Below the pieces are notes generated by a model. That model was not told the DNA's origin. It did not search any database and saw only the letters and a program-made list of their open reading frames with translations. The position numbers and the translations under genes were made by a program. DNA of 49,716 nucleotides, taken from the IMG/VR virus record IMGVR_UViG_3300025687_000066, positions 1 through 49,716 of that record; one strand, 5' to 3'. Each line of letters starts with the position of its first letter. Position 1 is the stretch's first letter. The DNA is from a virus. Positions 1-49,716 of this stretch are shown here, piece after piece.

Positions 1-46
1 GCCTAAAGTTGGAAACAAATAATGAATAAACTAAGAAAGGTAGCTA

Positions 47-1723
47 ATGGCTTTAACTAATCAGCTATACCATACAAGTATCAAAATTGGCGAAGATGCT
101 CAAACTCAGATTGATTTTGAGACAGCCGATGAGATTCACTTTGATGTTGATGGCACAGAAGCCCTCCGCCTCGACTCGTCGCAGAACGCTACGTTTGCTG
201 GCGACATACTGACATCTTCCGGTGATTTGAACATCACCCCCGCAAGCCGAGTCGTTATCGGTGGCTCTGGTCTGCGTGTTGCCTCTGGAACAGAAGGTGC
301 ACCGGGTATTGCGTGGACTGACGACCCCGATACTGGTTTCTGGCGTGACACCCCTAATGAGATACAAATCAGTACAGGTGGCACAGAAGCCCTCCGCATC
401 GACTCGTCGCAGCAAGTCACCATCAGACGCGAGTTGAATCTCGGAGTTGCTGGCATCTATAACGGCATCATTTCTTCCCCGGAGTCATTGTTCTTCAACA
501 TTGATGATGACAATGACTCCACATCACAGTCATTTACGTGGGCGCATAACGCTGGCGGAACTGGTGGCACAGCCTTGATGACCCTCACTGACGAGGGATT
601 GTTGGGCATTGGCGAAACCTCTCCGGGGGGCAAGCTGCACATCACAACAGGTAATGCTGGTTCCCTTGCGTTTGATGCAAACGCTGACGATCTCATCATC
701 GAGTCGAATGGAGCCGCAGGTCTCCACATATTCACCCCGAATACGTCAAACGGTCGCATTTTGTTCTCTGACCCTGATGATGCAGATGCAGCGGCTATTC
801 TGTTCGATCATGCCAATGACGGACTTGACTTCTATATCGCTGCCACAAAGAAACTCTCGCTTGACGGCAACAACGTAATAGTTCCTAACAATCACGGTCT
901 CGTCGTAGGTCACACGTCGCAGGTAACTACGAGTATGACCGCTGAGGCACAAGTTCTAGGAACTGCAACAGCAGACTCATCGCTAACCCTTGGCTTGTGG
1001 AACACGACTAATTCTCAACTTCCACGTATGCAGTTCTTGAAGTCCGGTAGCGGGACTATTGGCTCTAACACGATTGTTGCCGATGGTGAATCTCTTGGAA
1101 TGATTGAGTGGTATGCGGACGATGGAACCGACTACGCATCTAGGTCTGCGTACATTATTGGCGAGATAGACGGGGGGACAGGAACTAATGACGTTCCGGG
1201 TAGGCTCATATTTGGAACCACCGCTGACGGTGCGAACAACCCAACAGAAGCCCTCCGTATCGACTCGTCGCAGAACGCTACGTTTGCTGGCAACATAACG
1301 GTTAGCGAAGATGGCAAGATTGACTTTTCTAATACCGCACCGGGTACGAGCGGTGATGCAACCGGCGTGATCTTCTCGTTTACCGCTGGAACCACGTTAG
1401 CTGTAGGAGACGTGGTTTATATGGGAACGGGTGGCAAAGTGCTTCTCGCAGACGCAGACGCAGCTACTTCAATGCCAGCGTTAGGAATCTGCACCAGCGC
1501 AAGCACAGACACAAACCCTGTTGACGTAATGGTTCAGGGGGTTATGAAACTTACAGGTTGGTCGTTCACTATTGGTAACGACATATTCGTTAGCACGACT
1601 GCTGGTGACGTTACTGCTACCGCTCCGAGCGGAACTGGCGACACGGTGCAAAAGGTCGGCGTTGCTACGGCATCCGACGCTGCGTACTTCAACTTCAACA
1701 CGACGGAGGTAGTTCTTGCCTGA
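47..1723 (+). CDS. Tail fibre / virion repeat protein (cassette copy 1)
   Basis: 558 residues. The protein is low in complexity and carries three copies of a phrase like GTEALRIDSSQ (near residues 36, 112 and 400), typical of beta-rich phage fibre or decoration proteins. The last ~115 residues (from about 440) form a beta-type domain (AVGDVVYMGTGG..ALGI) that reappears at the C-terminus of the fibre gene at 2773-4308. The ATG follows AGAAAGG at good spacing. Its stop overlaps the TTG start of the glycine-rich gene by 8 bases, so the two are translationally coupled. Its GC-richer codon use differs from most neighbours, suggesting recent exchange. Receptor-binding structure is inferred from context; no enzymatic motif is seen. 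Confidence 0.7.
   Translation: MALTNQLYHTSIKIGEDAQTQIDFETADEIHFDVDGTEALRLDSSQNATFAGDILTSSGDLNITPASRVVIGGSGLRVASGTEGAPGIAWTDDPDTGFWRDTPNEIQISTGGTEALRIDSSQQVTIRRELNLGVAGIYNGIISSPESLFFNIDDDNDSTSQSFTWAHNAGGTGGTALMTLTDEGLLGIGETSPGGKLHITTGNAGSLAFDANADDLIIESNGAAGLHIFTPNTSNGRILFSDPDDADAAAILFDHANDGLDFYIAATKKLSLDGNNVIVPNNHGLVVGHTSQVTTSMTAEAQVLGTATADSSLTLGLWNTTNSQLPRMQFLKSGSGTIGSNTIVADGESLGMIEWYADDGTDYASRSAYIIGEIDGGTGTNDVPGRLIFGTTADGANNPTEALRIDSSQNATFAGNITVSEDGKIDFSNTAPGTSGDATGVIFSFTAGTTLAVGDVVYMGTGGKVLLADADAATSMPALGICTSASTDTNPVDVMVQGVMKLTGWSFTIGNDIFVSTTAGDVTATAPSGTGDTVQKVGVATASDAAYFNFNTTEVVLA
152..1295 (+). repeat. Three dispersed direct repeats inside fibre gene
   Basis: A near-identical stretch beginning ACAGAAGCCCTCCG occurs at about 152-206, 380-412 and 1244-1295. 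The first and third copies match over about 50 bases, including CAGAACGCTACGTTTGCTGG. The middle copy matches for about 33 bases. Low divergence at synonymous positions means recent internal duplication or gene conversion. Confidence 0.85.
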
Positions 1724-2672
1724 TATTTCCACAGTCAACGGTATTGAGATTGCCAGTATCGCCACGGTTAACGGCAAGACTGATGCTGAGATAGCCACGA
1801 TGGACGGCAACGAGTTTGTTAGTGCAAGTTTTACTGCTGCAACAGGAGGCACGATTACTACGTCCGGTGACTGGAAAATCCACACGTTTACGTCGTCGGG
1901 AACATTCCAAGTTACGGCAGTCGGCGACCCTGACGACACTCTTGAATATCTCGTAATCGCTGGCGGTGGTGGCGGTGGTCAACGCGATACCTCTATTTCT
2001 GCACAAGGCGGCGGTGGCGGCGGTGGCGGTGGCTATCGTTCTTCGGTCGTTGGCGAAAACTCAGGCGGCGGTTCCTCTGCGGAGTCGGTTATTACAGCAC
2101 AGGTCAAGTCATACACCGTGACGATTGGAGCGGGTGGCGCAGCCCACACTCAGGGCAGCAACTCGGTGTTCGACACTATTACCTCTACTGGCGGCGGTAA
2201 TGGTGGGGGTAACGGCGGGAACCCCACGACAGGCGGTTCTGGGGGTGGTGGTCAGCAAGGTGTTGCTGGCGCGGCAGGGACAGCTAATCAAGGCTATGCC
2301 GGTGGCACTGGTTACAATGCTGGCTGGCCCACCCGCCTCGGTGGTGGCGGTGGTGGCTCCGCTAGCGTTGGCGATAATGCTAGTTACCATTATGCGGGTC
2401 ACGGTGGTCACGGAGTCGATTCAGCTATTACTGGCTCTACGGTTGGGCGAGCGGGTGGTGGCGGCGGAAGCGAAGTAGCATCTGGCATTTACAACCATCC
2501 CGGCTCAGGGCGTGACGGTGGTGGCTCAGGCAGCGGCACTGGTAACGGTGGCAACGGTTCCGCTAATACCGGCGGTGGTGGTGGTGGTGGGTATTACAAA
2601 TTCTCACTACCTTCGTACAACGGCGGCACAGGTGGTTCCGGTGTTGTAATAATTAGGTACAAGTATCAGTAA
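1716..2672 (+). CDS. Glycine-rich tail adhesin (cassette copy 1)
   Basis: 318 residues. An N-terminal segment of ~75 residues with repeated VNG..I phrases is followed by a beta segment (EYLVIAGGGGGG). About 200 residues of glycine tracts interrupted by short inserts then end in GVVIIRYKYQ. This is the build of phage glycine-rich receptor-binding proteins (compare T-even gp38 adhesins), where short hypervariable loops between glycine runs contact the receptor. Start is TTG at 1716, chosen because GGAGGT lies 6 bases upstream and no better in-frame start exists. Paralogue of the gene at 4309-5274 with more GGC codons. Adhesin role is inferred. Confidence 0.75.
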   Translation: MPDISTVNGIEIASIATVNGKTDAEIATMDGNEFVSASFTAATGGTITTSGDWKIHTFTSSGTFQVTAVGDPDDTLEYLVIAGGGGGGQRDTSISAQGGGGGGGGGYRSSVVGENSGGGSSAESVITAQVKSYTVTIGAGGAAHTQGSNSVFDTITSTGGGNGGGNGGNPTTGGSGGGGQQGVAGAAGTANQGYAGGTGYNAGWPTRLGGGGGGSASVGDNASYHYAGHGGHGVDSAITGSTVGRAGGGGGSEVASGIYNHPGSGRDGGGSGSGTGNGGNGSANTGGGGGGGYYKFSLPSYNGGTGGSGVVIIRYKYQ

Positions 2673-2734
2673 TGGCACACTTCGCTGAACTAGACGACAA
2701 CAATAAAGAAGAAACGGTTCTTGAAGGAAAGTAA
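2672..2734 (+). pseudogene. 20-codon relic of the MAHFA-family gene
   Basis: Short reading frame MAHFAELDDNN followed directly by KEETVLEGK. Both ends match the ends of the 138-residue protein at 5283-5699 (MAHFAQIDENN at the start, KEETVLEGQLN at the end), while the ~118 residues between are missing. The deletion kept the reading frame; the join falls in ATA, which is present at both edges in the full copy. The ATG overlaps the stop of the adhesin gene (TAATG), so it may still be translated as a peptide. Confidence 0.85.
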
Positions 2735-2744
2735 TGGAAATCCG

Positions 2745-2752
2745 GGTATAAT
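2745..2752 (+). promoter_or_regulatory. TATAAT -10-like element before fibre gene
   Basis: GGTATAAT lies about 20 bases upstream of the fibre ATG at 2773. No consensus -35 hexamer stands 16-18 bases upstream. It is a looser member of the AGTATAATA family seen before other virion genes. The Shine-Dalgarno AAAGGAGA follows before the start codon. Confidence 0.5.
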
Positions 2753-2772
2753 GCATAAAAGGAGATTATTAT

Positions 2773-4308
2773 ATGGGTTATGTTGGAAGCGCTCCTGTTG
2801 TAGGCGATTATAGAAAATTAGATGATATTTCCAGTAGTTTTAATGGAAGTACTACTGATTTTACGCTTCAAGTAGGAAGTGCTAATGTAACTCCCTTAAG
2901 AGAAACCACTATGATTATATCTGTTGGTGGTCTTATACAGGAGCCAGTAACAGCATATACGGTATCCGGTAGTACTATATCTTTTACCTCTGCTCCAGCT
3001 ACCGGGGCAGATTTCTTTGGGGTTTTGTTAGGCGATACCATGAGTATAGGAACCCCTTCGGATGGTACTATAACAGCAGCTAAATTAGCTACGACAGTTA
3101 TTACAGGACTTACTGCTTCTACAACAATAGCAGATGCAGATTTAGTTCTTGTTGATGATGGTGCTAATGGTACGCTAAGGAAAATGACTAGGGCAGATTT
3201 CATGTCCTTTGGAATATCAAATACCAATGCGGTAAAGATCGACGCAGCGGACGTGGCTGACAATGAGTATGCCCGGTTCACCGCTAACGGATTAGAAAGC
3301 CGCACAGCTGCGGAAGTTGCAGCGGATATTGAGGGCAGTATTGATGCGGTAGGTACTTTGGCTGCGGGTGCTATAAGTTCTGGCTTTGGCAACATTGATA
3401 TTGGCTCAAGCACATTCGACACAACTGGTGCTGTTTCTACAGGCGCATTGACCACAACGGGGGCACTAGAACAATCTGGCGGTGCGGTTGCGTTCAATCA
3501 GGGGTCGGGCGATTACGACTTCAAGATTGAGTCCGATAATACAGACAACATCTTCCACGTTGACGGTGGCGTGAACGCCGGTAAAGGCTCGGTAACTCTC
3601 GGATACTCAGCGAACCCTGACGCAAGCAATCGGGCGTTCTTCAAGGTGTACCCGCCAGCAATAACCACGGCTACTGACACGAGTACGTCGTGGGTTGGTA
3701 TCCAACCTGATTATCTAATGACAATGAGCGGAACCGTACCTGTTGCTGCGAGCCTTGCTGTTGAAGAACCGAATATCAGCGGAACGCCGACACTGGCATC
3801 TACGCTCTACATCAAAGACGCTCCGACTGAAGGCAGCACAAACGCTGCGATTTACGTGGAAAGCGGGGACATTGTTACTAATGGCAATGTAACAATTAAC
3901 TCTACTCCAACAGATGAAACTGTCTCAGGAATTACGGCAACCTTTACCGCAGGAGAGGCGTTAGAGCGTGGCGAAGTGGTTTACTTCAAACAAGCTGATA
4001 GCAAGATGTGGAAGGCAGTTGCAACGGCATCGGCTACATCAAGGTGTGTCGCTATGGCAGCAGAAGATATAAGTGCTGATGCGTCAGGGCTTTTCTTACT
4101 TCAAGGTTTCTGCACAGACAATGGGACATTCCCTGCCTATACAGTCGGCGGGGCTATATACACGCCTGAAGCAGAAACAGCTTCACAAAACGTGCCAGAG
4201 CAGACTGCTCCTGATTCTGATGGGGACTTTGTTCAGGTATTAGGCTGGGCTGTGACTGCAAACACTCTTTACTTCAACCCATCCAACGACATAATCGAGC
4301 ATGCGTAA
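2773..4308 (+). CDS. Tail fibre protein (cassette copy 2)
   Basis: 511 residues. The N-terminal ~150 residues (MGYVGSAPVVGDY, then a FNGSTTDFTL phrase near 26-35) resemble the virion-anchoring domain of phage tail fibres. Alanine/glycine-rich, probably trimeric shaft sequence follows. The last ~120 residues (LERGEVVYFKQ to IIEHA) match the C-terminal domain of the fibre at 47-1723. Good Shine-Dalgarno (AAAGGAGA). Base composition changes sharply near 3230, from AT-rich to GC-richer, so the gene looks like a fusion of a native anchor with an acquired shaft and tip. Followed without gap by the adhesin gene. Confidence 0.75.
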   Translation: MGYVGSAPVVGDYRKLDDISSSFNGSTTDFTLQVGSANVTPLRETTMIISVGGLIQEPVTAYTVSGSTISFTSAPATGADFFGVLLGDTMSIGTPSDGTITAAKLATTVITGLTASTTIADADLVLVDDGANGTLRKMTRADFMSFGISNTNAVKIDAADVADNEYARFTANGLESRTAAEVAADIEGSIDAVGTLAAGAISSGFGNIDIGSSTFDTTGAVSTGALTTTGALEQSGGAVAFNQGSGDYDFKIESDNTDNIFHVDGGVNAGKGSVTLGYSANPDASNRAFFKVYPPAITTATDTSTSWVGIQPDYLMTMSGTVPVAASLAVEEPNISGTPTLASTLYIKDAPTEGSTNAAIYVESGDIVTNGNVTINSTPTDETVSGITATFTAGEALERGEVVYFKQADSKMWKAVATASATSRCVAMAAEDISADASGLFLLQGFCTDNGTFPAYTVGGAIYTPEAETASQNVPEQTAPDSDGDFVQVLGWAVTANTLYFNPSNDIIEHA

Positions 4309-5274
4309 ATGGCTAACCAAGTTGAAGCAGTAAACGGCATTGCTATTACCGATATTGAAAACATCAACGGTAAAACGGATGACAATATCGAAGCCTTGAA
4401 TGGCAAAGAGTTTCTTGGTATTTCTTACCTTACCGCTACGGGTGGCACGATCACGACTGATGGTGACTACAAGATTCACACGTTCAACTCTAGTGCAACG
4501 TTTACTGTAACCGCTTTAGGTGCAGGTCATGCAGAAGCCGATGTGGTTGAATACCTCGTAATAGGAGGTGGTGGTGGAGGTGGAAGTACGGATCAATTTC
4601 GTCAAGGTTCTGGAGGCGGTGGCGGAGCAGGTGCCTACAGAACTGCAACGGGATTTACTGTAGCTGCTCAGGGATACACCATTACCGTAGGCGGCGGTGG
4701 AGCCTACGGAGTCCCAACATCTGATCAAGGTAGTAATGGAAGTAACAGCGTATTCTCAACCATAACCAGTAATGGTGGTGGTGGTGGTGGGGCAGGTGGA
4801 TACGACACCGGATATGGTGGGCGAAGTAACGGGAACGCTTCCGGTGGTGGCGGTGCTGGTGCGTTTGGTAATGAAGGGGCAGGTACGGGTGGAGCCTACG
4901 GAAACAACGGTGGCAGTGGATACGCATCCACAACTGCCGCAGGTGGAGGTGGTGGAGCTGGAGCCACAGGTGGTAGTGGTACGGGTGCCTCAAACCAAGG
5001 TGGTTCAGGTGGAACTGGAGAAACCAACGACATCAACGGAACTAATACTGGACGTGCTGGAGGAGGCGGAGGCGGATCAGGTGGAACCGCTTCAGGTGGA
5101 AGTGCTAGCAACGGAGGAGGCTCCGGTGGTGCTGGGACAGGAGCGCATGGAAGTAATGGATCAACCAACTACGGTGGTGGAGGGGGTGGTTCTAGTCGGT
5201 ACTTCAATGGGACTGCGTGGCACGGCGGAAACGGTGGGTCTGGTTTAGTCATAGTTAGGTATAAGTATCAATAG
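4309..5274 (+). CDS. Glycine-rich tail adhesin (cassette copy 2)
   Basis: 321 residues with the same architecture as 1716-2672: VNGIAITDIENINGKTD start, EYLVIGGGGGGG, long glycine tracts with short variable inserts, and a GLVIVRYKYQ end. Codon choice for glycine (GGT/GGA) differs from copy 1 (GGC/GGT), so the copies did not arise by very recent simple duplication. The ATG directly follows the stop of the fibre gene, implying coupled expression and probably a shared fibre-adhesin complex. Receptor recognition is inferred from the glycine-rich architecture. Confidence 0.75.
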   Translation: MANQVEAVNGIAITDIENINGKTDDNIEALNGKEFLGISYLTATGGTITTDGDYKIHTFNSSATFTVTALGAGHAEADVVEYLVIGGGGGGGSTDQFRQGSGGGGGAGAYRTATGFTVAAQGYTITVGGGGAYGVPTSDQGSNGSNSVFSTITSNGGGGGGAGGYDTGYGGRSNGNASGGGGAGAFGNEGAGTGGAYGNNGGSGYASTTAAGGGGGAGATGGSGTGASNQGGSGGTGETNDINGTNTGRAGGGGGGSGGTASGGSASNGGGSGGAGTGAHGSNGSTNYGGGGGGSSRYFNGTAWHGGNGGSGLVIVRYKYQ

Positions 5275-5282
5275 GAGAAAAC

Positions 5283-5699
5283 ATGGCACACTTCGCACAA
5301 ATAGATGAAAACAATATCGTTACCCAAGTAATCGTGGTGGGTAATGAAGATTGCTTAGACTCGGACGGAAATGAATCAGAAGCTGTCGGCATTGCTTTTT
5401 GCCAGTCACTTTTTGGTTCTGATACTTACTGGATTCAGACAAGCTATAACAACAACATAAGATACCGATATGCTGGCGTAGGGTTTACTTATGACCAAGC
5501 GAATAATGTTTTTATTCCACCACAGCCTTATCCGTCATGGATTCTAAACACCGATACATGGGACTGGGACGCACCTGTCCCTATACCTGATGACGCAGGG
5601 TTTAACGAAGACACTAATACTTTGATTGCTTATTTTTGGAATGAAGAAACTATTTCTTGGGATAAAGAAGAAACGGTTCTTGAAGGACAGTTAAACTAA
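5283..5699 (+). CDS. MAHFA-family fibre-associated protein
   Basis: 138 residues, beginning MAHFAQIDENN and containing the aromatic-rich phrases GIAFCQSLFG, YAGVGFTYD and PPQPYPSWIL. From memory this family is common next to tail-fibre genes in aquatic phages, but its function is unknown to me. Ends KEETVLEGQLN. AGGAG lies 6 bases before the ATG. A deleted relic of a second copy sits at 2672-2734, which shows that this gene is a standard third member of the fibre-adhesin cassette. A structural or assembly role is inferred from position only. Confidence 0.65.
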   Translation: MAHFAQIDENNIVTQVIVVGNEDCLDSDGNESEAVGIAFCQSLFGSDTYWIQTSYNNNIRYRYAGVGFTYDQANNVFIPPQPYPSWILNTDTWDWDAPVPIPDDAGFNEDTNTLIAYFWNEETISWDKEETVLEGQLN

Positions 5700-5707
5700 C
5701 TTTATCA

Positions 5708-5724
5708 AGTATAATAGTATAATG
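5708..5724 (+). promoter_or_regulatory. Double TATAAT element
   Basis: AGTATAATAGTATAATG gives two overlapping copies of the recurring element in the gap before the gene at 5763. No -35 hexamer is visible at the expected distance. About 39 bases then lead to the ATG, including the Shine-Dalgarno GAAGGAGA. Confidence 0.6.
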
Positions 5725-5762
5725 GTAAGAACAAAGCTTTAGTTCTTGAAGGAGAAGTAGGT

Positions 5763-5975
5763 ATGGCAGAAATAGATATTAACTCAGATTTAAAAGCAGT
5801 AACAGAAAAAGTAGAAGCACTGGTAGCTAACCTTCAGCAGTTAGATGCACAAAGACAGGAAATAGTCCAACAAATTCAAAACCTAAATGGTGTAGCTATG
5901 TATTTGAGAGGAAAAACAGATGATTCTCCTACTGAAGCTACCACAGACTCTGAAGTTGATAACAAGGAGACTTAA
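5763..5975 (+). CDS. Small coiled-coil protein of the tail region
   Basis: 70 residues, acidic, with a predicted coiled coil over residues ~8-45 (LKAVTEKVEALVANLQQLDA) and a polar tail rich in T, D and E. Preceded by a double TATAAT element and GAAGGAGA. Its stop overlaps the ATG of the connector gene (TAATG). I do not recognise the family; a virion-assembly or fibre-attachment role is possible from its position. Confidence 0.6.
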   Translation: MAEIDINSDLKAVTEKVEALVANLQQLDAQRQEIVQQIQNLNGVAMYLRGKTDDSPTEATTDSEVDNKET

Positions 5976-7117
5976 TGGCAACTACCGCTAGTCAATCATT
6001 TTCTACCGTATTTGACTACGACGGGTCAAGTTACAACGATCGAACTAAGGAGGCTCGCACTCGTGCGGGTACCTCCTTTACTGTTTTAGGTACTACTTCT
6101 AGTTACCTGTATTTAGGTTACACTGAAAAGTTTGACATGGCTCTGTTTGATTTGGATGGGCTAGGCAGCTTAGGAGATTTAACGTGGGAATACTCAGCGG
6201 GGAGTAGTTCGTGGACTGAGTTCTCACCAACTTACGATAGAATTGACCCTGATGGGAATCCTTATAAGTTTACCAAAGATGGAGCAGAAATATTCCCAGA
6301 TAATTTGTTAGCATCATGGGCTACTGACACAGTGAACTCGGTAACTAGTACTTATTGGGTACGAGTTAGCTCTGCTTCTTCCGTTACAACCGCTCCAACG
6401 GTTAAATCTATAGAAATGCGTCCTAGAGCCGCTTACTGTACTACCGCAGATGTGTTTGACTTCATGCAGTTGGGTAATGTTCTTAGCACATACAACGCCA
6501 GCACTGGCGTTACAACTGCTGGAACGGACTTCACAGCGTCTACAGTACCCTCAAAGAACACTGTAGAGAAATATATTCAAGCGGCACAGGCTGAAATTGA
6601 CTACCGAACTCGAAAATCTTGGCGACCAAACATAGTTTTAAATGAAGAACATAATTTTAACCTGTTTGGGTTCAAAACAGACCGTTTTGGGGCTAGAAAG
6701 ATTCTTTCTTTGTCTGTATGGGATGGAGAATCGTATGAAGAAAAGAATCAAGGTCGAAATCAAGACTATTTCTTTGTACCTGACACGGGAATGCTACATT
6801 TTTCACGGTTTTTCTACCTTCCCGCTCGTTTTGCAAGCTTAAATTCACCTACAGCCCGGTTTGGGGGAGGAGAATTTATTACTCCGGTCCGAATTGACTA
6901 CATTTACGGCTTTGATGTGAACAGAGACTTCCGAGAAGGTGCATTAGTTACTGAATTAACGAAGAAATTAGTCACTAGTGAGATTCTCAGGAACTCAGAT
7001 TTTGGTGAGGTAGCTGTTGGCGGTGCTGATAGAGTGGCGGTGGCGCAAAAAATTGATCAATACCGTCGAGAAATTGACGATGGTTTAGAGATGCTTCGAG
7101 CATTTGAGACGTTTTAA
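5975..7117 (+). CDS. Head-tail connector with N-terminal beta domain
   Basis: 380 residues. Residues ~153-380 look like an HK97 gp6 / SPP1 gp15-type head-tail adaptor: YCTTADVFDFMQLG, then VEKYIQAAQAEIDYRTRKSW, a beta segment, and a C-terminal helix. Residues 1-150 form an added beta-rich domain (LTWEYSAGSSSWTEFS..TYWVRVSS) resembling small carbohydrate-binding or immunoglobulin-like folds. The connector part would sit between portal and tail; the extra domain may face outward. Start overlaps the preceding stop and the next gene overlaps its own stop in the same way. Connector assignment is by pattern, moderately sure. Confidence 0.6.
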   Translation: MATTASQSFSTVFDYDGSSYNDRTKEARTRAGTSFTVLGTTSSYLYLGYTEKFDMALFDLDGLGSLGDLTWEYSAGSSSWTEFSPTYDRIDPDGNPYKFTKDGAEIFPDNLLASWATDTVNSVTSTYWVRVSSASSVTTAPTVKSIEMRPRAAYCTTADVFDFMQLGNVLSTYNASTGVTTAGTDFTASTVPSKNTVEKYIQAAQAEIDYRTRKSWRPNIVLNEEHNFNLFGFKTDRFGARKILSLSVWDGESYEEKNQGRNQDYFFVPDTGMLHFSRFFYLPARFASLNSPTARFGGGEFITPVRIDYIYGFDVNRDFREGALVTELTKKLVTSEILRNSDFGEVAVGGADRVAVAQKIDQYRREIDDGLEMLRAFETF

Positions 7118-7566
7118 TGGCAAATGACCCGATACCTGTTACAGATTTTCTTGATGAGCTAAGAGTTCAGTGGGATAGCTCAAATGTAGCTGAACCTAGA
7201 ATTGTTGAGATAAATAACAGCGGTACAGCTACACAAAGTTTGCGTATTGACTTAAATCAGGCAGATTATGTCTTAGGTCGAGCGGGTAATCCTGCATTTC
7301 TGGAAGAACCTATAGGGAACTGGAAGTACGGGAATAGAACATACAACGTAGAACTGGAAGTTTATACCCGACAAAGCAGATTAAATTTATACAACTTATT
7401 AAGAGAAGTAAGAAAAATTTGTCACGCTAGGATACATTCAATGACAAATTTTCAGAGAGTTCAGTATTTATCGTTTACAGAGCAAACGCAAGAACAAGCT
7501 AATATTTGGTTAGGGGTAGCTCAAATTCGATTGGTTAATAACGCTGTATTACTAGAAACAACATAA
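7117..7566 (+). CDS. Putative tail terminator protein
   Basis: 149 residues. Placed between the connector and the tail tube, where siphophages encode the tail terminator or completion protein that caps the tail tube and joins it to the head. Mixed alpha/beta content (YNVELEVYTRQSR, LLREVRKICHARIH, IWLGVAQIRLVN) fits the small gpU/gp10-like fold. No catalytic motif. Start ATG overlaps the upstream stop. Assignment rests on size and position. Confidence 0.5.
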   Translation: MANDPIPVTDFLDELRVQWDSSNVAEPRIVEINNSGTATQSLRIDLNQADYVLGRAGNPAFLEEPIGNWKYGNRTYNVELEVYTRQSRLNLYNLLREVRKICHARIHSMTNFQRVQYLSFTEQTQEQANIWLGVAQIRLVNNAVLLETT

Positions 7567-7570
7567 TTTT

Positions 7571-7580
7571 AGTATAATAT
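7571..7580 (+). promoter_or_regulatory. AGTATAATAT element before tail tube gene
   Basis: AGTATAATAT lies about 35 bases before the tail tube ATG, in the short gap after the terminator gene. No -35 box is visible. Same core as the elements at 5708, 30685, 35563, 36243 and 41860. Confidence 0.6.
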
Positions 7581-7612
7581 AACAACTAGCTAGTTTATTT
7601 AGGGAGATATAA

Positions 7613-9445
7613 ATGGCAACATATAGGTCTGATCGTTCACAACTTACTTTCGCTGCGGAAGCCGCTCAGGGGGGATATCCAGAGCCTATATATGGCATAA
7701 ACGGAACAGGAACTGCTTCACTGAGTTCAGCCGCCGATGCAGGGTCTAAAAAAATCACAGTTTCTTCTACTTCGGGTTTAATAGTAGGGGATTTTATCAT
7801 TATTGGAGATGATGCCCCATCAGCAGCTAATGCAGCTACACAAGAAATTCGTAGAATCGAGTTTATAAGTGGTTCAGACCTCTACCTAGATCGACCCACT
7901 GCTTTTTACCACGCAGCCGGTGCAGATGTTGAAGAAAGAACATCCTTACCAGTTGACTACTCTGGGGGTGCAGCAGAAACAGTCGGAGACGGTGTTTTTC
8001 CCGCAGTTACATGGCTTCCCGGCGTATACGACACGGTTACTCTTCCTGAACCAGTTAACACAATCGAGCCTACCTACTTCCTAGGTACTGACTCTAACCG
8101 AAACTTTACCCATGCATACCGTGGGTCTCAGTCATATGACGGGTCTTTGACAGGGATAACACTTTTAAATGGCTGGCCTTTACGATTCCCTATCGGTAAG
8201 GTCTCAACTGTTTCTAGTGCAACTCCCAGCGGTTTAGATACAACACTGTCTTCGGCTTCTAAAAAAGGAGATACTGTAATTGATGTTGCAAGCACTCAGT
8301 CCGGGGACCCTCTGGCGGACATATTAGAAGGACAGTTAGTATCTATTGATGATACATCGGGGAACACTGAAATTAGGCAAGTTATTGCTGTTGATTCTAG
8401 TGACGGAGGAAATGGCCTTTTATATCTAAACTACCCTCTAACTTTGGCACACGCTGCCTCAGCTACGGTTGACCAAATAGCTCATGTCGGCGGAACACCG
8501 GGAACGGCGGGTACTACATATACCCACACTATTGCAGAAACAACTGATTTAGACACTATTAGCTGGTCTGCTTTGTTTAAGGATTCAGCAGACACGGATG
8601 GTAACGCCTTGATTAGGCGATACTACGGTGGAATGGTTTCATCAGCCACAATTTCTGCTGAAGAAGGCGGTTTGGTTCAAATGTCTTGGGACTCAGTTCC
8701 GTTTATGGGAATGGTTCATAACATTAAAAATGCGTGGGATTCGACTGCCGATACCTCAATTACAGGGACTTCTGCTGATACAGGTATTCCCGGATATCAT
8801 TTGACTGGTGATCCCAACACTAACGCTTCGTTGGATTACGTAGGTGTTCCTTTGGTAGATCAAGATGAGTATGATTATGCTACTGCTGCTGACTCCGCTG
8901 AGTACGCAGGATTTCCTACAACGGAACCTTATTACTTCTCTCAGGGTGTAATAACTATGCATGGTGCAACTATCGCAAGGGTTCGGGATTTCTCATTATC
9001 CATTGATAACGCTGTTGAGCCACGATATTACATTGAGCAGCGGGGAGATACCCGACGGCGGGGACCTTCGGAATTACACGAACAGCGACGTACTTATAGT
9101 ATGACCGCTACGCTTGTTCCAGACTCCATAGACATAGATGGAACATATACTGCTGATTCAGCCGATGCTATATTTTCAGAATATCTGTTACAGGGAGATT
9201 ATGGAAATCTTGGGGCAAACCAAGGAATTAAAGGGTTTAAAGTAGAGCTTCAGTTTAGCCGAAGTTTAAATGATTACATTAAGATATTAGTAGATGATTC
9301 TACAGCTTCACAGGGTTCTCCTAATGCTGTGTTAACAGCCGCTCCAGTTCAGATTGATGGAAATAACCCATTGCAGTTATCAGCAGAAATTTTAATTAAG
9401 AGTCTTTCGATTGAAATTAAGGATAATGAACCGTATTATCCATAA
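7613..9445 (+). CDS. Major tail (tube) protein with inserted beta domains
   Basis: 610 residues. Own upstream TATAAT element and AGGGAGAT ribosome site suit a highly expressed tail tube protein, placed just before the tail chaperone frameshift genes, as in many siphophages. Two copies of a small beta module are inserted: residues ~34-105 (SKKITVSSTSGLIVGDFIII) and ~210-290 (KKGDTVIDVAS..LEGQLVSIDD). A related module is in the major capsid protein. Unusually long for a tube subunit because of these inserts. Ends with a beta-rich tube-type segment (LKIDGNNPLQLSAEI-like). Assignment is from order, not from a diagnostic motif. Confidence 0.6.
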   Translation: MATYRSDRSQLTFAAEAAQGGYPEPIYGINGTGTASLSSAADAGSKKITVSSTSGLIVGDFIIIGDDAPSAANAATQEIRRIEFISGSDLYLDRPTAFYHAAGADVEERTSLPVDYSGGAAETVGDGVFPAVTWLPGVYDTVTLPEPVNTIEPTYFLGTDSNRNFTHAYRGSQSYDGSLTGITLLNGWPLRFPIGKVSTVSSATPSGLDTTLSSASKKGDTVIDVASTQSGDPLADILEGQLVSIDDTSGNTEIRQVIAVDSSDGGNGLLYLNYPLTLAHAASATVDQIAHVGGTPGTAGTTYTHTIAETTDLDTISWSALFKDSADTDGNALIRRYYGGMVSSATISAEEGGLVQMSWDSVPFMGMVHNIKNAWDSTADTSITGTSADTGIPGYHLTGDPNTNASLDYVGVPLVDQDEYDYATAADSAEYAGFPTTEPYYFSQGVITMHGATIARVRDFSLSIDNAVEPRYYIEQRGDTRRRGPSELHEQRRTYSMTATLVPDSIDIDGTYTADSADAIFSEYLLQGDYGNLGANQGIKGFKVELQFSRSLNDYIKILVDDSTASQGSPNAVLTAAPVQIDGNNPLQLSAEILIKSLSIEIKDNEPYYP

Positions 9446-9454
9446 GGAGGATGT

Positions 9455-9847
9455 ATGGCTACAGTAAAGTCTAAGCGAACTACCAGTAATTTTGACCTAA
9501 GTAAATACCAGACAAACGATAAGTTAGAAACTAAAATAGTAGAAATTGGAGACGATTCATTTGAGGTTACGTTGAGACCCTTGTCGTGGTTTAGACGAAA
9601 TCAATTAGTTTCCAAATGTATGAAAATTAGTGCTGACGGCTCGAATTTTGACGGAGCTTTGTATGTTAGGGAGGTATTGAAGGAGATAATTGTCTCCGCC
9701 CCTTGGGGTAAGACAACAGATGGTTTTCTATTATCTATAAATACTGAACTGGGAGAAGCTTTAGAAAATTTAGTAAATGCTAACGATTCTGAGGACATAG
9801 ATGAGGTCGAGTCTGAAGAAATAAAAAAAGATTCAATAGATACTTAA
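9455..9847 (+). CDS. Tail assembly chaperone, short form (gpG-like)
   Basis: 130 residues. Sits between tail tube and tape measure, the fixed place of the tail assembly chaperones. Beta N-terminus (IGDDSFEVTLRPLSWFRRNQLV), a helical middle and an acidic, lysine-containing C-terminus (DIDEVESEEIKK). The run of seven A residues at 9823-9829 is in the correct phase for a -1 slip. AAGGAGG precedes the ATG. The short form would be the major product and would coat the tape measure protein during tail assembly; it is not expected in the finished virion. Confidence 0.75.
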   Translation: MATVKSKRTTSNFDLSKYQTNDKLETKIVEIGDDSFEVTLRPLSWFRRNQLVSKCMKISADGSNFDGALYVREVLKEIIVSAPWGKTTDGFLLSINTELGEALENLVNANDSEDIDEVESEEIKKDSIDT

Positions 9848-10035
9848 AAGGTCTAAAAGTTTCTTCATATGAAACTCAACTTTTTTCTTTTTTACTGTCT
9901 ATAAGAATGCTACTACAAATGGGTTTTAGTTACGCAGATATAAAAGAGTTGTCACTAGAGGAAGTAACTATGTTCCTAACTATCGAGATAGCTTCTAAAG
10001 AAAGGGAGACTGAATTACAAAATGGCCGTAGGTGA
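9455..10035 (+). CDS. Tail assembly chaperone, -1 frameshift fusion (gpGT-like)
   Basis: If ribosomes slip -1 at A-AAA-AAA (9823-9829), reading resumes at AGA 9829 and continues open for 68 codons to TGA at 10033-10035, giving ~193 residues. The extension contains MGFSYADIKELSLEE, a phrase typical of the T part of phage GT proteins. It exactly fills the otherwise empty stretch 9848-10021 and overlaps the tape measure start by 14 bases. In lambda-like phages the T part recruits the tube protein to the tape measure complex. The slip is inferred; the open frame is read directly. Confidence 0.8.
9823..9829 (+). promoter_or_regulatory. -1 ribosomal frameshift slippery site A-AAA-AAA(G)
   Basis: Seven A residues spanning the last base of the ATA codon and two AAA codons of the chaperone gene, followed by G. 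The zero-frame stop is 16 bases downstream of the site. I see no strong hairpin immediately after it. An A-rich slippery site can work without one, as known for other phages. Confidence 0.8.
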
Positions 10036-11554
10036 TGGTGCAACTTTTAGATTTATAGTTGAAGATGCTCTTTCCGGAGGAAGTTCTGGTCAAGGAAATT
10101 CGGGTGGAAATGACAATAAACCAGAAAATAACCCTAAGCCTGACCCCCCTAAGCCACCTAAGTCATCTAAACCCAACAAAGAATTGAGTGATTCTGTTAA
10201 GGGGGGTATAACATCTGCGTTCAAAACGCTGGGTATTCAAGTCTCGCTAGCCAATCTGCTGAAACAATCACAGGTATTTACAGGTATTGTAAGCAGTATA
10301 TTCCAAGTACTTGGAGCGGTATTAGATGTAGCTCTGGCTCCGCTCCTTCCCTTCTTAGCTAAGTTCCTAAAAAACAACTTCCCTAAGTTATTAGAGTATT
10401 CAGAACGTATCGCTAATTTCCTTAGCGGGGAACTTGCTAAAGTTGAAGAGTTAGGGATAGCAGCATATTTCAGTACTGTAATAAAAGACGTAGCCCAAGA
10501 GTTAGCGGATGCTTTTATTGAAATTCTACCTAATTGGGTAAGAAAAGCGTTAGGTTTGAAAACGTCTGATGAGAGAGAAGAATCCAACGATAGCTCCGGT
10601 AGCAATGGTAGCAGTAGTCTCGCTCAGAAAGCTGTGAATGCTTTAGACAAGGTGAGCGAAGGTCCAAGCGCTGCCTACGCAGTTGTAGCTCAGGAGGGGA
10701 TAAAGGGTACAGCGGCAGGAGTAAAACGTCTAGAAACTCTTACTGCACGAGGACTTTCTAAAATAGACGAAGGTGTTTCCAAGGTAAGAATTGAAGCTGT
10801 AAAGTCAGCATCAGCTATGTTTAATAAAATTCCTTCCCCAGTGGGAGCCGTCACTAGAAGACTTCCGATCATTCCCCCCCAAGTAAGTTCCGCTTTTAAA
10901 GGAGCAGCAGATAGCGTAAAGTCTTTTAGTAAAGGAATAGGCTTGTTCACTAGGGTTACCTTAGAAAAAGCAGGAGATGGCGTAAAGTCTTTTGGTAAAG
11001 GAGTAGGTAAGGTAGCGTCTTTTACTGGAAATTTTGCTCAAGGCGCTCTAAATCTAGCGAAAAGCCCTCTTAGGAGTCCGATTAAGTTTTCCACGGGTTT
11101 ACAGAGTCCCATTAGACCGGAATTTTTTGAAACTTTAGGTAAGATTGGTAAAAATCCAATTACTAAATTTGGTGGAAAGCTTCTTAAAAAAGTCGCAGTT
11201 CCTGCCGGTATAGGTCTAGATGCATTTGAGGTTGGCCGAGTGGTACAAGAACATGGCTGGAATAAGGGACTACAATTACTTGGAATTAAAGGTGTATCTT
11301 ATGGGGTTGGTGCTGGGGCAGGGGTGCTTAGCGCTCCTTTTATAGGTCCGGGGGCAATAGTAGCTGGTGCTGTTACGGGTGGTCTAACGGAGGAGTTTCT
11401 AAGAAATATAACGGGATTTGATGCGAGTTTAGAGGTAAAGATTGATAGCGGAGGTCCTTCTGAAAGTATGGCTACGGTTACCAACGATAAACAAAAGAAT
11501 TATGCATCAGCAACGCTAAATACTGATACTAGCATGTATACTGGGGGAATGTAA
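10022..11554 (+). CDS. Tape measure protein (short)
   Basis: 510 residues. Directly follows the chaperone frameshift pair. Proline/asparagine-rich linker (residues ~25-60), hydrophobic helices (~85-125, VFTGIVSSIFQVLGAVLDVALAP), long helical repeats (FKGAADSVKSFSKG, then DGVKSFGKGVGKV) and a glycine-rich hydrophobic segment near 420-455 that could insert into membrane during DNA ejection. Tape measure length sets tail length; at about 1.5 angstrom per residue this predicts a short tail of roughly 75 nm. No lytic transglycosylase or peptidase motif is visible. The GGGAG ribosome site is rather far (13 bases) from the ATG. Confidence 0.7.
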   Translation: MAVGDGATFRFIVEDALSGGSSGQGNSGGNDNKPENNPKPDPPKPPKSSKPNKELSDSVKGGITSAFKTLGIQVSLANLLKQSQVFTGIVSSIFQVLGAVLDVALAPLLPFLAKFLKNNFPKLLEYSERIANFLSGELAKVEELGIAAYFSTVIKDVAQELADAFIEILPNWVRKALGLKTSDEREESNDSSGSNGSSSLAQKAVNALDKVSEGPSAAYAVVAQEGIKGTAAGVKRLETLTARGLSKIDEGVSKVRIEAVKSASAMFNKIPSPVGAVTRRLPIIPPQVSSAFKGAADSVKSFSKGIGLFTRVTLEKAGDGVKSFGKGVGKVASFTGNFAQGALNLAKSPLRSPIKFSTGLQSPIRPEFFETLGKIGKNPITKFGGKLLKKVAVPAGIGLDAFEVGRVVQEHGWNKGLQLLGIKGVSYGVGAGAGVLSAPFIGPGAIVAGAVTGGLTEEFLRNITGFDASLEVKIDSGGPSESMATVTNDKQKNYASATLNTDTSMYTGGM

Positions 11555-12069
11555 TGGCGTACAGTGTGTTACTAACCAATGGGGCATCCAGCGGTACTGT
11601 AAGCTATGCCTTAAAAGTAGACAGTTTAACTATTTCTTATAGCAAAACTCCCATTCAAGTACCCTTACCGGAAACTTCCCCACTTCTTATTGATTTGGGC
11701 ATGTACCGTCCAAACATTAGTATGGGGGGTCTAATAGATAACGAGACAGCGTATGGGGATAGCGTTGTTCTTGAGGGTACTCAAGTAGTTAGAGGCACAG
11801 ATACTACTGGTAGCGGTACAACCGCTAGCTCGTTAGGGTTTGCCGCTACATACACAGTCCCCACCAAAAATGAATTAGAAGATTTTTTTACAGATGAAGT
11901 TTTCCACGAGGCTGATAAAGACCTCAGCTTAATCATTATTGACCCAGACGGTTCGGATTTTAATTTTTATAAAGTTGCTCCTCAATCAGCTACCTTCATA
12001 ATGGCTCCAGCGACTGAGGATAGGTATTCGTACAACTTAGTGTTTGTAGCAGCCAAAAGGAACGAATAA
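11554..12069 (+). CDS. Tail tip / distal tail candidate
   Basis: 171 residues, beta-rich (LKVDSLTISYSKTPIQVPLP, SAYTVPTKNELEDFF-like segment, YSYNLVFVAAKRNE). It lies between tape measure and the large tail-tip protein, where Dit-like or baseplate hub adaptor proteins are encoded. Start overlaps the upstream stop (TAATG). I do not recognise a named family; the virion role is inferred from position. Confidence 0.5.
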   Translation: MAYSVLLTNGASSGTVSYALKVDSLTISYSKTPIQVPLPETSPLLIDLGMYRPNISMGGLIDNETAYGDSVVLEGTQVVRGTDTTGSGTTASSLGFAATYTVPTKNELEDFFTDEVFHEADKDLSLIIIDPDGSDFNFYKVAPQSATFIMAPATEDRYSYNLVFVAAKRNE

Positions 12070-12072
12070 GAT

Positions 12073-15000
12073 ATGCCAAAGAGAAGTAAGATTATCCTTG
12101 AGGTCTGGAATGGGTCTGCTTGGGTGCCTGTTTACAGTAGCTCGTCTGGGAATAAAAATGCGCTTATTAATCTCCAGATAAAAGAAAAGTTAGGGCATCC
12201 TGTAATGGCTAGGTTTTCTCTTATGAACCGTCCTGTTACAACTTCAGCCGTAAGAGGCTATGTAGAGCAAACTTATGGTGCGTACCTAGAAGAATTTGAC
12301 CGTATACGATTAGTTGAGTCTTACACTAAAGCTATAATCTTTTATGGGCGGGTGTATAGAGAAGAAGTAAAGCAAGATATGTCTTATGGGTCTCTAATAA
12401 ACATCACTGCCTTTGATGCTTTACAGGAGTTACGTGAAAATTTCCTGCAAGGACAAGCGGCTAACTTAACGTCTACATCCACTGTTTCTGACGCTATCAC
12501 TAAAATAATTAATAATTTTTCATACAATACTCGTGTAGGTAGCAGTCCGGGCACCTTAGTAAGCAGTAATATTTCCGTAGCAGATACCCAAAAGTTCAAT
12601 ACTTCTGCATCTTCTACAGCGGAGAGTCCCGACTTTTCTTCAGGTAATTCGTCAGCTTTAGCGGCAATTTACAAATTAGCTGCTAAAGACCCGCACAGCT
12701 CAAGTACTTCAAATACAGTACCCGATACGGATTTCGGTTACAACTACTTTGTGGACTCTGGCTTTACCAGTGCTGATGCGGCAACCACTCACGCTAATGC
12801 GAAACCCACATTTAACTACTTCAAGCGAGAGACTATGCCAGCGATATCTCCCGCTAATCACTACAATATTACATATAAAGGTGCTGCTTCCGACGGAGAT
12901 TCATCCAATAGCTACACTACAACTACTAATACATTTTCGGAATTCGATTTCTCTAAGCAATATACTGACATTATTACTCATGTTTTACTTACGTATTCAA
13001 AAGACGATGGTACACAAGATACAGTCACTGTAATTAAATTAAATGTGAGTGCTATTTCTGATGGTTCGGGGAACGATCTAGATTTTGGCACGTTACTCGA
13101 AGGAGAGAGTATCGAGAAATCTCCTGATTTATGGCGTAGAGCAACAAGTGGTGGTTATACCTCTGTTGGGAAATTAATATATATTGATAACGTAACGGCT
13201 AGTGGCAGTGGAGTTGCACTAGTAACTATAAACGATGATATAGCTGTTCATGAAATATTGGGAACTAGTCTAAGCGGAACATATGATACTTCTTTGTATA
13301 TATCAGCTTCTACCCCCACATCTACAGCAATAGATCAATTCTATGTTGATTCTTCTGGGTCTACGACAATAGAACACACAAGGATTAAAGACCTTAATTA
13401 TGACGCTGTAGAAGCGCCCGATGATATAAGGCGAGCACTTGCTGCCCACTTTACGAAAAAGACTGAATCCACCAAACCTATTAGGGGATATATACAAATT
13501 CCTGAATACCCAATGGCTAGAATAACAGTTGACCCCAGTAGTATTAATACAAGCACTAATGTACTTACACTACCAATTAACGTGTTGGACCGAGCGGTAC
13601 GTAAAGGGATGCTTGTTAGACAAGTAACATCAGCAGGTGTAGAAACAGGTAACTATGGTTATATATCAAACGTTACGACATCTCCCGATACAATTACTGT
13701 TCAATTATATGATTCTGGTAATAGTACAACCTCATGGAGTTCTGATGATAAGTGTCTCATCTTTGTCCCAATTCGCCCCGGATTTAGGGTGAATGTCACT
13801 AACACGTTTGCTAATATTTCAGGAACTGGGGTTGTACTAGACCTTGATTATTCTGAAGGTGTCGGTGTACAAACGACTGCTATGAATATAGTTATCAACA
13901 ATACAGCAGCAATTTATTCAGATACCCCAAACCCAACACAAACGGGTACAACTTACTCACCCAATAACATTCCTAGTTCAACAAAACCGATCAGAACTAC
14001 CTGTGTGTTTTCTAACACTGGGACAAACCAAGTTAACTGGGCTGCGGGGAATTTATATGTAGGAGCTGACGAATATCCTATTGATGCAGGTAACCAAGGT
14101 AGTTTAAGTACTTCATCTTGGAGCATCGTTTATTGGTTATCTAGTGATGACGGTGGCGATGATACTATTTTCTCAGTAGCATCCTCTCTAGCAAATCTAC
14201 CACAGAAAGCAGTTAAAGTTGCTCGAATTAAAGCTGGGGATAGCCAAGCTCAGTGGGAGTTCTTTGCCGGAACTACACAGAATCCACAGTACGATCTTGG
14301 TGATTCAACGATATTTACTGGTAATCTAGGGGTAGACTTATTCGCTGATGGAGCAAAACCATTCACTACGGATGTTACTTGGTCTGGAGGAACAGGGACA
14401 AGTTATAATCAGGTTACAAACAGCAGTGGTACGTTAAATTATGCTGACGGAACAACCTTATCAGTTACAGGCCCAACGACTCATGATAATGGAGGACTCG
14501 GTTTAGCAGATAACTCTAATCAGTATTTTTATGTTGATACCACCTCAGGTACTGTTTCAGCTACTACAACTGGTTCAGCAGCTATCGGTTCAAATAAAAT
14601 TCTTCTAGCTATAGCAGGAATTAGTAATAGTTCAGATCAGGCTACACCAACTATACTACCCATAAATACAAAAACTCCTATAATTTCAGCTACCGCTTTA
14701 ACAGCGAACGCAGTTACAGCAGATAAAATCCAAGCTAACGCAGTTACAGCAGGTAAAATCCAAGCTAACGCAGTTACAGCAGGTAAGTTAGAAGCAACCC
14801 TAACTGTATCTAATACAATTAGAACAGCCTCAAGTGGTGCTAGAGTAGAAATAACTAGTAGTGGGTTAGAAATAATAAATAGCCCATATAGTCGGGGCAC
14901 TAACTTAAAGTTTACAGACACAAGTGGTACTAACTATGGGCATTTACAAGCATCATATGCTTATAGTAAATCTACATTAGGTGTATATGCTCACAATGGG

Positions 15001-15810
15001 GCTAGTCCTCCCACCCTTTACCAAGCAGCAAATTTTGGTGTAGGTATCGGTTACTCAGCCGACGCTGGTTTTGTTACTCAGGGAAATATAGAAATAATCG
15101 ATTCTAGTGGTACCCCAACCCTATACTTTACTGGTACGGGCAGTCTGCAAGGGCGTATAGAGATGGTGGGAGGTGTCCTATATACATACGATGGTGTCGG
15201 AACTAATAGAGCAACCATAGGAAATAATATTCGTTCGGCTAGTGGGTCAGCTTCTTCACCTACCTTCTCGTTTTTGCCAGATACTTATACTGGGATGTAC
15301 TCAGGTGGCACAAACATTTTAGCGTTTTCTACTGCTGGTACTGCTAGATGGTCAATAGGTACAGGCGGTGATCTAGTACCCGCAACGGATGGTTCGGGGG
15401 GTGCGGGGTATGACATAGGCTCGTCTAGTTATGAAGTTGATAAATTTTATGGTTATACAATATTCTTTTCTAACTCAGCATCCACAACAGGTACAGATTT
15501 AATTGTAACAGCATCAGGGCAGATAGCTAAAAAATCTAGTTCAATACAATATAAAGAAAATGTAAAAAACCTAGTGTTTGATTCTTCAAAACTTGATATT
15601 TTAAGACCTGTAAGTTATGATTATAAACTAAACAATGCTCCAGATATAGGTTTGGTTGCCGAAGAAGTCGATGAAGTTTTTCCAGAACTAGTTAATTACG
15701 ATAAAGAAGGTAAACCAGAATCAGTAAAATATCATAGTCTATCAGTTATGTTGTTACATGAAGTTACAAAATTACGTAAAGAAGTTAAAGAACTAAAGGA
15801 GAACAACTAA
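12073..15810 (+). CDS. Large tail-tip/fibre protein with S74 chaperone end
   Basis: 1245 residues, the largest protein here. The N-terminal ~130 residues (KIILEVWNGSAWVPVY, RIRLVESYTKAIIFYGRVYRE) look like a tail-hub domain. Long beta-rich fibre regions follow. Near 878-907 three decapeptide units ANAVTA(D/G)KIQ form a short repeat. The last ~90 residues are a peptidase S74 intramolecular chaperone: SSIQYKENVKNL near 1156, IGLVAEEVDEVFPEL, KYHSLSVMLLHEV, then a coiled-coil end. In this family the domain trimerises the fibre and then cuts itself off at a serine; the likely serine is around residue 1156-1157. Probably the host-contact fibre anchored at the tail tip. Confidence 0.8.
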   Translation: MPKRSKIILEVWNGSAWVPVYSSSSGNKNALINLQIKEKLGHPVMARFSLMNRPVTTSAVRGYVEQTYGAYLEEFDRIRLVESYTKAIIFYGRVYREEVKQDMSYGSLINITAFDALQELRENFLQGQAANLTSTSTVSDAITKIINNFSYNTRVGSSPGTLVSSNISVADTQKFNTSASSTAESPDFSSGNSSALAAIYKLAAKDPHSSSTSNTVPDTDFGYNYFVDSGFTSADAATTHANAKPTFNYFKRETMPAISPANHYNITYKGAASDGDSSNSYTTTTNTFSEFDFSKQYTDIITHVLLTYSKDDGTQDTVTVIKLNVSAISDGSGNDLDFGTLLEGESIEKSPDLWRRATSGGYTSVGKLIYIDNVTASGSGVALVTINDDIAVHEILGTSLSGTYDTSLYISASTPTSTAIDQFYVDSSGSTTIEHTRIKDLNYDAVEAPDDIRRALAAHFTKKTESTKPIRGYIQIPEYPMARITVDPSSINTSTNVLTLPINVLDRAVRKGMLVRQVTSAGVETGNYGYISNVTTSPDTITVQLYDSGNSTTSWSSDDKCLIFVPIRPGFRVNVTNTFANISGTGVVLDLDYSEGVGVQTTAMNIVINNTAAIYSDTPNPTQTGTTYSPNNIPSSTKPIRTTCVFSNTGTNQVNWAAGNLYVGADEYPIDAGNQGSLSTSSWSIVYWLSSDDGGDDTIFSVASSLANLPQKAVKVARIKAGDSQAQWEFFAGTTQNPQYDLGDSTIFTGNLGVDLFADGAKPFTTDVTWSGGTGTSYNQVTNSSGTLNYADGTTLSVTGPTTHDNGGLGLADNSNQYFYVDTTSGTVSATTTGSAAIGSNKILLAIAGISNSSDQATPTILPINTKTPIISATALTANAVTADKIQANAVTAGKIQANAVTAGKLEATLTVSNTIRTASSGARVEITSSGLEIINSPYSRGTNLKFTDTSGTNYGHLQASYAYSKSTLGVYAHNGASPPTLYQAANFGVGIGYSADAGFVTQGNIEIIDSSGTPTLYFTGTGSLQGRIEMVGGVLYTYDGVGTNRATIGNNIRSASGSASSPTFSFLPDTYTGMYSGGTNILAFSTAGTARWSIGTGGDLVPATDGSGGAGYDIGSSSYEVDKFYGYTIFFSNSASTTGTDLIVTASGQIAKKSSSIQYKENVKNLVFDSSKLDILRPVSYDYKLNNAPDIGLVAEEVDEVFPELVNYDKEGKPESVKYHSLSVMLLHEVTKLRKEVKELKENN
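14704..14793 (+). repeat. Three tandem 30-base repeats in tail-tip gene
   Basis: Units begin at 14704, 14734 and 14764, each GC(G/T)AACGCAGTTACAGCAG followed by (A/G)TAA and nine more bases. They encode decapeptide steps ANAVTADKIQ / ANAVTAGKIQ / ANAVTAGKLE. The high DNA identity makes this a site where shaft length could change by slippage or recombination. Confidence 0.9.
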
Positions 15811-15995
15811 TGCCAGATGTAACCGTATCATTTACAGATGCTCAATGGGAAAGGATTCTTGCCGCATCTTCATTTATTATTAGAGACGATGAAGGAACGG
15901 TTGATGCTACCAAATTAGCAGCTAAGTGGAAAGCTTTAGAAACCGGTAACGTAAAAGCCTACGAACGAGCACAAGCATCTATAGATGAATTCTAG
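15810..15995 (+). CDS. Small tail-region protein
   Basis: 61 residues, acidic with a helical profile (TDAQWERILAASSFI, ATKLAAKWKALETGN). Start ATG overlaps the stop of the tail-tip gene (TAATG), and its own stop overlaps the GTG of the HTH gene. It resembles short phage proteins found after fibre genes, possibly a tail accessory or chaperone. No family recognised. Confidence 0.55.
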   Translation: MPDVTVSFTDAQWERILAASSFIIRDDEGTVDATKLAAKWKALETGNVKAYERAQASIDEF

Positions 15996-16414
15996 TGAAA
16001 AAAAGTAAACGTGCTAAACGGTTAAGGACAAAATTTCCAGAGATGACCCTGCAAGAAATTGCGGATAAGATAGGTAGCACAAGAGAGAACGTTTGGGGTG
16101 TTTTAAAACGAAATGGTTTGCCTACTGCGTCAGTTCGGACTCCTAAACCCAAAAAAAGGAAGCGGGTTCGTAAGTGGTGTAAAATTTGCGGTAAAATGGT
16201 ATTCCCCGTCCGCAACATAAAAAATAACGCCGCCCATGATGGGGCTTGCATGTTCCAACTAAAGTATGTTAAACTTATCTGCGAGTGGTGTCGTTCCCCC
16301 TTTTACCGGAGACGTGTTGTTCAAGAAGCACGAATAAGAGAAGGCAAGAAAAACACCTATTGTAGTAGAGATTGTTATAAACAGTATAGGAGCTTTCATA
16401 GTGCAAATAAATAA
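15995..16414 (+). CDS. HTH and zinc-ribbon DNA-binding protein
   Basis: 139 residues, very basic. Residues ~17-42 (MTLQEIADKIGSTRENVWGVLKRNG) form a helix-turn-helix. A basic linker follows (PKPKKRKRVRK). Then come cysteine pairs CKICGK (with a later AHDGAC), CEWCRSPF and YCSRDCY, forming one or two zinc ribbons. Start is GTG in TAGTG overlap with the previous stop. It overlaps and precedes the sigma-like gene, so the two may be a regulatory pair controlling late genes. Regulator function is inferred from the DNA-binding motifs. Confidence 0.65.
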   Translation: MKKSKRAKRLRTKFPEMTLQEIADKIGSTRENVWGVLKRNGLPTASVRTPKPKKRKRVRKWCKICGKMVFPVRNIKNNAAHDGACMFQLKYVKLICEWCRSPFYRRRVVQEARIREGKKNTYCSRDCYKQYRSFHSANK

Positions 16415-16919
16415 TGAACTGATTGTACAGTGGGAGCCAAAAGTCCAAAAAATGGCTTCGTCGGTCATTATAAATGGTTTAGACAGAGACGATTTGGCTC
16501 AGGAGCTGCGTTTGGCAATATGTAAAGCAGCGGCAAAGTATGATGACACACGGCAGGTAAAATTCCATACATATCTACATACTAGTATGGTTAATACAAT
16601 CCGCACCTTACTTTTTAAAGCTACCCAAAAAAGTAAGCGTAACTTTTATGTAGTTCCTTTAGAGGTTGAAAACCAAAACGGGTTTGATCTCAAAGACCGT
16701 ATCGAAGAAAAGATTTCCGTATTAGAAGACTTTAATACAATACACAACCTAGAATATATAGATTTCACTAGAACTGAGTTAGCTTTTATTAATTTACGTT
16801 TAATGGGGTATACTAATACTGAAATAAGTAAAAAATTACAGTTATCTATGCCGCATAAAATAGCGGCAAAGGTAAAAGAAAAGATTAATACCTACTATGG
16901 CGAGAAAATCTCCTTCTAA
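16401..16919 (+). CDS. Phage sigma-70-like factor
   Basis: 172 residues. Residues ~10-70 match sigma region 2 in pattern: KMASSVIINGLDRDDLAQELRL, then AAKYDDTRQVKFHTYLHTSM, the part that binds core RNA polymerase and the -10 element. Residues ~125-165 (RTELAFINLRLMGYTNTEIS, then KKLQLSMPHKIAAKVKEKI) look like region 4 or an HTH. Short like ECF or phage sigma factors. GTG start with TAGGAG 9 bases upstream. It probably redirects host polymerase; the recurring AGTATAATA elements before virion genes are the obvious candidate targets (inference). Confidence 0.7.
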   Translation: MQINNELIVQWEPKVQKMASSVIINGLDRDDLAQELRLAICKAAAKYDDTRQVKFHTYLHTSMVNTIRTLLFKATQKSKRNFYVVPLEVENQNGFDLKDRIEEKISVLEDFNTIHNLEYIDFTRTELAFINLRLMGYTNTEISKKLQLSMPHKIAAKVKEKINTYYGEKISF

Positions 16920-17349
16920 CTTAAATGCTAATACTGCCTTTTCTGCATTTGCTCTTTTATACGCAAAAGAAACAGGCAAAGAATATGAAGTTCAGACCTT
17001 CATAGGTCGAGAAATCAGTGCTTTGAAAAAAGCAATTGATACGCATGGGTACTTCAATGTGTTAGCTGCGCTGTATGACTCCCTGAAACAAAACGGAGAA
17101 AAAGCTAGGGTAATGTTTACGTTATCAGCTTTGTCCTACTATCTACCTGATTGTAAACGTCCAGATTTATACTGGAAGGTATTGACATCCACAAAGCCCT
17201 CTGATAAAGTACTTTGGCGGGAATTAGTCCGGATAGAAACCAAATGGTTCCCTAAAGCATCGGACAAAGCCCGATACAAAGAACTGGTTATGTTGTTAGA
17301 GGGGAATAAAAATGGAAAACCAAAAGCCAAAACAGATAAGCTATTCTAA
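16897..17349 (+). CDS. Unknown replication-module protein
   Basis: 150 residues, helical and basic (FSAFALLYAKETGKEYEVQ, RVMFTLSALSYYLP). Overlaps the sigma-like gene by 23 bases and the next gene by 38. It lies two genes upstream of the DnaB-like helicase, a common place for helicase-loader or replisome accessory proteins. It has no Walker motif, so it is not an AAA+ loader. Function unknown. Confidence 0.55.
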   Translation: MARKSPSNLNANTAFSAFALLYAKETGKEYEVQTFIGREISALKKAIDTHGYFNVLAALYDSLKQNGEKARVMFTLSALSYYLPDCKRPDLYWKVLTSTKPSDKVLWRELVRIETKWFPKASDKARYKELVMLLEGNKNGKPKAKTDKLF

Positions 17350-17539
17350 TTTGTCTTTAAGGCGAGCACCTGAAGGCAAATTCAAAGTATTGGGTTTTGA
17401 AATGCGTAAACTTTGGGATTATGGGGATTACGCTTCGTACAAAGATGCTAAAGCATTAGTTGACGACCATACTTCGGACTTGGTACGCTTATATGTATGT
17501 AACGATGTAGGTCGTGTTCTTTATCCGTCAGCAAAGTAG
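17312..17539 (+). CDS. Small unknown protein before helicase
   Basis: 75 residues. The ATG at 17312 follows GAGGGG. It lies inside the end of the previous gene, so translation is probably coupled. Alternating basic and aromatic residues (KVLGFEMRKLWDYGDYASYK). It ends just before the helicase start. No recognised family; a replisome accessory role is only a guess from context. Confidence 0.55.
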   Translation: MENQKPKQISYSNLSLRRAPEGKFKVLGFEMRKLWDYGDYASYKDAKALVDDHTSDLVRLYVCNDVGRVLYPSAK

Positions 17540-17546
17540 GAGTTCT

Positions 17547-18791
17547 ATGGATAGCACCAACTTTAACTTTATTGAATCCGCATTAGTTTTAGGTCTAACT
17601 GACAGTAAGAACTACAAGCGATTTAGGTATCCCCTTAGGAATTTTGCGGTACATGGGGACGCAGTAAAATTCATAAACGAATACCATGACCAATACCAAG
17701 AATTTCCTGAGACTAGTGTACTTATAGAGAAGTACCCTAAACTTCGTAAGGATGCGGGTACCGTAAGCTTTGATTACGCTCAAGATGAATTTCGTAAACA
17801 AATTCTATTCCGTGAGATAGTAAACACTTTTAGCCAGAATAAAACTACGCTTTCCGATAACCCTAAAGCGGCTCTTGCTAACATCACTAACCAGCTTCAA
17901 GATATTGAAGTGGTGTATGATGAGGATGTTTTCCATTACGATTCCGGCGACATGACTCGATTCGATGAGTGGCAGGAACGCAGTAAGAAAAGACAGATGG
18001 GTGACGGATTAATCGGTATAAAGACTCCGTTCAAAGCGATTAATTCTACAGGCATGGGTTGGCAACCCGGAGACCTTATCTCTGCTTTTGCTAGACCTAC
18101 GGTAGGAAAGACATGGCTATGCATTAAGACAGCGGCTACAGCGATCTTGGAAGGACATAGAACTCTATTAGTGTCTACTGAGATGTCTAAACGATCTATT
18201 GAAATGCGTTTAGATGTAGTTCTTGCTCAGATGATGGGATACAAACTTTCTCATAGAGCTTTGCGTACAGGTCAACCTATCGACGAGGCGCAGTATAAAG
18301 ATTTTTTGCAGAAGTCTAATACCAAACGACTTCTGATATGTGATCACATTAATGGAGAGGACAGCATTTCATTAGGCAGTATTGCTAGCCTAATCCGTAA
18401 ATACTCTCCCGACATTACGGTGATAGATGGAGTATATTTGATATCCACTTCGGATTCTAGGAAGGCTGCGTGGGAACAAAGCCACAGCTTGTTCTACGGT
18501 CTAAAGAATTACGCTCTGGCTCAAAATACTTCCATTATGGTATCAACACAAGCTACTAGGGATGCAGGGGCAAATATGTTCTCTCCTCCCCGGTCAGATC
18601 AGGTCGCATTTGGGGACGCTCTAATACGAGCTTCGGATGTAGCACTCTCAATGTGTATGGTCGAAGATTTCGACGATCAGCGAGAAGTGCAATTCCAGAA
18701 GTATCGTGATGGTGACCTCTCGGTCGATAACTGCACCTTTACGTGGAAAGTTGACTCTGGTCAAATTGAAGAGTTCGACATAGGATTATAG
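17547..18791 (+). CDS. DnaB-like replicative helicase
   Basis: 414 residues from the ATG at 17547, chosen over the upstream in-frame ATG at 17514 because TAGGAG stands just before it and the upstream start would overlap the previous gene. A short N-terminal helical domain (1-125) precedes a RecA-fold motor. It has Walker A ARPTVGKT (182-189), STEMSKRSIEMR (210-221, catalytic E212), Walker B TVIDG (291-295) and VSTQ (332-335). It is expected to form a hexamer that unwinds the fork with the primase at 19001. The Walker A begins ARPTVGKT, a common DnaB variant. Confidence 0.85.
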   Translation: MDSTNFNFIESALVLGLTDSKNYKRFRYPLRNFAVHGDAVKFINEYHDQYQEFPETSVLIEKYPKLRKDAGTVSFDYAQDEFRKQILFREIVNTFSQNKTTLSDNPKAALANITNQLQDIEVVYDEDVFHYDSGDMTRFDEWQERSKKRQMGDGLIGIKTPFKAINSTGMGWQPGDLISAFARPTVGKTWLCIKTAATAILEGHRTLLVSTEMSKRSIEMRLDVVLAQMMGYKLSHRALRTGQPIDEAQYKDFLQKSNTKRLLICDHINGEDSISLGSIASLIRKYSPDITVIDGVYLISTSDSRKAAWEQSHSLFYGLKNYALAQNTSIMVSTQATRDAGANMFSPPRSDQVAFGDALIRASDVALSMCMVEDFDDQREVQFQKYRDGDLSVDNCTFTWKVDSGQIEEFDIGL

Positions 18792-18800
18792 GAGATTAGA

Positions 18801-19004
18801 ATGAGTTTACTTACATGGCTAAGGCCTAATAAGGAAGACGTTGTGGTCAAAGAAGCTAAAAGCAAAGGACCAAGTAAGTCCGTTATGACTATCACCGTTG
18901 GAGATATCCAGCGAGGTAAGATTAAGGATGCTTACGGGTATGAGAACGAAGTTGTTCTCTTTGTTCGAGCAAATAAAGCAGATCGCAAGGCAAAAGCAAA
19001 GTGA
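18801..19004 (+). CDS. Small unknown protein between helicase and primase
   Basis: 67 residues, basic C-terminus (KADRKAKAK) and a beta-like middle (SVMTITVGDIQRGKIKDAYG). TAGGAGA precedes the ATG... the next gene's GTG overlaps its last codons by 4 bases. Its place between helicase and primase suggests a replication role, but no family is recognised. Confidence 0.55.
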   Translation: MSLLTWLRPNKEDVVVKEAKSKGPSKSVMTITVGDIQRGKIKDAYGYENEVVLFVRANKADRKAKAK

Positions 19005-19861
19005 TTGATTGGTCAGCAGTATTAGAGGCATCTGGTGTCTCTGTTCCTCTAGGTGAAGAACAATTCACTTTATTGTGTCCTTTTCATGCTGACAGTCATA
19101 ACTCATGCTCGATTAACACTCGTAAAGGTGTGTGGATTTGCTTTCGGGGGTGTGGTCAGGGGAGTTTAAAAGGATTCTTACTTAGGTATTTAGATATATC
19201 TGAGAAAGAACTAGCTAAACTTATAGGGGATAACGAAGTAACAGTAAACATTAACTTGTTTGATGACTTTGTACCCGTTTCTGACACACTCCCGGAAGTT
19301 GAATTTCCTTACAACCAAAGTTACGTACCATCGTGGATTTTCGATAGAGGCTTCACAAAACGTACACTAAAGCATTGGAATGCCGGTATAACTGCTGAGA
19401 ACGGATTGGCTATACCAATCTATGACTTACAGCAACGTATGGTAGGCTGGGCAGTTCGTAGGGAGCAGGGGTTTCCGAAGTATCTGTACCCGAACGAGTT
19501 TAAAAAATCTAAGGTATTGTTTGGTGGGCACCTCATAAAGGATTGCCCACTATTGTGTGTTGTAGAAGGTCCGTTGGATGCTATGTGGTTTACGCAACTG
19601 GGTTATCCTGCGGTGTCCATCCTAGGAATGTCTATCTCTAAAAAACAGGTAGAACTTTTACAGGAGTTACCTGTAGGTGAGATAGCACTTTGTCTAGATT
19701 CTGATGAAGCTGGACAAATTGGTATGGAAAGAGCCTTGACATCACTCGGACAATACATTAAAGTATCACATATTGAATTACCATCTGGGTATAAAGATAT
19801 TCAAGAGGTTCGTCAAAAGGATGTCGTAACCCAGATAGTAGAAGATAGAAGTTTTTGGTAG
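19001..19861 (+). CDS. DnaG-like primase
   Basis: 286 residues. CHC2-type zinc finger at the N-terminus: C26-P-F-H29, then C47-F-R-G-C51. TOPRIM core: CVVEGPLDAMW (E189, D193) and ALCLDSDEAGQ (D233, D235). It makes RNA primers for the polymerase at 20609. It is half the length of bacterial DnaG and lacks a separate helicase-binding domain, as usual in phages. GTG start overlapping the previous stop (AAAGTGA). Related to bifunctional phage primases, but the helicase here is a separate gene. Confidence 0.85.
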   Translation: MIDWSAVLEASGVSVPLGEEQFTLLCPFHADSHNSCSINTRKGVWICFRGCGQGSLKGFLLRYLDISEKELAKLIGDNEVTVNINLFDDFVPVSDTLPEVEFPYNQSYVPSWIFDRGFTKRTLKHWNAGITAENGLAIPIYDLQQRMVGWAVRREQGFPKYLYPNEFKKSKVLFGGHLIKDCPLLCVVEGPLDAMWFTQLGYPAVSILGMSISKKQVELLQELPVGEIALCLDSDEAGQIGMERALTSLGQYIKVSHIELPSGYKDIQEVRQKDVVTQIVEDRSFW

Positions 19862-19870
19862 GAGATTATT

Positions 19871-20587
19871 ATGCCCGGTATTCGTGCAATTAATGAACGT
19901 AGCACCCGTACATCTTCAGAACGGGGAACATCTTCCAATCGTAGGGAGTTGTATTTCCGAGATGGTGATCAGGCGTTTCTAATTCCAGTAGCAACTGGAG
20001 AAGACAACGACCCGTACCTAGATGAATTCTGGATGTATACTTTTCAAGACGGCGGCTCTTTTAGGAGTGTCTTGGAAGGACCTAATGGTCCGATGGGAAA
20101 AATCCCTGAGGGAACACGGGCTTCACACCGATTTGCTTTTTGGGCGTATGTAATCGAGGTGTTCCACGGTTCTAACCCAAACAACAATGATCGTTGGGAA
20201 GCAGTTACTGGTCCTTCAGGAAAGACAGTGTATAAGGAAGAAATTAATGATTTCCGAGTTATCGCTCTGTCTATGGGTCGCAGTAACGCTTTGTGGAACC
20301 AGTTGGTAGATGTTTATAACGATTGGGGTACTTTGAACAAGGGTGTCGTCCGTATTAGACGGCAAGGAGCAGGGTTGGACACAACCTACACGATAACTGC
20401 TACTCCTAAGGAAGATGAAATTTCCGAAAGTAAGTACTCAGAGGTTAATGACCTCCCTAGTATCAAGGATTACATGTTGGATGTCTACTCCGACACACCT
20501 TCCGAGCCTAATCAGGAAACAGTCCCGACATCTAGCATTTCTCTAGATGACGACGAAGATGGCTGGGACGAAAAGCTACCCTTCTAA
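19871..20587 (+). CDS. Single-stranded DNA-binding protein
   Basis: 238 residues. A beta-rich central domain (RRELYFRDGDQAFLIPVATG, GVVRIRRQGAGLDTTYTITA) is followed by an acidic tail ending DDDEDGWDEKLPF, the aspartate-rich tail with final aromatic residue by which phage and bacterial SSBs recruit partners. Located between primase and polymerase. Probably coats ssDNA at the fork and during recombination. Preceded by TAGGAGA. Confidence 0.75.
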   Translation: MPGIRAINERSTRTSSERGTSSNRRELYFRDGDQAFLIPVATGEDNDPYLDEFWMYTFQDGGSFRSVLEGPNGPMGKIPEGTRASHRFAFWAYVIEVFHGSNPNNNDRWEAVTGPSGKTVYKEEINDFRVIALSMGRSNALWNQLVDVYNDWGTLNKGVVRIRRQGAGLDTTYTITATPKEDEISESKYSEVNDLPSIKDYMLDVYSDTPSEPNQETVPTSSISLDDDEDGWDEKLPF

Positions 20588-20608
20588 GCACTGTTATAGG
20601 AGATATGG

Positions 20609-22618
20609 GTGTTAGTTCTATCAGAATCACAATTTAATTCAGCTATTGAGACGCTTTCAAAGCATGACCAATGGGTAATTGACTGTGAGACTAATGGACT
20701 AGACCCATACTCCTATAACCAGCTTTGTGGTATAGGTATTGCAGTTCCAGATAACGCTTTTTACTTTCCGTTCAGACACCAAACCCTTGGGGGTAATCTA
20801 GATTCAGCTTTTCTTCCCATACTTATGGATGAAATGAATAAGATAAAACGGATTGTTGCGTACAACTTGAAGTTTGATGTCCCCTTTTTGGAGAAAGACG
20901 GCCTCAAGGTAGATGATAAAGACCTGATAGATGTTCTAGTTATGGTTAGGCTTACTGAATCAAGCATTGTGGATTCCTTATCTCTTACAGATACCATAAC
21001 ACGCCGCTTTGGAGCGTCAGAAGCAGCTTACGATAAGGAAACTAAGCAAGTTTTAGTCAAAAACCGGTGGAATAAAGACTTTTCTTTGTGTCCTCCGGAG
21101 ATTTTAGGTCCATATTGTATTAAAGATGCTTATTGGACACTTAAGGTGTACGAAGACTCGCTAGAAAAGATCAAAAATAGTGAGCAAGAGAATGTTTTTC
21201 GCACTCAGATTGAACTAACGAAGGTTTTACTCAATATGGAGCGTAGAGGCATAGCTATTGATCAAAAATATGCTGAATCTACTACGAAAAAGCTTACAAA
21301 CCGGCTTTCGGAGGTCGAAAAGCGGATTCATAGTGTAGCTGGGAGCGTATTCAACATTGCTAGTACTCAACAGGTAGGAAACTACTTTAATTCTGTTGGG
21401 GTTCGATCACCCATGAAGACCGATAAGGGTCAAGATGCTTGGAATGAAGGCGCTCTTGTTCAAATAAACCATCCCGTAGCAGGGCTGATTCGGCAGTACA
21501 GAACGTTGCTGAAGCTGAGGTCTACATACGTTGACCCTTATCTTGAAACGCCTGTGATGCATACAACCTTTGCAAATTGGGGAACTGTTACAGGCAGACT
21601 TTCTTCGCGTGGTCCAAACCTGCAAAATATTCCCCGTAACCATTTTAAATTATATGATGTGGAATTAGATGAGGCTGGTTATTCAGAAGTACGGGACAGA
21701 GTGGGAGCCACTATTGCTTCTAAGGGTGGGTCATCTGCGGATAGTGAGAAACTTAGCAATGAGGTACTTGAAGCGTGGGGATTTGTTGGTGATGAATCCT
21801 ATAGTGAAGAAGACGAAGGGCAGATAGCGGTACGCCGTTTGTTTGTACCTCGAAAAAACTACTCTTTAGTCTCCTATGATTATTCTCAGATGGAAGTCCG
21901 TATGTTTATGTACTACATAGACAACCCACAGATGTTAGAGTTGATGAAACAAGGGGATGTAGACTTCCACGGCGAAGCGGCTAAGATAGCATTTAAGGTA
22001 GACAAAGACCACCCTGAGTATAAGTTCTACCGCCAGCTTGCTAAAACTATTACGTTTGGGGTTATTTACGGAATCGGTAAGCAGAAACTAGCGCAACAAC
22101 TAAATACCACCCCCACTGAGGCAGCTAGGTATAAGAAAGAATATTTCGAGAACATAGCAGGGTCGAAAACGTTTTTCGATACAGTGGTACGAATGATAGA
22201 GCGTCGTGGATGGGTACGTAATAAGTATGGACGTATCTACAAAGTCCCCCACGATAAAGGCTACAAGGCGGTTAACTATTTGATTCAGGGGACTAGTGCG
22301 GATTTGTTGACCGAACGAATGATTGAGGTTGACAAATACTTAGCTGATAAACAGAGTACCATTTTATTACAGGTGCACGATGAAATTATCTGTGAAGTCC
22401 ATGATGATGAAGCTATGGATGTTATTCCTAACGTTCGTCGTTTGCTACTGGAGAACACTTTGAATCTCCCGTTACAGGTAGACATGGAAGTATGTGACCC
22501 TTCATGGGCAACTAAGGAAGATATAGATTTAATCGAAGGAATCCCAGTTCGAGGCAAGTTTGAAATACCAGCAGTAGAACCGGAACTAACTACTGTAGAC
22601 TTGTTAGATTGGGATTAA
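20609..22618 (+). CDS. Family A DNA polymerase with 3'-5' exonuclease
   Basis: 669 residues. The exonuclease domain has D25-C-E27, NLKFD (D90) and YCIKDAYW (D173). The polymerase domain has TVTGRLSSRGPNLQNIP (327-342), motif A VSYDYSQMEVR (D424), motif B RQLAKTITFGVIYG (K479, F483, Y487) and motif C QVHDE (588-592). The position equivalent to E. coli residue 762 is Phe (F483), the state usually found in virulent phages. About 60 residues (343-407, acidic) are inserted between IPRN and RRLFVPR, where relatives have only a few. GTG start, with AGGAG 6 bases upstream. Confidence 0.92.
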   Translation: MLVLSESQFNSAIETLSKHDQWVIDCETNGLDPYSYNQLCGIGIAVPDNAFYFPFRHQTLGGNLDSAFLPILMDEMNKIKRIVAYNLKFDVPFLEKDGLKVDDKDLIDVLVMVRLTESSIVDSLSLTDTITRRFGASEAAYDKETKQVLVKNRWNKDFSLCPPEILGPYCIKDAYWTLKVYEDSLEKIKNSEQENVFRTQIELTKVLLNMERRGIAIDQKYAESTTKKLTNRLSEVEKRIHSVAGSVFNIASTQQVGNYFNSVGVRSPMKTDKGQDAWNEGALVQINHPVAGLIRQYRTLLKLRSTYVDPYLETPVMHTTFANWGTVTGRLSSRGPNLQNIPRNHFKLYDVELDEAGYSEVRDRVGATIASKGGSSADSEKLSNEVLEAWGFVGDESYSEEDEGQIAVRRLFVPRKNYSLVSYDYSQMEVRMFMYYIDNPQMLELMKQGDVDFHGEAAKIAFKVDKDHPEYKFYRQLAKTITFGVIYGIGKQKLAQQLNTTPTEAARYKKEYFENIAGSKTFFDTVVRMIERRGWVRNKYGRIYKVPHDKGYKAVNYLIQGTSADLLTERMIEVDKYLADKQSTILLQVHDEIICEVHDDEAMDVIPNVRRLLLENTLNLPLQVDMEVCDPSWATKEDIDLIEGIPVRGKFEIPAVEPELTTVDLLDWD

Positions 22619-22631
22619 GAGATAGGAGTTT

Positions 22632-22856
22632 ATGATGGCAAAGGTTTCGCAAGAAATATCCTTTACAGTGAATTTAGGTAACTATAATTCCGCAAAGACT
22701 ACAATAGGTATTTATGACATTGAGCTAGACCATGATGTTGATGAGCAACTTGAAGAAGCTCGTAAAGCGCTAGGTAAAGCTTTCGTCAAGGTATACAAAA
22801 TGGCAGATGCGGAAGTCGAAAAGATTCTTCAGGAAGCAGGTGGGGATAATGGCTAA
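22632..22856 (+). CDS. Small unknown replication-region protein
   Basis: 74 residues starting at tandem ATGATG after TAGGAG. Beta start (VSQEISFTVNLGNYNSAKTT) followed by a helical acidic part (VDEQLEEARKALGKAFVKVYK). Similar small proteins are common beside phage recombination genes. Its 3' end overlaps the next ATG by 8 bases. Function unknown. Confidence 0.6.
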   Translation: MMAKVSQEISFTVNLGNYNSAKTTIGIYDIELDHDVDEQLEEARKALGKAFVKVYKMADAEVEKILQEAGGDNG

Positions 22857-23112
22857 AGAAGCAACTAGAATGACAGTTTTACAGGCAGTTCTAGCAGAAC
22901 GAGAACGCCAAGATAAAAAATGGGGCGATCAAACATTTAATAGTGATGAGCACTGGACAGTAATACTAACTGAAGAAGTAGGTGAAGTTGCTCGTGAAGT
23001 TTATGAAAAACGATCAGCAGGTATGTTTGAGGAAGTTATTCAGTGTGCCGCTGTTTGTTTTGCTTGGGCAGAGGCTTATCTAAATCGGGGGAATGTAGAT
23101 GCCAGCGAATGA
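22849..23112 (+). CDS. MazG-like nucleotide pyrophosphohydrolase
   Basis: 87 residues from the ATG at 22849, chosen because it overlaps the previous stop in coupled fashion. All-alpha profile with LTEEVGEVAREV, the ExxE metal-binding helix pattern of MazG/dUTPase-2-type phosphohydrolases, preceded by RERQDKKWGDQ. Such proteins hydrolyse dNTPs or alarmone-like nucleotides and in phages may tune host nucleotide pools. Single domain, at the small end for the family. Confidence 0.6.
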   Translation: MAKEATRMTVLQAVLAERERQDKKWGDQTFNSDEHWTVILTEEVGEVAREVYEKRSAGMFEEVIQCAAVCFAWAEAYLNRGNVDASE

Positions 23113-24058
23113 TTTGTTTAATACATTATTAGAGGATAAGAATCTTGGTTTTGTAGTAGGTAATTCAGAAGAATTCCTATACGAGAAGATTCCTTTTAAC
23201 ATACCGGCTCTTGATCGGATTACGAATGGGGGGATTCCCAAGAAGAAGTTCTCACTATTCTTTGGTGGGTGGTCTTCAGGTAAGTCTTATCTAGCTAGTC
23301 AATTATGCAAGACTGTTCAAAGTCAAGATGGTGTTGCTCTTTGGGTTGACACAGAGATGTCTTGGGATTCCGTTTGGATGGAGAAGTGTGGCTTAGACAC
23401 AGAGAGTATTCTTGTAAAGCAAGCTTCTAACGCAGAAGATGCATATCGGGCGATGGAGGCGGGTCTAAAGAATGGTGCTGATCTCGTTATTCTAGATTCA
23501 GTAGCAGGACTAATTCCGGAAGACATTACTGAGAACAAAGATTCTTTTGGTTATAGCCCGATTGCATGGCAAGCTAGGTCTTGGAACCAAGCTTTGATTA
23601 GGTTGCTACCGCTTCTTAGTCATGGTTCTGCCTTAGTTGTTATAAACCAAGTACGGGGGTCTATGGGACCTGTATCAGCCATAGAGACTATGCCGGGAGG
23701 TAAAGGACAACAATTCTTTGCTCATGCTGTCATGGAGACTCGTAGAGGCTCTTATATCAAAGAGAAGGACGAGCGTGTCGGGTTTATGATAAAGGCTGGT
23801 CTTCTAAAGGATAAGTTTGGTGGAGAACGGTGGGAACAAGTTGAGGTTCCATTCCGCATTGAAGGTGGTATTGATACAAATGAAACCTATCTGAGAGAGG
23901 CTTTGGAGAAAGGCATTATCACCAAACGTGGAGCATGGTACTACTGCGACAAGTTTCCAGATCAGAGAATACAGGGTTTCGACAACCTTAGAGCATTTGC
24001 TGACCAATTCCCTGAAGAGATGAAGAAGATTGTAGATGCCGTTCAGATATTGGACTGA
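23099..24058 (+). CDS. RecA-like recombinase
   Basis: 319 residues. Walker A GGWSSGKS (56-63), catalytic E86 in DTE, Walker B DLVILDS (128-134), and VVINQVRGSMG (180-190), the segment leading into DNA-binding loop L2. C-terminal part shorter than bacterial RecA. Probably a UvsX/RecA-type strand-exchange protein working with the nearby nucleases and resolvase in recombination-dependent replication and repair. Overlaps the MazG-like gene by 14 bases and the following nuclease gene by 23. Confidence 0.85.
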   Translation: MPANDLFNTLLEDKNLGFVVGNSEEFLYEKIPFNIPALDRITNGGIPKKKFSLFFGGWSSGKSYLASQLCKTVQSQDGVALWVDTEMSWDSVWMEKCGLDTESILVKQASNAEDAYRAMEAGLKNGADLVILDSVAGLIPEDITENKDSFGYSPIAWQARSWNQALIRLLPLLSHGSALVVINQVRGSMGPVSAIETMPGGKGQQFFAHAVMETRRGSYIKEKDERVGFMIKAGLLKDKFGGERWEQVEVPFRIEGGIDTNETYLREALEKGIITKRGAWYYCDKFPDQRIQGFDNLRAFADQFPEEMKKIVDAVQILD

Positions 24059-24338
24059 CCAAGAAAAACTAATACAAAGGTGTTTGGAGGAAACGGGGCT
24101 TCGGTATATGTATCAAGCAGAGTTCCCTCCATACACAGTAGACTTCTACTTACCTGAGTTAGAAGCTGTTATTGAAGCTGATGGTGTTTTTGGGCATTTA
24201 CAAAAGAGAGACCAAAAACGAGATGCTGCTTTGAAACAACAAGGCATTTGTGATATAATGCACTTTAAAGAAAACACGTTAGAAACGATAAGGACTAGAC
24301 TGTGGCAGGAATTAGACAGATTCGACCCGGAAACGTAA
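24036..24338 (+). CDS. Vsr/DUF559-like endonuclease
   Basis: 100 residues. YTVDFYLPELEAVIEADG (residues ~33-50) is the PD-(D/E)xK core of the Vsr/DUF559 type: D36 and E47/D49, followed by H54 and the FGHLQKRDQKRDAAL phrase with R and D. The second beta strand IMHFKENT closes the fold. Probably nicks or cuts DNA in recombination or repair. Overlaps the RecA-like gene and the next nuclease gene. Confidence 0.65.
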   Translation: MPFRYWTDQEKLIQRCLEETGLRYMYQAEFPPYTVDFYLPELEAVIEADGVFGHLQKRDQKRDAALKQQGICDIMHFKENTLETIRTRLWQELDRFDPET

Positions 24339-24985
24339 CTAAAACATCTACTAAGGATAATTGGCTACCGCTTGAGATAGAAGCAACTATCGTAGACCCC
24401 GGTCGTGCTCCGTCGCAAGGAGTGTTTTACCCATCTTCCTTAGGTAACCCGTGTGATAGGTATCTATACTATGCTTACAAAGGTATGTTGCCCGCACTAG
24501 ATGTTAATCCTAAGTTACAGAGAATTTTCGATCACGGAAATACTTTTGAAGATCGGATGGAAAAGTATTTAGTGAAAGCTGATCTTTTCAAAGATCGGGA
24601 GGTACCCGCAAAGTATCAAGACCCTCCTATTTCTGGACGTATGGACTTCCTTATCACATCTCAGACGAATCGTACTGCTATTCTAGAATTGAAAACTATT
24701 AAGAGTAGTCTATTTTCAAAACTATCCGCACCGAAACCGGAACATATGGTACAGATTCAGTTGTATTTGCATACGACTGAGTATGAAATTGGTTATGTTT
24801 TGTATGAAAACAAAGATAATCAAGAGTGGAAATGCTTTAAGATTATTCCGGATGATAAAATGTGGTCAGATATAGTTGATAGATGCCACCGGATAATGAA
24901 CATGAAAGCTATACCGGAAAAGTGTACTGGGGAATGGTATTGTGACTGTAAAAAAGTTACACCACAGGGGAAATTTGACTTATGA
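24302..24985 (+). CDS. Cas4/RecB-like PD-(D/E)xK exonuclease
   Basis: 227 residues. YPSSLGNPCDRYLYY (43-57), H78, SGRMDFLI (D115), AILELKTIK (E129, K131) and MVQIQLYLH (Q151, Q153) are the RecB-nuclease motifs in order. Four cysteines at 51, 208, 214 and 216 are placed like the iron-sulphur ligands of Cas4/AddB nucleases. Not linked to any CRISPR array in the window; in phages this type processes DNA ends for RecA-like recombinases. GTG start at 24302, after AAGGAC, overlapping the previous gene by 37 bases. Confidence 0.8.
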   Translation: MAGIRQIRPGNVTKTSTKDNWLPLEIEATIVDPGRAPSQGVFYPSSLGNPCDRYLYYAYKGMLPALDVNPKLQRIFDHGNTFEDRMEKYLVKADLFKDREVPAKYQDPPISGRMDFLITSQTNRTAILELKTIKSSLFSKLSAPKPEHMVQIQLYLHTTEYEIGYVLYENKDNQEWKCFKIIPDDKMWSDIVDRCHRIMNMKAIPEKCTGEWYCDCKKVTPQGKFDL

Positions 24986-25500
24986 GAAAAAGATGGTCTT
25001 ATGTAGATGCTGTACAACAAGCGAATGATTATGTCGCTAACCTTAGCATCCCTAAAATTGTTTTAGATACTAACCGACCGGAAACGGAATTAGACTTTTC
25101 TAAGGTAATGACAGCCTCAGCGAAAGAGTTGTCTGATTATCTAGTTGTTTACGGGGGCTTGAAAGGATTACTAGAACAACATGTAGCTGATTTAGAGGCT
25201 CGTAAAGGGGCTATGGAAGCTCAGTTTGAAGAAGCTTATAATATAGCTATGTTTAAAGTGGCAGATAAATACAGAATTGAAAATCAACGAAAACCTAGTA
25301 AAGAAAACTTGCGGGGTGAAGTGTTGATGACTAATCCAGCGTTGATGGATTTGCTAAGAGAGTGCATAAACATGAAAACTGTTTATCAGAAGACTCTTGG
25401 GGAACTTCGATTGTATACGTCTGCCTACGCAACTGTTTCGAGAGTGGTCGCTCTTAGAACCAAATCATATGAGGAGTCTATTTATGGACGAGATGCTTGA
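24982..25500 (+). CDS. Helical recombination-region protein
   Basis: 172 residues, mostly alpha with coiled-coil tendency (LLEQHVADLEARKGAMEAQF, ECINMKTVYQKTLGELRLY). The start overlaps the Cas4-like stop by 4 bases (ATGA). Encoded in the RecA / nuclease / resolvase block. No motif or family recognised; it could be a structural partner of the exonuclease. Confidence 0.6.
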   Translation: MRKRWSYVDAVQQANDYVANLSIPKIVLDTNRPETELDFSKVMTASAKELSDYLVVYGGLKGLLEQHVADLEARKGAMEAQFEEAYNIAMFKVADKYRIENQRKPSKENLRGEVLMTNPALMDLLRECINMKTVYQKTLGELRLYTSAYATVSRVVALRTKSYEESIYGRDA

Positions 25501-25654
25501 TATCCTATCTTCTGTAGAGCTGTGTTGTTTATCAATGCGTTTTGATATACACCAAAAAGATCAACATACTATGTTACAGAAGATAAATTTTATAGCTGAA
25601 ACAGTGTTATACTTGAATGAATTAGTTGAAAATCATAATTTTGATTTAGAATGA
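25484..25654 (+). CDS. Small helical protein
   Basis: 56 residues from the ATG at 25484, chosen because GAGGAG lies 6 bases upstream; an in-frame ATG at 25397 would overlap the previous gene by over 100 bases. Helical (MDEMLDILSSVELCCLSMRF). Ends in an ATGA overlap with the resolvase gene. No family recognised. Confidence 0.5.
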   Translation: MDEMLDILSSVELCCLSMRFDIHQKDQHTMLQKINFIAETVLYLNELVENHNFDLE

Positions 25655-26109
25655 TTTATGCCGGTTTTGATTGTTCTTCCAAGGCTGTCCATGCGGCTTT
25701 CGTAGATGACGATGAAAATTTAGTCGATTTACGTAAATTTGGCAGTCCTTTGAAATCTGCGGATGATCGTTTTTACGAGATACTTGATAAATTCAATGAT
25801 GATTTAAGTATAATAACTATGACCGCAGCGGCAATTGAGTCCGCGATATACATACAAAACGCAAAAGCAACTATAGCGATAGCTTCAGTTGTAGCTGGTA
25901 TAAAATACGGACTTCATCGGTCTGGTATCTCTTTTGTGGCTGTGGACAACAATACATGGAAGAGACAAGTATTAGGGAAAGGCAACGCTAAAAAGCCTGA
26001 TATTATGGCGTTTGCTAAGGATATGTGGGGAGATAGATTTCCAGAGCAGGATTATGCGGATGCAGCCTGTATAGCATTGTGGAGGAAAAGGCATGGAAAA
26101 GAACTTTAA
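25651..26109 (+). CDS. RuvC-like Holliday junction resolvase
   Basis: 152 residues. RNase H fold signature: IYAGFDCSSKAVHAAFVD (D7), AAIESAIYIQN (E63), WKRQVLGKGNAKK (a phrase typical of RuvC), and DYADAACIALW (D134, D137). The four acidic residues are the expected metal ligands. It would resolve junctions made by the RecA-like protein before packaging. It overlaps its neighbours on both sides (4 bases upstream, 17 downstream). Confidence 0.8.
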   Translation: MIYAGFDCSSKAVHAAFVDDDENLVDLRKFGSPLKSADDRFYEILDKFNDDLSIITMTAAAIESAIYIQNAKATIAIASVVAGIKYGLHRSGISFVAVDNNTWKRQVLGKGNAKKPDIMAFAKDMWGDRFPEQDYADAACIALWRKRHGKEL

Positions 26110-26578
26110 GATGTATGTGTCTAAAAACGGACCTAAAACGGAAGAAACCTCAGTTTATGAAGATAGGTTTCCAGAAGGTACCACACTAGAAGATTTAAAA
26201 GAAAAACACGGCGTAGTTGTTTGGTGTAAATACTTTGAGTGCATCAACAACACCCAATTTGCTGACACGCAGCGTACATCTGGAACTCTTAGGAAAAACA
26301 ACCATTTCAAACCTATTGTTGAGCAAGCTGAGATTTGGAAGGGTGTATGTACACGAGATGAGATTGGTGTAGACTTTAAGAATTTCTTTTCAAACGGGGC
26401 TAAGTTTAAAGTACCCGCTTGCTACAATGCAGCTACAAACAAAACTGGTTATATGGACTTCAGTAAGCTACTTCAATCTAACGGTACTCCGTATGGGGGT
26501 AGCATAGATTCTCAAAACTCGGAACACGCAGCGTACCATTACGGTACAGCGGAATATCCCGACATCCCAACAGAATAA
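26093..26578 (+). CDS. Unknown protein before small terminase
   Basis: 161 residues, basic in the middle, with cysteine-containing phrases (WCKYFECINNTQF, WKGVCTRDE) and a low-complexity C-terminus. Ribosome site GAGGAAAAGG precedes ATG 26093 within the end of the resolvase gene. Ends three bases before the small terminase start. No recognised family. Confidence 0.55.
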   Translation: MEKNFKMYVSKNGPKTEETSVYEDRFPEGTTLEDLKEKHGVVVWCKYFECINNTQFADTQRTSGTLRKNNHFKPIVEQAEIWKGVCTRDEIGVDFKNFFSNGAKFKVPACYNAATNKTGYMDFSKLLQSNGTPYGGSIDSQNSEHAAYHYGTAEYPDIPTE

Positions 26579-26581
26579 AAC

Positions 26582-27109
26582 ATGCCGAAAATTATACCCC
26601 AAGAAGCAAAAAACAGAGCCTTGAAGTTGTATCTTCAGGATACTTATTCCGCACGACAGATTGCGGAAACAGTATCTACTGAATTTTCTGTCGATGTCAG
26701 CAATCAAACTATTTACGCTTGGGTAAAAAAGTATGGTTGGGAAAATGAGTTACACAAGGTCAAAACAAAAGCTGTTGAAAAAGCCGCTGAGACAGAATCA
26801 GAACGTTTGGCTCGGTTGCAAAAAGAACATCTAGATGTATACGAAACTATTAGACGTAAAGCTTCTACAGAACTAAATTCCTTAACCTTTGATAGGGCTT
26901 TGGATGCTGTGAAGGCAACAACTATTGGAATCCAAGGAGAACGCCAAGTCCTAGAAGGCTTGATAAATTTGCAGTTTGTGCAAGACGTGATACAGATTCT
27001 TATAGATGAGATTGACGATGCTGAAACGATGCAGCGTATAGCAGCCAAGTTACGGTTACTGGTTTCTAATACAGCCAAAGAAGAAAAGGATGTAGCCGGT
27101 AATGCCTGA
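26582..27109 (+). CDS. terS: Small terminase subunit
   Basis: 175 residues. The N-terminal HTH (residues ~8-60: ALKLYLQDTYSARQIAETVS, then QTIYAWVKKYGWENE) fits the DNA-recognition domain of small terminases. A long helical oligomerisation region follows. Immediately upstream of and overlapping the large terminase. It would recognise the packaging start on phage DNA and form the ring that loads the motor. Confidence 0.75.
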   Translation: MPKIIPQEAKNRALKLYLQDTYSARQIAETVSTEFSVDVSNQTIYAWVKKYGWENELHKVKTKAVEKAAETESERLARLQKEHLDVYETIRRKASTELNSLTFDRALDAVKATTIGIQGERQVLEGLINLQFVQDVIQILIDEIDDAETMQRIAAKLRLLVSNTAKEEKDVAGNA

Positions 27110-28742
27110 TGAGACTGTTTCGGTGACTGATGCGCTATCTTTAATTGCTGATAAGTTAGAAACAAATAAGAAATACTCTGTCGGAAGTTTCTGGGAATTT
27201 ACTAGAGATATTTGGTCGCAGGGTTTTGACCATCCAGAGTATTTTAAAGCTTGGCATGTGGCTACGATTTGCGAAGATATCGAAGAATGTTTGGAAAACG
27301 GTAAACATTATGTAGGCATTCTCCCAAGAGCACATTTCAAATCCACTATCTTGGGACACGCTTTTAGTGTTTGGCGTATGTTAAAGATGGGGACTAACGC
27401 AAACATTCTTTATCTTTCTTATTCAGACACTATGGCTAAATACCATATAGGAGAGTTAAACAAAGAAGTTGCTCGTAACCCAATCCTACAACAATGGTTT
27501 ACCAACAAAGCACCACGAGCAGATTTTACGTTTAGGTATGATGTAGATGGAGCAACTGGAGAGGTTCTTCATGGGGGTCTATTCTCATTCAAACGAGGTA
27601 TGCATGTTAACGGTGCTTTGATTGCTGATGACATCCTGCGTGACCCAGAGAACCCACTAGCAATGGGTGTGATGAAAAAGATAGAAGACCACTTTCTTAC
27701 GGAATCTATGTTTATTCCAAATCAAGGGGTTCCCATTATTATAGTTGGTACTCCTATGATGCCGGGAGACTTGTTATCAGTATTAGAATCAGATGATAGA
27801 TTTGTCACCCGTAAATTACCTGCATTAGACCCAGTACCGGGGAGACGGGTTTTATTTCCTGAAATGTATACTGAGAAATTTCTACTCGACACTCAGGCAG
27901 CTAAACCTAAATCTTTTGCATCTGAGTTTTTGTTGCAACCGGCGTTCAATACGGAAGCTTACTTTACACATGATGAAATTTCCAAATGTGAGGACTACAC
28001 CCTACGAAGTTTACCTCCGTTAGTTGACCATCTCTTCACAGAAGAAGATGAGATTTACGCTGGCTTCGATGTGGGTAAGAAAAGACACCCATCACATCTA
28101 GTTATCTTTAAGCGCAATGGTCAATATCTAGAACAGATTCACCAGTCGTGGTTAGATGGGTGGGATTATTCGGCTCAGATAGAATATCTAAATGATGTAT
28201 CTAAAAATTTCAAAATAACTAAAGGGTATGTCGATAACACAAGAGGAGAACTGGAGGATAGAGGTCTTAACTCAGCTTGGTGGCCCATGTCGTTCAGTGC
28301 TAAGAGTAAACATACTATGGCACAAATATTTGAAGAGTATGTGAATTCGGGCAATCTAAAATTATTGGCGGATGAAAGGCAAAAACAACAGATACTTTCG
28401 GTTAGTAATGAACTCAAAGCCCCAGAGACTCCTATGGGTCATGGAGATGCTTTTTTCTCAGTCGCTATGGCTCTTACAGCAGCTTATGAATCTAGCCGAT
28501 ATAAGATACAAACAGTCGGTAATATGAATGATTTATTTGATGATCGGGGAGAAGACAAAAGTGGTGTAAAAGAGGTTATGAAAAGGCTTGAACCCCAGCC
28601 GAATGACCAGTATAATACTAGTAATCCCCAAATGGAAACGCACCAAAATGCACCTGACCCAACTTGTACAAAACAAGGATGTGGTCCTTCTGTGTGGGTG
28701 CCCGAAAATAAACTTTGTTTACTGTGCTTATACAGAGGCTAG
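27102..28742 (+). CDS. terL: Large terminase subunit
   Basis: 546 residues. The ATPase has an atypical Walker A LPRAHFKST (74-82, the phage-type form), Walker B ALIADD (172-177) and motif III VGTP (215-218). The nuclease has GFDVGKKRHPSHLVIF (D323) and GYVDNTRGELEDR (D378). It drives DNA into the capsid and cuts it. The C-terminus carries an unusual CTKQGC..CLLC zinc-ribbon-like tail (~525-541) that could bind the portal or small subunit. The start overlaps the small terminase by 8 bases. Confidence 0.9.
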   Translation: MPDETVSVTDALSLIADKLETNKKYSVGSFWEFTRDIWSQGFDHPEYFKAWHVATICEDIEECLENGKHYVGILPRAHFKSTILGHAFSVWRMLKMGTNANILYLSYSDTMAKYHIGELNKEVARNPILQQWFTNKAPRADFTFRYDVDGATGEVLHGGLFSFKRGMHVNGALIADDILRDPENPLAMGVMKKIEDHFLTESMFIPNQGVPIIIVGTPMMPGDLLSVLESDDRFVTRKLPALDPVPGRRVLFPEMYTEKFLLDTQAAKPKSFASEFLLQPAFNTEAYFTHDEISKCEDYTLRSLPPLVDHLFTEEDEIYAGFDVGKKRHPSHLVIFKRNGQYLEQIHQSWLDGWDYSAQIEYLNDVSKNFKITKGYVDNTRGELEDRGLNSAWWPMSFSAKSKHTMAQIFEEYVNSGNLKLLADERQKQQILSVSNELKAPETPMGHGDAFFSVAMALTAAYESSRYKIQTVGNMNDLFDDRGEDKSGVKEVMKRLEPQPNDQYNTSNPQMETHQNAPDPTCTKQGCGPSVWVPENKLCLLCLYRG

Positions 28743-28751
28743 GAGGCTTCA

Positions 28752-30680
28752 ATGGTAACTTTATCTTCTCAAGCTCAAACCGTAGCGGAAAAGAGATACT
28801 TTTTAAAAGACGGTGACGGGAACCTCATAGAAAACGCTGATGGTTTGTTTAGACGGGTCGCTGATGCGGTGGCGGATGTTGAGAAGACTTCTTTCGGTAA
28901 ACTAGACGCAGAAGTTAAACTTATCTCTAATGATTTTTACGGGATGATGGAAACTTTAGATTTCATCCCTAACTCTCCTACCTTGATGAACGCCGGTACA
29001 AAACAGGGTACGCTATCTGCTTGTTTCGTGCTTCCTTTAGAAGACAGTATGGGGGGTATTATGAAAGCTGCCCATGACGCTGCAATGGTTCAAAAATTTG
29101 GGGGAGGCACAGGATTTGCTTTGTCTAAGCTTCGACCCCGTGGAGACAGGATAAAAACTACTCACGGTATTGCTTGTGGACCAATTGAAGTACTGAAAAC
29201 CTTATCAAGGGTTTCCTCTATGATTACTCAGGGCGGGAAACGTGATGGTGCGAATATGGCTGTGATGGATGTCCATCACCCAGATATTCTTGAGTTTATT
29301 GACTGTAAAGCACAAGAAGGCGAAATCCACAATTTTAATATTTCTGTTGGGGTAACTACAGATTTTATGCAAGCTGTAAAAGCGGGCATTCATTACCCTT
29401 TGATTAACCCACGTTCTAATGAAGTGGTGGGGGAATTAGACGCTCGTGAAGTATTTAGTAAAATGGTTTACGGGGCATGGCGCAATGGTGAACCCGGTAT
29501 GATTTTCCTTGATGAAGTTAACCGAGACAACCACGTTAAACAAGAGCATGGTAGGATGATTGCAACAAACCCTTGCGGCGAACAACCTCTATTAGGCAAC
29601 GAGTCCTGTAACTTGGGTTCAATAAATCTTGCTAATTTCTACAAGAACCCGAACGGACGCACGGATTCAACTGAACCAACTGCTGTACCAAGAGATAATA
29701 TTAATTGGACAGAGCTGGCAAAAACTGTGCGAACCGCAGTACGATTCTTAGACAACGTAATTGACGCTAATTATTATGCAACTAGTGATATAGAACGTAT
29801 GACTAAAGCAACCCGTAAAATCGGTTTGGGTGTTATGGGCTTTTCGGACTTGCTAATCCAGCTTAGATTGGGGTATGACACTTCGGAAGCTAGAGAGATA
29901 GGACGTTCGTTGATGGGCTTTATTAAAGATATTGCTGATGCGGAATCTAAACTTCTAGCTGAAGAACGGGGGGTTTTCCCGGCATGGCACAATAGTGATT
30001 ATGTTGATACTGATGAAAGATTCCGTAACGCTTGTCGTTTGACCGTAGCTCCCACAGGAACTATTTCTATGCTTGCTGATACTTCTAGTGGCATTGAACC
30101 TACTTTCGCTTTAGCGTGGAAGAAGATGAATATCCTAGAAGGGGAAACTCTTTACTACGTAAATAAGTATTTTGAACGGGATGCCAAAAAGTATAATTTT
30201 TATTCTGAGGATTTGATGGAGTTTATTTCTGGGGGTGGTTCAATCCAAGATAGAGACGATGTTCCAGAGTGGGCGAAGCGAACTTATGTCACCGCTATGG
30301 ATATCAGTCCAGAATCTCACGTAGCTATGCAAGCAGCTTTCCAAGAATCGTGTGACTCAGGTATCTCTAAGACTATCAACTTCCCAAATGAAGCTACCAT
30401 TGAAGATGTGTACGCAGCATATATGTCAGCTTGGGAATCAAAATGTAAAGGAATAACTGTATATCGTTCAGGTAGTAGAGAAATGGAAGTTTTGGTAAAA
30501 GCTGATAAGAAAGATGAAGAAACTCCCACCTCTGTTGATCTGTCGTTCCTAGACTCCCAAGAAGATAAAGTTCCTGTTTTAGTAGGTGCTGATGAGTGCT
30601 GTGACAATCCAATGTTAGTCGATGAGAGTGGCTGTATTGCTTGTAAGAGTTGTGGGTGGTCTAAGTGCCACATAGCATAA
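28752..30680 (+). CDS. nrdJ: Class II (B12-dependent) ribonucleotide reductase
   Basis: 642 residues. FIPNSPTLMNAG and LSACFVLPL (C91), GGGTGFALSKLRP, FNISVG, TNPCGEQPLL (N273, C275, E277), CNLGSINL (C286) and APTGTISMLADTSSGIEP are in order the signatures of the NrdJ type. The C-terminal tail has cysteine pairs (CIACKSCGWSKC) that would carry electrons from thioredoxin. There is no small radical subunit nearby, consistent with adenosylcobalamin use. It makes deoxynucleotides for replication and depends on host cobalamin. It sits between terminase and portal, away from the replication genes. Confidence 0.9.
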   Translation: MVTLSSQAQTVAEKRYFLKDGDGNLIENADGLFRRVADAVADVEKTSFGKLDAEVKLISNDFYGMMETLDFIPNSPTLMNAGTKQGTLSACFVLPLEDSMGGIMKAAHDAAMVQKFGGGTGFALSKLRPRGDRIKTTHGIACGPIEVLKTLSRVSSMITQGGKRDGANMAVMDVHHPDILEFIDCKAQEGEIHNFNISVGVTTDFMQAVKAGIHYPLINPRSNEVVGELDAREVFSKMVYGAWRNGEPGMIFLDEVNRDNHVKQEHGRMIATNPCGEQPLLGNESCNLGSINLANFYKNPNGRTDSTEPTAVPRDNINWTELAKTVRTAVRFLDNVIDANYYATSDIERMTKATRKIGLGVMGFSDLLIQLRLGYDTSEAREIGRSLMGFIKDIADAESKLLAEERGVFPAWHNSDYVDTDERFRNACRLTVAPTGTISMLADTSSGIEPTFALAWKKMNILEGETLYYVNKYFERDAKKYNFYSEDLMEFISGGGSIQDRDDVPEWAKRTYVTAMDISPESHVAMQAAFQESCDSGISKTINFPNEATIEDVYAAYMSAWESKCKGITVYRSGSREMEVLVKADKKDEETPTSVDLSFLDSQEDKVPVLVGADECCDNPMLVDESGCIACKSCGWSKCHIA

Positions 30681-30684
30681 ATTC

Positions 30685-30703
30685 AGTATAATAGAGTATA
30701 ATA
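30685..30703 (+). promoter_or_regulatory. Double AGTATAATAG element before head genes
   Basis: AGTATAATAG-AGTATAATAG: two copies exactly 10 bases apart, just after the ribonucleotide reductase stop and about 20 bases before the gene at 30723. No -35 box is visible. This is the clearest example of the element. Confidence 0.65.
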
Positions 30704-30722
30704 GTTTAGAAGGAGCATAGTA

Positions 30723-31154
30723 ATGCCTATCGGTTCTATTTTAAGAGAACGTGGAGAACAGTATGTCTCTAATCGAGACAACGCTGGTACATGGAGAATA
30801 TTAGATACTTGGCATAACGAGTTAGGTACTTTGGAGCCAGAGGACGATATTCCTGACGATCATCCAGCCGTGACTGTTCTTAGTGAAGGAGCATATCATT
30901 CTCTAGTAAGAGAAGCGGCTCGTCTGGGGGTACTAAAGAGTGCAACCATGGCGGAGAATGAAGCTCTAAACGACGAATTAGTAGAAGCCCACACCATAGC
31001 CTCTGAAATGAAAGAGGAAAATCAAAAATTGAGGGATGAGGTTAGACGACTTTCTCAATCCGAAACATACTTATTCAAGGAGTCTGCTCTGTCAGCAATA
31101 GTAAAACTAGCAGCTTTGGGTGATGTCTCCGGTCTTACAAGGACAGAGGGTTAA
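30723..31154 (+). CDS. Unknown coiled-coil protein before portal
   Basis: 143 residues. Polar N-terminal part (MPIGSILRERGEQY, DIPDDHPAVTVLSEGAYHSL) and a coiled coil near 80-115 (ALNDELVEAHTIASEMKEEN). AAGGAGC precedes the ATG. It lies 3 bases before the portal gene and is the first gene after the double TATAAT element, so it is probably co-expressed with head genes. No family recognised. Confidence 0.55.
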   Translation: MPIGSILRERGEQYVSNRDNAGTWRILDTWHNELGTLEPEDDIPDDHPAVTVLSEGAYHSLVREAARLGVLKSATMAENEALNDELVEAHTIASEMKEENQKLRDEVRRLSQSETYLFKESALSAIVKLAALGDVSGLTRTEG

Positions 31155-31157
31155 TTT

Positions 31158-33122
31158 ATGAGGTTAAACAACTATCTTCCTGAAACACCTTCGTTGATGG
31201 GAAAGATGGAAGACTTGAATGCTAAGTTGGGTTTCTTAAGTCTTAGTAAGGCTGAGGGTGACAAGGGGAGTTCTCCCACACTTGGTATAGACTACCTAGT
31301 AAACACTTACATTAAAAACCAAGTCCAGTTCCGTAGACAGCTAATGCAAGACCTTCAAACGATTGCGTTTCAAGTTGAGGAACTTAGAGGTCCTGTTTCC
31401 CATATTACCGGAGAAGTTTTTCGGAGAGGATTAACGTTTGAACCTACTAAAGCAGACCCTGACGAGGAAGAACTAAATAGAATTAAAAAGTTCCTCAGAG
31501 ACTGTAACACTTTCGATCAGAGTTTAGAAGAAGTATTAAGGCAATTCCACTGGGATTTAAACACTCTCGATGATGCCTTTTTGTACATACATAAAGAATA
31601 TTACCATGATAAGGGGGACGTACTTCGGTCAAGGATTCAAGAGATACGAAGGTTGAATCCCGCTCTAATTGAATTTGATTTAAATGATGAAGGTATGCCG
31701 AAGAAACAGCACTTTGTTTGTGCCCTGCATCGGGAAGAGACTAGAGAGCAAGACGGAAAGTGTGGAACTGAGGATTGCGGTTTAGCTCTCCGTCCTGCGA
31801 TGTACAAGTATCACAATCGTGGTGAGGTACATTATTTCTTAGATAGTGAAATTATCCACCTTTCTAAATTTAACCCTACTGAGACCTATGGGTGGTCTCC
31901 TATACTCACTATCTTTGAAAAGGCTTTGACTCTCATAGGTATGGATAGAAACCTGTACCGCTATTTCTTCGAGAGGAAAATGCCCGCATCCATGTTGATG
32001 GTTTCAACTGATGACCCCGAAAGCTTAAAGCGTGAGCGAGAAGCAATCGCTGTACAAGCTAGACAAGACCCTAACTTTGTACCTATGGTTGCGGTTTCAT
32101 CCAAAACAAATCGTGGTAGAGTTGATCTAGTTAGACTGTTCCACACCTTACAGGAAATGGATTACTTACCAGTCAAACAAGAAATTAGAGAACGCATTGC
32201 TGCTCTATGGGGGGTCTCTCCTGCATGGCAGGGTACGCCAGATGCTTTTGGGGGTCTTTCCACGCAAACCCAACAACTTATGGTTATGAGTCGGGTGGTG
32301 GAAGCCGATCAACGGCTGTTCCACGAAAAAGTATTCCCTCTCATATTGGAAGGCTTTGGGGTAAAGGACTGGAAACTAGTACTTCCGCATCCAGAAGAAA
32401 AGGCGGAAGCAACTAGAATTAACTTCGCTAGCCAACGAGCCAATATTGCTAAGATGCTAAACGATATGGGATTTGATATCCAGCTTAGGCGACAGAGTGC
32501 TGCTTTGGAGGACGTTGACTTTGTTATCTCCGGTGCTCCTGTACCGCTTGCCCAAATCCAAGGAGAAACTCAAGTCTTGGCTCTCACGGCGCAAGAGGAA
32601 CAGCTTAGGCAACAAGCTATGATGCAAGTTCAACAAGAAGCAGCTCAACTAGAGCAAGAACAACAAGCCCCACAGGAAGTAGAAAACTCTATGGAAAAAA
32701 GTGAGGGTAAGTATAAAGATCGTAATCTAGGCTGGAGAACTCCAAATACTGATGATAAGATGCCTCTAGATGAGCGTGATATAGACGAATATGCTGAGGC
32801 TAGAGAGCGTAAAGGCGAAAATAGAATGTTTGGGTTAGAAAAGTCAGGGGAAACTTTTACATCATCGTGGATGGATGCTTTGGTGACTCAGGGCTATCCA
32901 ACGCCGTTGGTAAAGGAAATTTCTCCAGATGGTACAAAAATGTGGTTTATCCAAGGCGATAAACAATATGTAGCATTCTTAACCCCAACAGGTGTGGATA
33001 GAGTAGAACCTGCAACTTTTACTATTCCAAAACCTCCTGCGAATAAGCGGGTGGAACCCAGTAATCAATCTACATCGAACACAGGAGATGTGATTCGACT
33101 AGATGAGGAGGATGATGATTAA
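31158..33122 (+). CDS. Portal protein with zinc insertion and long tail
   Basis: 654 residues. Portal pattern: N-terminal helical part, LNPALIEFDLN, EIIHLSKFNPTETYGWSPI (typical portal phrase), ALWGVSPAWQGTPDAFGG, and a Q/E-rich helical stretch near 480-520. It forms the twelve-part ring through which DNA passes. Unusual parts are a C188-x2-H191..C202-x4-C207 cluster that may bind zinc, and ~140 extra C-terminal residues (from about 515) with a separate globular segment (MWFIQGDKQYVAFLTP). It overlaps the next gene's ATG by one base (TAATG). Confidence 0.8.
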   Translation: MRLNNYLPETPSLMGKMEDLNAKLGFLSLSKAEGDKGSSPTLGIDYLVNTYIKNQVQFRRQLMQDLQTIAFQVEELRGPVSHITGEVFRRGLTFEPTKADPDEEELNRIKKFLRDCNTFDQSLEEVLRQFHWDLNTLDDAFLYIHKEYYHDKGDVLRSRIQEIRRLNPALIEFDLNDEGMPKKQHFVCALHREETREQDGKCGTEDCGLALRPAMYKYHNRGEVHYFLDSEIIHLSKFNPTETYGWSPILTIFEKALTLIGMDRNLYRYFFERKMPASMLMVSTDDPESLKREREAIAVQARQDPNFVPMVAVSSKTNRGRVDLVRLFHTLQEMDYLPVKQEIRERIAALWGVSPAWQGTPDAFGGLSTQTQQLMVMSRVVEADQRLFHEKVFPLILEGFGVKDWKLVLPHPEEKAEATRINFASQRANIAKMLNDMGFDIQLRRQSAALEDVDFVISGAPVPLAQIQGETQVLALTAQEEQLRQQAMMQVQQEAAQLEQEQQAPQEVENSMEKSEGKYKDRNLGWRTPNTDDKMPLDERDIDEYAEARERKGENRMFGLEKSGETFTSSWMDALVTQGYPTPLVKEISPDGTKMWFIQGDKQYVAFLTPTGVDRVEPATFTIPKPPANKRVEPSNQSTSNTGDVIRLDEEDDD

Positions 33123-34282
33123 TGCCTGAGCAGAAAGATGATAAAGCTCCACAGGAGGAAAAGCGGGATTGGAGCAAAGAATTATATTATGATTCTTCCA
33201 ATCACCCAGAGTCAGGTACCAGACATGTAGGTTCCGTTCCTGAACAAAAGGATATTGACCCGGACTCCGAAGCAGGTAAATATTTGTCGCAGCCGGAGCA
33301 AGCTAAAAATCATTCGTACCTGACAAAAGAAGAACGTCCGGACGGTACGGTAGTTTATTACTACGGCAACGGTGTAAAAGCAATCCATCACCCAAAGATT
33401 GAAAGAAGTCCTGTTAACTACCATGATGAAGCTGCTCAAGGACACCTAGCGGCATCAAACAAACTCCGAACAATATCTCCGGAAGCGGCACAAGCTCATC
33501 TAAATGCAGCATTGGGGCACGGTGAAGCAATCAAAGCGAAACAATCTGTGCTCTCTCAAGGAAAAAGGGAAGATGATCCCAAGAACCAAGCTGCTAGAGA
33601 GAAGTCTAGGGCTAGACTTATTGATGATGTAAAGAGTGGTAAAGAGATAGCTATGTCTAAATCAACTACTTTAGACCAATTCATCTCTTTCTTGAAAGAG
33701 GATGGTGGTGGAGGAGCGGTAGCAGGTGTTGGTACGGTAGCTGTCTCCTCAGACCTCGGCGTATTTACTCCAACCTATGGGGGGAATTCGTCAAAAAAGA
33801 ATAAACAAAAGAGAAGTGGGGTTGACAAACTAGATAGGTTTCTGAGAGACTCTAAAAAGGTAGAAAAGTGGGCAGCTGATATAGTCAACTCTGCTGCCTC
33901 TGATCTTCGTAAAGAAGACGACGAGCTTGAAAAATTAGCAGTACTTGCTAGAATGGGAGCCGCTGTAGCAGGGTCTAAACTTAAGGACGAAGTTCTTGGA
34001 AACGAAGATGTTGAAAAAGCTGGTTCTGATCTACCTAGACAGGCTGTTATACAAGAACCGGCTAAACCAGCTAAGACCGAAACAGAAGAAAAGGTTCCAG
34101 AGGAAACAACCTATAAAAGTACTGACGAAGAGTTTAATGCTTTTTATGACATGTTCAAAGAGTATTTTGAGTATTTTGAAGATTTAGAAACAAGCAAAGC
34201 GGAGGACGCTGATGACCGTGATTCCAGAAATAGCGAAGCCAGAACTGATTCGGAGGAGGAAAGCCGGACAAACATGGACTAG
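33122..34282 (+). CDS. Head-associated structural protein
   Basis: 386 residues, polar and charged. A middle glycine-rich hydrophobic segment (~198-225, GGGGAVAGVGTVAVSSDLGV then FTPTYGG) is followed by KKNKQKRSG. Coiled-coil and acidic stretches fill the C-terminal half (FNAFYDMFKEYFEYFED). The FTPTYGG phrase recurs, from memory, in phage head proteins near the portal, perhaps as an internal capsid or pilot protein. Its last 71 bases are shared, in another frame, with the phosphoesterase gene. Function unknown. Confidence 0.55.
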   Translation: MPEQKDDKAPQEEKRDWSKELYYDSSNHPESGTRHVGSVPEQKDIDPDSEAGKYLSQPEQAKNHSYLTKEERPDGTVVYYYGNGVKAIHHPKIERSPVNYHDEAAQGHLAASNKLRTISPEAAQAHLNAALGHGEAIKAKQSVLSQGKREDDPKNQAAREKSRARLIDDVKSGKEIAMSKSTTLDQFISFLKEDGGGGAVAGVGTVAVSSDLGVFTPTYGGNSSKKNKQKRSGVDKLDRFLRDSKKVEKWAADIVNSAASDLRKEDDELEKLAVLARMGAAVAGSKLKDEVLGNEDVEKAGSDLPRQAVIQEPAKPAKTETEEKVPEETTYKSTDEEFNAFYDMFKEYFEYFEDLETSKAEDADDRDSRNSEARTDSEEESRTNMD

Positions 34283-35564
34283 TCTTGCCGATTTTCTAGA
34301 AGAAGAATACGGGGTTTCGGTACACAGGTCTACTATCCAAAGATGGTATGACCGAGAGGTTTATGATTACTCTGAGATTTTGGATGAGGCTGCTGCGCTT
34401 ATGGCTGATGGCATAGCTCCCGAACCTATTGAATCCGAGGCTGACTTTCTAGGAGACCGCATTCGATTAGATAAAAGACTCGAAACGTATAAAGCTGAAT
34501 CTAGATATTACAAAAAGCTTTATGAGCAGGTCATAAAGAACAGAACTAAAAACGATCTGCTTATCGATACTTTACAAAAATATGTAACTCCTATGAAGCC
34601 TACAAAGCCTTTCCCTATTCGGAAACCCTCCGAAGGACCTAGAGGTAAGTCGGCTCAAAGTATGGTTGCTCCACTTACAGACACGCACGTTGGAGATTTA
34701 GTATCTCCAGAACAAATGGTTGGACTTAATGAGTATGACATTGAGTTGTTTAGCCGACGAATTTGGGGTTGGAGTAATCAAGTTCTAAACCTAGCTGAGT
34801 ATCGCCGCAATATCTGCGACATTAAAGAACTAGTTGTTCCTATGCTAGGAGACATGATTTCAGGAGACATTCATGAAGAACTTGCTCGTACTAACGTAGA
34901 CAACTGCATGATGCAGATGATGTATGGAGCCAAGGTTATTAGTCAAGCTTTGATGTTCCTTGCTCCTCACTTTGATGAGATTAGAGTTCCATGTGTTGTG
35001 GGTAACCACGGTCGCATGACTCGTAAAATCCCATCTAAAGATAGATTCATGGATTGGGATTACATGATGTATCAGTGGATTGCTACATTCTGTAAAGATC
35101 AGAAAAACATTAAGTTTGAAATTCCTAAGAGTTTTGCCCATGTATTCTCAGTAGCAAATCGTAATGTGTTGATAATGCATGGTGATTCTATTGCGGGGGG
35201 CGGAGCAACAGCCAGCATTCAACGAGCAATAACTTCTCTGAGGGCTGTTCTGCAATACAAAACTCAATTGATCTCGGACGCAGCGTATGAAGTACCTGAG
35301 TCGTTTGATGATGTTTTGTTAGGGCATTTCCACAGAATAGATGAAATAGATATAGGTACAGGTAGTTTGCATATCTGCGGCACCACTAAAGGTGGAGATG
35401 AATTTGTTTTTAGTAGGCTGCATGTGATTACTAAACCAAAACACCTAGTACTTTACTATCACCCAGAGTATGGACAGGTAGGTAAAGAAGTTGTTTACCT
35501 CGATAGGTTCGATACTCAGCCTTCGGAGTTTGAACTAGACCTTCCAGAAGTTTGGATTAGTTAG
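34212..35564 (+). CDS. Calcineurin-like metallophosphoesterase with HTH
   Basis: 450 residues. An N-terminal HTH-like segment (TWTSLADFLEEEYGVSVHRS, ~21-60) and a coiled coil (80-120) precede the phosphoesterase: LTDTHVGD (D157, H159), MLGDMISGD (D214), GNHGR (N265, H266), IMHGD (H323) and LGHFHR (H372, H374). All metal ligands are present, so it should be active, perhaps as a DNA phosphodiesterase/nuclease of Mre11/SbcD type. The ATG at 34212 follows GGAGG and lies 71 bases inside the previous gene. Encoded among head genes; target unknown. Confidence 0.8.
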   Translation: MTVIPEIAKPELIRRRKAGQTWTSLADFLEEEYGVSVHRSTIQRWYDREVYDYSEILDEAAALMADGIAPEPIESEADFLGDRIRLDKRLETYKAESRYYKKLYEQVIKNRTKNDLLIDTLQKYVTPMKPTKPFPIRKPSEGPRGKSAQSMVAPLTDTHVGDLVSPEQMVGLNEYDIELFSRRIWGWSNQVLNLAEYRRNICDIKELVVPMLGDMISGDIHEELARTNVDNCMMQMMYGAKVISQALMFLAPHFDEIRVPCVVGNHGRMTRKIPSKDRFMDWDYMMYQWIATFCKDQKNIKFEIPKSFAHVFSVANRNVLIMHGDSIAGGGATASIQRAITSLRAVLQYKTQLISDAAYEVPESFDDVLLGHFHRIDEIDIGTGSLHICGTTKGGDEFVFSRLHVITKPKHLVLYYHPEYGQVGKEVVYLDRFDTQPSEFELDLPEVWIS

Positions 35565-35572
35565 TATAATAG
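35563..35572 (+). promoter_or_regulatory. AGTATAATAG element abutting a start codon
   Basis: AGTATAATAG overlaps the stop of the phosphoesterase gene and ends 3 bases before the ATG at 35576. If it is a -10 box, transcription would begin at or next to the ATG, giving a leaderless message. No Shine-Dalgarno sequence is present upstream of this ATG. Confidence 0.5.
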
Positions 35573-35575
35573 GGT

Positions 35576-35986
35576 ATGACTGATAGAAATACCCGTATAC
35601 AAGAGATGTTTATGTCCGCTGTTGAATTATTGCAGCAGGAGTTAGCCCGTCAGGTTAAGAATGAATCTCAGATTCCTAAACCTGATGGGCCTCTTCCGTA
35701 TGAGTCGGGAGAACTTCAACGTTCTATGGTTTCTAGTATTAGTCCAAGAGAGTCATTCATTTCGTACCGAGCACCTTATGCCGTTGTTGTTCATGACGGG
35801 GGGTATATTCCCACAACTAGAAGAAGACTTAAAAATGGTAGAAGTTCCTTGGTAGAAGGACATATGAGAAAAGGACAGCCGTATTTGGAAGATGCCTTGA
35901 ATAGGGTTGTGGGGGATAATTTGCCCAATTATATTCAGAGTATGATGAACAAAGGTGGCACTTCACTGGGTTTTGTGGTTGATTAA
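35576..35986 (+). CDS. Neck / head-tail joining protein (HK97 gp10-like)
   Basis: 136 residues. SGELQRSMVSSISPRESFIS, then YRAPYAVVVHDGGYIP and GQPYLEDALNRVV follow the pattern of HK97 gp10-like neck proteins, where a YxAPYAxxV phrase is diagnostic. It would act at the head-tail interface with the connector at 5975. No ribosome site precedes the ATG; an AGTATAATAG element abuts it. Confidence 0.65.
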   Translation: MTDRNTRIQEMFMSAVELLQQELARQVKNESQIPKPDGPLPYESGELQRSMVSSISPRESFISYRAPYAVVVHDGGYIPTTRRRLKNGRSSLVEGHMRKGQPYLEDALNRVVGDNLPNYIQSMMNKGGTSLGFVVD

Positions 35987-35997
35987 GGAGTAGAATC

Positions 35998-36216
35998 ATG
36001 GAGATAGGGAAGATATCAGCGGAACAAGAATGGATATTAGCTAGACATTCTCGTATGGTTGGTAGAGTATTAGACCAAGTAGAAGCAGCGTTACCCGAAG
36101 GTAACCAGTGTGAAAAGCTAAAAAAGCTTGTTCAAGTACCGTTGTACGACTTCCGAAATGAGATTTTAAAGTACTTAGACGGTCAGATTGATATAAATTC
36201 ACACACAGATATATAA
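35998..36216 (+). CDS. Small unknown head-region protein
   Basis: 72 residues, helical (AEQEWILARHSRMVGRVLDQ, CEKLKKLVQVPLYDFRNEIL). AAGGAG precedes the ATG. It lies between neck and scaffold genes. I recall similar short proteins in phage head clusters but know no function. Confidence 0.55.
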   Translation: MEIGKISAEQEWILARHSRMVGRVLDQVEAALPEGNQCEKLKKLVQVPLYDFRNEILKYLDGQIDINSHTDI

Positions 36217-36360
36217 ACTTCTCGTAGATTTTCAATTCCCCTAGTATAATAAACTAGAACATTTTAGAATATTTGTTCTATTTTTATATAAAGGTCGGCG
36301 GTGGCTAAGACCAACCTTTACTTGGACTGGACTGGAATGGAATCATAATGGAGGTTCTCA
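36217..36360 (+). promoter_or_regulatory. Structured leader upstream of scaffold/capsid genes
   Basis: The longest gap in the head region (144 bases). It holds AGTATAATAA at 36243-36252, itself flanked by CTAGT/ACTAG (36241-36257). A 7-base perfect inverted repeat TAGAACA/TGTTCTA follows at 36255-36261 and 36274-36280, then a possible hairpin AAGGTCGG (36291-36298) with CCAACCTT (36311-36318, one mismatch). A ribosome site (ATGGAGG) precedes the scaffold ATG. Probably the main capsid promoter with a stabilising or regulated 5' leader. Confidence 0.55.
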
Positions 36361-37119
36361 ATGAGTGACGAATTCAATGGTCGTCTTGAGAAGTACATGG
36401 AAGGCACTTCACTGGGTCTAGCTGCTTTGGCAGAAGTACTTCAAAAGATGGACGCTCGGCTGACTAAAGCTGAAGAAGTGGACGCAGAGGCTGAAATCGC
36501 CAAAGCTGAAGCTGATGAGCGAAACGCTCTCGTAAAAGATGTCGCTTCTGCTGTTGTTAGTATGCTCAAAGCTACTGATGATCTGGATGGCGAAAAGGAA
36601 CGCAAGGCTAAGAGCAGCGGTCCTGTAAACGCCGGTGGTGACGACTCTTCCACTACTGTTGCTCCTCCTACAGCTGCTGCTGACCAGCAAGCCACTATTC
36701 AGGCTGAGGCTGAGGACGACGAAGAGGAAGACGAAGAGAAGTCTTACCCTATGAAGGCTGAAGAGGACGACGAGGCCGAGGATGAGGAAAAGGCTGAGAT
36801 GGACGAGGATGAGGACGAGGACGAAGAGAAGGCTATGTACGGCCGAATGAAGAAGCAGATTGATGCTCTTCAGAAAGAACTTGCTGACTCTAAGGCTAAT
36901 ATTGCTAAGGCTGTTCAGGAAGAGTCCGAAGCTCGACTACGAAAAATGGGCTTTAAGGAAGAGACCCGATTGGTCGCTCCTAAGGCTACCTTTGGTAAGG
37001 ATGAAGTAGACATTGTTAAGGCTACTGAATCCGTAGACGTTAATGACCTTGCTAACCTTTCTTACGGTGAACTTCGCAAATTGCAGTTCGCAGTACAGAA
37101 CGGTGAGGTCACACTTTAA
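36361..37119 (+). CDS. Scaffolding protein (acidic)
   Basis: 252 residues, directly upstream of the major capsid gene. Helical N-terminus (LEKYMEGTSLGLAALAEVLQ), alanine/threonine-rich linker, an extremely acidic middle (~118-160, runs of D and E with EEKA phrases), then a coiled coil (RMKKQIDALQKELADSKANI). This build is usual for phage scaffolds that guide capsid assembly and then leave or are digested, here perhaps by the protease at 40122. Assignment from order and composition. Confidence 0.65.
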   Translation: MSDEFNGRLEKYMEGTSLGLAALAEVLQKMDARLTKAEEVDAEAEIAKAEADERNALVKDVASAVVSMLKATDDLDGEKERKAKSSGPVNAGGDDSSTTVAPPTAAADQQATIQAEAEDDEEEDEEKSYPMKAEEDDEAEDEEKAEMDEDEDEDEEKAMYGRMKKQIDALQKELADSKANIAKAVQEESEARLRKMGFKEETRLVAPKATFGKDEVDIVKATESVDVNDLANLSYGELRKLQFAVQNGEVTL

Positions 37120-37141
37120 TTCTTAGGAGGATTTAGAAAAA

Positions 37142-38494
37142 ATGGCTACTTCGCTTTCAGAATATCTAGCTCAGGCTAACCGAGGAATGACCCAGAGTCT
37201 TCTCGGTTCTGAGTACCTGTCAAAGGCGTTCTCCGGAACTGCCCTCGGTGTAGATGGCGGTGGCTCGGTTTCAGGTGATATCTTCACGGCTACTTTCGGT
37301 CGCAAGGTATGGCAAGCACTGAACAACCAGACCCGCTTCTTCAACGCACTCCCACGTAATGTGTGGGGTAACACTGCTGGTTGGCGTGTTCGTGCCGACC
37401 GTGGCGCAAACCGTTCACAGCCTATTAGTGAAACTGGTTCGTTGCCAACAATCGACGTTTCGGACATTCAGACCGTTTCGTCGCTGCCTCGTATCGTTGG
37501 TACGACATTCGCAGCCTCAGTCAAGGCGATGTTTACGTCGCAGCTTGAAGGTGGTGTTGGTGATGTTCTTGCCCTCGAAAACGAGAACGCTCAGTTGGAC
37601 CACATCAAGGAAATGAACCTTGAGTTGACCGCTCCTTCAGCCGCTGTTGCTACTGCTGGTAGCGGTACAACTGTAACAGTTGACGACGGTTCCCGATTCC
37701 GAATTGGTGACAAGTTCGCACTTGACAACGCTGGTACACACGAAGATGCTACCGGTGTTGAAATTACCGCTATTTCCGGTAACGTGTTGACCATTGACTT
37801 CACTAACGACCCGGCTGACGGTGACCTTCTTTACGTCCACTCTCGTGCTGGTCTTACCTCTATCGACGACATTGTTACCATTCACGGTACAAACGTAGGT
37901 AGCTCAACGACCGACACTCGTGCAAACGTATACGGTATTGAATCCACTCTTACCGAAAGCCGAACTTCTTCTAACCAGTGGAAGACTGCTGCTTCGGTAC
38001 AGGGCAACTCTGGTACGGGTCGAGACGTCTCGCTCAACATGCTGGACACAGCTATTGAGAAGATTCGTACCAATGGTGGTGAGCCAAAGCTCATCCTCAT
38101 GGGACATGACCAGTACTTCAAACTTGAGCGATTGCTCAACTCTCAGCAGCGATACCTCGGTCAGGAAGAGTATCAGGTTGGTATCGGTTCGGAGAAGACA
38201 TTCCCCGGAACTCGAACTGGTCTGGTTCTGTCTACTTACATGGGTATCCCAATTCTTCCAGATGCAGACACCACTAAGTCTTACAGTGACGCAGATGGCG
38301 AGCTTGGTTCTAACATCTACGTTCTGGACACTGACTACCTTGAGGTAGCAGTTGCTCAACCTACTCAGTACATCGAGAACCGTGACTACTTTGCAGCTTC
38401 ATCGCTCGTAGTTCGTGGTTTGCTTTACACGATGGCTGAACTTAGGGCACACCGTTTCGATGTTCAGGCCAAGATTGTTGACCTTAACACGTAA
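37142..38494 (+). CDS. Major capsid protein
   Basis: 450 residues. HK97-type layout: helical N-arm (LSEYLAQANRGMTQSLLG), PRNVWGNTAGWRVRADRG, SLPRIVGTTFAASVKAMFTS, and C-terminal phrases GEPKLILMGHDQYFKLERLL, MGIPILPDADTT and IENRDYFAASSLVVRGLLYT. An extra beta module is inserted at ~172-236 (GTTVTVDDGSRFRIGDKFAL). Clean codon bias toward C-ending codons, strong AGGAGG site and a terminator-like hairpin right after it all fit a very highly expressed virion protein. Confidence 0.85.
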   Translation: MATSLSEYLAQANRGMTQSLLGSEYLSKAFSGTALGVDGGGSVSGDIFTATFGRKVWQALNNQTRFFNALPRNVWGNTAGWRVRADRGANRSQPISETGSLPTIDVSDIQTVSSLPRIVGTTFAASVKAMFTSQLEGGVGDVLALENENAQLDHIKEMNLELTAPSAAVATAGSGTTVTVDDGSRFRIGDKFALDNAGTHEDATGVEITAISGNVLTIDFTNDPADGDLLYVHSRAGLTSIDDIVTIHGTNVGSSTTDTRANVYGIESTLTESRTSSNQWKTAASVQGNSGTGRDVSLNMLDTAIEKIRTNGGEPKLILMGHDQYFKLERLLNSQQRYLGQEEYQVGIGSEKTFPGTRTGLVLSTYMGIPILPDADTTKSYSDADGELGSNIYVLDTDYLEVAVAQPTQYIENRDYFAASSLVVRGLLYTMAELRAHRFDVQAKIVDLNT

Positions 38495-38509
38495 TCAAAG
38501 CTTTCTTTT

Positions 38510-38537
38510 AGGCGGGGGGGATTACCTCCCCGCCTTT
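38510..38537 (+). terminator. Terminator-like hairpin after capsid gene
   Basis: AGGCGGGG (38510-38517) pairs perfectly with CCCCGCCT (38528-38535), loop GGGATTACCT, followed by only TTT (counting the stem's last T). The stem is strong but the U-run is short, so partial termination or 3'-end protection of the capsid message is more likely than a full stop. Confidence 0.65.
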
Positions 38538-38562
38538 ACACGTATCCATGGAGGAAAAATAA

Positions 38563-38922
38563 ATGGCTCTTTCTATTAGCACTACTTCTAGCGGTGCAGA
38601 GTTTCCAAAGGGTGTTCCCGGCGATCTCCAATATAGAATAGTTGAAGTTACATTCGACAGTTCTTATCCTACTGGGGGTGAGTCTCTCACAGCCAGCGAC
38701 CTAGGACTTGATAAAATCGAATTCGTTGTAATTGGCAACGTTGAAGATACTTCAGGGACTGACTATGCATACTTTGCTCTGTACGACTACGCTAACTCGA
38801 AAATAAAAGTCTACAATGGTGATGCTAGCAATACAACAACAGACCTATCTTCAACTATTGAGGTAGGAAACACAGAAGACCTGAGTAATGTAAGTGTTCG
38901 GATTATGGTCTACGGTCGATAA
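38563..38922 (+). CDS. Putative capsid decoration protein
   Basis: 119 residues, beta-rich (YRIVEVTFDSSYPTGGESLT, DLGLDKIEFVVIGNV, DYAYFALYDYANSKIKVYNG). The phrase TFDSSYPTGGE..DLGL is one I remember as recurrent in small virion proteins encoded after major capsid genes. Strong GGAGG site. Probably coats the capsid surface; not proven by any motif. Confidence 0.6.
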   Translation: MALSISTTSSGAEFPKGVPGDLQYRIVEVTFDSSYPTGGESLTASDLGLDKIEFVVIGNVEDTSGTDYAYFALYDYANSKIKVYNGDASNTTTDLSSTIEVGNTEDLSNVSVRIMVYGR

Positions 38923-39182
38923 TGGCTGACGAGTCAGTGGACTTGAAATTAGCGGTGTACGCTGAACGCCTAGACCGTTATATTGAAAGCCAATCAGAAC
39001 TAAACAAAACATTGACTCAAACTTTAAATAGATTAGATACTGAACTTACAGACATAAAAGAATGGCGTAACCGAGTTTACGGGGCGAAGGCTAGTATAGT
39101 AGCGGTAGGAGTACTTCTACTGCATACAATAGTAGTATTGGGCGGGATTACGGGATTGATTAGTTGGGTTTATAACCGATAG
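38922..39182 (+). CDS. Coiled-coil membrane protein (holin-like candidate)
   Basis: 86 residues. Residues ~10-50 form a coiled coil (YAERLDRYIESQSELNKTLT, LNRLDTELTDIKEW). Residues ~57-80 are one transmembrane helix (ASIVAVGVLLLHTIVVLGG), followed by a short basic end. This build matches XhlA/haemolysin-type phage membrane proteins, some of which aid lysis. It is encoded among head genes rather than beside an endolysin. The ATG overlaps the previous stop (TAATG). Confidence 0.55.
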   Translation: MADESVDLKLAVYAERLDRYIESQSELNKTLTQTLNRLDTELTDIKEWRNRVYGAKASIVAVGVLLLHTIVVLGGITGLISWVYNR

Positions 39183-39195
39183 GAGATAATAACAT

Positions 39196-40143
39196 ATGGC
39201 AGACTTGATGCATGATGCTTGGTCATCGTGGGAAATTGACCCCAGTACCAGAACATCAACTCATCCGTTTACTAAGTACTATCCGTTTAGTACGACTCTA
39301 AGTACTACTAATACGGCTCAGGACTTGTTTACTATAGACCGAGGGAAAGCAGGGGTTAACCTTGTTACTAACCCTTCAGTTGAAAATGCTACCATAACGG
39401 AATTTACTGCTACCGGTTCAACTATTAGTCAGAGTTCCACCTACGCTGCGGACGGCTCTAACTCGTTAAAAAACATAACGGATAACGCTGCTGCTGGTGA
39501 AGGTTTCTACACTACACAGGTTATCGGGCACGGTTCGTCTGGGATACGTGTGTTGTCTGGACAAGCAGTTGTTAGGGGGGATGGAGGTGCTCCGACAGGG
39601 ACAGTCCAAATTGTTATAGAGGACGCTGACGGAACTACTTTGGCTACGGGTAATACGGTTACCCTTAGCACATCCTTTCAACAACTGCAAGTCCAGTACG
39701 TAATTCCTAAGACTACTAGAGGTACAACCGCATATGTAAAGGTTGTGACCCCAACGCAACAGTCAACAACATTCTACGCAGACAAAATTCATAATGAAGT
39801 CCGAACGGATTCTTCATATTCATCATACATAGCAGGTGATTTGGGGCGGGATTACTCTTGGGAAGGTACCGCAGACCTATCAATATCTAAAAAGCGTGTA
39901 GATTCCGTTGTGATTAGAGGCATAAGACTGCATACTAGTCACAATACTTACCTTGCCTTTGACTGTGATGCCTCATCATCCACAGGAATTTACATCAAAG
40001 CTCCTACGGCAGATGAGCCGCACACAGGTTTCTTTGAAACAAACTTCCCAATTGACTTCAGGGAGAAGATTAGTTTCGTAAACGCTACTGGTATCGAGAC
40101 TCCAACAGTATATGGAGTAATATGGGGGATTCACCAAGCCTAA
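39196..40143 (+). CDS. Virion protein with CBM4/9-like jelly-roll domain
   Basis: 315 residues. From residue ~53, GVNLVTNPSVENATITEFTA followed by GSNSLKNIT, an ATLSTSFQQLQVQY-like strand and FYADKIHNEV is the usual pattern of carbohydrate-binding module 4/9-type jelly rolls, seen in phage surface proteins. Probably attached to the capsid or neck and binds glycans on cells or particles. TAGGAGA site. Its end overlaps the protease gene by 22 bases. Confidence 0.6.
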   Translation: MADLMHDAWSSWEIDPSTRTSTHPFTKYYPFSTTLSTTNTAQDLFTIDRGKAGVNLVTNPSVENATITEFTATGSTISQSSTYAADGSNSLKNITDNAAAGEGFYTTQVIGHGSSGIRVLSGQAVVRGDGGAPTGTVQIVIEDADGTTLATGNTVTLSTSFQQLQVQYVIPKTTRGTTAYVKVVTPTQQSTTFYADKIHNEVRTDSSYSSYIAGDLGRDYSWEGTADLSISKKRVDSVVIRGIRLHTSHNTYLAFDCDASSSTGIYIKAPTADEPHTGFFETNFPIDFREKISFVNATGIETPTVYGVIWGIHQA

Positions 40144-41408
40144 TGGTTATTGAAGCAGCAACGAACACCGCATACGAAAAATGGCTACAAGAATCTGAAG
40201 ATTCTATTATTATTCTGGACAAAGCTACATCGAACACGGGGGGTAAAGTTGCCCTTAGTGATATTGGGGATGCCTTAAAAGAATATGAACGAGTATTCAA
40301 GGCTGGATTAGCTTCTCCAGCAGAAATCCTAACTCTGAATAGAGCATATCCAAATGAACCTAAATATGCTGAAGTCGTCAAGATATTAGAGTTGGATGAC
40401 AAAGAACCTGTCGTAGTGGGTGGTCCTGCTTCGGTGGAATTGGTTGACAGGGAAGGGCATCTTATCACAATGTCCGCCCTAGACGATGCTTTTGAACGAT
40501 ACATGAATAATTTCCGAGCTAGGAATGTTATGGTAATGCATTCCGATGTTCAGGTTGGACATGCGCTTCCTGCCTTCATAGCCAAGTCAGGACAGATATT
40601 TAAGAGTGGTGTAAAGGACAACGCTCTGTTCTTCATCTGTGAGCTTCGCAACGACACTAAAATTGGGTTGAAGGTCGCTGACCAAATCAAAGACAACAAG
40701 ATGCGTTCCTACTCTATTGCCGGTAGTGCAACCAAAACGCAGAATATTACCAAAGGCACTAATACTTACATGCAGGTAGACCGGCTAGAACTTGCTGAAG
40801 TTACAATCTGTGAAAAAGGGGTTAACCAAGGTGCCCACTTTGAGTTAATGAAGTCTGAGGTGGTTCCAGCATCAACGCCGGGTTCATTCTTTACAGTTAT
40901 TTCTAAAGAAGAAGTTCCTACTTTCACAGAGATTTTTACGGCTTGGTTTGATAAAGCTAGTATCGTTCCGGGGTTAGGAGCAAAACAAATGGCTGTCCTT
41001 GAGAACGAAAACGCTAGGCAGCTACAGAGCCGAGCAATAACATCTCTTTTGGGACTTCCTGATGAAGTTGACTTAGAGAGAGCTAGGTATGCTCCAGTCA
41101 CATACAGTGAACCCGGAAACATTATCTCTCCTGTAATCGTTAATGAATCAGGGCAATTCTTAGGTGACCCCAACATGGAGGAGATGCGTAAAGCAAGAGA
41201 CGCATTTGCCGCATGGATGGCTAAGGAAGAAGAAGGTAGGATGGCTAGGTCGCAGTTAGACCGCATCCGTGATATAGCTGATTCACTCTATGGGCTAATT
41301 GAGGATGAGGAAGACCTCCCCGGCTGGGTACAAAACAAAATCTCAGACACGCTCCACAACATGGAAGCCTCTGCTACCCACTTAGGCAACAAGGATAAGA
41401 ATGGATAA
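40122..41408 (+). CDS. XkdF-like prohead protease
   Basis: 428 residues. Residues ~100-245 contain VDREGHLITMSALDDAFERY, ARNVMVMHSD (H140), KMRSYSIAG (S198) and LELAEVTICEKGVNQGAHFE. This is the His and Ser order of HK97-family prohead proteases, closest to the XkdF type. It would mature capsid and scaffold. The C-terminal ~150 residues are helical with DLPGWVQNKISDTLHNMEAS. Unusually, the gene lies after the major capsid gene instead of before it. Overlaps both neighbours. Confidence 0.7.
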   Translation: MGDSPSLMVIEAATNTAYEKWLQESEDSIIILDKATSNTGGKVALSDIGDALKEYERVFKAGLASPAEILTLNRAYPNEPKYAEVVKILELDDKEPVVVGGPASVELVDREGHLITMSALDDAFERYMNNFRARNVMVMHSDVQVGHALPAFIAKSGQIFKSGVKDNALFFICELRNDTKIGLKVADQIKDNKMRSYSIAGSATKTQNITKGTNTYMQVDRLELAEVTICEKGVNQGAHFELMKSEVVPASTPGSFFTVISKEEVPTFTEIFTAWFDKASIVPGLGAKQMAVLENENARQLQSRAITSLLGLPDEVDLERARYAPVTYSEPGNIISPVIVNESGQFLGDPNMEEMRKARDAFAAWMAKEEEGRMARSQLDRIRDIADSLYGLIEDEEDLPGWVQNKISDTLHNMEASATHLGNKDKNG

Positions 41409-41853
41409 TTGGGACGTATCCACCGAGATTTTTTCAACTATATTGAAGAAATCTTCGGCGAAGAAGGCCGACCCAGCCCTCTGGAGACGTATAGTATCAT
41501 CCGTTAAGTCTGGGAGTAAGGGTGGAAGAGCCGGTCAGTGGTCAGCTCGGAAAGCTCAACTTGCGGTTCAACGATACAAAAAAGCTGGCGGTGGTTACCG
41601 AGGAAAGAAAACCGGTAAGACTGGCTTAAGTCGATGGACTAAACAGGAATGGGGAACTCGTTCTGGTAAACCTAGCGTACAAGGTCCCAAAGCTACTGGT
41701 GAGCGGTATCTCCCGAAGAAGGCTCGCAAGAAGCTATCCCCCCAAGAATATGGAGCTACGACTAGAGCAAAGCGTAGAGACACAAAAGCGGGCAAACAGT
41801 TTTCCAGTCAACCGAAAAGGATTGCAAGGAAAACGAAATCAGCAAGAACCTAA
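41401..41853 (+). CDS. Highly basic DUF5872-like protein
   Basis: 150 residues, very rich in Lys, Arg and Gly. Phrases SKGGRAGQWSARKAQLAVQR, LSRWTKQEWGTRSGKPSVQG and KATGERYLPKKA belong, to my memory, to a family found in marine phages and large eukaryotic viruses (DUF5872). Strong positive charge suggests binding to packaged DNA or to the acidic scaffold. Start lies in the end of the protease gene. Function is not known. Confidence 0.65.
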   Translation: MDNWDVSTEIFSTILKKSSAKKADPALWRRIVSSVKSGSKGGRAGQWSARKAQLAVQRYKKAGGGYRGKKTGKTGLSRWTKQEWGTRSGKPSVQGPKATGERYLPKKARKKLSPQEYGATTRAKRRDTKAGKQFSSQPKRIARKTKSART

Positions 41854-41859
41854 AAAGTA

Positions 41860-41869
41860 AGTATAATAG
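41860..41869 (+). promoter_or_regulatory. AGTATAATAG element before microprotein cluster
   Basis: AGTATAATAG after the DUF5872-like gene and about 42 bases before the ATG at 41912. No -35 hexamer visible at the expected distance. Likely drives the 41.9-42.5 kb microprotein operon. Confidence 0.6.
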
Positions 41870-41911
41870 AGTAAAACGAGTTTGGGTTTAGCTTGGTGGG
41901 AGTAGGAGCTT

Positions 41912-42070
41912 ATGAAATACATGGGAAAAGTAAGACCTCAAATATTTCTATCAATTCTTGTATTGGGTATCTTGGCATATTATGGCACTATCAACGATAT
42001 CCCTGAAATTGCCACAGCCACTATTGGTGGCATTATAGCTTTAGGTATGAAAGTTCTCGAAGCTGAATAG
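41912..42070 (+). CDS. 52-residue membrane protein (holin-like candidate)
   Basis: A short basic N-terminus (MKYMGKVRPQ) is followed by a transmembrane helix (IFLSILVLGILAYYG) and a second, weaker hydrophobic segment (TATIGGIIALGMKVL). TAGGAG lies 6 bases before the ATG. Followed by a TAGTG overlap with the next microprotein. Size and build fit small holins or membrane regulators of lysis; unproven. Confidence 0.6.
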   Translation: MKYMGKVRPQIFLSILVLGILAYYGTINDIPEIATATIGGIIALGMKVLEAE

Positions 42071-42207
42071 TGGGTAACTATGACGGGATTGCTTTCGTAT
42101 GCGAGTGCGAAGTTGATTCAGACCTTATATGTCATTTAGAAGATACTGCGGGATATGAGTGTGAATGTTCATGTCTTTGCTATGAATGTAGTCTGTTTTT
42201 AGACTAA
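42070..42207 (+). CDS. Cysteine-rich microprotein (45 residues)
   Basis: GTG start in TAGTG overlap with the preceding stop. Eight cysteines in 45 residues: C11, C13, C21, C31, C33, C35, C37, C40, plus H22. Central phrase CECSCLCYEC. Acidic outside the cysteines. The spacing suggests a metal-binding (zinc or copper) microprotein rather than a secreted disulphide peptide, as there is no signal peptide. No family recognised. Confidence 0.55.
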   Translation: MGNYDGIAFVCECEVDSDLICHLEDTAGYECECSCLCYECSLFLD

Positions 42208-42220
42208 GGGGGTAAGGCTA

Positions 42221-42277
42221 ATGACTATTACTGAATGCGGATGCGGCGGAAGCTGCGCTTGCGGCACCAAAAAGTAA
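42221..42277 (+). CDS. Metallothionein-like microprotein (18 residues)
   Basis: Reads MTITECGCGGSCACGTKK, with CxC-x3-CxC spacing like a minimal metallothionein. Preceded by GGGGGTAAGG. The next gene's Shine-Dalgarno AAGGAGG overlaps its stop, supporting ordered translation of the cluster. Very short, so it could be chance, but the cysteine pattern and ribosome site argue for a real peptide. Confidence 0.5.
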   Translation: MTITECGCGGSCACGTKK

Positions 42278-42288
42278 GGAGGGTTTCA

Positions 42289-42516
42289 TTGAATGGACTT
42301 ATAGCTAGAGTTACTGTACTCTTACCACTTGTATTAGGAGTATTTGTTGCTATAGCAATGGATGTTGTAGATGACCTCGTAGGCATCGTCACCGCCGTCA
42401 AAGACGGTAAAATCACTATAGCTGAACAGGAGGCTATTGACTCACGACGTTCTAAAAGACGATGGAAGGCTCTTAGGGCATTAGCCGGTAAAGCTCCATA
42501 CTTTACCGTTGAATAA
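42289..42516 (+). CDS. Membrane protein at operon end
   Basis: 75 residues from TTG at 42289, chosen because AAGGAGGG stands 6 bases upstream. An in-frame ATG at 42235 would run through the 18-residue gene and add an unnatural arginine-rich leader. N-terminal transmembrane helix (LIARVTVLLPLVLGVFVAIA), then a polar basic tail (DSRRSKRRWKALRALAGKAP). Last gene before the terminator. Could be a lysis-related membrane protein; no family known. Confidence 0.55.
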   Translation: MNGLIARVTVLLPLVLGVFVAIAMDVVDDLVGIVTAVKDGKITIAEQEAIDSRRSKRRWKALRALAGKAPYFTVE

Positions 42517-42537
42517 AGTAGGTGATCCATAATCTAG

Positions 42538-42568
42538 AAAGACCCTCATGTTTGTGAGGGTCTTTTTT
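42538..42568. terminator. Rho-independent terminator, probably bidirectional
   Basis: GACCCTCA (42541-42548) pairs with TGAGGGTC (42555-42562), extended by flanking AAA/TTT, loop TGTTTG, then six T residues on the plus strand. On the minus strand the run is shorter. It ends the 47-42516 plus-strand block and lies between convergent genes. Confidence 0.85.
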
Positions 42569-42590
42569 ATTGTCTAGAAGCCCCGTAGAG

Positions 42591-43088
42591 CTATTTTTCG
42601 TAGGTAGAGCGAGCTAGGAGCTTTAAACGCTCTTGGAACGTATATGCGGGGTATTCCATAGGATGGTTGTATGGGTTAGGCGTTTTGATACCACGCAGAA
42701 TATAAGTTAGTAACCATCGGTTATACTTACTAAGTAAAGGAAGCTTACACAAGGAAAGAGAATTTGTTAGCTCTTGATCTACCGCATGATAAGCTTCATG
42801 GGCATACATACCGAACTCATACAGGAAAGCTTCAGGTTCCCCGGCTTTTAAAAAGAATTCTGTTTTTCGTTCCGGGTATATAGGAGTATAGTTGATTACT
42901 CCTCCTATAGTTATTCCTTGTGGACGGGAAGGAAAGAATCTGGCTACCTTACCTATCCGAGACTTTTCGTTAACCGGGGGTAACCACTCCTTCAGTTTGT
43001 GGTACTTAGGAAAGGATTTGTGAAGCTCATTGCGAAGTAGCTTTATCCAACCCACGGGAAACTTAAGATAATAATCTCCAGTAATCAT
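42591..43088 (-). CDS. HExxH zinc metallopeptidase-like protein
   Basis: 165 residues. YAHEAYHAVDQE (residues 95-106) holds H97-E98-x2-H101, and NHPMEYPAY places E145 as a likely third ligand. This is the layout of gluzincin-type peptidases. No signal peptide. Own AAGGAG site (minus strand, 43097-43102). With no standard endolysin seen elsewhere, a lysis or host-takeover role is possible, but substrate is unknown. Encoded on the opposite strand from nearly all other genes, after the HNH gene. Confidence 0.6.
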   Translation of the reverse strand: MITGDYYLKFPVGWIKLLRNELHKSFPKYHKLKEWLPPVNEKSRIGKVARFFPSRPQGITIGGVINYTPIYPERKTEFFLKAGEPEAFLYEFGMYAHEAYHAVDQELTNSLSLCKLPLLSKYNRWLLTYILRGIKTPNPYNHPMEYPAYTFQERLKLLARSTYEK

Positions 43089-43124
43089 GTGGAAAACTCC
43101 TTATGTTAGGAAAGGAAAACGAGT

Positions 43125-43499
43125 CTAGTTCTTCTCCCAGACATCTGCTACGGACTTAGCTCCGTCTTTCTTAACTCGGAAATTGTCTGTCTGTGAATGG
43201 CAATTAGGGCACAGTAGACGAATGTTCTTTAACCTGTTATCGTTTGAATCACCATTACGGTGGTCAAGCTCTAAGGGCATTGGTTGGGCAAACCAGAACT
43301 CCATATCACATTCAGAGCATTTGGGTTCTAGAACGCCCTCGCTGATCAATCGTATCTTTAGTTTGTCGGATTGCATTGGGTATTTATTTGACAAATAATC
43401 TTCGATTGGTCTAGTCTTTTCTAGGCGCTGCTCCACATCGTATTTGGTAATAAACGCTGGATGTACTCCTGATTTTCTGATTGTCTTTCGGATCAACAT
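43125..43499 (-). CDS. HNH endonuclease
   Basis: 124 residues. C61-x2-C64, LELDHRNGDSNDNRLKNIRL (D79, H80, N88) and LCPNCHSQ (C97, C100, H101) give a complete zinc-stabilised HNH core. A DNA-binding-like N-terminus (HPAFITKYDVEQRL) precedes it, as in free-standing homing-type HNH enzymes. AGGAGG lies 13 bases upstream on the minus strand. It may be a mobile endonuclease carried with the neighbouring gene, or a packaging or host-DNA nuclease. Confidence 0.85.
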   Translation of the reverse strand: MLIRKTIRKSGVHPAFITKYDVEQRLEKTRPIEDYLSNKYPMQSDKLKIRLISEGVLEPKCSECDMEFWFAQPMPLELDHRNGDSNDNRLKNIRLLCPNCHSQTDNFRVKKDGAKSVADVWEKN

Positions 43500-43500
43500 G

Positions 43501-43522
43501 TGTTATAATCCTCCTAAAGGAG
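43501..43522. promoter_or_regulatory. Divergent control region with palindromic ribosome site
   Basis: TGTTATAAT (43501-43509) is an extended -10 box on the plus strand. TCCTCCTAAAGGAGA (43509-43523) is nearly palindromic: read plus it is the Shine-Dalgarno AAAGGAGA of the gene at 43529, read minus it is AGGAGG of the HNH gene ending at 43499. One short element thus serves both genes. Confidence 0.6.
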
Positions 43523-43528
43523 ATAAAT

Positions 43529-43681
43529 TTGATAGTTACAGATTATGTAAAATTCTTTGTGTTTTTGGTTGCACTTGCGGTAATTCCCGTAGGTCTAAAA
43601 TCCTTCGTTGATTATGTAGTTTTCATAGGCCTTATGGGTGTGGGTTTTCTGATCTTAAAATTAATATTCGATAGAGATTAA
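43529..43681 (+). CDS. Two-helix membrane microprotein
   Basis: 50 residues from TTG at 43529, chosen because AAAGGAGA is 7 bases upstream; the in-frame ATG at 43481 lies inside the HNH gene start and precedes the -10 box. Two hydrophobic segments (YVKFFVFLVALAVIPVG and YVVFIGLMGVGFLILKLIF) joined by a short loop. Holin-like in size, but function unknown. Confidence 0.55.
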   Translation: MIVTDYVKFFVFLVALAVIPVGLKSFVDYVVFIGLMGVGFLILKLIFDRD

Positions 43682-43699
43682 CTGTGTATTGCATAGTAT

Positions 43700-43729
43700 A
43701 TTATACTCTGGAGACACTCAGAGTATAAT
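43700..43729. promoter_or_regulatory. Inverted repeat with TATAAT on both strands
   Basis: ATTATACTCTG (43700-43710) and CAGAGTATAAT (43719-43729) are perfect 11-base inverted repeats with loop GAGACACT. Each arm carries TATAAT on its own strand, facing outward. It could be a pair of divergent -10 boxes, a regulator site, or an RNA hairpin before the gene at 43761. Confidence 0.6.
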
Positions 43730-43760
43730 AACTAAACGCTTTAATTAAAGAGTAGGTTAC

Positions 43761-43922
43761 ATGGATAAGTGGGAAAAACGGGAATTAAAAGTAAATAAGC
43801 GGCGAAAGCTTAAAAAGATGAATTCAGTCCACAAAAATAAACCGGACGAGAAAAAAGAGGATTCATCAAAATACCGACGAGAACTAGCTAAACTAATGAA
43901 GGCTTTAGAGCAAGATGGCTAA
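43761..43922 (+). CDS. Lysine-rich small protein
   Basis: 53 residues, strongly basic (MDKWEKRELKVNKRRKLKKM). Start lies 31 bases after the TATAAT inverted repeat, with AGAGTAGG as a moderate ribosome site. It overlaps the next gene by 8 bases. May bind nucleic acid; family unknown. Confidence 0.55.
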   Translation: MDKWEKRELKVNKRRKLKKMNSVHKNKPDEKKEDSSKYRRELAKLMKALEQDG

Positions 43923-44058
43923 ACTAGTCTATAAACTCCTTCACGCTCTCCATTTCGGAGCGCATGATCTGGGTATACTTAACGTCGATCAGAACACCCG
44001 CTTCCGAAGTCTGGAGTGTACTAAGTGCGGAAAGAGGGTAGTGGATGTCATTCTATAG
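43915..44058 (+). CDS. Small protein with one CxxC pair
   Basis: 47 residues, ATG at 43915 inside the end of the previous gene. Histidines in the first half (LLHALHFGAHD) and ECTKCGKR near the end could form a zinc site. The end overlaps the next gene by 14 bases. The chain of overlaps supports translation. Function unknown. Confidence 0.5.
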   Translation: MAKLVYKLLHALHFGAHDLGILNVDQNTRFRSLECTKCGKRVVDVIL

Positions 44059-44536
44059 GGAACACGAATCCCATGAATCTAATGAATCCAACGGACACGC
44101 CATAGACGATAACCCTAAACATGAGTTAATCTTAACAACAGCTGAGTTACTGTTTATTGATGACCACCTAACTATGTTAGTCAATGAATCAGACTATGCG
44201 GGGAGTGCTTCCATAAAACCACGGCTGCCCGCTCCTGTGGTGGCAGTTGATTTGCCACTCATTTTAGTAATAGGTGCAGCGCTGTTAGAGGCTTTTTCTA
44301 ATCCCGGAGTGGATGTCCCAGTTTCATTATCCGATAGCCATTTGTTGAACTTACGAGAGATTGCTCATACTGACGCAGTTATGGGGTCTAATAAAGTGGG
44401 ACTTAATCTAAAACAGAAAATATATCGTGCCTTGTTATCGGAAGTGACTATGGCATCTAGGGTAGAAGATTTGCTTGGAGAAATAGAGATAGACTTAGGA
44501 GATGAAGATGAACCTCAATCTAAATTGGAATCTTGA
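44045..44536 (+). CDS. Unknown 163-residue early-region protein
   Basis: Polar, histidine- and glutamate-rich start (EHESHESNESNGHAID), then a mostly helical body (VAVDLPLILVIGAALLEAFS, VGLNLKQKIYRALLSEVTMA) and an acidic C-terminus. Overlaps both neighbours. No recognised family; probably an early host-interaction protein by position only. Confidence 0.55.
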   Translation: MSFYREHESHESNESNGHAIDDNPKHELILTTAELLFIDDHLTMLVNESDYAGSASIKPRLPAPVVAVDLPLILVIGAALLEAFSNPGVDVPVSLSDSHLLNLREIAHTDAVMGSNKVGLNLKQKIYRALLSEVTMASRVEDLLGEIEIDLGDEDEPQSKLES

Positions 44537-44879
44537 GCATATTACAGACGCAGAAAAACTTTGCTGGACAGAGCGTGAGGACGGGAAGTACCAACTAAAA
44601 GAAGAAACAGAACAGCTAATTAACTGTACTGCTTTCGTTGGGATAAACAAACTAACCCCAAAGAATTGTAAGGAGTTCATAAGACGTATCTATATCTTAG
44701 CTGTTGCTGGATTTCCTATGCCTGATACGTTCACTCCATCTTTTATTGAATCGCATATAGGTTTGTGTACGTCTGCTCCTGAGTGGGATTACCGTAAATT
44801 CAAAAATTCTGTGTTCTCTGCATTAGAGGAGGCAGCTTCGGAACGTATCAACTCGTACTCAAAACAAGACACAGCATGA
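44508..44879 (+). CDS. Unknown 123-residue early-region protein
   Basis: ATG at 44508 is favoured over 44502 because AGGAG sits 6 bases before it. Asparagine/leucine-rich start (MNLNLNWNLEHIT), helical middle (KNCKEFIRRIYILAVAGFPM). Overlaps the previous gene by 29 bases and the next by 4 (ATGA). No family recognised. Confidence 0.55.
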   Translation: MNLNLNWNLEHITDAEKLCWTEREDGKYQLKEETEQLINCTAFVGINKLTPKNCKEFIRRIYILAVAGFPMPDTFTPSFIESHIGLCTSAPEWDYRKFKNSVFSALEEAASERINSYSKQDTA

Positions 44880-45115
44880 AATCGAACGTCCAGCGTAAAC
44901 CAAAAAAACGAAAAGCCTGTGTCCATTACTTTGTGAATATGGGAACAAGGGGTGTTCTTTGTAAGCGTTGCCAAGTCCCTAGACTTATGGTATCTTTTAA
45001 AGACTCGGCGATTGTACAAGAGTTGGGATGGGAAGATGCGTTGGCTTATTACGGAATTACAGAACAGGAAGCCGAGACTCTAAGGTTCTACGATGGGCGC
45101 TGTAGGCGAGGATAA
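44876..45115 (+). CDS. Basic zinc-finger-like protein
   Basis: 79 residues. Basic start (VQRKPKKRKACVHYF) with C15, H17, then VLCKRCQVPR (C29, C32) and a final DGRCRRG: a likely zinc-binding site. ATGA overlap with the previous gene. May bind DNA, RNA or a host protein; family unknown. Confidence 0.55.
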   Translation: MKSNVQRKPKKRKACVHYFVNMGTRGVLCKRCQVPRLMVSFKDSAIVQELGWEDALAYYGITEQEAETLRFYDGRCRRG

Positions 45116-45116
45116 A

Positions 45117-45206
45117 ATGATGGAGTTAGTTAGTAACGCCGTATTTTTAGGGTTTCTGTCCATCTTTTTTGTATTATTGGTAGTAAAGAAACGCCCAAGA
45201 AGGTAA
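45117..45206 (+). CDS. 29-residue membrane microprotein
   Basis: Starts at tandem ATGATG 2 bases after the previous stop. One transmembrane helix (AVFLGFLSIFFVLLVV) with a basic end KKRPRR, the positive-inside layout of a type I-like microprotein. Its stop is 2 bases before the next ATG. Tight packing between genes supports it being real. Confidence 0.5.
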   Translation: MMELVSNAVFLGFLSIFFVLLVVKKRPRR

Positions 45207-45208
45207 AC

Positions 45209-45397
45209 ATGGATAAAGAATTTCAAAAAGATGCCATTTTTTATTTGAGGGGAATCTCAAGTGACATACAGAATCTAAATGATTTATCTTTAGAAGTTGC
45301 TGAGTTGCGCCACACAATGATTCAATATTTTAGAATGTTGTTAGGGTATATGTTCATATTCTTTTTAGTGCTTGTATGGGGAGTATTTTTCAGATAA
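45209..45397 (+). CDS. 62-residue membrane protein
   Basis: Helical N-terminus with heptad character (YLRGISSDIQNLNDLSLEVA) and one C-terminal transmembrane helix (MLLGYMFIFFLVLVWGVFF). AGAAGG precedes the ATG. It pairs with the 29-residue membrane gene just upstream, so the two could form one complex. Function unknown. Confidence 0.55.
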   Translation: MDKEFQKDAIFYLRGISSDIQNLNDLSLEVAELRHTMIQYFRMLLGYMFIFFLVLVWGVFFR

Positions 45398-45477
45398 TGT
45401 ATTCTTTGAATGTGTGTAACCACGGTATAAACATGAAAGATAAGTGTGAGAAGTGTGGGCGAGAGGCTTACAAGTAA
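45397..45477 (+). CDS. 26-residue zinc-binding-like microprotein
   Basis: ATG overlaps the previous stop (TAATG) and its own stop overlaps the next ATG in the same way. C7-N-H9 and C17-EK-C20 could chelate one metal ion. Very short; support is the unbroken chain of start/stop overlaps. Confidence 0.45.
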   Translation: MYSLNVCNHGINMKDKCEKCGREAYK

Positions 45478-45662
45478 TGCAAGTAGGTGATAGAGTAAAG
45501 ATACGTTCTCATCACGACGTTTGGATGATGGGCGATAGATACGGCACTATAGAAAAAATAGGTCGTAAATATATCCATGTATTTATGGATACATCCAGAA
45601 TGACAAGAAAGTTCACAGAGATTGATATTGTGTTACTATGGGAGCCTAAGCACAATGACTAA
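45477..45662 (+). CDS. KOW/SH3-like small protein
   Basis: 61 residues from ATG at 45477, chosen by the TAATG overlap; an earlier in-frame ATG at 45453 would overlap the microgene before it. MQVGDRVKIRSHHDVWMMGD, then YGTIEKIGRKYIHVFMD resembles a small beta-barrel (KOW/SH3-like) as used in RNA or protein binding. Overlaps the next gene by 8 bases. Confidence 0.55.
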   Translation: MQVGDRVKIRSHHDVWMMGDRYGTIEKIGRKYIHVFMDTSRMTRKFTEIDIVLLWEPKHND

Positions 45663-45831
45663 CTACGATAATGTAATGACTATAATGGGTAACTTAGAAG
45701 AACTGGTAACTGCGGTAAGTAACTTTGTTGAGTATATTGATAGCCCCGATATAGGTTGGGGTGGTGTACCGGAAGTTCCAGAGATGCAAGAGTTACGGTC
45801 AGCATTGGCAAAGGTGAAAAACGATGACTAA
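45655..45831 (+). CDS. Small acidic helical protein
   Basis: 58 residues from ATG at 45655, which overlaps the previous stop; the upstream in-frame ATG at 45622 lies deep inside the previous gene. Helical acidic sequence (NLEELVTAVSNFVEYIDSPD) with a glycine/tryptophan turn (IGWGGVPEVPEM). No family recognised. Confidence 0.5.
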   Translation: MTNYDNVMTIMGNLEELVTAVSNFVEYIDSPDIGWGGVPEVPEMQELRSALAKVKNDD

Positions 45832-45880
45832 CCTTGAACCAATACAGGTACAGTCAATAGACTTGGAGTTTTCAGAGTGA
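45824..45880 (+). CDS. Possible 18-residue leader peptide
   Basis: Short frame MTNLEPIQVQSIDLEFSE overlapping the previous gene's end, and containing the Shine-Dalgarno TTGGAG of the next gene. It may be a translational coupling leader or chance. Kept at low confidence. Confidence 0.3.
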   Translation: MTNLEPIQVQSIDLEFSE

Positions 45881-46023
45881 CTAGAATTATAATCAATGTA
45901 CCCACTAATGAGGCTGACGCACAGGAGATAGTCAGTATGATTGAGGGATGGATTGAGCCATATCTTGTAGCAGATTTGGGATGGGATGAAGAACAGATAT
46001 TAGATATACAGGTAGAGGCTTAG
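45877..46023 (+). CDS. 48-residue acidic protein
   Basis: GTG start with TTGGAG 9 bases upstream and overlapping the preceding TGA. Beta strand then helix (TRIIINVPTNEADAQEIVSM) and an acidic end (GWDEEQILDIQVEA), a small alpha/beta fold. No family recognised. Confidence 0.5.
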   Translation: MTRIIINVPTNEADAQEIVSMIEGWIEPYLVADLGWDEEQILDIQVEA

Positions 46024-46024
46024 A

Positions 46025-46285
46025 ATGACATTACTAGGACAGGTAGACACAGGCTACACAACAACGCCGTGGTATGTATCGTGGATGCCTGAGTATAACG
46101 AGATTCATATACAATCTGCTTTAGATAACACAGACAACCATGTGCTTACGCTTACCTACAGAGGTGAAGAAGGTTTGCGTGAAGCTATGGCTAATGCTAA
46201 ACTAATTGTAGAGTCAGTCAATGAGAACACATTTGGCGGGCAACTATTGATAAACACAACCTTGTTTGAAGAAGTGGGAGTATAA
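46025..46285 (+). CDS. Unknown 86-residue protein
   Basis: Mixed alpha/beta (TPWYVSWMPEYNEIHIQSAL, VLTLTYRGEEGLREAMANAK). Starts 1 base after the previous stop and abuts the next GTG. No motif or family recognised. Confidence 0.55.
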   Translation: MTLLGQVDTGYTTTPWYVSWMPEYNEIHIQSALDNTDNHVLTLTYRGEEGLREAMANAKLIVESVNENTFGGQLLINTTLFEEVGV

Positions 46286-46699
46286 GTGCAAACCTTCTTA
46301 CCATATGCAGATGCAAAGAAGTCTGCCCAATGCCTAGACTATAGGCGGTTAGGCAAACAGCGTGTTGAGGCATTTCAGATATACAAGATAGTATCCGGCG
46401 AGCGTACTACAGGTGGATGGGTAAACCACCCTGCTGTTACAATGTGGCGTGGTTACAAGGATGCTCTAGCTGTGTACCATAACTGCATGATTGACGAGTG
46501 GGTATCCAGAGGATACAAAAACACTATGGCAAAACTTCCAGTATGGAAAGTTGAGTTGCCCCACTGGTGGGGAGACGAAGCCTTACACGCATCCCACAGG
46601 TCTAACCTCTTGCGAAAGGATGCGGAGTTTTACGGTCAATATGGTTGGGCAGAATCTCCAGATTTAGATTATGTTTGGTATATAAGGACAGAGGAATAA
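46286..46699 (+). CDS. MSMEG_6728-family protein (DNA glycosylase-like)
   Basis: 137 residues. MQTFLPYADAKKSAQCLDYR, RLGKQRVEAFQI, WVNHPAVTMWRGYKDALAVY and LHASHRSNLLRKDAEFYGQ are the family's conserved phrases, including HASHR and LLRKD. The family is related to pyrimidine-dimer glycosylases (Pyr_excise) and is, to my memory, best known in Actinobacteria. It could repair UV damage to phage DNA, useful in sunlit water, though catalysis has not been shown here. GTG start directly after the previous stop. Confidence 0.65.
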   Translation: MQTFLPYADAKKSAQCLDYRRLGKQRVEAFQIYKIVSGERTTGGWVNHPAVTMWRGYKDALAVYHNCMIDEWVSRGYKNTMAKLPVWKVELPHWWGDEALHASHRSNLLRKDAEFYGQYGWAESPDLDYVWYIRTEE

Positions 46700-46701
46700 T
46701 A

Positions 46702-46926
46702 ATGGATACCCCTGAGACATTCTATCTAGTAGAGTACGCTACACATGCTACATACTATAAGGTAGACGCTAATAGTTATGAAGATGCTTGCGACCTAATA
46801 GATTGTGGTAACACCGATGAAGGTATAGTATCTATAGATCGTTCAGATGTATTTATAGACTACACCGATAAGGATATATATGACATGATGAAAGAGAAGA
46901 ACGACGCTATGAAGGCTCGTTTGTAA
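46702..46926 (+). CDS. Small acidic alpha/beta protein
   Basis: 74 residues from ATG at 46702, chosen because GAGG precedes it and the earlier in-frame start at 46645 lies inside the previous gene. FYLVEYATHATYYKVDANSY, then EDACDLIDCGNTDEGIVSID: a beta-beta-alpha layout seen in many small phage proteins. Function unknown. Confidence 0.55.
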   Translation: MDTPETFYLVEYATHATYYKVDANSYEDACDLIDCGNTDEGIVSIDRSDVFIDYTDKDIYDMMKEKNDAMKARL

Positions 46927-46927
46927 G

Positions 46928-47134
46928 TTGGCGCATCAGAATCCCTATAGAGTACGCAGACAAGATAGGTCTTGTATGTTAGATGGGTTGCGACATGAAT
47001 GGGGTTTGGCAGAACAATCTCCTAAATTAGTTTTCGCTAACGGTACAGATTGTTTATCCGTAGAGTGGACATGCAAGTTCTGTTCTGTTACAGTAAATAA
47101 AAGATATGAAAAACCGCATGCAGTCTTGAAATAG
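46928..47134 (+). CDS. Small zinc-binding-like protein
   Basis: 68 residues, TTG start one base after the previous stop (ribosome site weak, so coupling is likely). RHEWGLAEQ, then GTDCLSVEWTCKFCSVTVNK: C42, C49 and C52 plus a histidine suggest a zinc site. No family recognised. Confidence 0.45.
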   Translation: MAHQNPYRVRRQDRSCMLDGLRHEWGLAEQSPKLVFANGTDCLSVEWTCKFCSVTVNKRYEKPHAVLK

Positions 47135-47166
47135 GAGACTGATGTCGAAAGACAGGTATCTAGGTA

Positions 47167-47631
47167 ATGACCGAAGTAACACAACGACCGTGGGGTTATG
47201 TCCACCACAAAGGTCTAGACAAGCATTTAGTCGGTGGGGTTCTGGAAAACGTAGCTATAGTTGAAGATAGACACGGCAACGCAAAAGAGAACGCTGAGTT
47301 TATCGTGAAGGCAGTCAACAACCACGACGCACTCGTAGCAGCGTTGGAATTTATTTCCAGTGCTATCCACTCCGATGAGTGGGATGAAATGGGAGCGTTG
47401 CTTGAAGCAATCGACAAGAGCGCAACGGCAGCACTGGCTAGGGGGAACACGATGAAAGACGATGGAAAACGATCTTGCCACTACTGCGATGAAGTGCTGG
47501 CTAATGATGACCTGTGGGACAAACACGCCAAAGCCTGCGCCCTGCGCCCTGTTAAATCATCTTTTTCTTGTTTTATGGGAGCTGCCACAACACGCTTCTT
47601 AGCAACTTACGGACAGATAACTAATGACTGA
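47167..47631 (+). CDS. Phage accessory protein with C-terminal zinc finger
   Basis: 154 residues. The N-terminal ~65 residues include NAEFIVKAVNNHDALVAALE, a phrase common in small phage accessory proteins of unknown function. Residues ~104-124 carry CHYCDEVLANDDLWDKHAKAC, a C2HC zinc finger. The fusion of the two parts is notable. Start ATG at 47167 has only AGG upstream. Overlaps the next gene by 8 bases. Confidence 0.6.
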   Translation: MTEVTQRPWGYVHHKGLDKHLVGGVLENVAIVEDRHGNAKENAEFIVKAVNNHDALVAALEFISSAIHSDEWDEMGALLEAIDKSATAALARGNTMKDDGKRSCHYCDEVLANDDLWDKHAKACALRPVKSSFSCFMGAATTRFLATYGQITND

Positions 47632-47827
47632 GCCTGTTACTTGCAACACTGAACTGAGGAAACTCCCTAACGAGAGATACGACCCCACTCCCTGTTGCAA
47701 GAAGTGGAAGTTTACAGAAGGCACATATTACTGTAAAATACATATGAACTTCCGTGAAGGAAAGTTTATTTACGGATGGGATAACATAGCGCATCTTAGG
47801 AGATGGCGGGATAGTAGCGAGGAATGA
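47624..47827 (+). CDS. Small cysteine-containing basic protein
   Basis: 67 residues. C7, then PTPCCKKWKFTEGTYYCKIH (C24, C25, C37, H40) could bind a metal ion. Basic, aromatic C-terminus. Overlaps its neighbours at both ends (8 bases, then ATGA). No family recognised. Confidence 0.5.
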   Translation: MTEPVTCNTELRKLPNERYDPTPCCKKWKFTEGTYYCKIHMNFREGKFIYGWDNIAHLRRWRDSSEE

Positions 47828-47997
47828 ATACAATACACGGAATCACATGCCTGTGCTTCAACTGTGTCTCTAAGCGTTATATAGAGGGAGTCCACTGCGG
47901 AAGTTGCATGGCTGTAGAAATTCAGATAGAATCTACAGAGCAGTGTTTAGACTGTTATCTAAAGTACGCACAGGAGAATTTGATACGAGAGGATTAG
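47824..47997 (+). CDS. 57-residue protein with four cysteine pairs
   Basis: ATG overlaps the previous TGA. C9-L-C11, C14, then C25-GS-C28, and C41-LD-C44: spacing of a double zinc-binding or iron-sulphur-binding microprotein. Ends acidic. A competing longer frame (from ATG 47904) in this region is a shadow that merges into the next gene. Confidence 0.5.
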   Translation: MNTIHGITCLCFNCVSKRYIEGVHCGSCMAVEIQIESTEQCLDCYLKYAQENLIRED

Positions 47998-47999
47998 AA

Positions 48000-48194
48000 G
48001 TGAGAAAAGTAACAGTAAGTATCCCAGAGGTACACATGAGTTACCTGACAGTGTTAGCTGATGATGAAGCCTCAGACTACGAGATAAAAGAACTAGCAAA
48101 TCTACTGTTAGAGTCGGGGGATTATCAAGAGAACTTAGAATACTCTCACACTATGGACATGGAAATGTGGGATGTAACAGAGGAAGATGTTTAG
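48000..48194 (+). CDS. 64-residue acidic protein
   Basis: GTG start at 48000 after GAGAGGA, two bases past the previous stop; the upstream in-frame ATG at 47904 would overlap the cysteine-pair gene. MRKVTVSIPEVHMSYLTVLA, then a helical acidic part (DYEIKELANLLLESGDYQEN). No family recognised. Confidence 0.5.
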   Translation: MRKVTVSIPEVHMSYLTVLADDEASDYEIKELANLLLESGDYQENLEYSHTMDMEMWDVTEEDV

Positions 48195-48279
48195 AAAGCT
48201 GTGGTGGTTCTTACGAAACTATATACAGATTCAGCGTTGCGGTTGGGACGGTAGATGTGCCCAAGAACACAAAAAGTAA
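48187..48279 (+). CDS. 30-residue basic microprotein
   Basis: Overlaps the previous stop by 8 bases. Tryptophan- and arginine-rich start (MFRKLWWFLRNYIQIQ), then RCGWDGRCAQEH with two cysteines and a histidine. It ends just before a promoter. Amphipathic and possibly membrane-bound; uncertain. Confidence 0.4.
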   Translation: MFRKLWWFLRNYIQIQRCGWDGRCAQEHKK

Positions 48280-48282
48280 TAG

Positions 48283-48311
48283 TTGACAACAACTCCACCG
48301 GCGGGTAAAGT
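48283..48311 (+). promoter_or_regulatory. Sigma70-type promoter
   Basis: TTGACA (48283-48288), 17-base spacer, TAAAGT (48306-48311). Perfect -35 and fair -10, about 43 bases before the ATG at 48354, with TAGGAGA in between. Of host-type, unlike the -35-less elements before virion genes. Confidence 0.6.
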
Positions 48312-48353
48312 AAATAATACAACCTAACAACGACGCACCATTAGGAGATAATC

Positions 48354-48893
48354 ATGCGTTACACCGTTACAATGCCTCACCCAATGCAAAAGGACAGAGG
48401 TATCCTTTTTAGGCGTATACCTAATCCAGATATACCTGCGGTCAAGTGGGAAGGTGAGAACAAACCTACTCTAGAACCCAATCAGGAGTTCAACAGGTAC
48501 ACAGGCAACATCATTACATACATGTACGAACCTGTTACAGTAAATGCCCTCCGGTATGCCGAGTTTGAGTCTGACGAAGACTTCACTGACGCTCGTTCAG
48601 CAATGGAGTCGTACATAAACCAATCGGGTGGAATGGACTTCATACTCGACACTCTTATTAATTTCCAAGTTGAGAAAAACAATCCGACCTATATGTTTAC
48701 GACAACTGTCGAAGTTACAGGTGAACTTGATATAACTACTCTTGGCTTGACCGATGAAGATGATATAGAATCTTACATCGAAAATAACCTGTATGTTGAG
48801 GCTAACGGTGTTGGGACTGAGTGGGGATTAGACTCTGAGGTTCAATACATTACTGTTGAAGAATCGGACGGTAACTCTACAAGGCTTCCGTAA
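48354..48893 (+). CDS. Unknown 179-residue early protein
   Basis: Own promoter and TAGGAGA site. Beta-rich N-terminal half (MRYTVTMPHPMQKDRGILFR, then TGNIITYMYEPVTVNALRYA), helix near 90-105 and an acidic C-terminal part (DEDDIESYIENNLYVEANGV). No family recognised. A promoter of its own suggests it is made early and in quantity. Confidence 0.6.
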   Translation: MRYTVTMPHPMQKDRGILFRRIPNPDIPAVKWEGENKPTLEPNQEFNRYTGNIITYMYEPVTVNALRYAEFESDEDFTDARSAMESYINQSGGMDFILDTLINFQVEKNNPTYMFTTTVEVTGELDITTLGLTDEDDIESYIENNLYVEANGVGTEWGLDSEVQYITVEESDGNSTRLP

Positions 48894-48921
48894 ATCCAGC
48901 CGTTGGGTTGTATTTCCTGTT

Positions 48922-48945
48922 TGCGGTCAGGGCATCAAAACCGCA
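48922..48945 (+). other. Weak hairpin between early genes
   Basis: TGCGGT (48922-48927) can pair with ACCGCA (48940-48945), loop of 12 bases and no T-run after it. May slow polymerase before the next promoter; not a clear terminator. Confidence 0.3.
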
Positions 48946-48946
48946 C

Positions 48947-48974
48947 TTGACTTTGTATCGTTTACTGCTATACT
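48947..48974 (+). promoter_or_regulatory. Strong sigma70-type promoter with extended -10
   Basis: TTGACT (48947-48952), 16-base spacer, TGCTATACT (TATACT at 48969-48974 with upstream TGC). It lies about 35 bases before the ATG at 49010, with TAGGAGA in between. The best host-type promoter in the window. Confidence 0.7.
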
Positions 48975-49009
48975 TTATTTCAGTAGTCAGTATTTCTTAG
49001 GAGACTCAA

Positions 49010-49411
49010 ATGCCTAACTGGTGTGAAAACGAAGTAAATATATACGGAACTAAAGAGCAATTACAAACCCTTGTAGATGAAGTCTTTACCGAAGTTCCTA
49101 CGCTTGGCGACGAGACTAAATTAGTTCTTGATTACAACAAGATTGTACCTGAGCCAGAAGATATTGGTGAGAACTGGTACAACTGGCGAAATATCAATTG
49201 GGGAGTCAAGTGGGATTTAGTTTCCGGCTCTCCCGAAAACAGTTCTGTTGAAATGAACTTAGATAGCGAGTATGGTAGTATTGACATGATGCTGTTTACT
49301 CCGTGGTCACCACCCGAACCTATTGTGGATGCACTACGAGAGCGGTATCCAGAAATTGAAATAGACTGGTTCTATAAAGAGCCGGGGATGCAAATGGCGG
49401 GATGGGTGTAA
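49010..49411 (+). CDS. DUF1281/YubB-like ferredoxin-fold protein
   Basis: 133 residues. Starts MPNWCENEVNIYGTKEQLQT, the hallmark of the plasmid and phage MPNWC family with a ferredoxin-like fold, and has LDYNKIVPEP, INWGVKWD and FTPWSPPEPIVDALRERYPE in the expected order. Function unknown in the family, often linked to mobile elements and host takeover. Driven by the strong promoter at 48947. Confidence 0.75.
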   Translation: MPNWCENEVNIYGTKEQLQTLVDEVFTEVPTLGDETKLVLDYNKIVPEPEDIGENWYNWRNINWGVKWDLVSGSPENSSVEMNLDSEYGSIDMMLFTPWSPPEPIVDALRERYPEIEIDWFYKEPGMQMAGWV

Positions 49412-49581
49412 TGGATTACGTAATTCAAACTGATATGCATGTAGATGAAAAGACTCAGCTTTACGGTGAGACGGGGCTGTATGAAGTATTTGACACTCTA
49501 AACAGAGAAGTGTATGATTGCTGTATGACACTTGAATCAGCAGAAAAACTAATAGATACACTGGCTTATATCCACCGATAG
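49411..49581 (+). CDS. 56-residue protein
   Basis: ATG overlaps the stop of the previous gene (TAATG). MDYVIQTDMHVDEKTQLYGE, then VYDCCMTLESAEKLIDTLAY: a small alpha/beta protein with a CC pair. Last recognisable gene in the window. No family recognised. Confidence 0.5.
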   Translation: MDYVIQTDMHVDEKTQLYGETGLYEVFDTLNREVYDCCMTLESAEKLIDTLAYIHR

Positions 49582-49716
49582 AGATTCTAAATAAATCGGG
49601 CGGGGGTTTATAAATAAAAGCCTAAATATAAACAACCACCAACACCAAAAACAACAACCATATAAACAACTAATAACCAAATAAGAAAAATAACTACCCA
49701 CACAACAACACCAGTT
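49582..49716 (+). other. Noncoding tail, almost free of G at the end
   Basis: After the last gene, GGGCGGGGG (49598-49606) is followed by an A/C-rich stretch from 49619 with only about 3 G residues in 98 bases. No gene, hairpin or promoter is evident. It could be an unstructured leader of genes beyond the window, a packaging-related end, or the edge of the assembled sequence. Confidence 0.6.

Follow-up and report, generated by a model that had tools for sequence, protein, structure and literature searches.

The window analyzed here, the whole of the IMG/VR virus record IMGVR_UViG_3300025687_000066 (49,716 bases), opens with two successive sets of a tail fiber gene, a glycine-rich adhesin gene and a gene of the type termed MAHFA, the first MAHFA gene being reduced to a remnant. 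This raises the question of how a phage comes to carry two such cassettes and what they provide. An earlier note had read them as a tandem duplication with a deletion in the third gene of the first copy, giving two receptor specificities or a means of swapping adhesins. On the basis of the anatomy of the region, homology searches, a comparison of the same site in other phages and rules of gene order, it is our view that the region is probably an exchangeable array of fiber cassettes that provides two receptor-binding tips, both adhesins being served by a single MAHFA protein that is probably a chaperone.

The window phage is tailed and siphovirus-like (tail tube PF18906, SU10-type major capsid, large terminase, portal) and also encodes DnaB, a DNA polymerase and a ribonucleotide reductase. 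A DNA search of INPHARED with positions 1–9000 gave no match. Both cassettes sit at the left end of the window and are followed by the backbone genes g6 (from 5763) and g7 (from 5975), and the open reading frames confirm that the three genes occur twice in the same order (47–2734 and 2773–5699; Table 1). The window starts 46 nt before F1, and genes standing further left in relatives are absent from it; the contig is therefore taken to be incomplete at this end, and further cassettes may have been lost with the cut. F1 carries an IKIGED..IDFE motif at its N-terminus and a C-terminal docking domain (FC1, about 1355–1720) of the "NFNTTEV-LA" type. The N-terminal anchor of F2 (residues 1–121) is of the pelagiphage/cyanophage type, and its docking domain (FC2, 3913–4305) ends in IIEHA. 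The idea that F1 lacks an N-terminal anchor was dropped, as the fibers of the related locus L168 begin likewise just before IKIGED. Elsewhere in the window, an S74 fiber (12073–15810) represents a third possible receptor-binding protein. Three contigs with the DnaB/PolA region in common with the window (L010, L011, L012) have a MAHFA gene at the position of this fiber, preceded in L012 by a glycine-rich adhesin.

Table 1. Features of the fiber cassette array at the left end of the window and of its immediate surroundings.
Feature	Position	Strand	Evidence
F1, tail fiber, cassette 1	47..1723	+	ORF; phrog_18345 tail fiber, E 6e-30
Recently shared block, FC1 plus first ~11 adhesin codons	1294..1750	+	Comparison with L084
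A1, glycine-rich adhesin, 318 aa, TTG start, overlaps F1	1716..2672	+	PF21722, E 4e-15; phrog_2295; adhesin N-terminal alignment
M1, MAHFA remnant, 20 codons	2672..2734	+	Sequence; repeats; shuffle null test
30-nt MAHFA tail	2703..2732	+	29/30 identical to 5662–5691
TATAAT box, promoter-like, 26 nt before F2	2747..2752	+	
F2, tail fiber, cassette 2	2773..4308	+	phrog_18673, E 7e-36; Pelagibacter phage matches; FC tree
A2, glycine-rich adhesin, 321 aa	4309..5274	+	PF21722; AF2 model; Foldseek
M2, intact MAHFA protein, 138 aa, phrog_7759; proposed adhesin chaperone	5283..5699	+	
Promoter-like CTAACT-16-TATAAT, 3' edge of the array	5696..5723	+	
g6 and g7, first backbone genes past the array	5763..7117	+	Used to locate 37 same-site loci

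The M1 remnant (MAHFAELDDNNKEETVLEGK, 20 aa) was found to have the composition described earlier, namely an 11-codon head (MAHFAELDDNN) and a nine-codon tail, joined at an ATA (2703–2705) that is present on both edges as a 3-nt microhomology. The head (2672–2705) is identical to positions 5283–5316 at 29 of 34 nt. The tail includes an exact 26-nt repeat (2703–2728 and 5662–5687), and the best 30-mer among 300 dinucleotide shuffles reached 21/30. Head and tail do not differ significantly in their identity to M2 (85% vs 97%, p 0.20). The KEETVLEG tail was absent from all other MAHFA genes examined, save that of this phage's near-identical contig, and so the tail of M1 most likely derives from the window phage's own lineage. 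Rather than a functional feature, the in-frame deletion is more probably a mark left by redundancy or recombination. At 5742–5753, 66 nt past the MAHFA tail copy, GTTCTTGAAGGA occurs a third time in exact form, inside a near-palindrome before g6.

The two cassettes are otherwise far apart. The fiber C-termini are related, as had been claimed, being homologous by profile though only 28% identical in amino acids, and the adhesin ends do match (57% identity over the N-terminal ~85 aa, 62% over the C-terminal 39 aa), while the bodies of fibers and adhesins could not be aligned between the copies by BLASTP. In a tree of the docking domains (90 rows), F1 groups with L084, L085, L232, L086 and the second copy of L168 (support 100/94) and F2 with L176, L177 and others; a sister grouping of F1 and F2 was rejected (p-AU 0.001, lnL difference 207). 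Outside the module edges and the near-identical 30-nt tail, the copies are ancient homologs of different lineages, and "duplication" is thus the wrong word for the fiber and adhesin genes.

Acquisition by recombination, which the earlier note had thought probable from codon choice, is borne out by several lines of evidence. The proportion of C at fourfold sites is 0.25 in F1 and 0.32 in A1 vs 0.04–0.20 in the other genes measured, and by this measure the base composition of cassette 1 is foreign. The unrelated contig L084 has in common with the window a sharp-edged block, from 1294 to about 1750, with 84–98% identity in most 50-nt windows and chance levels on both sides, which points to the FC1 domain having been imported recently along with the first ~11 adhesin codons. 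The docking tag at the N-terminus of A1 is MPDISTVNGIEI and that of A2 is MANQVEAVNGIAI; beyond these first ~11 codons the A1 tag follows the F2 type (NGKTD..I..NG.EF). A scan for a close donor of A1 gave relatives at 38–54% only, besides one short 67% stretch. Together with the separate clades of the fiber domains and the relatives that have either cassette alone, these comparisons support cassette exchange between phages. Swapping of adhesins between the cassettes of one phage found no backing: no reverse transcriptase, resolvase or tyrosine recombinase (PF00078, PF00239, PF00589) and no notable flanking inverted repeats were detected in the record, which may be incomplete.

A profile search with g7 identified 37 loci, the window's own near-identical contigs included, and a scan of GTDB genomes with g7 gave no match. 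L232 and L177 share g6, g7, g8, the tube gene and g10 with the window at 35–59% amino-acid identity. In each, one cassette is visible before g6: that of L232 is of the F1 type and includes an intact MAHFA gene, and that of L177 is of the F2 type and has adhesins that are not glycine-rich. Both contigs are cut at the left, and more cassettes could lie beyond. Two cassettes are found in three other relatives. In L168 (=L253), an EHA-type (F2-type) set is followed by an NTTEV-LA-type (F1-type) set, with fibers 52% and accessory genes 45% identical and both accessory genes intact. An in-frame shortening (147 vs 206 aa) affects the upstream accessory gene at this site in L263, and a premature stop that in L247, where the fibers are 46% and the accessory genes 94% identical in amino acids. 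Relatives of both kinds, which the earlier note had proposed looking for, therefore exist. Contig ends fall within 10 kb upstream of g7 in 28 of the 37 loci and within 10 kb downstream in three, the pattern expected of a variable site. It was also observed that in L177 (2853–4629) one fiber is followed by three tandem paralogous adhesin-like proteins (178–225 aa, about 40% identical), the two of these that were scanned belonging to phrog_14820.

The position of MAHFA genes follows a clear rule. The gene just 5' of MAHFA exceeds 20% glycine for 69 of 85 distinct MAHFA genes, vs 252 of 1343 ORFs of at least 200 aa (19%; p 1e-32), which places MAHFA, in the manner of Tfa or DUF4376 proteins, as a small gene directly downstream of a receptor-binding gene. 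Rows of glycine-rich genes (G) closed by one MAHFA gene (M) were frequent (raw counts: GGM 21, GGGM 39, GGGGM 6, GGGGGM 1). After clustering of MAHFA at 80% identity, 29 of 119 close a row of two to four glycine-rich genes and two show G-M-G-M; since these genes served as queries in retrieving the loci, such frequencies are not those of nature, but the order of genes inside a row does not stem from the search. The order in the window, G-remnant-G-M, fits between G-M-G-M and G-G-M and looks like an intermediate. The simplest account of these orders would be that one MAHFA protein can serve several adhesins, and that internal MAHFA copies are lost for this reason.

The predicted structure of MAHFA (pLDDT 92) gave nothing significant against the PDB with Foldseek, Mu Tfa (5yvq_B) appearing at rank 13 with E 4.9. 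Against BFVD it gave unnamed homologs, with "tail assembly chaperone" and "tail fiber assembly protein" only below threshold. Pfam yielded neither DUF4376 nor any other match, and a sequence profile found none in the PDB. MAHFA being without a significant match to a known chaperone, its role is proposed from gene order and not from family membership; on that basis it is most likely a folding or assembly chaperone of glycine-rich adhesins. If this is true, MAHFA (found in marine and freshwater phages) would be the shared chaperone of such adhesins, a prediction that can be tested. The tryptophan-rich C-terminal motif of MAHFA (SW....W.PP.PYP.D...Y.WDE...W) is also met with near fiber genes, on its own, in double form or as part of a fusion with other small proteins (L063:2894-3484, L182:4883-5104, L039:1433-1852, L083:6998-7543).

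Both adhesins pass the curated cut-off of PF21722 Gly_rich_2 (A1 56.9 and A2 56.0 bits vs 24.3). The AF2 model of A2 has a mean pLDDT of 74, with the first 40 residues unreliable, and shows a TNF-like plus glycine-rich fold; its top Foldseek matches were the Pam3 fiber (7ypx_A, E 1e-5, probability 1.00) and the Bxb1 tail-tip brush. Searches with A2 by tblastn in phage records and by sequence profile in the PDB found no match. Two receptor-binding tips in the window phage are plausible, since A1 and A2 are intact and A2 is modeled to fold like known receptor-binding domains. A comparison with the glycine-rich proteins encoded upstream of MAHFA in L030, L021, L014, L041, L023, L022 and L066 shows two forms, in which the strand TGGTITT.GDYKIHTFTSSGTFTV lies near the N-terminus (the A1/A2 type) or the same strand lies at the very C-terminus (PTVTTSGGYRIYTFTSSGSITF). 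This suggests a circular permutation between the forms.

A pairing was also seen between fiber ends and adhesin starts. Where a fiber ends in EHA, the next adhesin starts with MAN.IEK or a close variant in 32/32 cases, vs 0/51 for other fibers, the tag classes having been set up with the data in view. When the last residues are left out of the tree, the end type changes at least nine times, and in 5/5 supported independent pairs end and tag change together. From this pattern we infer a docking function of fiber ends and adhesin tags; tight physical linkage alone, without binding, could also produce it. We put forward, tentatively and with some doubt, that the last residues of the fiber and the first ~10 of the adhesin form a matching docking code of several types (EHA with MAN.IEK, NTTEV-LA with MPDIS., VEVA with MADY/IE.), that differing types are kept together so that each adhesin caps its own fiber, and that an incoming adhesin brings along the code end of the fiber. 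If so, short end tags would decide which adhesin caps which fiber, which is open to experiment.

Boxes resembling the one ahead of F2 (AGTATAATA) occur before the second fiber in L247, L263 and L168 and before several genes of the window, and L232 and L177 have a site (TTGACT-16-TATAAT) of the same place and form as that at the 3' edge of the array. GTATAAT recurs in the window at 2747, 5710, 5718, 7573, 30687, 30697, 35565, 36245, 41862 and 43724, mostly just 5' of genes. These boxes may be promoters of this phage group, but as a scan for consensus promoters with -35 boxes, like that for terminators, was not above chance, they are taken only as a lead.

Other explanations of the region have to be weighed against a recombining array. 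A recent duplication, within the genome, of a single cassette of three genes, whose copies then diverged and underwent an internal deletion, would give the same gene order twice and the near-identical MAHFA tail seen in no other MAHFA gene, and near-identical accessory genes do flank strongly diverged fibers in L247. Given the different clades of the docking domains, the unalignable adhesin bodies and the differing composition, it accounts at most for the 30-nt tail, with all else replaced later; it is refuted for the fiber and adhesin genes and improbable for the array as a whole. The array could instead be an assembly chimera in which two one-cassette strains were joined via the exact 26-nt repeat. 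No independent contig spans the junction, the DNA pattern of 2600–2800 being in no other viral contig searched; the near-identical contigs L002 and L003 end at 3451 and 5702, and contigs of relatives often break at the cassette site. A 26-nt repeat is, however, too short for most assembly k-mers, and the junction inside the MAHFA gene, with only 3 nt of homology, cannot arise through it. Tandem cassettes are also present in L168, L263 and L247 at this very site. We consider a chimera very improbable.

The two remaining explanations concern what became of cassette 1. It may be decaying, with A1 no longer able to fold and functional fibers made from cassette 2 only, as the loss of its MAHFA gene, the TTG start of A1 and the overlap of A1 with F1 would allow. 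Yet F1 and A1 are long intact reading frames, A1 keeps its conserved tag and glycine-rich motifs, and it is common for several glycine-rich genes to be arrayed with a single MAHFA gene; decay is on balance unlikely. The notion that M1 has been retained as a functional element, such as a translated leader or a promoter-proximal regulatory element before F2, draws on the recurrence of its tail GTTCTTGAAGGA at 5742 before g6 and on the TATAAT box that comes after M1. It must be set against the fact that M1 stands at the exact place and in the frame of a MAHFA gene, with both MAHFA ends, and that promoter boxes elsewhere are without this tail, and it is the least probable of these explanations.

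Under the favored model of an exchangeable array, each cassette would supply a fiber whose N-terminus binds the virion, an adhesin whose short N-terminal tag lets it cap the C-terminal docking domain of that fiber, and an accessory protein, with the promoter-like box ahead of the second fiber. Recombination would have brought a foreign cassette into the window phage, which for this reason has two docking types, each once. Two MAHFA genes would then have stood beside two glycine-rich adhesins, and the upstream one, being redundant, would have collapsed to the 20-codon scar, either by internal deletion or as the import junction itself; M1 probably shrank because intact M2 can serve both cassettes, M2 acting most likely as a folding or assembly chaperone for A1 and A2. 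Docking, chaperone activity and the two receptor specificities are here the inferred parts. One genome would then illustrate a possible route to a second receptor-binding tip, in which a foreign cassette settles beside the one already present and the accessory gene made redundant decays. This bears on host change in marine phages and on the annotation of receptor-binding genes in metagenomes. A literature search on multi-fiber exchange in marine phages found nothing with the terms used.

Parts of this arrangement are known from other systems. The brush domain of the Bxb1 tail tip (PDB 9d93) has a glycine-rich brush fold as in A2 (probability 1.00), but is part of a siphovirus tail tip and not a fiber-capping protein with its own tag. 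The host-recognition module of the Alteromonas phages V22 and A5 (PMC7289586, PMC10579305), a fiber with a downstream chaperone, has likewise passed as one unit between distant marine phages; its chaperone is a DUF4376 protein, to which MAHFA has no match, and no glycine-rich adhesin has been reported for it. The receptor-binding end of Pam3 gp24 is TNF-like plus glycine-rich, and gp24 needs the adjacent chaperone gp25 for its folding (PMC9608196). Pam3 gp24/gp25 (PDB 7ypx, 7yfw) therefore combine the receptor-binding fold of A2 with a small accessory gene directly downstream; gp24, however, is fiber and adhesin in one protein, whereas the adhesin of the window is separate and a proposed fiber cap, and gp25 has no detectable relation to MAHFA. 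A separate glycine-rich adhesin encoded directly after the fiber that it caps is described for gp37–gp38 of the T-even phages S16 and PP01 (PMC12892980 and references in PMC13243795). A2 matched no gp38 among PDB sequences, but its placement is gp38-like, the FC end of the fiber adjoining the adhesin start in nearly all loci. The T-even pair and the window cassettes are alike in their exchangeable specificity; the window cassettes differ in having another docking tag, a third, accessory gene and two cassettes in tandem.
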